31,233 nt of DNA. It comes from a virus. The DNA lies in the IMG/VR virus record IMGVR_UViG_3300022725_000142, positions 1-31,233 of that record; one strand, given 5' to 3'. Made by a program: the position numbers and the translations under genes. Of this stretch, positions 1 through 31,233 are shown piece after piece (position 1 is the stretch's first letter; every line of letters begins with the position of its first letter). The notes beneath the pieces are model-generated. The model was not told the DNA's origin, did not search any database, and worked only from the letters and a program-made list of their open reading frames with translations.

Positions 1-873
1 AGTGGTAGCTATGATGATTTGGTGGGTACGCCGTCTGTGCCATCGGATACGGACGATGTACCGGAGGGATCGGGCAATCTGTATTACACCGAGGTGCGGG
101 TGGCGGCGAATAGTGCTGTGGCTGCGAACACTGCCCATGCGGCGCAGACGGACAATCCACACAGTGTGACCAAAACGCAGTTGGGTTTGGAGAATGTGCC
201 GAATGTCGATGCGACGGATGCCGATAACATATCTTCTGGAACTCTGGCGGTGGCGCGTGGTGGTACGGGCGTGACAACGGAGGCGGCAATTCGGCAAATT
301 ATGCACAGTGTCGGCGATTACAAATCGTCTGCACGGACGACCAGCATTAGTAATGTGTGGTTGATTTGTGCGGGTGGCACGATAGGCAATGGCAGTAGTG
401 GCGCGACGGTTCGGGCGAATGCAGATATGGAAACGTTATTTACGCATTTGTGGGATACGTTTGGTAACAGCGAGTTGGCTGTATCGGGTGGAAGAGGCGC
501 GAACGCGGCGGCGGATTTCGCGGCGAACAAAACTATTGACCTGCCCGATTTGCGCGGTCGGGTGATGGTGATGTTGGATAATGGCGGCGGCTCATCTGCG
601 AACAGGTTAACGGATGCGTGGGCAGACACGATTGGTGGAACCGGTGGTGGAGAGACGCATCAATTAACAATTGCGCAATTGCCAGTGCATGACCATGCAA
701 TCCGCATGACAAATGGCGGGGTGGGAAACAGTCAGTTTAATATACCGAAGGGATCGACTGTTTTTGATACGACATATTTAGAGCCTATGGCGAACACTGG
801 TAGTGATGAGGCGCACCCTAATGTGCAACCGAGTTATGCCGGTGGTGTGGTGTTGATTTATACAGGCAATTAG
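1..873 (+). CDS. Tail fibre / collar-domain protein, 5' partial
   Basis: The reading frame is open from base 1, so the gene begins outside the window; a TTG at 19 is probably internal. The N-terminal part shows segments typical of phage tail fibres: YDDLVGTPSVP, NLYYTEVRVA, NPHSVTKTQLGLENVPN and LAVARGGTG. The C-terminal part, from about base 360, resembles the phage tail collar / microcystin-dependent protein domain: an 'IDLPDLRGRV' core, then 'HQLTIAQLPVHDHA', and an ending with 'NVQPSYAGGVVLIY'. Such proteins sit at the distal end of fibres and contribute to host recognition; the receptor cannot be read from the sequence. It ends 8 bases before the terminase gene, which is unusual because fibre genes normally close the structural module. 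This suggests a circular or permuted map. Confidence 0.85.
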   Translation, partial: SGSYDDLVGTPSVPSDTDDVPEGSGNLYYTEVRVAANSAVAANTAHAAQTDNPHSVTKTQLGLENVPNVDATDADNISSGTLAVARGGTGVTTEAAIRQIMHSVGDYKSSARTTSISNVWLICAGGTIGNGSSGATVRANADMETLFTHLWDTFGNSELAVSGGRGANAAADFAANKTIDLPDLRGRVMVMLDNGGGSSANRLTDAWADTIGGTGGGETHQLTIAQLPVHDHAIRMTNGGVGNSQFNIPKGSTVFDTTYLEPMANTGSDEAHPNVQPSYAGGVVLIYTGN

Positions 874-881
874 GTTGGGTT

Positions 882-2276
882 GTGAGCGCACAATTGATAG
901 CGGCGGCATGGGCTGAACGGGTGACAGGTACACCCGTTCACCGTTTATATAGTGTGCGAGAGTGGTCGTTACGGGGCAACAATGCGCGTCTGCGTGAATT
1001 GACTGACGAGCCAGAAATTTTACTGGTTGGGGCAGCGGGCACGGGTAAAACTCTGGCTATTCTGGACTATCTGCATGAGATCGCGTGGACGTACCCTGGG
1101 GCGCGTATTTTGATTGTGCGTAAAGTAAGGGCTGACCTGGCGGACTCTGTTCTGGTGACGTATGAGCGTGACATCCTCGGTGAGGACAATCCGATTTGCT
1201 CCAATGTCAAACGGGAATACCGAAAAATTTACCGTTATCCGAACGGCAGCGAAATCACCGTAGGGGGGATGGATCGACCTGGCCGCATTCTTTCTGCGGA
1301 GTATGACATTATCTACGCGGCGGAGGCTGTGCAGTTAGACGTGGATGACTGGGAGACACTGGTGATGCGTAACCGGTCTACCGTTGTGCCGTTCCAGCAG
1401 GTGATTGGGGATACGAACCCTGATCGACCTGACCACTGGTTGAAACAACGGTCAGATGAGGGTTTGGTGATGCTACTGAACACGTATCACCGAGACAATC
1501 CGAAATACTGGGATATTGATGCCGAGCGGTGGACGACTGACGGTGAGCGTTATGTACTGGGCAAATTATCACGCCTGACGGGTGTTCGCAAATTGCGATT
1601 TCTGGATGGGCAGTGGGCGATTGCTGAGGGCGCGATTTATGAGGACTGGCGTGAGGAAGCGCATGTGGTGGATCGGTTTGATATTCCGGCTGGGTGGCGG
1701 CGTTTTCGGGCGGTGGATTTTGGATACAACAACCCGTTTGTGTGCCAGTGGTGGGCAGTTGACCCGGATGGGCGGATGTATTTGTACCGTGAGATTTACA
1801 TGACGCGACGGCTAGTGAGTGACCACGCGGCACAGATCGTGGCGCTGACGGGGCTGTTAGAGCGGATTGAGACGACGGTATGTGACCATGATGCTGAGGG
1901 CATGGCGCAGTTGAGGGCGGCGGGCATCCCGACGACGCCCGCAAAAAAAACGGTGCAGACGGGTATTGAGAATGTATCCCTGCGGATGCGAATCGAGGGG
2001 GATGGCAAACCCAAACTGTTCATCTTCCGAGATGCGTTGGTTGAGCGCGATGTTGAACTGGACGAGTCACGGCTGCCGATGTGTACTCGTGATGAAATTC
2101 CGGGGTACGTTTGGAACGACAAAAAAAAACGGGACGAACCTATAAAAACAAACGATCATGGTGTGGATGCCATGCGTTATGCGGTGATGTATCTGGACGG
2201 TGCTAATGGCGTTAGCGCGACGGGGAAAACACTGGGGGTGCGGGGTGGTCGGCGGCGGCGGTCTGGTCGGCGGTAG
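882..2276 (+). CDS. terL: Terminase large subunit (DNA packaging ATPase/nuclease)
   Basis: 464 residues, the usual size for TerL. The ATPase half has a Walker A (GAAGTGKT, residues 50-57), a Walker-B-like strand with catalytic Glu (YDIIYAAEA, 141-149) and a coupling motif (GDTNP, 176-180). The RNase H-like nuclease half shows acidic residues in 'RAVDFGYNNP' (Asp279), 'CDHDAEG' (Asp335) and 'DHGVDAMRYAVM' (Asp429). TerL translocates DNA into the prohead and cuts the concatemer. The start is GTG at 882 with only a weak upstream purine stretch, so translation may be coupled to the fibre gene 8 bases upstream. No small terminase is recognisable nearby; it may lie outside the window or be too divergent to see. 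Confidence 0.93.
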   Translation: MSAQLIAAAWAERVTGTPVHRLYSVREWSLRGNNARLRELTDEPEILLVGAAGTGKTLAILDYLHEIAWTYPGARILIVRKVRADLADSVLVTYERDILGEDNPICSNVKREYRKIYRYPNGSEITVGGMDRPGRILSAEYDIIYAAEAVQLDVDDWETLVMRNRSTVVPFQQVIGDTNPDRPDHWLKQRSDEGLVMLLNTYHRDNPKYWDIDAERWTTDGERYVLGKLSRLTGVRKLRFLDGQWAIAEGAIYEDWREEAHVVDRFDIPAGWRRFRAVDFGYNNPFVCQWWAVDPDGRMYLYREIYMTRRLVSDHAAQIVALTGLLERIETTVCDHDAEGMAQLRAAGIPTTPAKKTVQTGIENVSLRMRIEGDGKPKLFIFRDALVERDVELDESRLPMCTRDEIPGYVWNDKKKRDEPIKTNDHGVDAMRYAVMYLDGANGVSATGKTLGVRGGRRRRSGRR

Positions 2277-2281
2277 GTTGC

Positions 2282-2302
2282 GATAATGCATTTTCTGTTA
2301 TG
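2282..2302 (+). promoter_or_regulatory. Shared intergenic motif GATAAT-N6-TCTGTTATG (copy 1)
   Basis: This lies in the 99-base gap between terminase and portal. The same 15 fixed bases with the same 6-base gap recur at 22861-22881, again in an intergenic gap ahead of a gene. It could be a phage promoter or activator site. No good -35 element could be assigned, so the function is unproven. Confidence 0.4.
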
Positions 2303-2375
2303 TTGCCCGGTTGCCGATTGCGGGGGTGGTGGCGGGTACAGTGTAGGCATGGTGGATTAATCAGGTTGGTGAGGA

Positions 2376-3818
2376 ATGGGTATCCGGCAGCGCATAGGTG
2401 AGGTTTTTAGTGGTGGTCGGCAGGTTGTCAGTGAGATCATTGGCCGGGTGAGCTATACGGCGGCGGGGTTGTACAGCCGTTGGCTGAGGGCAGATGACCG
2501 GACGCAGGCGGATTATGAGTGGTACGACAATTTGAGGCACGGCAAACTGCCGACGTACAGGCTGGGTGCGTTATTTGCTAAACCCATCACTTCACACATT
2601 ATGTCGTGGTCAATGGGTGATGGTTTCCGGGTGATGACGGATGATGACACGACGACTGAGGCGTTAAATGATCTGGTGAATGAGCGCCTAGTGGAGATGA
2701 TCGAATTTATTCATGATGGCCTTGATTTGGGTGATTCGTATTTGGTTATCAATGCGGATGGGACGTTTAGTGCTGTTCCGGCTAACCAGGTTGAGGTGAT
2801 TACGGATGATCTGGACTATCGCCGGGTGACGGCGTATGTCATCACGACGGTGCTGGAGAAAGCGACGATTACGGATCGGTATGATTTAGTCACTGGGCGG
2901 ACGGTGACGATTGAGCGGGTGAATGCGCCAAATGAGGTATTTGAGTATCCATTGGTGAGCGGGCGGCTGCCGGTGGTGCATTTCCCAAACATGCGGAAAT
3001 CAAACGAAATACATGGTCGGCCTTTTGTTGAGGCGCTGGTGCCGTTGTTTGCTGAGTATGATGATATTTTGTTGAACAGTTTGACTGGCGTGAAAACGAT
3101 GAGCAACCCAATGCCATCGTTGGAGGGGGTTGCTGATCCATCGGCGGAATTGGCGGCGCTGGCAACGCGGACGGAGACGTATGAGGATGCCAGTGGCGTG
3201 ACACGGACTGAGAGTGTGGTGGACATGGACGCGCTGGAAATCGTGGCAACGAGTGGTTCGTTCAATTTTAGAGGACCGGCACCGTTTACGGCGGATGCGT
3301 GGCAGATGTTGAAAGCGCTGTTTTATTTGATGCTGCAACACAGCCACATCCCGGAGTGGGTGTGGGGTGGAGCCATTGCGTCTTCCATGGCGAGTGTTGA
3401 GGCACAGATGCCAGCGTGGACTAAATTCATTGGTGGACAGCGCAGGGTGTTTGAAAAATATCTGCGTGAGGTGCTGGAAATATGGCTGGCGACGGTGAGT
3501 TTGTATACGCCGGGCGTGCAGGCGGGGCTTGATATTGAAATTGAGTGGCCTCCGGTAGCGGCAGAAGACAGACAGATGCACCTGAATTATGTGAAACATG
3601 CGGGTGATAAAGGTCTCATCACCGGTCAAACCGAACTCGAATTGCTTGACCTGGTGAAGGATGCGCGGGCGGAATATGCGGCTGCGAAATCTGAGGCTGA
3701 GGCGCGGATGGCAGCGCGTGACCTATTTGGGGATATGTGGGAGCGCGAGTTGGCGGCTGCCCAGGAAGCTGCGGCGGCGCGTGGGCAGGATGTGCCGGGT
3801 GAGGATATGGCGGCTTGA
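2376..3818 (+). CDS. Portal protein
   Basis: 480 residues, directly after terminase and before a minor head protein, the standard place and size for an SPP1-gp6-like portal. The portal dodecamer forms the vertex channel through which TerL pumps DNA and to which the tail attaches. Family-like stretches include the N-terminal 'YDNLRHGKLPTYRLGALFAK', an acidic/beta region of about 100-200 residues, the 'PFVEALVPLFAEYDDILL' helix and 'HSHIPEWVWGGAIASS', followed by a long Ala/Glu-rich C-terminal helix. ATG at 2376 follows a GTGAGG purine stretch. The assignment rests on context plus these portal-like segments rather than on catalytic residues. Confidence 0.85.
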   Translation: MGIRQRIGEVFSGGRQVVSEIIGRVSYTAAGLYSRWLRADDRTQADYEWYDNLRHGKLPTYRLGALFAKPITSHIMSWSMGDGFRVMTDDDTTTEALNDLVNERLVEMIEFIHDGLDLGDSYLVINADGTFSAVPANQVEVITDDLDYRRVTAYVITTVLEKATITDRYDLVTGRTVTIERVNAPNEVFEYPLVSGRLPVVHFPNMRKSNEIHGRPFVEALVPLFAEYDDILLNSLTGVKTMSNPMPSLEGVADPSAELAALATRTETYEDASGVTRTESVVDMDALEIVATSGSFNFRGPAPFTADAWQMLKALFYLMLQHSHIPEWVWGGAIASSMASVEAQMPAWTKFIGGQRRVFEKYLREVLEIWLATVSLYTPGVQAGLDIEIEWPPVAAEDRQMHLNYVKHAGDKGLITGQTELELLDLVKDARAEYAAAKSEAEARMAARDLFGDMWERELAAAQEAAAARGQDVPGEDMAA

Positions 3819-3845
3819 CAGAAGTGAATTTGGAGAAAGTTCGGG

Positions 3846-4928
3846 TTGATGGTTCAGACGATACGTGATGCGCGGGTGCTGCCGTCGGCACAGGTGCGGT
3901 TTAAGCGGGCGTATACGGGGCTGATGCGGGATGTTGCGGGGCAGATCGCCGGGGTGTTGATCCGGGCGGGGGATGCTGAGGGGCAGATTCCTATCCGGCG
4001 GGCGGATGATGTGGTTCGCCAGGCGGGGGAACTGGTGCAGGCGGTGTTTGTTGTGGATGGTCGGCGGAGTGTGACGGCTGAGGGTGTGCCGCTATCACCA
4101 TATGCACGGGCGCTGATGACTGAGATTTATATGGTGACGGTGGGAATTGTTGACCGTCATACGAATTGGATGGATGCCCGGCTGGTGGATGCGCCGGATT
4201 TGAGATTAGCATTGCTGGGGCGGGCGCGGTTGATCGGTGAGCAGGCGGGGGATCGGTTATTTGAACCTAATCCATTGGCTGAGTATGAGTTTGCCCATAC
4301 GTGGGTTGATCCAAACGGGTATGTGTTGAGCCAGCGTATCTGGCGGAATGGGTTTGAGACGCGGCGTAAGCTGGATGATTTGATGTATGACCTGATCCGG
4401 CAGGGGGTGGGCGCTGAAGAGATCGCCCGGCGGGTGGAACAATTTCTGCTGCCGGGGCGGGCGAAATTGCGGACGAACAGGCCATACGGGAATGACGCTA
4501 GTTACGATGCGATGCGGTTGGCACGGACGGAGATCGCGCGGGCGCATAATCAGGCGAGTTGGGTTAGTGCGTATCTCAACCCGTATGTTGACCAGGTGCG
4601 GGCGCGGCGGAGTCCGAATGGGTCGTTGACATGCCAGGTGTGTTTGGGTCATGCGGGGCCGGTGGGTGGTGAGGGGATTGTGTATCCGGTGACGAGTGCG
4701 AATATCCCGCCGTGGCATCCGCACTGTATGTGCCGGGTGGATGCTGAGGTGACCCGGAGTGAAGAATCTGTGACGAATGAATTACGAGAATTTTTGTTAC
4801 GGGGTGAGGCGGAACGGCTGCCGATGTTGACGCCATTGCAGCGTGATGCGTTTGTGGAGATGATTCTGGGCGATGCGCTGACGGGGTTTGTTCGTCAGTT
4901 GGTGTCGGGTCAGTTGAGGTTGTTTTAG
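3846..4928 (+). CDS. Minor head protein (Mu gpF / SPP1 gp7-like)
   Basis: About 360 residues following portal, matching phage head morphogenesis proteins that enter proheads with the portal. The C-terminal third holds the hallmark segment: 'MRLARTEIARAHNQAS', then a CxxC pair (CQVC) and 'PPWHPHCMCRV', which together look like the conserved Cys/His cluster of the family. The start is ambiguous: TTG at 3846 or ATG at 3849. The GGAG at 3832-3835 is spaced better for the TTG. The gene is 27 bases after portal, so the two are probably co-transcribed. Confidence 0.82.
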   Translation: MMVQTIRDARVLPSAQVRFKRAYTGLMRDVAGQIAGVLIRAGDAEGQIPIRRADDVVRQAGELVQAVFVVDGRRSVTAEGVPLSPYARALMTEIYMVTVGIVDRHTNWMDARLVDAPDLRLALLGRARLIGEQAGDRLFEPNPLAEYEFAHTWVDPNGYVLSQRIWRNGFETRRKLDDLMYDLIRQGVGAEEIARRVEQFLLPGRAKLRTNRPYGNDASYDAMRLARTEIARAHNQASWVSAYLNPYVDQVRARRSPNGSLTCQVCLGHAGPVGGEGIVYPVTSANIPPWHPHCMCRVDAEVTRSEESVTNELREFLLRGEAERLPMLTPLQRDAFVEMILGDALTGFVRQLVSGQLRLF

Positions 4929-4931
4929 GCA

Positions 4932-4951
4932 GGGCGTAGCACGCTATGCCC
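4932..4951. repeat. REP-like 20-bp palindrome (copy 1)
   Basis: GGGCGTAGCACGCTATGCCC is an imperfect palindrome (8-bp stem with one G-T pair, 4-base loop). It lies in the gap between the minor head gene and the glycosyltransferase. Related palindromes are at 8362-8381 and 16372-16391. This copy and the third also share the right flank CGGGTGAATG. Confidence 0.55.
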
Positions 4952-4983
4952 CTACGGGTGAATGTGTGATTGTGGAGGTGATG

Positions 4984-6174
4984 ATGAGTGAGCGGATGTT
5001 GATTTATGCGCCGACGGTGGGGCGGGGCGGCGTTAGGCGGGTTATTGAGACGTTGTGTGCTGACCTAGCGAAACACGATGCGTGGTCGTTTGATGTGCTG
5101 GGTCAGGCGTTTGATGAGTTGGGTGAGCGCGTGGATTGGCCTGAGCAGTTTGGATTTACGCAGGTTCGTCCGGTGGATAGGCTGCCTCTGCACCCAGATT
5201 TGTTTATGTTTCTGATGCAGAAGCGCGGGAATTTTTTTGAGCATTTGAAGCAGATCGCCGGAAATTATGATCTGGTGTTTTGCCCTTCGCCCTGGTGGGG
5301 GTTTATTGGCACTGAGCCGATTGACACACCAGTGGTGAGTTTTGTGCCGGATTTCGCGTTTGACCATATGGACATTGGGTTGATCGGGCAATACTTCCGG
5401 GGGATCAGCCCGATTATTGCACGCCATAGTGACCATGTGATTTTTCCGTCGGATTGGCAGCGTGAGCATGGGGAAACGCATTACGGGTTTGAGGGCAGCA
5501 CTGTGTATTTCAGTGCAGATTATACGGCACGCGATTTTGATGCAGGTTTTGATAATCAACATTCTGTGAGGCTGAAATATCATTTGCCTGATGCATATGT
5601 GCTGGCATTCCACTGCTATGGGCATAAAGCGGCGGAGGTGATTGTGCGGGGTCAATATTATGCCCGGCGGCAAAGCGCCAATGTGCCACCGTTGGTTATC
5701 GCTGGTTTACAGACGGGATATTATGCAGAGCAGCCAGCCGTGAATGAGCATGTGAAAATGGTGCAGGATACGATCCGCGAGTGCAGTGGTGTGGTGGGGC
5801 GTGATGTGTTCATTTTGGGGACTATTCCAGATGAGGATTTGGGGGGGTTGTATGCCGGGGCGGTGTGCAGTGTGACGGCGAGTCGGTCTGAGGGTGGTTT
5901 GAGCGGTACGGTGCTGGAGTCTATTCTAGCGGGTGTTCCGGTGGTAGCGAGTGAATTGCCCGTGTTTACTGAGCGGCTGAGCCATGAGGCGGTTAGTTAT
6001 TTCCCGGTGGATGATGCTGAGGCGCTGGGTGTGGCGCTGGTGCAGGTATGCAGTGATGTGGATGGGTATCGGGAGCGGGCGGGGCGGCTGCGGGATGTGT
6101 TCACGTCATATACACGGCGTGATGTCGTCGCACAGTATATGGGTGTTTTCCGGGAGGTGCTAGATGGGCGCTAG
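4984..6174 (+). CDS. Glycosyltransferase, GT-B fold (GT4-like)
   Basis: About 396 residues from ATG at 4984, chosen because a full Shine-Dalgarno (GGAGGTGAT, 4973-4981) lies just upstream; an in-frame GTG at 4966 is less likely. The N-terminus has the first Rossmann strand and glycine loop (MLIYAPTVGRGGVRRVIETL). The C-terminal donor domain has 'ASRSEGGLSGTVLESILAG' then 'VPVVASELPVF', the E-x7-E signature of retaining GT4-type enzymes. It would transfer a nucleotide-activated sugar to an unknown acceptor. It is the first gene of a tight cassette with the acyltransferase (11-base overlap) and the aminotransferase, set inside the head operon, so late expression is expected. The acceptor may be virion protein or a host surface glycan. 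Confidence 0.85.
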   Translation: MSERMLIYAPTVGRGGVRRVIETLCADLAKHDAWSFDVLGQAFDELGERVDWPEQFGFTQVRPVDRLPLHPDLFMFLMQKRGNFFEHLKQIAGNYDLVFCPSPWWGFIGTEPIDTPVVSFVPDFAFDHMDIGLIGQYFRGISPIIARHSDHVIFPSDWQREHGETHYGFEGSTVYFSADYTARDFDAGFDNQHSVRLKYHLPDAYVLAFHCYGHKAAEVIVRGQYYARRQSANVPPLVIAGLQTGYYAEQPAVNEHVKMVQDTIRECSGVVGRDVFILGTIPDEDLGGLYAGAVCSVTASRSEGGLSGTVLESILAGVPVVASELPVFTERLSHEAVSYFPVDDAEALGVALVQVCSDVDGYRERAGRLRDVFTSYTRRDVVAQYMGVFREVLDGR

Positions 6175-6835
6175 GACGTTGGTGATTTTTGGTGCGGGGG
6201 GGTTTGCGCGTGAGGTTAAACATTTGGCAGGTGAAATGGTTGTGGGTAGTTATGACGGGTATGAGATGGTCGATGAGGCTAATGAGTCTGCTATTCTGGC
6301 GCGAAATTCACCCGTACACGCGGTTATTGGTGTGGGCACTCCGGCACTCCGGCAGAAAATCCACGAGAATTTAGGGTTAGATGATTATGTGCGGTGGGTG
6401 AATCTGTGGCATCCGTCAGTCACGGCGATTCCTCATCAATCTGGCAGTGGCAATGTTTTCTGTGCTGGTGTGCGTATGACGTGTGATATTGAGTTTGGTC
6501 ATCACAACATTTTCAATCTAAACTGTACCGTCGGTCATGACTGCCGGATTGGTGATTACTGCGTGATTTGCCCAGGGGCGCATTTGAGCGGTAACGTGAC
6601 GCTGGGCGATGCTGTTTATGTGGGTACGGGTGCGGTGATCCTAGAGGGTGTTAGTGTGGGTGCGGGTGCGGTGATCGGCGCGGGTGCGGTGGTGACTGAG
6701 GATGTGCCGGCGGGGGTGACGGTGGTGGGTATCCCGGCGAAGGCATTGGACAAAAGTGAGGACAAAAATGAGGACAAAAATGAGGACAAAAATGAGGACA
6801 AAAAAACACGCCCCGTCCGAGGTCGAAAAAAATGA
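6164..6835 (+). CDS. NeuD/PglD-like sugar O/N-acyltransferase
   Basis: 223 residues. The N-terminal Rossmann-like piece (LVIFGAGGFAREVKHLAGE) is the NeuD/PglD nucleotide-sugar binding domain. The C-terminal half is a left-handed beta-helix of hexapeptide repeats (for example GDAVYVGTGAVILEGVSVGA) with the expected catalytic His in 'VGHDCRIGDYCVICPGAHLSG'. These enzymes usually acetylate the amino group of a 4-amino-4,6-dideoxy sugar or a sialic acid precursor. Translation overlaps the upstream glycosyltransferase by 11 bases and the downstream aminotransferase by 4 (ATGA). The C-terminus ends in an unusual lysine/acid-rich tail made by a 12-bp tandem repeat, beyond the usual family end at 'GIPAKAL'. 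Confidence 0.87.
   Translation: MGARTLVIFGAGGFAREVKHLAGEMVVGSYDGYEMVDEANESAILARNSPVHAVIGVGTPALRQKIHENLGLDDYVRWVNLWHPSVTAIPHQSGSGNVFCAGVRMTCDIEFGHHNIFNLNCTVGHDCRIGDYCVICPGAHLSGNVTLGDAVYVGTGAVILEGVSVGAGAVIGAGAVVTEDVPAGVTVVGIPAKALDKSEDKNEDKNEDKNEDKKTRPVRGRKK
6758..6805 (+). repeat. 12-bp tandem repeat, four units, coding for an EDKN tail
   Basis: The unit GAGGACAAAAAT is repeated three times, plus a fourth variant ending in AAA, at the 3' end of the acyltransferase gene. It encodes Glu-Asp-Lys-Asn repeats. The 12-base period keeps frame, so slippage would change the tail length without breaking the protein. Confidence 0.9.
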
Positions 6836-7899
6836 GTATTCCGCTATCGAATGTGAATCTGAGCAGTGTTGAGGTTGGTTATGTCAATGATGCGCTGTTG
6901 AGTGAGTGGATCAGTGGTACGGGCGGTTATGTTACGCGGTTTGAAGCTGCGCTCGCTGAGACGATCGGGCGTGAGCATGTGATTGCCACTGCGAATGGAA
7001 CACTGGCATTGATGCTGGCGTTGCAGGGTTTGGGGATTGGTGTTGGTGATGAGGTCATTGTTCCGGCGTTTACATTCGGGGCGCCGGCTGCGGCGGTGGT
7101 GATGGTGGGTGCAAAACCCGTGTTTGTGGATGTTGACCCGGTGAGTTGGACGATTGATCCGGGATTGGTGGAGACGCAGTTGTCTACCCGAACGGGTGCT
7201 GTTATTGCGGTGGATGTTATTGGGCATCCGGCGGATTATTATGCACTACGTGAGGCGGTGGGTTGTTTGCCGATTATCCAAGATTCGGCGGAGGCGCACG
7301 GGTCTCGATATTGCGGTGAATTATGTGGCAAACAGGGTGATGTGAGTGTGTTTTCGTTCCACGCCAACAAATCTATCAGCACGGGTGAGGGGGGATGTGT
7401 TATGACAGATGACCCCCAACTGGCTGCCCGGATGCGAATGATCGCTAATCATGGGATGTCTGGTCAATATTGGCATGATGTGGTTGGTTCTAACTACCGG
7501 ATGAGCAATCTGGTGGCGGCGGTTGGGCTGGGTCAGGTGCAGCGCTGGTGGCCGCTGATTAGCCAGAGGTATCGGGTTGGGATGTGGTACGACAATTTGC
7601 TGCCTGTTGAAATAAAACGACGGCCACAGCACATCTGGGCGAATATGGCAACGTGGTTGCACTGTGTGTTGTCTGATAATCGTCCTGCTATTTTATCAGC
7701 GTTGAAAAATGCTGATATTGATTCACGGGCGGTGTGGCGCCCACTTCCAGAGATGCCGCCGTACCGTGATGGGCGTGATTACCCGGTTGCCCGGAGTATC
7801 AGTGACCGTGCGTTGTTTCTGCCGACGTGGGCGGGTATGCGACGTGAGCAGGTTGAGGCGGTGGTTCGTGCTATGATGGGTGAAAGGATAGTGACCTGA
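6832..7899 (+). CDS. DegT/DnrJ/EryC1-type sugar aminotransferase (PLP)
   Basis: 355 residues, full length for the family. 'ANGTLALMLAL' (54-64) is the phosphate-binding region, 'VPAFTF' follows, 'QDSAEAHGS' (Asp151) contacts the PLP ring nitrogen, and Lys180 in 'FHANKSISTGEGG' is the Schiff-base lysine. The family transaminates 4-keto (or 3-keto) nucleotide sugars. With the preceding NeuD/PglD-like enzyme this forms the last two steps of an N-acetylated 4-amino sugar pathway (as in PglE then PglD). The dehydratase is absent from the window and would have to come from the host or elsewhere in the phage. Start ATG 6832 overlaps the previous stop. Confidence 0.9.
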   Translation: MSIPLSNVNLSSVEVGYVNDALLSEWISGTGGYVTRFEAALAETIGREHVIATANGTLALMLALQGLGIGVGDEVIVPAFTFGAPAAAVVMVGAKPVFVDVDPVSWTIDPGLVETQLSTRTGAVIAVDVIGHPADYYALREAVGCLPIIQDSAEAHGSRYCGELCGKQGDVSVFSFHANKSISTGEGGCVMTDDPQLAARMRMIANHGMSGQYWHDVVGSNYRMSNLVAAVGLGQVQRWWPLISQRYRVGMWYDNLLPVEIKRRPQHIWANMATWLHCVLSDNRPAILSALKNADIDSRAVWRPLPEMPPYRDGRDYPVARSISDRALFLPTWAGMRREQVEAVVRAMMGERIVT

Positions 7900-7917
7900 C
7901 AGAAAGGTGTTATCGCA
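7900..7917 (+). promoter_or_regulatory. Dispersed motif CAGAAA-N4-TTATCGCA
   Basis: The motif abuts the ATG of the 45-codon gene at 7918. Close relatives lie at 14927-14945, 18556-18574 and 29577-29595, and a degenerate one at 11180-11198. Three of the five sit at gene starts. It may be a regulator site or a leader element; no function is established. Confidence 0.35.
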
Positions 7918-8055
7918 ATGAGCAAAGTCCCCGACTGGATCATTTCTGTTAACTTCGACAGTTTGAACGGCATGACAATATATGTCATGCGCGGCGAAAG
8001 ACAGTGGCAATGGTATCTGAAATTGACGTTGCCAATTATGCATTGGCAGGATTGA
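7918..8055 (+). CDS. Small hypothetical protein, 45 residues
   Basis: ATG at 7918 to TGA at 8053-8055, encoding a Trp-rich small protein that begins MSKVPDWIISVNFDSLNG and ends LTLPIMHWQD. No family is recognised. The start is preceded by a GAAAGGTG purine stretch 18 bases after the aminotransferase stop. Its last coding bases contain a 20-bp sequence repeated exactly, in the same frame phase, within the protease gene at 8598-8617. Both genes therefore encode TLPIMH there. It may be a real small gene or the stranded 5' end of an older version of the protease gene. Confidence 0.5.
   Translation: MSKVPDWIISVNFDSLNGMTIYVMRGERQWQWYLKLTLPIMHWQD
8024..8043 (+). repeat. 20-bp direct repeat, copy 1
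   Basis: TGACGTTGCCAATTATGCAT occurs exactly here and at 8598-8617, 574 bases apart. Both copies are in the same codon phase. They bracket the ncRNA gene, its promoter and terminators, and the protease start. Confidence 0.9.
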
Positions 8056-8059
8056 TAGC

Positions 8060-8088
8060 TTGACACTTCATAACGCATATTCTAAACT
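8060..8088 (+). promoter_or_regulatory. Sigma70-like promoter of the ncRNA
   Basis: TTGACA (8060-8065, perfect -35), a 17-base spacer and TAAACT (8083-8088, 4 of 6 matches to the -10). Transcription would start near 8095, just before a folded segment with no gene. Confidence 0.55.
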
Positions 8089-8094
8089 GGTTTT

Positions 8095-8289
8095 AACATT
8101 AGGCTTCAGGTAGCGGTAGGGGCAGATGACAGCCTCTGCGGCGGGTGCAACTCCCGCACTCCAATACAAAAATTTTTGTTTACTGAACGCCGGGGACGAG
8201 CTAGGCGTGCCAGCCGGAGAGACGGCAACTGTATACCTACGTAGGGCAGGCCGGGTGCAAGGGATATGCGCCCGGTTCTGTTTTTATTT
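8095..8289 (+). ncRNA. Candidate structured noncoding RNA, unknown class
   Basis: About 195 bases bounded by a consensus-like promoter and an intrinsic terminator, with no convincing gene inside. The visible helices in order are: GCAGA/TCTGC (8122-8139); a tRNA T-arm-like hairpin GCGGG-TGCAACT-CCCGC (8141-8157); an A5T5 palindrome (8166-8179); ACGCC/GGCGT (8187-8208); GCCG-GAGAGA-CGGC (8213-8226); and a possible closing TGCC/GGCA pair (8208-8211 with 8245-8248). The terminator follows. The first 67 bases have a D-arm-like TAGCGGTAG and the T-arm-like hairpin. No complete cloverleaf can be drawn, so it may be a decayed phage tRNA, a trans-acting RNA or a leader. The class was not recognised. 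Confidence 0.5.
8251..8289 (+). terminator. Intrinsic terminator of the ncRNA
   Basis: CCGGGTGC (8251-8258) pairs with GCGCCCGG (8268-8275), an 8-bp stem with one G-T pair and a 9-base loop. It is followed by TTCTGTTTTTATTT. Confidence 0.75.
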
Positions 8290-8333
8290 CACGGCGGGGC
8301 GTATGGTGAAACAAAAACCCCGCCGTAGCGGGG
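8287..8333 (+). promoter_or_regulatory. Three mutually exclusive hairpins (attenuator-like)
   Basis: TTTCAC (8287-8292) can pair with GTGAAA (8306-8311). CGGCGGGG (8292-8299) can pair with CCCCGCCG (8318-8325). CCCCGC (8318-8323) can pair instead with GCGGGG (8328-8333). The helices compete for the same bases, as in attenuators or switch platforms. No ligand domain or factor is identified. Confidence 0.4.
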
Positions 8334-8361
8334 AGGGGGGATTGTGCGTGTGGGGCGGGGT

Positions 8362-8381
8362 GGACGAGGCGTGCCTCGTCC
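8362..8381. repeat. REP-like 20-bp perfect palindrome (copy 2)
   Basis: GGACGAGGCGTGCCTCGTCC has 9-bp arms around GT and is followed by GAAAAAAT. It fits the pattern of copies 1 and 3 (GG-N-CG, variable pair, centre near Y-GC, CG-N-CC). Confidence 0.6.
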
Positions 8382-8414
8382 GAAAAAATCATTTGCCGAT
8401 ATTTTGAATGGAGG

Positions 8415-8442
8415 CCGTCATGATGTGAATTGACGGTTTTTT
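8415..8442 (+). terminator. Terminator-like hairpin just before the protease gene
   Basis: CCGTCA (8415-8420), a 10-base loop and TGACGG (8431-8436), then six T. The loop side carries ATG ATG TGA (8420-8428) preceded by a perfect GGAGG (8410-8414), a two-codon open frame in phase with the protease. It could terminate upstream transcription or be opened by ribosomes on that mini-frame. Confidence 0.5.
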
Positions 8443-8464
8443 GATTCGAGTGATGGTGGGTGTC

Positions 8465-9589
8465 ATGGGACGAGAATATGTAGTTGAGGAATTACTGGTG
8501 ACGCCGGGGGTGTTTACTGGTTGGTATCCAGAAATACCAATTCCGTCAGATGTTAATTTGGCGATGCTCACTAAAAACGATCCTGATCCTATGTTTGTGA
8601 CGTTGCCAATTATGCATGTGGGGGCCACATCGCGTAACATGAGCAATGCGGGCGGAAAACTGGTAAATCGGCGTTATGGTCGTGAGGCGGCTACGGCGTT
8701 GGTTAAATCGGTTAATGAGCAGCGTTTTCTAGGTACGAAAGGGCATCCGGAACCCGGCAAACGTAGTCAAAGTGCGGCTGCACTGCGTTGGGTAGCGGCC
8801 GCACTTCATGGTGACACTGCGTGGGGTAAATTCTACGTTTTGCCACACCGGGCAGACGTGCGCGACGAGTTGAGATCCTCGATGGCTGCTAATGCAAAAA
8901 CCGCCACCAGTCTGTGGGGGACGATTCACGGTGTTAGAGACGATGGCGAGGTGATCGATTTACTACCCACGAATATCGACCTGGTTGATCCGCACGAGGC
9001 TGGAATTACAGGTCTGGGCAGCGTGCCATACATCACCCGTGAGACGCTAGAAAATGAGGAGGGCGATATGCCTGATAATGGAGATTTAGTTAGTGAACTG
9101 CGCGGACAGCGTGAGTCGATTCAGGAACAACTGAATACGGCGCGCACTCAGATTAGTGAATTGGAGAGCCGTGTATCCGTGCTAGAGGAGTACGAGGCGA
9201 CGGTGACGGCGATTCGGGAAATGATCCCGCAGGGTGACCTAGTGCAGAACATCCGTGAAATGCAGGTTGCTGTAAATGAATTTATGACAACCCGCCGTCA
9301 AAATAAGATCGAACAGGCTATAACCGAGGCACTGGGTGAAATCGTCCAGAATGAACGCGGTGCTGAACTGATCCGTGAGATGGTGGGTACGGTGGATAGC
9401 CCAGACGCGGCGCGGCTGCGGGTGGAGGAATTATTGGCAAAACCGCACATCCGCGAGATGCTGCAATTGATAGTGAGTGAGATGGGCGGACCGGCTGCGA
9501 TTGTTAGTGGTGACAGTGGTGGCAATACGGGAAAAATTGACGATAGCCCAGAGGCGCTGGTGGAAGCGCGTCGCCAATGGGGGTTTTAG
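8465..9589 (+). CDS. Prohead protease with C-terminal scaffold region
   Basis: About 374 residues from ATG 8465, which follows GGTGGG; in-frame TTG 8441 and ATG 8453 are alternatives. The N-terminal half resembles capsid maturation serine proteases (S78/S80-like): 'FLGTKGHPEPG' supplies the likely catalytic His and 'ATSLWGTIHGV' the likely Ser region. The C-terminal half, after 'MPDNGDLVSELRGQ', is a long Gln/Glu/Arg-rich coiled coil typical of a scaffold, ending in 'ALVEARRQWGF', similar to capsid-binding tails of scaffolds. The protein would guide shell assembly and then cleave itself and partners. An internal start near 9068 could make scaffold alone, as in lambda C/Nu3; this is inferred. 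Confidence 0.75.
   Translation: MGREYVVEELLVTPGVFTGWYPEIPIPSDVNLAMLTKNDPDPMFVTLPIMHVGATSRNMSNAGGKLVNRRYGREAATALVKSVNEQRFLGTKGHPEPGKRSQSAAALRWVAAALHGDTAWGKFYVLPHRADVRDELRSSMAANAKTATSLWGTIHGVRDDGEVIDLLPTNIDLVDPHEAGITGLGSVPYITRETLENEEGDMPDNGDLVSELRGQRESIQEQLNTARTQISELESRVSVLEEYEATVTAIREMIPQGDLVQNIREMQVAVNEFMTTRRQNKIEQAITEALGEIVQNERGAELIREMVGTVDSPDAARLRVEELLAKPHIREMLQLIVSEMGGPAAIVSGDSGGNTGKIDDSPEALVEARRQWGF
8598..8617 (+). repeat. 20-bp direct repeat, copy 2
   Basis: This is the exact partner of 8024-8043, lying inside the protease gene and coding for the same TLPIMH residues. Confidence 0.9.
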
Positions 9590-9602
9590 GTAGGGGTGAA
9601 CA

Positions 9603-10013
9603 ATGGCTAATTTGAGTATTCCTGATGCAAAAAACATTCGACCACTAGAGAGTGCAGTTATACGCAATGCGGTTGCAGGTGGTGCGATGGATATTGGCGA
9701 TCTGGTTTATGTCGCCAGTGACGGCGACTGGGAACAGGCAGACGGCAATGCATCTGCTACGGCATTTGCGACAGGTATTGTGGTTGGCAGTGATAGCGGG
9801 GAAACAGGCATTCTGGCTGATGAGGGCATCGCCGTGTGTGTGTTTGGGCCGGTGGCTGGTTTTGCTAGTCTAACGCCTGGCGGGATTGGATATACCAGTG
9901 ATGATACTGGCAAAATCGAGGATGCGGCGGGTACGGTGACGCACACTATCGGCTGGTGCCAAACTGATGAGATATTTTTTGTTCAGCCTGGCCTGAGACT
10001 GCCGACATCATAG
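9603..10013 (+). CDS. Capsid decoration (cement) protein
   Basis: 136 residues, between protease and major capsid, the expected site for a head decoration protein. The sequence is rich in Gly, Ala and beta-strand, with 'VAGGAMDIGDLVYVASDGDW', 'FATGIVVGSDSGETGILADE' and 'CVFGPVAGFASLTPG'. This pattern is seen in DUF2190-type capsid cement proteins, which form beta-tulip trimers on the shell surface. ATG 9603 follows AGGGGTGAA. Being surface-exposed, it is a possible acceptor for the neighbouring glycosyltransferases; this is inference. Confidence 0.72.
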   Translation: MANLSIPDAKNIRPLESAVIRNAVAGGAMDIGDLVYVASDGDWEQADGNASATAFATGIVVGSDSGETGILADEGIAVCVFGPVAGFASLTPGGIGYTSDDTGKIEDAAGTVTHTIGWCQTDEIFFVQPGLRLPTS

Positions 10014-10032
10014 TGAAATGGGGGAATAGGTA

Positions 10033-11166
10033 ATGCCAGAGGTTTTAGGGGTACATACGATATTGGATCGTGCGCTACCAACGGGTATTGATGGCACACG
10101 ATTATCACAATGGGAACTGCGTGATGGTACAACCTATCAGCAGTTTATTGGTGGATTATCACAGGCGTTGGCGGCATTCAACATTGAAATGTCTCAGACA
10201 TGGGGTGGTCTATTCAGCCTGACGGAAAATTTTCATGTGGAATACCCGGATGGGAGTCAGGTTACGCCTCTGCCGAAAATCACCGATTTGGATAAACCTG
10301 ATGAAATTCGTGGTACGAGCATAGGCCATATGATTGATCTGACGGCGTATGGTGGGCGTGTGGGTGGTACACGACGTTATTTCCGTGACGCACGGTTGCC
10401 GCAAATACAGAGTACGATCCGCACGATAGTGAATCGGGCACGGTGGCGTCTGGAATTGGATGTGTTCACACGTCTGTTTACGAACACCGAGTTTGCCATT
10501 GGTGGGGCGGGATACAATGTGCCGTTTGTGCGTGGGAGTGGTGGTGCTGTTGATTTCACACCGCCTGCCTACTCAGGCCAGACATTTGACACCACGCACA
10601 ATCATTTTCTGGGGTTTGACAGTGGTAGCAGTCAGACATTGGAAACAATGCTGAATGGATTGGCTGAAACAGTTGAGGAGCATGGTCACGAGCCGCCGTT
10701 CACAGCAATTGTGAGCCGTGCTGATATTGCGACATATAGTGACATCCCGAAATTCGTTCAGTACGTGGCACCTATTGTGAACATTATCGACCGGGGCAGT
10801 GAAACTACCGGGAATCAAATGTTCGCACGCGGGATGCCGATGGTGTCGGGTGGTGTGTTTGGTCATCTGCAATCGGATTACGGTCTCATTGAACTGATGG
10901 CGAGCAACCGTGTGCCGACTGGTTATGCGGCTATGTACAAAAGCTACGGGCAATTGGATCCACGTAACCCGCTGATGATACGGGTTCACCCTGATGACGG
11001 GTTCGGTGCATATATCGTGCCGGAAACCACAGATGATCGTCAGTATCCGATTAAACGTTTGACGATTGAAATGGAACACGGTGTCGGTGTTGGTGAAGAT
11101 CGCACGAATGGCGCAGTTGGTCGTTTGGTGGCGGGTGGCGCATTTGTTAACCCAACGATTATATAG
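10033..11166 (+). CDS. Probable major capsid protein
   Basis: 377 residues, directly after the decoration protein and before the connector genes, so position and size fit a HK97-fold major capsid protein. Visible segments include an N-terminal helix region, an E-loop-like stretch around 'KPDEIRGTSIGHMIDLTAYG', helices near 'RTIVNRARWRLELDVFTRLF', and C-terminal strands 'GLIELMASNRVPTGYAAMYK' and 'MIRVHPDDGFGAYIVPE'. The family was not recognised beyond the fold type, so the call depends on gene order. ATG 10033 follows GGGGGAATAGG. A glycosyltransferase starts 18 bases after its stop. Confidence 0.75.
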   Translation: MPEVLGVHTILDRALPTGIDGTRLSQWELRDGTTYQQFIGGLSQALAAFNIEMSQTWGGLFSLTENFHVEYPDGSQVTPLPKITDLDKPDEIRGTSIGHMIDLTAYGGRVGGTRRYFRDARLPQIQSTIRTIVNRARWRLELDVFTRLFTNTEFAIGGAGYNVPFVRGSGGAVDFTPPAYSGQTFDTTHNHFLGFDSGSSQTLETMLNGLAETVEEHGHEPPFTAIVSRADIATYSDIPKFVQYVAPIVNIIDRGSETTGNQMFARGMPMVSGGVFGHLQSDYGLIELMASNRVPTGYAAMYKSYGQLDPRNPLMIRVHPDDGFGAYIVPETTDDRQYPIKRLTIEMEHGVGVGEDRTNGAVGRLVAGGAFVNPTII

Positions 11167-11179
11167 ATTGAGAGGTTTA

Positions 11180-11198
11180 CAGAATGTCTGTTATCAGA
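11180..11198 (+). promoter_or_regulatory. Degenerate copy of the CAGAAA-N5-TTATCGCA motif
   Basis: CAGAAT-GTCTG-TTATCAGA spans the start codon of the capsid-linked glycosyltransferase. It differs from the consensus motif at a few positions and is a weak instance. Confidence 0.25.
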
Positions 11199-12194
11199 AG
11201 CTGCGCCAATGTTAATTTTTATACGCCGAATGGGTGTAACCCGTACACCGGGTATGGTCGGTTGGAACTGGGCATTGCGAGGGAGTTGCAAAATGCGGGT
11301 GTGCGCCTGAATGTATATCCAGACCCGGATGTGCCGACGCTGGTGATTGGTGCTGCGGAAAATCTATTGTCGGATCATGTGCGGTATACCCGGCGGTATA
11401 TCCTGACGCAGAGCGAAAGTACGGCGGTGTCACCGGAATGGGTTGATTTGCTGAACTGGAATGCTGAGATGGTGTTCGTCACGAACCCGGCGCTGGTTGA
11501 GATTTACGAATCGAGTGGGGTGTACCGTCCGGTGGTGTGTGTGGGTCATGGGGTTGATCTACGTTTTCCAGTGCAGGCGCATGGTTGGGATGGTGAGTCA
11601 CGGTTTGAGTGGCTCACATACAGTTATGGCGATCTGCGAAAAGGTGCTGAGCTGGCTATTCAGGCGTTTAAAATTTTGTACGGTGGTAGTGAGGAACACC
11701 ATCTGACGATTAAATCGCGTGATGGCGCCGGTGTGACGTGGATTCAATCACTGGCAAATAGTAATGATCCGCAAATTACGGTTGTGTTCGGGCAGCAATC
11801 GGAATGGGATTGGATGCAGTTGTTGAGTTCGTCACATTGTTTTTTGTTCCCCAGCCGGGCGGAGGGATTTGGGATGCCGCCGCGTGAAGCCGTGCTGGTG
11901 GGTGTGCCGGCGATTGCTACGCAGTGGCTGGGTATGGCGGATGTGCATCGTTGGGGGCTGCCGATACGAGTTGAATCCATGCGTGAGGCTAAATATGACC
12001 ACTACACTGCTAACCGTAGAGGCGCTGAGTGGGCTGAACCTGATCTGGATCATCTGATAGAACAGATGAAATTTGTACATCAGAATTACGAAACAGCACG
12101 GGAAATGGCGATGCACGGGAAATGGTATATGCATCGGTATAACCGATGGAAAAATGTCGTAGAAAAAATCATGAACCATATGGGGTGTGTATGA
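11184..12194 (+). CDS. Glycosyltransferase (GT4-like) adjacent to the capsid gene
   Basis: 336 residues. 'LTYSYGDLRKGAELAIQAFK' is the typical segment at the start of the donor domain, and 'CFLFPSRAEGFGMPPREA' followed by 'VLVGVPAIATQWLG' is a clear GT4 nucleotide-sugar binding signature. The N-terminal domain begins 'FYTPNGCNPYTGYGRLELG' with the expected glycine loop. It differs from the glycosyltransferase at 4984 in sequence and length, so it is not a recent copy. It lies between the major capsid and connector genes, starts 18 bases after the capsid stop (GAGAGG ribosome site) and overlaps the next gene by 4 bases (ATGA). It must therefore be co-expressed with virion proteins, which makes a capsid protein a plausible acceptor. 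Confidence 0.87.
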   Translation: MSVIRSCANVNFYTPNGCNPYTGYGRLELGIARELQNAGVRLNVYPDPDVPTLVIGAAENLLSDHVRYTRRYILTQSESTAVSPEWVDLLNWNAEMVFVTNPALVEIYESSGVYRPVVCVGHGVDLRFPVQAHGWDGESRFEWLTYSYGDLRKGAELAIQAFKILYGGSEEHHLTIKSRDGAGVTWIQSLANSNDPQITVVFGQQSEWDWMQLLSSSHCFLFPSRAEGFGMPPREAVLVGVPAIATQWLGMADVHRWGLPIRVESMREAKYDHYTANRRGAEWAEPDLDHLIEQMKFVHQNYETAREMAMHGKWYMHRYNRWKNVVEKIMNHMGCV

Positions 12195-12598
12195 GCGTTA
12201 AACCGACGGAATCGCAAATCGCGGATTTGCGGGCTGATATTGGTGATGCTGATGGCAGCACATTTGACGATGACGAACTGATTCGCATTTGGGCGCGGGT
12301 GCAGGGTGCTGAGAATGAGGTTCGGCAGCATGAAGCGGCGGTGGCACTGATGGCACGCCAGTTGATGGCGAATGCGGCAAAACTGGTGAATTATCGGGCG
12401 GGTGCTGTTTCCGAGTCACGCGGAGATGTTATCAAAAATTTGGGGCGTCTTTACAATCTGTATAAACCGTCGTTGGATGCCGCGCTGGGGACGGGGCGGC
12501 AATTTGCAAAAATCGCAGTCAGGGGCAAACCGCGTCAAAATCGCACTGAGCCGGGTGATTTTAGTGATCGACGACGTGGAAGGGGGACCGATGCCTAA
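12191..12598 (+). CDS. Head-tail connector / adaptor protein
   Basis: About 135 residues from ATG 12191, which overlaps the preceding stop (ATGA). The N-terminus 'PTESQIADLRADIGDADGST' followed by 'DDDELIRIWARV' is the pattern of gp6/gp15-like adaptor proteins that dock under the portal, and the rest is mostly helical. It overlaps the next gene by 8 bases. Assignment is from this pattern and position. Confidence 0.65.
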   Translation: MSVKPTESQIADLRADIGDADGSTFDDDELIRIWARVQGAENEVRQHEAAVALMARQLMANAAKLVNYRAGAVSESRGDVIKNLGRLYNLYKPSLDAALGTGRQFAKIAVRGKPRQNRTEPGDFSDRRRGRGTDA

Positions 12599-12932
12599 TT
12601 TGAATAATTGGCTGGGCGTCAAACAGATGGGCGCTATGTTTTCTCCTGAGAACATTATTAACCGGGATGAGGTTGAGTTGATTATCTCGCGTGGAGATGC
12701 CGATTTAGCTGCACAATGTGTTCGGGTCGTGCCTATATCTATGGGCAGCCAGCAGGGTGAGAGTGCAGCCAATAATACGCCTGGACAGGGTGGTGTGGTG
12801 GTGATTGGCAACAGTGATCTAGACATCAAAAAAAACGATTTTTTTGTATTCAGATCAACCACATACAAAATTATTTTTGTGAATACGGCGATGCCGGGTC
12901 AGGTGCAGGCGATGGCGGAGGGTATGCAGTGA
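12591..12932 (+). CDS. Head-tail joining (stopper-like) protein
   Basis: About 113 residues from ATG 12591, supported by GGGGG seven bases upstream; the frame stays open farther upstream but without a good ribosome site. The small beta-rich protein begins MPNLNNWLGVKQ and contains a central 'GVVVIGNSDLDIKKNDFFVF'. Lying between adaptor and gp10-like genes, it most likely closes the head after packaging. No residue motif fixes the family. Confidence 0.55.
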   Translation: MPNLNNWLGVKQMGAMFSPENIINRDEVELIISRGDADLAAQCVRVVPISMGSQQGESAANNTPGQGGVVVIGNSDLDIKKNDFFVFRSTTYKIIFVNTAMPGQVQAMAEGMQ

Positions 12933-13339
12933 GCAGCCTAATTGAGTGGTCTGGTGATCGGCAGGTGCGCCAGAATATGGCAGCCTATGGTGAACGTGCA
13001 AAACAGGTGAAAATCAGGATTGCTCAGTATTGGGCGCCACAAATCGAGACATCGGCACGGAGTAATGCGACGTGGACTGATAGGACGGGTAATGCGCGTC
13101 AGGCGCTGCGAGCCTATTACAGTGAGGATGTACCACCGAAATTTGGCGCTTCTGAGGCGGTTGATTATCCGTCTCCTGTTGACCTGGCTCAGAATACGGT
13201 GGCAGTGTATCTCAGTCATGGTATGCGTTATGGATTGCAACTGGAAACGCGCCATCAGGGTCGTTATGCGATCATTATGAATACGTTGCAGAGTTTTTAT
13301 CCGCGCATTTCTCAGATGTTACAGAATGTGTTCCGGTAA
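12929..13339 (+). CDS. HK97 gp10-like head-tail / minor tail protein
   Basis: 136 residues, GTG start at 12929 behind GGAGGG and overlapping the previous stop. 'IAQYWAPQIETSARSNATWT' then 'DRTGNARQALRAYYSE' and 'YLSHGMRYGLQLETRHQGRY' are the typical segments of the HK97 gp10 / tail completion family. The final TAATG overlaps the next start. Confidence 0.68.
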   Translation: MSSLIEWSGDRQVRQNMAAYGERAKQVKIRIAQYWAPQIETSARSNATWTDRTGNARQALRAYYSEDVPPKFGASEAVDYPSPVDLAQNTVAVYLSHGMRYGLQLETRHQGRYAIIMNTLQSFYPRISQMLQNVFR

Positions 13340-13782
13340 TGAATATTCGCACGGACATACGCGAGACGTTGGAGGCAGATACTGATCTGACGGACATCCT
13401 GACGGGTGGTATCTATGATGCGAGTGAACTGCCAATGGACGGCCTGACGCCTAGTGCGGTGCCATCGGCATATACGGGTGCGCGGTTGAAACCGTGTGCG
13501 GTGATACGTTTTCGGAACGAGACAGAGACCCAGATCATTGGGCATTCCAGACGGCGTTTTTTCGAGATTTATTTTTACCAGAATGTTGGTCAGGATCAGA
13601 TTGACCTGGCGCGAGCGCGGTGCCGGGTTTTGTTGCATCGGGCGAAACAGTTTACTACTGATGGTGAAAATGGCCAGGTTTATTACGTCACATGGGTTGA
13701 GAACAGTGGTGATCTGGTGGCGGATGAGCTAAATGGTGCGGCAATGAGTTTTAGTCGCCATTACATTGACTATTTTGAGTAG
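13339..13782 (+). CDS. Tail terminator-like protein
   Basis: 147 residues, ATG 13339 coupled to the previous stop (TAATG). 'MNIRTDIRETLEADTDLTDI' then 'GARLKPCAVIRFRNETE' and 'RRRFFEIYFYQNVGQDQIDL' fit the alpha/beta layout of tail terminators (gpU-like), which cap the finished tail tube. It lies just before the tail tube gene, as expected. Sequence evidence alone is moderate. Confidence 0.55.
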   Translation: MNIRTDIRETLEADTDLTDILTGGIYDASELPMDGLTPSAVPSAYTGARLKPCAVIRFRNETETQIIGHSRRRFFEIYFYQNVGQDQIDLARARCRVLLHRAKQFTTDGENGQVYYVTWVENSGDLVADELNGAAMSFSRHYIDYFE

Positions 13783-13793
13783 GGGGTGTTATA

Positions 13794-14366
13794 ATGAGTA
13801 TGGATATTAATCCATATAGCCTCTATGAGGTGATTGTGGCAAAAACGGTGGCGGCGGCTGACAGTTATGAAGATCCGATTCAGCTTGCGAAAGATCAGAT
13901 TTTCACGGTTAATAGTGTACATGATACCGATCAGCAACGTGACAGTGGCGCTGTAACATCGTCGTTGAGCATTCCGACTCATGCTGAGGTTACGATTCAG
14001 GCTGGGGGTATACCGTTTGAGGCCGGCGTCATGATGATGGGTGCGACGAGTTCTACATCCAACTCGATTGTCACTATTGACCGAGAGGCCGGCGTAAACC
14101 GCCCGTATTTTGGAGCGATTGGGATTGCCCAGACTGAGGACGGACGCATTCTGGCATGTGGGTTATATAAGGTGCAGTTACAGAATGATTCTGAAATAAA
14201 TCTTGACGGCACTGGAAATGCTTGGATGACAAATGAAATGAGTGCGCTGGCGACAGTGCCACCTGGAAGTAAAAAATTTGACCGTTTTAAAATTTATCCG
14301 ACATTGGCGAGTTGGGAGAGCGCAAAACCGTCAGACGGCACTGAATTTTTAGCATGGTTTGCATAG
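13794..14366 (+). CDS. Major tail (tube) protein
   Basis: 190 residues, ATG 13794 after AGGGGGTG. The Gly/Ser/Thr-rich beta pattern, 'GAVTSSLSIPTHAEVTIQAG' and 'EFLAWFA' end are typical of siphoviral tube proteins. It is placed between tail terminator and chaperone/tape-measure genes. It would polymerise around the tape measure to form the tail tube. It is abundant and surface-exposed, so it is another possible target of the glycosyltransferases. Confidence 0.72.
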   Translation: MSMDINPYSLYEVIVAKTVAAADSYEDPIQLAKDQIFTVNSVHDTDQQRDSGAVTSSLSIPTHAEVTIQAGGIPFEAGVMMMGATSSTSNSIVTIDREAGVNRPYFGAIGIAQTEDGRILACGLYKVQLQNDSEINLDGTGNAWMTNEMSALATVPPGSKKFDRFKIYPTLASWESAKPSDGTEFLAWFA

Positions 14367-14372
14367 GGGTAT

Positions 14373-14873
14373 ATGATGAATGAGCAAAAAATGCAGGTTA
14401 GTTCTGCAAACGATTTTAGACCTACCACGTATTTGTTACAGCTACCGTCTAATCGAGTTGTCAGAATTCGTCAGGTTGACCTGGTAGGTTTATTAGTGAG
14501 CAACGATGGCGACATCCCCGATTTTTTGACTGCTCAGGTGGTGCGGGGAATGACTGGTCAAACCCAGAATGCCGCCAAAATGGACATCAATAGGGATAAC
14601 GTGGTTGAGGTGTTTAAATTTATAAATCTGATAGTAATGGTCGCTGTGGCAGAACCAACTGTAGTGGCATCTGATGCTAAATATGATGAGGGCGAAATCA
14701 ACATTGATGATTTCAGCACTGACGACAAACAATGGATTTTTCAAACCGCACTGCCGCAGGAGGTGGGCGCAGCAATGTCGTTTCATGCGCGGGTCGAGGC
14801 GGCGAATCTGGCAATTGTATCAGGTCGCAAAACTAACAGCGAGTCGTCCATCGCACCTGTTGAATCTGCGTAA
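14373..14873 (+). CDS. Tail assembly chaperone (G-like)
   Basis: 166 residues, start ATG 14373 or 14376 after AGGGGT. It is positioned between tube and tape measure with a small out-of-frame frame immediately after, the usual arrangement of tail chaperone pairs. It contains a Val/Ile-rich helix near 'VFKFINLIVMVAVAEP' and an acidic stretch 'DEGEINIDDFSTDDKQW'. Chaperones of this type bind the tape measure before tube assembly and are not in the virion. The call is from context and composition. Confidence 0.6.
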   Translation: MMNEQKMQVSSANDFRPTTYLLQLPSNRVVRIRQVDLVGLLVSNDGDIPDFLTAQVVRGMTGQTQNAAKMDINRDNVVEVFKFINLIVMVAVAEPTVVASDAKYDEGEINIDDFSTDDKQWIFQTALPQEVGAAMSFHARVEAANLAIVSGRKTNSESSIAPVESA

Positions 14874-14892
14874 TGATTGGGTGGCGTATTGT

Positions 14893-15102
14893 ATGGACAT
14901 CGCTGTTATTACATTTGGCAGCCTGACAGAAAACAAATTATCGCAACGCGGAAAATCAGGCCAGCCTATTTATCGTCTGGAACAACTGCTGGCTGATCCG
15001 CCGCAGCCGGGCGAGCCAAAAAAAATGCCTGTGATTAGTAATGCACAATTGCTGGCGATGGGCATTCCGTTGCAGGTGAAAATACCAGAAAATTCCGGGT
15101 AA
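14893..15102 (+). CDS. Second tail chaperone frame (GT-like) or small tail protein
   Basis: 69 residues if started at ATG 14893, beginning MDIAVITFGSLTENKLSQRG. Its frame is +1 relative to the chaperone upstream and remains open back through 200 bases of overlap. It could therefore be a separate small gene or the T part of a +1 (or -2) frameshift fusion. No classical slippery heptamer stands out. It ends 18 bases before a strong bidirectional terminator. Confidence 0.45.
   Translation: MDIAVITFGSLTENKLSQRGKSGQPIYRLEQLLADPPQPGEPKKMPVISNAQLLAMGIPLQVKIPENSG
14927..14945 (+). promoter_or_regulatory. Dispersed motif CAGAAA-N5-TTATCGCA (coding copy)
   Basis: This lies within the small frame at 14893 and encodes LTENKLSQ. 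The copy in the tape measure gene (18556) encodes a similar peptide, LSENRLSQ, in the same phase. Confidence 0.3.
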
Positions 15103-15120
15103 ATTAGCTACTGAAGCAAA

Positions 15121-15145
15121 AGGCCGTCATTGTGACGGCCTTTTT
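15121..15145. terminator. Bidirectional intrinsic terminator
   Basis: AGGCCGTCA (15121-15129), loop TTG, TGACGGCCT (15133-15141), then TTTT on the plus strand. The reverse strand also has a TTTT-containing tail. It separates the head/tail operon from the convergent minus-strand moron. Confidence 0.85.
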
Positions 15146-15157
15146 AGTTTATGGGTG

Positions 15158-15352
15158 TTAATTCGATTTCTGTTTTTTGCGCCCCGGGCCACCCCACGTT
15201 GCGTCCTGTGGGGGGAGCTGCCCTTCCGTGAGCGCCTCACTCAGAATATCAGCCACCAAACGGCTGATAGTTTTTTGCCGTTTGTCGGCTTCGTCCTGGA
15301 GGCGCTGGTGTAGTTCATCCGATATTGTGGATGTAATCCGCACTCTATTCAT
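15158..15352 (-). CDS. Ribbon-helix-helix (CopG/Arc-type) DNA-binding protein
   Basis: 64 residues from the ATG at 15352. An earlier in-frame ATG would add ten residues, but the shorter start gives the canonical RHH beginning. 'NRVRITSTISDELHQRLQDE' is the beta strand plus first helix, and 'ADKRQKTISRLVADILSEAL' is the second helix. RHH proteins bind DNA as dimers through the strand and often autorepress their operon or serve as antitoxins. The gene overlaps the end of the acidic-protein gene by 8 bases (ATGAATAG), so it is translationally coupled. The C-terminus is basic. It is the best candidate to bind the direct repeats at the operon promoter. Confidence 0.8.
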   Translation of the reverse strand: MNRVRITSTISDELHQRLQDEADKRQKTISRLVADILSEALTEGQLPPQDATWGGPGRKKQKSN

Positions 15353-16184
15353 CCTCAGTTTTGTCATGCACTGCGCGTGCAATGACCATATAGTATAATT
15401 CTCTGGTAATTTCTACCCACTCCGAGAAATAACGTGAGTCGTTTTCCTCATCCTCCTCCTCATTTTCCAAATATGCATAGACCCGGATGTCCTCATAGCT
15501 GCTCTCAATATCAAACCGCCAGCCGGGGAGTTCCCACCAATCGCTAACGAGTTCTATGATTTGGCTGGCTGTGGTGGGTTCGCTGTCGCCCAATCTGTCA
15601 TCTACTGGTTGATACAGGGTTTCAGCAGGTGCGTCGTCAACCTGGTCGGCATCGTCAACCAGGTCGTCGTCGTCAACCTGATCGCGGTATTGATGTGCAA
15701 CCACAATTGAATACATACCATATTCGCATTTAGTCCATTTTGAAAACAATCGTGAATCTTGTTCTTCATCCTCCTCGTCGTCTTCCAAATATGCATACAC
15801 CGACACAGTCCCATCAACAGATTTTTCGACATTCAATTGCCAGAATGGGTATTCCCATGAACCAACAGTCAATTCAATTTCACGCAGGGTCATGGGTTCA
15901 GTTGAGGAACTGATGTGTTCTGTTGGGCGGTAGAGGGTTTCAGCAGGTGCGTCGTCAACCTGGTCGTCGTCGTCAACCTGGTCGTCGTCGTCGTCAACCT
16001 GGTCGTCGTCGTCGTCGTTATCCAACGGACGTGCGATGAGTTCATCGTCCTCATAGATGCCGTCGGTATCTGCTGTGAAATCCCCATCCGGGTTCAGTTC
16101 GATGTAGTCATCAATTGTAACCTCAACTGCATCACCGTATTTGTCACTGATGTTGATGTATGTTACCGGGTTATTAGATGTCAT
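15345..16184 (-). CDS. Highly acidic protein with a tandemly duplicated domain
   Basis: 279 residues, no family recognised. It consists of an N-terminal 50-residue acidic region and two copies of a roughly 95-residue unit. Each unit has an Asp-rich linker (QVDDAPAETLY), a Trp-bearing segment (GSWEYPFWQLNVEKS in copy 1, DWWELPGWRFDIESS in copy 2), a 'VYAYLE' strand, an Asp/Glu run, and 'DSRLFSKW' or 'DSRYFSEW' followed by a hydrophobic end. The linkers come from GTC/GAC triplet runs, which look prone to in-frame expansion. The charge is strongly negative, as in DNA-mimic or anti-restriction proteins, but that role is only a hypothesis. It is on the opposite strand to the tail genes, with its own promoter, and so is a moron likely expressed in the lysogen. 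Confidence 0.75.
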   Translation of the reverse strand: MTSNNPVTYINISDKYGDAVEVTIDDYIELNPDGDFTADTDGIYEDDELIARPLDNDDDDDQVDDDDDQVDDDDQVDDAPAETLYRPTEHISSSTEPMTLREIELTVGSWEYPFWQLNVEKSVDGTVSVYAYLEDDEEDEEQDSRLFSKWTKCEYGMYSIVVAHQYRDQVDDDDLVDDADQVDDAPAETLYQPVDDRLGDSEPTTASQIIELVSDWWELPGWRFDIESSYEDIRVYAYLENEEEDEENDSRYFSEWVEITRELYYMVIARAVHDKTEDE

Positions 16185-16237
16185 TAGATTTTCTCCTGTT
16201 TTTTTGCGCTGGCTTCATTGCCGCGCTCTATATTTAA

Positions 16238-16279
16238 ATTATACATCAAGTGCTGCTCTTGTCAATAACCAAGTGCTGC
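16238..16279 (-). promoter_or_regulatory. Strong sigma70 promoter with direct-repeat operator
   Basis: On the minus strand: TTGACA (16265-16260), a 16-base spacer and TATAAT (16243-16238), both hexamers perfect. GCAGCACTTG occurs twice (plus-strand positions 16247-16256 and 16270-16279), once in the spacer and once upstream of the -35. The copies are 23 bases apart, about two helical turns. It drives the acidic-protein/RHH operon. Confidence 0.8.
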
Positions 16280-16358
16280 AATTTACGAAATTCATTTTTG
16301 CGAGTATTGCCCAAAAAAACAATTTAATTCACTAACGTTATAGTTGCGGATTTCATTT

Positions 16359-18701
16359 ATGCGATTAGGCCGGGCGCGGAATGCTACGCCCGTGCGGGTG
16401 AATGCGGTGACTAGTGATGGCGTAAATCTGGGTAGCGCCTACGGGCAGATTATCCTCAGTGACAACGTGGATGAGGCGGTGAACCGGGCGCAGCAGGCGT
16501 TTGACCGGGGCATTAGCTCGATTGGCCGGAGTATGCAGAGCCTCGGTGATTCCATGGTCGGGATGGGATCGCGGATCACCGCGTTGACTGCACCAATTGC
16601 CGCATTTGGCGCAACGGGCGTGAATGCGGCGATGCGTTTTGAAAACGCGCTGGTTGAGATTGGCGCACGGGCGCAGTTGGCCGGGGCAGAATTAGAGTTA
16701 GTTCGCGCAAAAGCCCTGGAAATCGGGCGGGACACTCAATTTTCTGCTGGGCAGGGTGCAGAGGCGTTTTTGCAACTGCTCACCAGTGGTCAGAGCGTGG
16801 AAGAGGCGTTTGCGACCATTGACTCTGTTATTTTGGGTGCGGCTGCGTCCGGCGAGGAACTAGGTTTTGTCTCTGATGCGCTAACGGACATTATGGCGCA
16901 ATTTGGGTTAGCGGCCGATGATGCGTCAATGATCCTCCAGACGCTGACCAATGCGGCCTCTGCGTCATCGGCGTCATTTAGTGACCTGGTAGCGGGTTTC
17001 CAGAATTCTGGTGGTACGGCTGCGCAGGCCGGAATGTCTGTTGAGCAATTGGCGGCTACACTGTCGGTGTTATCAGAAAACGGTATCAAAGGGAGCGAGG
17101 CCGGCACGGCGCTACGCTCCACGTTGAATGCGCTGCAACGTGATACTGAGGATGTGATTGCTACGATGGATTCTCTGGGCATCAGTTTGTTTAATGCTGC
17201 GGGGAATGCACGCCCGATAGAGGATGTTTTTCAGGACATTCAGGATGCCACCGCAGGCATGACTGACGAACAGCGTATTGCTGTATTTAACAACCTGGCG
17301 GACGCATATGCACGTCAGGGTCTGGCCGCGTTGACCTCTGGTGATGGCATCGACGAGATGATGGAGGCTATGCGTGACGGCGCAAACGTGACGGACATCG
17401 CCGCGAGCCGAATGGATACGTTTGACGGCTCGGTCAAATCACTGATGGGGTCGATTGAGACGCTACAGATTGAGGTATTGACACCGTTCATGAACAACAC
17501 GCTGCAACCGTTGGTTGAGCAGATAACGGGAATCACCAATCGTGTAACAGAGTGGGCGAAGCAAAACCCGGAACTCGCAAACACTATCGTCATGATTGGT
17601 GCGGGGCTGGTGACGCTGGGGCCATTGTTGATTGCGGCTGGTACGGCAATTAGTGCAATTGGTGGAGCGCTGGCATTTGTACTGTCGCCGTTGGGGTTAA
17701 TCGTCGCGGCGGTGGCGGCGGTTGGGCTAGCGATTGTGACCGATTTCGGCGGTGTGAGGACATGGATTCAGGCTAATCTATTGCCGGTATTGAGCCAGTT
17801 GGGTGAATGGTTCACAACGAGTGTTCTGCCGCAGATGTCTGAGGCATGGCGTGCGTTTTCCGGGCTGCTGGCATCTGTTTGGGAGGAAATCGGCCCGGCG
17901 TTGGGTCAGTTAGCGAACTGGTTTGTCGTTGATGGCATCCCATTGATGCAGAGTACAATTGAGCAGATTTTTATTCCAGCGTTGAATTTAATGATTGATA
18001 TTCTGGTAGGCCTGTGGGATTTAGTAGGGCCGGTGTTGGGCAATCTGCTGACGTGGTTTGTGGAGACAGGTTTGCCGGCTGCGACGAATTTTTTGAATGA
18101 AATAGCTATACCGGCGATTAGCAGCCTCATCAGTATATTGAGTGGATTGTGGGGTGAAGTGCAGGTGCCGTTGACACAATTCCGTGATTTTGTGGTGGGT
18201 ATTTTTGAGGAGATTATTGGTTGGATTGAGGATACAATCGGGAAATTCAATGATGCGATAACAGCTATTCAATCTGGAGGTGGATTGAACCGTACCGGGC
18301 AGGGCAATGGCGGTCTGTTTGGGTCTGGGTTGGGACCTGATTTTGATCCGATTGGCGGGATACGTGATGTTTTCGACAGTGGTGGTCAGGCTGCCCCGAA
18401 TTCGATTGCTCATGTGGGGCGGGGGCAAATGGGCCGGGAGGTTTTTGCGGTTGGCGATCAGGGCGGGACATTTTACCCTGATTTCATGGACAACCTGACC
18501 CGGATGGTAGCGAATGTAGTTAGTAGCCGTGAATTACCAGCAGCCGGCAACCTATCAGAAAACAGGTTATCGCAGGCTGGCCAACAAATTATTGTAAATA
18601 TTGAGGTGCCGTTGGATGTTCTACGCAATGAACCGGGATTAGAAAACAATGCTGAAACACTGGCACAGTCTATTCAAAATGCTATTAGGAGGCGTGGATA
18701 A
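16359..18701 (+). CDS. Tape measure protein
   Basis: About 780 residues from ATG 16359; a TTG at 16344 and GTGs near 16389-16395 are alternatives, and none has a clear ribosome site. Features are: N-terminal helical heptads; a TP901-type minor tail region ('IGRDTQFSAGQGAEAFLQLL', 'SENGIKGSEAGTALRSTLNA', 'GSVKSLMGSIETLQIEVLTP'); a long hydrophobic stretch from 'TIVMIGAGLVTLGPLL' through 'LIVAAVAAVGLAIV'; Trp-containing repeats ('LGEWFTTSVLPQM', 'LANWFVVDGIPLM', 'LLTWFVETGLPAA'); and a Gly-rich C-terminus. It sets tail length and helps DNA entry; a tail of roughly 100-120 nm is implied by the usual residue-to-length relation. A REP-like palindrome is embedded in the first codons. TAATG couples it to the next gene. 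Confidence 0.88.
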   Translation: MRLGRARNATPVRVNAVTSDGVNLGSAYGQIILSDNVDEAVNRAQQAFDRGISSIGRSMQSLGDSMVGMGSRITALTAPIAAFGATGVNAAMRFENALVEIGARAQLAGAELELVRAKALEIGRDTQFSAGQGAEAFLQLLTSGQSVEEAFATIDSVILGAAASGEELGFVSDALTDIMAQFGLAADDASMILQTLTNAASASSASFSDLVAGFQNSGGTAAQAGMSVEQLAATLSVLSENGIKGSEAGTALRSTLNALQRDTEDVIATMDSLGISLFNAAGNARPIEDVFQDIQDATAGMTDEQRIAVFNNLADAYARQGLAALTSGDGIDEMMEAMRDGANVTDIAASRMDTFDGSVKSLMGSIETLQIEVLTPFMNNTLQPLVEQITGITNRVTEWAKQNPELANTIVMIGAGLVTLGPLLIAAGTAISAIGGALAFVLSPLGLIVAAVAAVGLAIVTDFGGVRTWIQANLLPVLSQLGEWFTTSVLPQMSEAWRAFSGLLASVWEEIGPALGQLANWFVVDGIPLMQSTIEQIFIPALNLMIDILVGLWDLVGPVLGNLLTWFVETGLPAATNFLNEIAIPAISSLISILSGLWGEVQVPLTQFRDFVVGIFEEIIGWIEDTIGKFNDAITAIQSGGGLNRTGQGNGGLFGSGLGPDFDPIGGIRDVFDSGGQAAPNSIAHVGRGQMGREVFAVGDQGGTFYPDFMDNLTRMVANVVSSRELPAAGNLSENRLSQAGQQIIVNIEVPLDVLRNEPGLENNAETLAQSIQNAIRRRG
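16372..16391. repeat. REP-like palindrome inside the tape measure start (copy 3)
   Basis: GGGCGCGGAATGCTACGCCC, followed by GTGCGGGTGAATG, aligns with copy 1 at 4932 and its right flank. It contributes the codons for GRARNATPVRVNA at the N-terminus, or it lies in the leader if the true start is farther on. Confidence 0.5.
18556..18574 (+). promoter_or_regulatory. Dispersed motif CAGAAA-N5-TTATCGCA (coding copy)
   Basis: This lies in the tape measure gene about 130 bases before its end and encodes LSENRLSQ. It matches the copy at 14927 in motif, spacing and codon phase. Confidence 0.3.
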
Positions 18702-19525
18702 TGCCACTCAACAGATTTATAGCGAATAATAACACATATACATTCCCCTCGACATTGGAGGCGTACTCCACAAATTTTGGAGACGTGGTAACGCGCACGA
18801 CCCGTCTGCCGGGTGTGGACGGTGGATTTGATGAGTATCTGAGTGACATTGCGGCGAGGGAAATTGGCACTATTCGACAGGCGTTCACATTGCAATCCGA
18901 AACTAAATCGGGGCTGGATGCACTGCGTAATGAAGTCGACGCGATGCTGGGTTGGGGGAAAGGCGTTTTGTATTATCGTCCGACTAATTATCCGACAGAC
19001 CCAGAACGGCGTGTTTATTGCCGGGTGTCCAACATTCAGATGAGCAGGAACGAGGGTGATGCCCGTACACAATATTGGCAGCGAGTGACTGTAATTTTTC
19101 AGGCGAGTGCGCCGATTTGGGAGGTTAGCGCACCGACGAATGGCGGCGGATCGTATTCCGGTGATGAGCAGGATTACGCAGTGACAAATAATGGTAATGC
19201 TATTGCGCTACCGTTTATCAGTGTTGGAACGGGGCCTGGTGATATTGTGAGCAACCCGTGGGGAATACAACGGCTGGTGGGCAATGACGTTGTGGATGAA
19301 ATGATCTACTACTATGATTTGCCGTCAGACAGCAGTCTGGTGTTTGACTGTGGAGCATCGACTATTGATTTCAACAATGGCACGGAGGGCTATGACAATA
19401 CGTTTGAGTTTATACACCCAGATTGGCTGCGACTGCTGCCGGGCGCTAATTTAATTCGAGTTTTTAGTGCTGACGTTGATGATGAGGCGAGTTTCATATT
19501 CCAGTTCCGAGATACGTACTATTAG
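18701..19525 (+). CDS. Distal tail protein (Dit-like)
   Basis: 274 residues, immediately after the tape measure, with GGAGG eight bases before ATG 18701. The N-terminal 'TRLPGVDGGFDEYLSDIAAR' with alternating strands and 'YCRVSNIQMSRNEG...YWQRVTVIF' match the N-terminal belt domain of siphoviral distal tail proteins, which form the hexameric hub between tube and tip. The C-terminal part is a beta-rich galectin-like region. Gene order (tape measure, Dit, Tal) supports it. Confidence 0.78.
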   Translation: MPLNRFIANNNTYTFPSTLEAYSTNFGDVVTRTTRLPGVDGGFDEYLSDIAAREIGTIRQAFTLQSETKSGLDALRNEVDAMLGWGKGVLYYRPTNYPTDPERRVYCRVSNIQMSRNEGDARTQYWQRVTVIFQASAPIWEVSAPTNGGGSYSGDEQDYAVTNNGNAIALPFISVGTGPGDIVSNPWGIQRLVGNDVVDEMIYYYDLPSDSSLVFDCGASTIDFNNGTEGYDNTFEFIHPDWLRLLPGANLIRVFSADVDDEASFIFQFRDTYY

Positions 19526-19533
19526 GAGACGCC

Positions 19534-21339
19534 ATGAGACTATGGGCACATATTGATGATGCCAGTGGTTCACTGGATACGTTTGGGCCGTTGATGCGTT
19601 TGCGGTCTGCGTCGGTAACACGAGCGATGGACGGTGCGGGATCGGTGCGGATTGAGGCATTTGGGACTGACCCGCGTGCGTTGGAATTGCTCCAGGTTGA
19701 GCGGAGAATGACGATTTACTATCACAGTGACACAGCAGGCAAACGTGTCATTGGACGTGGCATTATTACGAGTTTGGGCGCACAGGATAACCCACAGGGT
19801 TGGAGCCGGACGGCATCCGGACCGGATATGCTGCACGAGTTGAAAAATATCAGCACGGGGCGCGGGCTGACATATGATGATCAACAAATCCAAACCATTG
19901 TTGCTGGTCTATTGGCTAAAGTTACGGGGTGGACGGACGATTGCAGTATCACGGACACGTTCACTGTTCGGTTTGATGGCGAGAGCGTGCTGGCGGCGTT
20001 GCAGGCATTGGCGAGCGCTAATGGTCTGCATTTACGTGAAAAACTGGATACGCCGGGAACGCTGGAATTTGGCTCATTCGGAACACTGGGTGATGTGCGG
20101 GTGGTCAACCGCACGCGGATCGGACAGCCGGCAGAGGAGGCTGCGAATATTGTTTTCATAGAGCGATTTAGTGTCGTTGACGACAGTGAGGCACTGTGTA
20201 ACCGGGTGGTGCCATTTGGCGCGGGGCTGGGCGAATCGGATCAGGGGTTGGCACTGGCGACACTGAGCAGCCCATACACGGTGCAGAACACGACTGTGAA
20301 TGGCCAGACGGTGTATTACCTAGAGGACGCCACCAGTGTGACGGCATATGGGCTGAAAGAGAAATATCTCAAAATTGAAAACATCGCGCCGTTGAGCAAC
20401 GCATCTACGGCGCAGGCATTGGCAGGGAATGCCCTGTATACGGTGGCAGCCAATTATTTAGAGCGGCACAAAAACCCGCAATCGACGTATCGTGTGACGG
20501 TGCGTGGTTTTCGTGATTACACGGTGCAACCCGGTGATAAAATCCACATTCGATACAAGGGCGTTTTGCGAGATGAGGGAAATAAAATTGTGGATTACCG
20601 CGATGTGAATGGGGATTTCTGGGTTTTGCGAGTGACGGAGCGACTGGGGGTGGAGGGTTACGCGATGGATTTGGATGTGAGTAACCTCGACCGTTACCCG
20701 GATGACCCGGCTGAGGTTCTGGTGGGCGAAATTGAGAGCCTGAAACTGTCTAATACGCGGGTGAAAACTTACTTCAGCGTTGACACGACTGTCAATGAGC
20801 AGAGTATTGACCCAACACATCCATTTACACAGAATCTCGATTTTACGGACGGTGTGCAGAGTGCAGTGAGGATTCGGTTGAAGCTAAGGACCAAACCGTT
20901 ACGGGTGGCTGCTGATGAATTCATACTGATGCAGTCGCCGGGGAGTACCGGAAGCGGACCGTGGTATTACCGCGAATTAAATTTCAAAGAGGCGGCGACG
21001 GATACGACGCAGCAGCTACTGATACCGACGACGGTTGAGAGTGCGCCAATTTCTATCAGCGCATTGTTGAGTGCTGTGACCAGTTGGGAGATCACCGATG
21101 ACACGGTGTATCCGGGTTCGATTAGTATTACGATTAGCGGGCAGTCCGTCACTGGTGGGCCGTGGGGTTCGACCAGTTCTGCACTGGATCAGGTTATTGA
21201 TGTGACGACGTATTTTGAAAATGCTGCGGGAGGCCTTCAGCAGGAGCATGACATTGTGGTGAGTTGTTCTGACGGGCGGGGTATTGTGGAGATGGAGATT
21301 GAGCGCTATATGATTATGCAGACGATTAAGGTGAGTTAG
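19534..21339 (+). CDS. Tail-associated (Tal / baseplate hub-like) protein
   Basis: 601 residues, ATG 19534 behind AGGAGA. The N-terminal half looks like the gp27-fold hub domains of tail-tip proteins: 'RSASVTRAMDGAGSVRIEAF', 'QVERRMTIYYHSDT', 'GWSRTASGPDMLHELKNI' and 'GESVLAALQALASANGLHLR'. A middle part contains 'RVTVRGFRDYTVQPGDKIHI', typical of phage siphovirus tail proteins. The C-terminal 150 residues are a separate beta-rich domain. No peptidase motif is seen. It would cap the tail and carry the fibres. Confidence 0.75.
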   Translation: MRLWAHIDDASGSLDTFGPLMRLRSASVTRAMDGAGSVRIEAFGTDPRALELLQVERRMTIYYHSDTAGKRVIGRGIITSLGAQDNPQGWSRTASGPDMLHELKNISTGRGLTYDDQQIQTIVAGLLAKVTGWTDDCSITDTFTVRFDGESVLAALQALASANGLHLREKLDTPGTLEFGSFGTLGDVRVVNRTRIGQPAEEAANIVFIERFSVVDDSEALCNRVVPFGAGLGESDQGLALATLSSPYTVQNTTVNGQTVYYLEDATSVTAYGLKEKYLKIENIAPLSNASTAQALAGNALYTVAANYLERHKNPQSTYRVTVRGFRDYTVQPGDKIHIRYKGVLRDEGNKIVDYRDVNGDFWVLRVTERLGVEGYAMDLDVSNLDRYPDDPAEVLVGEIESLKLSNTRVKTYFSVDTTVNEQSIDPTHPFTQNLDFTDGVQSAVRIRLKLRTKPLRVAADEFILMQSPGSTGSGPWYYRELNFKEAATDTTQQLLIPTTVESAPISISALLSAVTSWEITDDTVYPGSISITISGQSVTGGPWGSTSSALDQVIDVTTYFENAAGGLQQEHDIVVSCSDGRGIVEMEIERYMIMQTIKVS

Positions 21340-21371
21340 GCTGCGATAAGAACATTCTGGGAGGTTAGCAT

Positions 21372-22838
21372 ATGGCATTTAGCGAGAGTACAAATTGGCA
21401 TGATGCACTAGCACCGGGTGAGGAACTCGGTAAAGCGGAACGGCAGCTAGATGCCGCTATTAGTGATATTACTGGTGGCGGTGTGAATACGTCGGGGTTG
21501 CAGGTGATTTTTATCAGCACGTCATCCGGCACGGTGGCGAGTACGGCAGACGAGGGGAGTGTGGTGGGGTCGTCTGGGGTGGGGAGTGTTAATCTGCCTG
21601 CTGGGTTTTTTGCTAGTGGGGTTACGCTGCGGTTTACGGCGAGGGGATATTACAGCAGTGCGGCGGGTACGGCTAACCTACGGATGCGTGTGAAACTGGA
21701 CAGTAACATTCTGGTGAATACTGGTGATTTCGCACCACCAACGGCAACAAACCGGTACTGGGAGATCAGTGGGTTGATTACGTGCCAGGAGGCGGGGACG
21801 AGTGGTGAGGTGATGACCAACGCACATATGTCGTTGTTTGATGGCGATGGGCAGGGGATGGTCACGGCGACGGTGGGGACGATCAACACTGAGGACGGAT
21901 TGACATTTGACCTGACGGCGGACTGGGATACGGCAGATGCGAGTAACAAAATCGTTTGCACGAATCTAGTTTTAGAAAAACTCCAGGTAGGAAATGCGAG
22001 CATCAGCCCGGATGATGTGACGGTGGAATTCCAGAGTGCGACGAGTACCGCAACCACTAATGCCGAAACACATGAGGTGAGTGTGATTTTGCTGGTGCCG
22101 AGTGGTGGGCAGATTGCGGCACCTGTGACTGTTGATTGGTCTGCAACCAATGTGCAGGGCGTGACATCGGGTACGGTGACGTTTGCGGTTGGTAGTGGGA
22201 ATAATTCCAGCCAATTGATTGAGATTGAGTTAGATTACACATTGGGCAACCCACAGATTACATTGAGCAATGCCAGCAGTAATTCCACACTGGGTTCTGA
22301 GACGCAACATACAGTTACTATAGGCTGGGTTCACACGTTCAAATTTAACGAAACATCCGGCAGTGAGATAAACACCAGCTATGGTGACGGAGGATTCACG
22401 ACGGTGGTTGGTCGTGGGGTGCATCAGTCTGGAGTGGGTTGGGTGGCTGACATCAGTGACAGTCCGAACCAGGTTGATCATCAGGTTCAGATTCAGCGCA
22501 CATTTGCGTCGATGACGATTAGCGAACTGAGGATGATTTACAGCCGGAGCAACGGCGAGGGCGTCGGGCCGTCATTTACGAGCCAAACATACAGAGGACC
22601 TGCGTGGGCGTGGGTAGCGGCTGGTGACTCGCCTGGATATGACGGCGAAATTTTGCAGGGTCGAGATAGTGAGGAGACGAATTACAATCTGGCTGTTACG
22701 CCGGGGAGCTACACTGTGACCGGGATTCGTTTGCGTGCGATTTCGGGTTATGCTGACCCAGGACCGCCTGACCCGACTGGTTCAGCAACGATCACTACGT
22801 GTGTGGTGAATGGCAGCGGCGTGAATCCATTTGCCTAA
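21372..22838 (+). CDS. Tail tip / fibre-like structural protein
   Basis: 488 residues, ATG 21372 behind GGGAGG. The first 30 residues ('MAFSESTNWHDALAPGEELG') resemble an attachment segment. A jelly-roll-like beta domain follows at about 50-210 ('LPAGFFASGVTLRFTARGYY', 'NLRMRVKLDSN'), as found in many tail-tip proteins. The remainder is Ser/Thr/Gly-rich beta structure with an Ig-like flavour (about 215-320) and a C-terminal domain ending in a Pro/Gly-rich segment. It probably takes part in receptor binding; the exact family was not recognised. Confidence 0.62.
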   Translation: MAFSESTNWHDALAPGEELGKAERQLDAAISDITGGGVNTSGLQVIFISTSSGTVASTADEGSVVGSSGVGSVNLPAGFFASGVTLRFTARGYYSSAAGTANLRMRVKLDSNILVNTGDFAPPTATNRYWEISGLITCQEAGTSGEVMTNAHMSLFDGDGQGMVTATVGTINTEDGLTFDLTADWDTADASNKIVCTNLVLEKLQVGNASISPDDVTVEFQSATSTATTNAETHEVSVILLVPSGGQIAAPVTVDWSATNVQGVTSGTVTFAVGSGNNSSQLIEIELDYTLGNPQITLSNASSNSTLGSETQHTVTIGWVHTFKFNETSGSEINTSYGDGGFTTVVGRGVHQSGVGWVADISDSPNQVDHQVQIQRTFASMTISELRMIYSRSNGEGVGPSFTSQTYRGPAWAWVAAGDSPGYDGEILQGRDSEETNYNLAVTPGSYTVTGIRLRAISGYADPGPPDPTGSATITTCVVNGSGVNPFA

Positions 22839-22860
22839 ATTTGGCATGAGGCCGGCCTAT

Positions 22861-22881
22861 GATAATATTGTTTCTGTTATG
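22861..22881 (+). promoter_or_regulatory. Shared intergenic motif GATAAT-N6-TCTGTTATG (copy 2)
   Basis: This is identical in fixed bases and spacing to 2282-2302. It ends 11 bases before the GTG of the coiled-coil membrane protein at 22893. Confidence 0.4.
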
Positions 22882-22892
22882 GTAGGTGTGTC

Positions 22893-23720
22893 GTGAGTGA
22901 TGAAAATTTGCAGGTTCTGACGATTGAAAATGTACGAGAGGTTGTGGAAAACGTCATTGATAGCCGATTAAACACACTGGCTACAAAAACAGAAATTCAG
23001 TCGATATATGATCGTCTGGACGGGTTCGCTAGCAAATCGGATTTGGATGCTCTACGCGATGATTTTGCACAACAGATCGGTGAAAAACAGCAACAGATTT
23101 ATTCGATCCGCGATTTTGTGCAGGAACACAGCCTGAAAATGGAAAATCAGAGTAAACGAATTGAGGTAGTATTGGAACGCCTGGATACCAGGATCGGGAC
23201 AAATCGTGAGTTGGAAGATGCACGCGATGCCAGCGTCAAACAGCTTGTGAAGCAAGTTGACGCTAACACAAATGGACTGGTGGTTGTGCAGGAATTGGCG
23301 TCTTCCAACAGCCAGGGGCTGCGGCGGACTGAGGCTGAATTGGGTGACGTTTTGATTCGGATGATTCCATTGACGCAGGAGGTCATGGGAAATCAGGAGA
23401 CTGGTAAATCGTCGTTGCGGCAGGAGTGGCAAATGAGCAACACGACGATTCTGGATAAATTGAACGGCATCCATAGCGGGGTGGCGCGGATTACTGAGCG
23501 TGTGGACTCGATTGAGACTGACATGGAACAGACAAAACGGCGTCATCAGGATGAGGACAAATGGCTACGTGAGCGGCCACGCAAAATCCGTAATGCAGTG
23601 GTGAATATGACCACCGATTTTTTTGCGAGTTCGGTCATAAAATGGGCAGCTATTTTACTCGGTGGTACCGGGTTAGGCGCTGCTGCAATTGAATTGTTGA
23701 GAGTGATATTCGGAGGTTGA
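22893..23720 (+). CDS. Coiled-coil protein with C-terminal membrane anchor
   Basis: 275 residues from GTG 22893. Residues 1-220 are a nearly continuous charged helix with heptad pattern ('NVREVVENVIDSRLNTLATK', 'RRTEAELGDVLIRMIPLTQE'). They are followed by a basic patch 'RERPRKIRN' and one hydrophobic segment 'VIKWAAILLGGTGLGAAAIE' near the end. It is followed after 1 base by the signal-peptide protein and then a lipoprotein, so the three form an operon at the end of the late genes, where lysis genes usually sit. A role as a membrane-tethered lysis or exclusion factor is possible; no family was recognised. Confidence 0.6.
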   Translation: MSDENLQVLTIENVREVVENVIDSRLNTLATKTEIQSIYDRLDGFASKSDLDALRDDFAQQIGEKQQQIYSIRDFVQEHSLKMENQSKRIEVVLERLDTRIGTNRELEDARDASVKQLVKQVDANTNGLVVVQELASSNSQGLRRTEAELGDVLIRMIPLTQEVMGNQETGKSSLRQEWQMSNTTILDKLNGIHSGVARITERVDSIETDMEQTKRRHQDEDKWLRERPRKIRNAVVNMTTDFFASSVIKWAAILLGGTGLGAAAIELLRVIFGG

Positions 23721-23721
23721 T

Positions 23722-24174
23722 GTGTTTAAACGTGTTTTGTTGGTAATGGTGGTTTTATCATTGATGATGATGCCAATGGTGACATTGGCGCAGGATGTAC
23801 CGTCTGATCTGGTTCAAATTCCAGATGATACTATGCTGCTGCATGAGTGGGTGTTCGTGGCGGTGGTGGTGGCATTTGCAGCGTTGTTAGGGTTATTAGG
23901 TGCGGCGATTCTGGGTTTGTACAGGAGTCTGCCGCCTGTTCTGCAAACATTGATTGAGGCGATATTGCCGCCATTGGTGGGGTTGGCAGAACAACGTGCG
24001 ATTTCCACAGCGAACAAAATTGATGACGCGGGTGTGGAGAGTCTGAAAAAACAGTTGATGGAAGCGGGGATATTGCCAGTCGATAACCCCCAACCGCCTA
24101 ATCTACCGCCGAGCCAACCGCCTGTAGAGGCAGCCGCTTCGCGACCTGGTTGGTCTGACGCTACGCATCGGTGA
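23722..24174 (+). CDS. Signal-peptide membrane protein, holin-like candidate
   Basis: 150 residues, GTG 23722 with GGAGG upstream. The N-terminus is a clear export signal (MFKRVLLVMVVLSLMMMPMV, cleavage likely after TLAQ). A second hydrophobic segment is 'EWVFVAVVVAFAALLGLLGA'. An amphipathic region follows, and the tail is Pro-rich ('NPQPPNLPPSQPPVEAA'). Size, two hydrophobic segments and late position would suit a holin or a minor envelope protein. No endolysin is visible nearby, so the lysis role is only inferred. It overlaps the next gene by 4 bases (GTGA). Confidence 0.5.
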   Translation: MFKRVLLVMVVLSLMMMPMVTLAQDVPSDLVQIPDDTMLLHEWVFVAVVVAFAALLGLLGAAILGLYRSLPPVLQTLIEAILPPLVGLAEQRAISTANKIDDAGVESLKKQLMEAGILPVDNPQPPNLPPSQPPVEAAASRPGWSDATHR

Positions 24175-24722
24175 GAGTATTTGCAATCGTGTTTTTGTTA
24201 GCCCTGGTTGGTTGTACCATCCGGGGTTTTTGTGATTCTGACGGGTGTGTGTTCGCGGTGGATTACGATGGTACTGACGTGACGAGCGTGCCTAGTGTGC
24301 CTGTGTTGCCCACGATGACCATGCTGCCTACGGCGACTATGACGCCTATGCCAACTATGACGATTGTGACGCCTCCACCGGAGATTAGTACAGCAGCACC
24401 GACATTCCCGTTTGACCCGACACCGACACAGGAAATTCTAGCGACTGACGAAACGGGACAGGTGGTATTTCCGACACCAGAGAATCCATATCGGTATGCG
24501 GTTAACCTGAACAGCCTGCCGATTCGCATCCGCCGATGGCCTAATGGCGATATTCTGGGCGGGGTGCAGCCGGATCAGTGCGTTCAGGTCAATATCAATG
24601 TCATCGATGCGGGCTGGGTGCAGGTTTATCAACGGAACGGGTATGGGCCGTTGGGGTGGGGCTTCCTAGAATTGTTCACGATTTTGAGCAGTGACGAATT
24701 GCAGATATACGGGTGTGTGTGA
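24171..24722 (+). CDS. Lipoprotein with Thr/Pro linker and SH3-like domain
   Basis: 183 residues, GTG 24171 coupled to the previous stop. The signal peptide ends in a lipobox (LALVGC), so the mature protein would be lipidated at Cys15. A low-complexity Thr/Pro/Met linker ('PTMTMLPTATMTPMPTMT') then leads to a compact domain: 'YAVNLNSLPIRIRRWPNGDI', a Cys residue, 'GWVQVYQRNGYGPLGWGFLE'. This is the look of a bacterial SH3 domain. Such linkers are common in Chloroflexota surface proteins. As a phage-encoded lipoprotein it could act in superinfection exclusion or modify the lysogen surface; a lysis role is also possible. Confidence 0.7.
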   Translation: MRVFAIVFLLALVGCTIRGFCDSDGCVFAVDYDGTDVTSVPSVPVLPTMTMLPTATMTPMPTMTIVTPPPEISTAAPTFPFDPTPTQEILATDETGQVVFPTPENPYRYAVNLNSLPIRIRRWPNGDILGGVQPDQCVQVNINVIDAGWVQVYQRNGYGPLGWGFLELFTILSSDELQIYGCV

Positions 24723-24741
24723 TTGTATCCCCACTTCCAGT

Positions 24742-24764
24742 CCCTCCCCACTGCGTAGGGAGGG
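24742..24764. repeat. C-rich REP-like hairpin between convergent genes
   Basis: CCCTCCC (24742-24748) pairs with GGGAGGG (24758-24764) around a 9-base loop; there is no T-run. It lies between the lipoprotein gene and the convergent recombinase. A related hairpin is at 26158-26177 on the other side of that recombinase. Confidence 0.55.
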
Positions 24765-24815
24765 GAATAGGCGGGTAGGTCGGGGTACGGTGCTGCACCC
24801 TTTTTTGACTCAGGC

Positions 24816-26030
24816 TTAAAAACAAAATTGGATACGATTTGATAACAGTGCGGCACCCATGTTTTCGGGGTCTCCAATGTACCTCGCGGTGGTGGCGAGG
24901 TTTTTGTGCCGTAGCTGTCTACTGATGTTATTGAGAGGAATATTTAGATCGTTAGCGCGGGCGGTGTATGTGCGGCGCAGATCGTGCGGGTTGAGGTCTA
25001 TGCCGAGAGCGGTATTGGCACGGCGCATGATTATGTCACGGAGGGCGACACGGGACAAACCATTTTTAGGCGTGTATTGGGAGTGCAGCGATTCTGGGCA
25101 ACCGCGACGGAGTGGCTGCCAGATGGGTGTATGTTCGTCGATGTAACGTGGGTCAGGTTCGCCGTTGGTGTCTGGATCAGGTTCGCCGTTGGTGTCTGGA
25201 TCAGGTTCGCCGTTGGTGTCTGGATCAGGGAGGGCGGCGTTGAACGCATTTACCCATGCGTGGATGAGATTTACAGCCGTTGTATCGACTGCGACAGGAT
25301 CGGTCTGGCCGCGTTTGCCGCGCACGGTAATTTCATAGGGGGATGTTTCGCCTGGTGTGATGCTGGACAGTGTGACGCGGGACATTTCTGAAATACGCAG
25401 AGCGCTGGTGATGCCCAGATAGGTCAGTGCCAGATCGCGGAGTGCATCCAGACCACCCGATGCGCTGATGCTAGCGAGCAAATCGTTAATTTGATCCACC
25501 CGTAGGCGGGTGCCGTACCGATAGAGTGCTGAACGGGTGGAGGACTCTGTAGGTTTGGGTGGTTTAATATCCAGAGCGTCGTTAATGGCGTGGCGGTAGT
25601 CTTCAACCTGGTCACGCACATCGCCGGTGAGACCTGGAATGTGTTGTTTCCTGAGTGCGTTCAGCCAATGCCGAATGGGTGCAAAATATCTGCCGATGGT
25701 TGAGGCTGCCCTTCCGGTTGCACGCAGGTGACCTCTGAAATGAACCATCACCGCTTGAGTCGGTAGTGGCATTGGCATCCTGACGAGCTGGTGAATGTCG
25801 GTATCAACGGGTGAGTCAGTGAGCCAGGCCAGAAAATAGCGCAGGCTGGATTCGTAGGCGCGGGCGGTATGTTTTTCGGGTGTATCATGCGAGGGCAGGG
25901 CGACGATGTGACCTACCACCGACTCGAGGGCGGCTTGTGGATCAAAATATTTGAGCCAGTCGGTATCGATTGCCGATCCGGGCTGTGGAATGTGTATAAT
26001 TTGAGTTGGCATAGTCAGATGTTGATTCAT
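24816..26030 (-). CDS. Tyrosine recombinase with a repeat insertion
   Basis: 404 residues from the ATG at 26030, chosen because AAAGGAG lies just upstream; the frame continues farther but without a ribosome site. The N-terminal SAM-like domain is at about 40-170. The catalytic domain is complete: Arg in 'GITSALRISEMSRV', Lys in 'VRGKRGQTD', HxxR in 'NPHDLRRTYTARAND', His in 'LRHKNLATTARY' and the nucleophile Tyr in the same segment. Between the Lys strand and HxxR lies an unusual linker, PDPDTNGE repeated three times. It resembles host Xer-like or mobile-element integrases more than the recombinase at 27054. It could resolve dimers of an extrachromosomal prophage or act as a second integrase. 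Confidence 0.88.
   Translation of the reverse strand: MNQHLTMPTQIIHIPQPGSAIDTDWLKYFDPQAALESVVGHIVALPSHDTPEKHTARAYESSLRYFLAWLTDSPVDTDIHQLVRMPMPLPTQAVMVHFRGHLRATGRAASTIGRYFAPIRHWLNALRKQHIPGLTGDVRDQVEDYRHAINDALDIKPPKPTESSTRSALYRYGTRLRVDQINDLLASISASGGLDALRDLALTYLGITSALRISEMSRVTLSSITPGETSPYEITVRGKRGQTDPVAVDTTAVNLIHAWVNAFNAALPDPDTNGEPDPDTNGEPDPDTNGEPDPRYIDEHTPIWQPLRRGCPESLHSQYTPKNGLSRVALRDIIMRRANTALGIDLNPHDLRRTYTARANDLNIPLNNISRQLRHKNLATTARYIGDPENMGAALLSNRIQFCF
25153..25224. repeat. 24-bp tandem repeat, three copies, inside the recombinase
   Basis: The unit TCAGGTTCGCCGTTGGTGTC plus TGGA is repeated perfectly three times (25153, 25177, 25201). It encodes PDPDTNGE units on the minus strand. Perfect copies imply recent expansion, and the period keeps frame. 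Confidence 0.95.
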
Positions 26031-26103
26031 CACAAAATCTCCTTTTTGGTAGGCGTAGGTTGTAATAACGGTTTTTCTGTCAATCTGAGACGAGAAAAAC
26101 GGG

Positions 26104-26126
26104 AGACCCCTGAAATGGGGTCTTTT
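26104..26126. terminator. Intrinsic terminator-like hairpin
   Basis: AGACCCC (26104-26110), loop TGAAAT, GGGGTCT (26117-26123), then a T-run on the plus strand. The reverse strand has TCCC then TTTTT a few bases on. It lies between the zinc-ribbon gene and the recombinase gene on the minus strand. Confidence 0.55.
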
Positions 26127-26157
26127 GCTTTTGGCGGAGTGCTTAACCCCACCCCCA

Positions 26158-26177
26158 GCCCCTCCTAGTAGAGGGGC
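26158..26177. repeat. C-rich REP-like hairpin, second copy
   Basis: GCCCCTC (26158-26164) pairs with GAGGGGC (26171-26177) around CTAGTA. With the hairpin at 24742 it brackets the recombinase gene in the same orientation (C-rich arm first). Confidence 0.55.
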
Positions 26178-26189
26178 GTTTGTGCCCAT

Positions 26190-26420
26190 TTATTCTATTT
26201 TTCTGCTGTATGCGGTGAGGTCTCTGGTTTGGTAATCCCGGACGGTGAATGTGTAGTCGTAGACGGCACATTTGGGATTATCGCAGGTGATGATGGACAT
26301 ATCTGTGCCGTTGAACACCCAGGGGGTGACGGCGATGGGCTGCCCGCAAAGTCGGCAGCAAACGATTTGTTTTTTGTTATGAGGCGCGGTAGAGTCCGTG
26401 TTGGATATGGTACATTTCAT
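26190..26420 (-). CDS. Small zinc-ribbon protein
   Basis: 76 residues, start at 26420 behind AAAGGATAAG. 'CRLCGQPIAV' and 'CDNPKCAVY' give two CxxC-like pairs about 25 residues apart, a typical zinc ribbon. Such small phage proteins often bind nucleic acid or RNA polymerase, but the target is unknown. It diverges from the HTH gene at 26587 across a shared promoter region with palindromes, and so is probably controlled by the same regulator. The recombinase lies downstream on the same strand, with a terminator-like hairpin between. Confidence 0.72.
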   Translation of the reverse strand: MKCTISNTDSTAPHNKKQIVCCRLCGQPIAVTPWVFNGTDMSIITCDNPKCAVYDYTFTVRDYQTRDLTAYSRKIE

Positions 26421-26440
26421 GACTTATCCTTTTCACTATG

Positions 26441-26484
26441 CCCTCGGTGGAAGGTTGGATTTCCGCCGGGGGCGCTTCTTTTTT
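26441..26484 (+). terminator. Strong plus-strand terminator hairpin
   Basis: CCCTCGGTGGAA (26441-26452) pairs with TTCCGCCGGGGG (26461-26472), 12 bp with two G-T pairs, followed by CGCTTCTTTTTT. On the plus strand it would stop read-through toward the divergent promoter. For the zinc-ribbon gene it lies in the leader. Confidence 0.7.
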
Positions 26485-26496
26485 GTGGTCAGTTAG

Positions 26497-26559
26497 TTCA
26501 AGACCTTGAATTAAATATACATCAAAAACTTGACTTAAGTCAACAGTCTGCTGTACATT
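26497..26559. promoter_or_regulatory. Divergent promoters with palindromic operators
   Basis: The perfect 14-bp palindrome TTGACTTAAGTCAA (26530-26543) supplies a -35 hexamer to both strands. Plus strand: TTGACT, 18-base spacer, TACATT (26554-26559), toward the HTH gene. Minus strand: TTGACT, 18-base spacer, TATATT (26519-26514), toward the zinc-ribbon gene. A second palindrome, TTCAAG-AC-CTTGAA (26497-26510), sits near the minus-strand start site. The layout suits a lysogeny control region. Confidence 0.7.
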
Positions 26560-26586
26560 GTTCTCAAGGTTTCAGGAGGAATTTAT

Positions 26587-26838
26587 ATGAAATTCATAAT
26601 TAGGTTGAAAGCGATTCATGACAAAACCGGATTGTCACCCTATGCGGTGGCAAAACAAACGGGTGTAGTTCAGAACACTGTCAGAAAATATGTGGATGTT
26701 GATTTCGTTGAGAGCAATCAGCTACCTGTGGCGGTGATTGAACTATGTAAATTTTATGGTGTTGATTGGCGTGATTCTTCAATCGTGGAAGTAGAAGACG
26801 ACCCTGAAACTGAAAGCCCCCTGACCGCCATTGCTTAA
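26587..26838 (+). CDS. Small helix-turn-helix (Cro/CI-like) regulator
   Basis: 83 residues, ATG 26587 behind AGGAGG. 'DKTGLSPYAVAKQTGVVQNT' then 'VRKYVD' is a helix-turn-helix of the XRE/Cro type, and 'LPVAVIELCKFYGVDWRD' is the usual continuation ('...LCkaLgv...'). The short acidic C-terminus has no oligomerisation or cleavage domain. It is transcribed from the palindromic divergent promoter and ends inside a terminator, so it is a single-gene unit. It is likely the repressor or Cro-like autoregulator of the divergent pair. Confidence 0.82.
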   Translation: MKFIIRLKAIHDKTGLSPYAVAKQTGVVQNTVRKYVDVDFVESNQLPVAVIELCKFYGVDWRDSSIVEVEDDPETESPLTAIA

Positions 26839-26860
26839 GAGGCGTCGGTCAGAGGGCTTT
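26816..26860 (+). terminator. Terminator overlapping the end of the HTH gene
   Basis: GCCCCCTGACCG (26816-26827) pairs with CGGTCAGAGGGC (26846-26857), 12 positions with one mismatch, then TTTTGATTT. The stop codon lies in the loop. Confidence 0.8.
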
Positions 26861-26873
26861 TGATTTATTTATA

Positions 26874-26893
26874 CGGCAGGTTAGTTCCTGCCG
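26874..26893. repeat. Hairpin CGGCAGG-N6-CCTGCCG near the att site
   Basis: A perfect 7-bp inverted repeat with loop TTAGTT, in the 215-base gap between the HTH and integrase genes. It may be part of the recombination region. Nothing else beyond the terminator and the att-like segment was seen in this gap. Confidence 0.4.
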
Positions 26894-26989
26894 ATGCACC
26901 TTAACAACTGATGGAAATCTGAAACAATTCTGGGGAACACTAATCCCGTCAAATTTCAGTCAGGAGAGACCATCTGCCGTTGTGGGCAG

Positions 26990-27033
26990 TCGGGGTACCC
27001 GGATTTGAACCGGGGACCTCTTGTAACCCAGTC
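26990..27033 (-). other. attP: Phage attachment site resembling the 3' half of tRNA-Pro
   Basis: On the minus strand the segment reads from an anticodon-loop-like GACTGGGTT through ACAAG-AGGTC to a perfect T-arm (CCCGG-TTCAAAT-CCGGG, 5-bp stem and 7-base loop), and ends in the acceptor half TACCCCG plus A. There is no 5' half and no complete anticodon stem, so it is not a tRNA gene. TACCCCGA with AGGTC matches what is expected of a bacterial tRNA-Pro. It lies 21 bases beyond the integrase stop, the common attP position for integrases that use tRNA 3' ends. Confidence 0.75.
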
Positions 27034-27053
27034 GGATTTTGAAAACATTCAAT

Positions 27054-27956
27054 TTACCCGTCTTTACTCTTCTTTTTGCTGCTAAATGTCCCTCGTTTTA
27101 GCGAAAAATCATCTAGCGTATCTGCTGCGGACGACCAGTCATCTGGGAGGTAATTCATCGTGGATTGCCATGACTGATGATTGAGTGCGGTGGAAATGAT
27201 TGGCAGGGGAATGTGGGCGTCACCCAGTTGATGACCTTTTCTATGGCGGAACGCATGAGCGCTGATCGTCCTGATGTTTTGCCCCTGGCCGCGCAGTTTG
27301 ATACAGAGCCGGTTGATGCGTTGACTGAGAGATGAGCCGAGTATCTGACCGCCGTTTGGTGAAAAAACAAAATCGCCATTGGTCGGCTTCCGCCAGAGCA
27401 AATATTGGCGTAAGACGAGGCTAGTGTCATTACCAAATTTGACCTGGTGCGTGTGATCGCCCTTATCGTTTATCAGGGTAGCCTCTCGTTTTGACCAGTT
27501 GATCTCCCGTTCACGAAGGCGTGCAACGGCGCCGATACGAGCGCCAGTATCCGCCAAAAACATCACCAGTGCATAGTCACGACGTGATGTGTACTGCGCG
27601 ATGTTCAGCAACAGTTGAACCTCATCGTCAGTGACGGCTTTTTCCCGCGTTCGTGGTGCATTCAGTTTTTTAGATTTAAGCACGCGAGCAGGGTTGTTTT
27701 CTAGCATCTCCATCTGCACCAGCCAGTTGAAGAAGGATTTGAGCGTTGTTGTGCGCTGGCGCAGTGTGGCGGCGGCATAGTCACGGCTCAGTAATTCGTT
27801 GTGAACGCGGATGAGATCAGCAGGTGTGATTTCATCAACGAGACGATGTGTGCCGACGATTTCCATCAGCGTTTTGAGCCCTTTATTGTAGGCGATCCTG
27901 GTTGTTTGTTTATCAAATGTGCCTAGATACAGGTCAATGGCCTCGTTTAGTCGCAT
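27054..27956 (-). CDS. int: Phage integrase (tyrosine recombinase)
   Basis: 300 residues, start at 27956 behind AAGGA. The N-terminal core-binding domain is 'MRLNEAIDLYLGTFDKQTTR' through 'RQRTTTLKSFFNWLVQMEML'. The catalytic domain has Arg in 'DTGARIGAVARL', Lys in 'LINDKGDHTHQVKF', HxxR in 'ISAHAFRHRKGHQLGD', His in 'LNHQSWQS' and Tyr in 'TMNYL', so it should be active. Length and layout are those of a simple XerD-like integrase without an arm-binding domain. The adjacent tRNA-like segment argues that this is the enzyme that integrates the phage genome. Confidence 0.92.
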   Translation of the reverse strand: MRLNEAIDLYLGTFDKQTTRIAYNKGLKTLMEIVGTHRLVDEITPADLIRVHNELLSRDYAAATLRQRTTTLKSFFNWLVQMEMLENNPARVLKSKKLNAPRTREKAVTDDEVQLLLNIAQYTSRRDYALVMFLADTGARIGAVARLREREINWSKREATLINDKGDHTHQVKFGNDTSLVLRQYLLWRKPTNGDFVFSPNGGQILGSSLSQRINRLCIKLRGQGQNIRTISAHAFRHRKGHQLGDAHIPLPIISTALNHQSWQSTMNYLPDDWSSAADTLDDFSLKRGTFSSKKKSKDG

Positions 27957-27980
27957 CGATAAAAATCCTTTTTGTACGTA

Positions 27981-28009
27981 GTTTGAGCTAATTTCGGCTC
28001 AATTATAAA
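27981..28009 (+). promoter_or_regulatory. Promoter with inverted repeat ahead of the 28032 operon
   Basis: A -10 like TATAAA (28004-28009) is paired with a weak -35 (GTTTGA, 17-base spacer). A perfect inverted repeat TTGAGC-N8-GCTCAA (27983-28002) covers the spacer, which looks like an operator. On the other strand ATTATA reads TATAAT, possibly the -10 of the integrase. Confidence 0.5.
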
Positions 28010-28031
28010 CCATATATTAGCAGGAGGCAGT

Positions 28032-28628
28032 ATGTTACAAAAAAAAGCTAACCGACAGTCACGTCAGCACAAGTTGCTGGTTGACCCAGCAGAACATGAA
28101 TTGAGTCGCCTAGAAGAGGGGGGTTGGGAGATTGAGTTTGAGCAATTTCAGGATGGGACGGTCATCAATGGGATGGGCATCCGCACAACACAATTGAGAT
28201 ACTGCTGCCGGATGGTGCACTATGGGCAGATGCCGGGTTTACATAAAACGATTTATCGGGAGTGTGACCCGCCGGGTGATACAGATGAGACGGAGACGCA
28301 GGAAGTGGAAGTGATTGTGCCGGATGCTGATGAAACGGACGAGTATGCAATTGTGCCGCAGCCGCAGCCGGAATTCCGACAACAGATGATTTTGGAGTCG
28401 CGTGAGATCACACTGCGTGAGGCTGTTGAGATTTTGTTGACCAATGACTACGGTGCAGACATGATCTACCAGAGTGTGTATGCGGCTGAATTGGAGTCAC
28501 TCAATCGTCAGCGCAATTTGATTATGGACTCTGCACCGGATCGGCGTAATGACCCTGACCTGGTTGCACTGCGTAAGCGCAATCGGGATGCACAACGGGC
28601 GATGTGGGAGCGTGAGCATGGATCATAA
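28032..28628 (+). CDS. Hypothetical early protein, 198 residues
   Basis: ATG 28032 behind GGAGG. No family recognised. The N-terminal half is mixed alpha/beta ('ELSRLEEGGWEIEFEQFQDG', 'TTQLRYCCRMVHYGQM'). The middle is acidic and Pro/Gln-rich ('DETETQEVEVIVPDADETDE', 'PQPQPE'), like a flexible linker. The C-terminal third is helical and ends in a basic stretch with 'RKRNRDAQRAMWEREHG'. It is the first gene of an operon with two overlapping genes, the last a nuclease, so an accessory role in phage DNA metabolism is plausible but unproven. Confidence 0.6.
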   Translation: MLQKKANRQSRQHKLLVDPAEHELSRLEEGGWEIEFEQFQDGTVINGMGIRTTQLRYCCRMVHYGQMPGLHKTIYRECDPPGDTDETETQEVEVIVPDADETDEYAIVPQPQPEFRQQMILESREITLREAVEILLTNDYGADMIYQSVYAAELESLNRQRNLIMDSAPDRRNDPDLVALRKRNRDAQRAMWEREHGS

Positions 28629-29103
28629 GAGCGTGGCTGCTGCGAAACAACTCATTGGTGTGATGTACCAACGGGCGGCTGTTGATGGTCGTGACGGTGA
28701 CGCGGCTGATCTGCAAAATATTTGGGATCAATTGCGCGTGCTGGGTCAGGTGATGGTGGCGATGAAGCTGGCATTGCGGGCCAAAAGCGAGGCGCTGGAT
28801 ACTGCGCGTGCTGACCACGATGCTCTGCTGCGAGCGGTGTTGAATGCCGATGAGGGACACCCGTTGATTGGGGAACTGGCGCATACCGTGAGACAGGAGG
28901 AGTGGGCGGAGGCCGAGGCTCTGGGGCATATGACGCCGAATGACCTGGCTGAGCGGCTGAACCAGGTTACAGATTATGCGGATGATGAGGCGGTCGCATT
29001 GTTCGTGCGGATGCTGACAGAGAGCGACGTAATTGTGGATGAGGTGACGGCGAGAACCCTCCTAAGCCTCATGCGTGATATTGCGGAGGCGGAGTCGTCA
29101 TGA
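28618..29103 (+). CDS. Hypothetical helical protein, 161 residues
   Basis: ATG 28618, overlapping the previous gene by 11 bases, gives MDHKSVAAAKQLIGVMYQRA. It is almost wholly alpha-helical and acidic ('QEEWAEAEALGHMTPNDLAE', 'DDEAVALFVRMLTESDVIVD'). No family was recognised. Tight overlap with the nuclease-like gene downstream (ATGA) implies joint expression. Confidence 0.6.
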   Translation: MDHKSVAAAKQLIGVMYQRAAVDGRDGDAADLQNIWDQLRVLGQVMVAMKLALRAKSEALDTARADHDALLRAVLNADEGHPLIGELAHTVRQEEWAEAEALGHMTPNDLAERLNQVTDYADDEAVALFVRMLTESDVIVDEVTARTLLSLMRDIAEAESS

Positions 29104-29558
29104 TGACAGTGCCATTGTCGCAACAAACACTGCCGGGGTTGCAGGGAATGCTGGGCAACCCCGGACGGCAGGCACTGGGTGGCATCGGAGAGATGTATGT
29201 TGCCCGGAAACTGGAGAGGCAGGGATATTGGGTTCGGTTCAACGTGCAGGGAACGCGGTGTGGTGACCTGACGGTGATCGACGGTGATGGTGTCATGACG
29301 ACGGTGGAGGTGAAAACGGCACGGCAGGGGCGCGACGGCAAATGGCGTTTTCTGCTGTGGAAAAAAGGGAGGCAGGACTACCGGAATAGTGACCTGGTGG
29401 TGTGCTGTTGTGTAACTCGGAGTGGGGATGTGATCCCATTTGTTATACCCGTTTGTGAGATGACGGCGAAACGGTCACAAATTCGGATTACGAGTGACCC
29501 CCGCCAGTATGCGGGGAAGTGGGCCGTATATCGGAAGTACGGCCAGCGGCTGATTTAG
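29100..29558 (+). CDS. PD-(D/E)XK nuclease-like protein (resolvase-like)
   Basis: 152 residues, start ATG 29100 or 29103 behind GGAGGCGGAG. 'GGIGEMYVARKLERQGYWV' is the first helix of the restriction-endonuclease-like fold with the conserved Glu. 'GTRCGDLTVID' then 'TTVEVKTAR' gives the GD-x(n)-E-x-K catalytic core (Asp near residue 58, Glu and Lys near 71-73). This set is typical of archaeal-type Holliday-junction resolvases and endonuclease-like proteins, which cut branched or foreign DNA. In a phage early operon it probably resolves recombination or replication intermediates. Confidence 0.72.
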   Translation: MMTVPLSQQTLPGLQGMLGNPGRQALGGIGEMYVARKLERQGYWVRFNVQGTRCGDLTVIDGDGVMTTVEVKTARQGRDGKWRFLLWKKGRQDYRNSDLVVCCCVTRSGDVIPFVIPVCEMTAKRSQIRITSDPRQYAGKWAVYRKYGQRLI

Positions 29559-29576
29559 CCCGCTACGCCAGATTTA

Positions 29577-29595
29577 CAGAAAAGTGCTTATCGAA
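29577..29595 (+). promoter_or_regulatory. Dispersed motif CAGAAA-N5-TTATCGAA
   Basis: A noncoding copy just before the AAGGAG ribosome site of the 29607 gene, comparable with 7900-7917 ahead of the 7918 gene. Confidence 0.35.
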
Positions 29596-29606
29596 AGGAG
29601 AACCTA

Positions 29607-29816
29607 ATGCCAACAGGACTGGCGCATTTGAGCAATGAAAGGCTCATGCAAATTGCGGAGTATGCGGGGTCGCTACTCATCGTGCTGGACAGCGTGAATG
29701 AGCGAGACCTGCTGCCGAATTTTAGGGACGAATTGGTTCGGCTGGAGGAGGGGGCTTGTGACCACCTGCTGAATAGAGGGGTGATTGCAATCATTGGAGA
29801 TGATTACGACGAGTAA
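29607..29816 (+). CDS. Small hypothetical protein, 69 residues
   Basis: ATG 29607 with a good ribosome site (AAAGGAGAA). The protein is acidic and helical ('HLSNERLMQIAEYAGSLLIV', 'LVRLEEGACDHLLNRG'), with no recognised family. It lies between the nuclease operon and the partition operon and is preceded by the dispersed CAGAAA motif. Confidence 0.6.
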   Translation: MPTGLAHLSNERLMQIAEYAGSLLIVLDSVNERDLLPNFRDELVRLEEGACDHLLNRGVIAIIGDDYDE

Positions 29817-29823
29817 TTATCAG

Positions 29824-29860
29824 GCGGGCGCGGGAGAGGCGCTGGTGCCACCTCGCCCGC
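29824..29860. repeat. Long GC-rich hairpin upstream of parA
   Basis: GCGGGCG (29824-29830) pairs with CGCCCGC (29854-29860). Inside, GAG/CTC and GGC/GCC can extend the fold; there is no T-run. It lies in the 132-base gap ahead of the partition genes and could be a terminator for the preceding gene or part of a centromere/regulatory region. Confidence 0.45.
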
Positions 29861-29889
29861 TAGAACCAACACACCAGCAGGAGGCATAT

Positions 29890-29913
29890 ATGGTTTGCCT
29901 CAACAATAGCTGA
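29890..29913 (+). CDS. Possible seven-residue leader peptide (MVCLNNS)
   Basis: ATG 29890 to TGA 29913, preceded by AGCAGGAGG at ideal spacing, 35 bases before the parA start. A mini-frame with such a good ribosome site ahead of a partition operon may set translation of the operon. It could also be chance. Confidence 0.3.
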   Translation: MVCLNNS

Positions 29914-29948
29914 AATTTGCTAAAACTCAAATAGGGAGGATTCAACAT

Positions 29949-30746
29949 ATGAACATCGTAACACTACTGAATGAAAAGGGCGGGGTTGGTAAAACAACGA
30001 TCTCGCGCCACATCGCGGCGGGTCTGGCGATGCGTGGTGAGCGGGTGGTGGTGATTGATGCAGACGCGCAGGCCAACTGCACGTCCCAATTCCAAATTCC
30101 GGAGGGGAACGGGTTATATGAGCTACTGGTGCATGATGCGGAGTGGAATTCAGTGGTACGCCCGGTTGATCCGTCGGTATTCGCTGGTGGTGATGGGTGC
30201 GCTGGTGAGCTTTATCTTGTGCCTTCGAACGTGGAAACGCGGTTGATCCCACTGGCGATTGATGACACAACCCTGTTAAACGAGCGTGTGCGGGAACTGG
30301 CGGGATGGGCTGATGTGGTGGTGATTGATACATCGCCGACGCCATCACTGCTGCACGGGATGATCTACACGGCTACGGATTGGATGGTTTACCCGACGAT
30401 GTGTGAACTGCTGAGCCTGGAGGGGCTGCGGAAATCGGTGGAGCGGCTGGATGTGCTGAACAAAAACAAACGAGCGTATGGTCTGCCGGAAGCGCATTTG
30501 ATGGGCATCCAGCCGACGATGTACGACCCGCGCACGAATGCTCATGATTATGGGCTGAGTCTGTTGCTGGAAAATTTCAAGCGCAGGGCGTGGCCGGCCC
30601 TGCCGACGCGGACGATATGGCGGGATGCGGCATTTGCCCGTAAAACGATTTTTGCCTATGAGACCAAGGACAATAAAGCGAAATTCGAGGTTGAGACGCA
30701 GATATGGGCACTGGTTGACCGGGTACAGAACGGGATGGGTGCGTGA
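29949..30746 (+). CDS. parA: ParA partition ATPase
   Basis: 265 residues, ATG 29949 behind GGGAGG. Deviant Walker A 'NEKGGVGKTT' (8-17, signature Lys10 and Lys15), Walker A' 'VVVIDADAQANCTS' and Walker B 'VVVIDTSPTP' define a ParA/Soj-type ATPase without an N-terminal HTH (small, type Ib-like). 'HGMIYTATDWMVYPTMCELL' is the usual region after Walker B. ParA moves ParB-bound plasmid copies over the nucleoid. It overlaps parB by one base (TGATG). In a temperate phage it points to plasmid-like maintenance of the prophage. Confidence 0.92.
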   Translation: MNIVTLLNEKGGVGKTTISRHIAAGLAMRGERVVVIDADAQANCTSQFQIPEGNGLYELLVHDAEWNSVVRPVDPSVFAGGDGCAGELYLVPSNVETRLIPLAIDDTTLLNERVRELAGWADVVVIDTSPTPSLLHGMIYTATDWMVYPTMCELLSLEGLRKSVERLDVLNKNKRAYGLPEAHLMGIQPTMYDPRTNAHDYGLSLLLENFKRRAWPALPTRTIWRDAAFARKTIFAYETKDNKAKFEVETQIWALVDRVQNGMGA

Positions 30747-31233
30747 TGGGGGGGTATAAGGGCGACAAGGGCAATCCATTTGCCAGTAGGAATGAGCCTG
30801 ATACGTCGCTGGCAAAAATGGATATGGATATTTACGGGGGGAGTACGCCTCCCCCCAGTGGGCGGGTGGTGAGTACACCGATTAATCTGCTGGACATCTG
30901 GTTTGATCCTAGCCAGCCGGCTAGTCGTATTCCATCCAAGATACGGAAACAATGGGACGGTGACCCCAGTGGTGCGAAAGATTTACTGAATCGCTGGCAG
31001 GACGAGTGCCAGCGTTATCTGGAACAGGGCGAGTCGTTGTATGCATCGCCCATTCTGAAAAAAGACCCGGTGAACGGTTTTATTCAGATTGATGAGGAAA
31101 AGTCAAACCCGTTGGTGCAGTCGTTTGTGAGGCTGATTAAGCTGGGAAGTTCTATCCGTGATGATGGACTGTTGAACCCGGTGACGGTGAAAAGGCGTTC
31201 CGGCGGGGGATATGTACTGCACACGGGCGAGAG
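30746..31233 (+). CDS. parB: ParB-like partition protein, 3' partial
   Basis: At least 162 residues, cut by the window end. ATG 30746 shares its A with the parA stop (TGATG). After a low-complexity N-terminus ('GGYKGDKGNPFASRNEP'), 'STPINLLDIWFDPSQPASRI' and later 'LIKLGSSIRDDGLLNPVTVK' followed by 'RRSGGGYVLHTGE' resemble the ParB N-terminal (Srx-fold) domain, including the 'GLLNPVTV...Y.L..GE' core. An insertion of about 60 residues separates the two parts. The HTH and dimer domains would lie beyond the edge. Confidence 0.8.
   Translation, partial: MGGYKGDKGNPFASRNEPDTSLAKMDMDIYGGSTPPPSGRVVSTPINLLDIWFDPSQPASRIPSKIRKQWDGDPSGAKDLLNRWQDECQRYLEQGESLYASPILKKDPVNGFIQIDEEKSNPLVQSFVRLIKLGSSIRDDGLLNPVTVKRRSGGGYVLHTGE

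Follow-up and report, generated by a model that had tools for sequence, protein, structure and literature searches.

A moron-type operon pairing a highly acidic tandem-domain orphan protein with a probable ribbon-helix-helix protein in a probable Anaerolineae phage

The virus record IMGVR_UViG_3300022725_000142 (positions 1 to 31,233; the window hereafter is this whole stretch of 31,233 bases) carries two minus-strand ORFs between its tail chaperone and tape measure genes, one encoding 279 aa (15345-16184) and the other 64 aa (15158-15352). Judged by comparison with related genomes, the pair is a moron-type insertion, and it probably forms a real, functional operon with an orphan product. Our best explanation, to which we assign a probability of roughly 0.4, is a self-repressed moron operon whose first product, an acidic protein making multivalent contacts, attaches to a basic surface on some host protein, probably one involved in defence. 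Anti-defence is thus the leading guess for the acidic protein and not a result, and the target and role that we infer for it are uncertain, since the protein has neither a homologue in the collections searched nor a usable structural model.

An insertion between tail chaperone and tape measure

Profile searches identified terminase, portal, head, tail-chaperone and tape-measure genes in the window, together with two tyrosine-recombinase genes. The window probably represents a temperate siphophage; the two recombinases fit a temperate lifestyle. Relatives of its tape-measure protein occur in two Anaerolineae MAGs, and the host is therefore probably a member of the Anaerolineae (Chloroflexota).

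The insertion is flanked by the overlapping chaperone frames (14373-15102) and by the tape measure gene (16344-18701; PhageMin_Tail, E 1.5e-41), and these annotated flanks and the ORF coordinates agree with an opposite-strand insertion at this position, as the sequence-only reading had proposed. In the six closest relatives that were found (L002, L003, L008, L009, L010 and L011, all phages or prophages), the chaperone/tape-measure junction lacks the pair. In L002, whose tape measure is 64% identical in the best segment, a gap of 106 nt separates the end of the second chaperone frame (7873) from the start of the tape measure (7980); the junction in L010 is longer (about 330 nt) and contains no ORF of a similar kind. 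The flanks are too diverged among the relatives to place the exact ends of the insertion. Because the pair is missing from the junction in all six relatives, we regard it as a moron-type insertion. Horizontal acquisition and independent transcription characterise morons (PMC6469090). At the sequence level, the locus has both its own promoter (a perfect sigma70 site) and its own terminator (a strong hairpin). The earlier description of a moron operon therefore holds, given these signals, the opposite orientation and the empty junctions. Moron cassettes of lambdoid and other temperate phages similarly consist of one or more extra genes, with their own promoter and terminator, that lie between conserved late genes and are missing in relatives, whereas the present locus is in the opposite orientation and comprises two genes, including a probable regulator, with an orphan product.

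Predicted transcription signals and the probable ribbon-helix-helix protein

The promoter, TTGACA-16-TATAAT at 16265-16238 on the minus strand, matches the sigma70 consensus at 12 of 12 positions and is the sole 12/12 match in the window. Of 3000 shuffled versions of the intergenic stretch, 1 contained a perfect promoter, as did none of 60 shuffled versions of the window, which upholds the perfect promoter claimed previously. Transcription from this site would cover the acidic gene first, preceded by a ribosome-binding-site-like AGGAGA, and the ribbon-helix-helix (RHH) gene second. The 8-base overlap that had been described between the two genes exists if the RHH gene starts at the ATG at 15352, but disappears if the alternative GTG at 15343, 9 nt after GAGG, is used.

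Two exact 10-bp direct repeats, CAAGTGCTGC, which the earlier reading had not recorded, flank the -35 box 23 bp apart, one just upstream of it (16270-16279) and the other in the promoter spacer (16247-16256); the window has no further copy, even when one mismatch is allowed. By themselves these repeats are only modest evidence, since 33 of 3000 shuffles (1.1%) of the intergenic stretch also contain a direct repeat of 10 bp, and their placement around the -35 box adds to it. They are likely to be the two halves of a candidate operator. As RHH proteins often bind tandem repeats, we propose autorepression, and regulation of the operon by its own RHH protein at this candidate operator is plausible.

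A perfect 12-bp hairpin with T-runs (15118-15144; fold z -5.3) lies 3' of the RHH gene and is a probable terminator. Because its T-run is longer and better on the plus strand, it may serve both directions, in which case a terminator would also be present between chaperone and tape measure. The terminator postulated before corresponds to this real and strongly folding hairpin, but it lies outside the interval 15158-16279 to which it had been assigned.

The 64-aa protein (15158-15352; pI 9.4) matches Pfam RHH_5 with an E value of 2e-4 and 21.4 bits, below the cut-off of 26, and two PHROG families of Arc-like repressors with E values of 2e-4 and 5e-4. These matches are weak but consistent, and they favour the RHH assignment made from sequence inspection, although the RHH_5 score itself falls short of the Pfam threshold. 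Its relatives comprise three weak matches in genomes of Anaerolineae and one on a plasmid of Nostoc, and no acidic partner was evident in the neighbourhoods inspected. In acr-aca operons, the accessory gene comes first and the DNA-binding regulator second, with repeats overlapping the promoter, and the present locus shares this arrangement. It differs in that the regulator is an RHH protein, whereas all Acas we know of are helix-turn-helix (HTH) proteins, in that the repeats are direct and not inverted, and in that neither member of the pair matches a known Acr or Aca family in NCBIfam or PADLOC. A further parallel is mobC-nic of plasmid RA3, where a regulator listed as ribbon-helix-helix is reported to repress its own bicistronic operon (PMC4175270); both would be self-repressed bicistronic RHH operons, with a different partner gene and a predicted repression in our case.

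The acidic protein and its possible roles

The first gene (15345-16184) encodes a protein with a pI of 4.05 and a net charge of -70, composed of 86 acidic (52 Asp, 34 Glu) and 16 basic (5 Lys, 11 Arg) residues among its 279. Its charge per residue is -0.251, compared with -0.096 for the next most acidic of 31 genes. An unrecognised N-terminal region (residues 1-57; 16014-16184; net -14) is followed by an Asp-rich QVDD linker (15951-16013; net -15), a first repeat domain (residues 79-168; 15681-15950), a second such linker (15633-15680; net -9) and a second repeat domain (residues 185-274; 15363-15632). Together the linkers contribute -24 of the net charge and the two poly-acid runs, one per repeat, another -17; outside the acid run, core 1 carries only -3 and core 2 -10.

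The two 90-aa repeats are 46% identical in alignment, and the acid run is conserved in both. With the linkers, the acid run and the APAETLY motif common to both repeats left out, their similarity still reaches a z of 13.5 (0 of 5000 shuffles), and by this comparison the repeats are a true duplication. Between the repeats, dN/dS is 0.34-0.40 (three methods) in the frame of the acidic protein, whereas in that strand's other two frames dN is larger than dS. Translation of the acidic frame and maintenance of the repeat domain by purifying selection are thus well supported. Codon preference of this ORF alone is uninformative, with a score not clearly above antisense controls. The QVDD linkers are encoded by 18/21-nt tandem repeats, so that their length may vary through slippage; from this we infer that the acidic protein would be a flexible multivalent binder. 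A tandem 24-nt repeat (3.4 copies, 98% matches; 25149-25229) is also found in the integrase gene (24816-26189), where it encodes DPDTNGEP repeats, an unusual acidic insertion for a recombinase. Since the integrase too has such a repeat-encoded stretch, this phage may be prone to repeat expansion in general.

No meaningful match to the acidic protein or its parts was found in Pfam, PHROGs, NCBIfam, PADLOC or PDB. Likewise, no relative was detected in viral contigs searched with the whole protein, the repeats and the N-terminus, in genome contigs, or by tblastn in phage and plasmid collections; the pattern-based scans of these collections can detect only close relatives. The marginal matches in 396 Anaerolineae and 400 Chloroflexota genomes were discarded as short acidic stretches reflecting composition, two of them in frames with an internal stop. 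The architecture first read from the letters, two copies of an unrecognised acidic domain joined by Asp-rich QVDD linkers, thus stands, in view of the identity between the repeats and the uniformly negative profile and collection searches. AlphaFold models, both for the complete protein (mean pLDDT 38.1) and for a single repeat (44.8), are too poor to use. The repeat model has, at low confidence, a helix-strand-strand order, and this order resembles the alpha-beta-beta-alpha sandwich of Phage_ABA_S (PF18066). The likeness is a lead only: no profile match to the family appeared at E up to 10, and a comparison using a thin profile of two rows did not support it either.

In the explanation that we favour, a two-gene unit with its own transcription would have entered the late tail operon of a temperate siphophage. 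The RHH protein would probably bind the pair of direct repeats that brackets the -35 box and repress its own operon, and expression would come as a burst on phage entry with a low level afterwards. The acidic protein, which carries a small domain in duplicate on flexible poly-Asp linkers, would probably act in the cell rather than in the virion, where it would bind multivalently to the basic surface of some host protein, most likely a DNA-handling defence protein. We consider it doubtful, though worth stating, that the protein founds a new class of multivalent acidic anti-defence proteins in phages of uncultured Chloroflexota, with a duplicated orphan domain, repeat-encoded and possibly length-variable poly-Asp linkers and an RHH autoregulator as a new kind of Aca. 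If it does block defence, it would be a counter-defence protein of unusual design, with repeat-encoded acidic linkers, from phages of a scarcely studied phylum, and the RHH gene and operator could then be used as bait for finding more; if it blocks no defence, the locus is one more orphan accessory pair.

The anatomy of the locus would be the same for a host-interaction or lysogenic-conversion moron that is not directed at defence and that works by superinfection exclusion or by binding a basic factor of the host, for example a nucleoid protein, a polymerase or an SMC complex. For such binding, a viral DNA mimic reported to inhibit MukBEF offers a precedent (PMC7617805), whereas the acidic protein has, by eye, no membrane-like segment or signal peptide in its sequence. 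We regard this alternative as rather unlikely.

A stricter form of the leading explanation holds that the protein is a true DNA mimic, in which a phosphate-like carboxylate array on the folded domains fills the groove where a restriction, CRISPR or other nuclease would hold DNA. The antirestriction proteins Ocr and ArdA are likewise very acidic proteins of phages or mobile elements, and the excess of acidic residues here, with an acid run conserved in both repeats, can be set beside the 34 acidic and 6 basic residues of Ocr in 116 aa (PMC4872106). In contrast to these proteins, the charge is largely located in linkers and poly-acid runs of a tandem-domain architecture, and no Ocr, ArdA or Acr family match was found in Pfam, NCBIfam or PDB. 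With so much of the charge in repeat-encoded linkers and one run per repeat, and so little in the rest of core 1, the specific claim of mimicry is weakened. Charge in loops would nevertheless be compatible with it, since the acidic residues in the loops of Ocr matter most for its activity (PMC4872106). On balance, true mimicry appears distinctly unlikely.

The acidic linkers might instead be products of GTC-repeat slippage in a non-functional or drifting orphan ORF, as their tandem-repeat coding, the lack of homologues in every collection searched and the uninformative codon preference would allow. The low dN/dS between the repeats compared with the other two frames, the perfect promoter and the AGGAGA before the start all argue against drift, which we consider very improbable. 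A toxin-antitoxin pair, which the sequence-only reading had entertained and which is weaker still than DNA mimicry, is likewise very improbable: RHH antitoxins are common and one weak Anaerolineae relative of the RHH protein (L028, 34% identity) adjoins an ORF that by eye resembles a PIN toxin, but the acidic protein matches no toxin family in profile searches, its charge of -70 and Asp-rich linkers are unlike any toxin known to us, the gene order is reversed, with the partner first and the RHH gene second, and the RHH protein has just a short basic tail as a toxin-binding region.

Other features of the phage

At the end of the window (29949-31231), a gene for a ParA-like ATPase (AAA_31, E 2e-26; 29949-30746) is followed by an overlapping, contig-truncated ORF that is ParB-like by eye; ParB is expected directly 3' of ParA. 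Together with the two tyrosine recombinases, these genes suggest either a phage-plasmid or a phage that encodes a partition system of its own, with Anaerolineae as the probable hosts. The RHH protein was considered as the partner of the ParA-like protein and dropped, as 14 kb lie between the two and the position right after ParA is taken by another ORF.

The second, overlapping frame of the tail chaperone gene is offset by +1 (or -2) in all five phages compared (14373-15102 in the window, 7141-7873 in L002, 7130-7916 in L003, 7165-7900 in L008 and 2317-3022 in L010). Most of the five have similar residues around a PSxxLxL motif, and no slippery sequence shared among these genes was evident. 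The constant offset and the similar residues suggest programmed frameshifting that differs from the usual -1 type.

The major head protein, used as a query in a collection scan, retrieved no further relatives. Possible further accessory genes lie among the head genes (4966-6174, 6832-7899 and 11184-12194), with glycosyltransferase-like (phrog_2170) and aminotransferase-like (phrog_3139) assignments, and a 12-nt tandem repeat that is almost perfect (4.8 copies, 97% matches) is located at 6748-6804, close to the end of the ORF 6164-6835.
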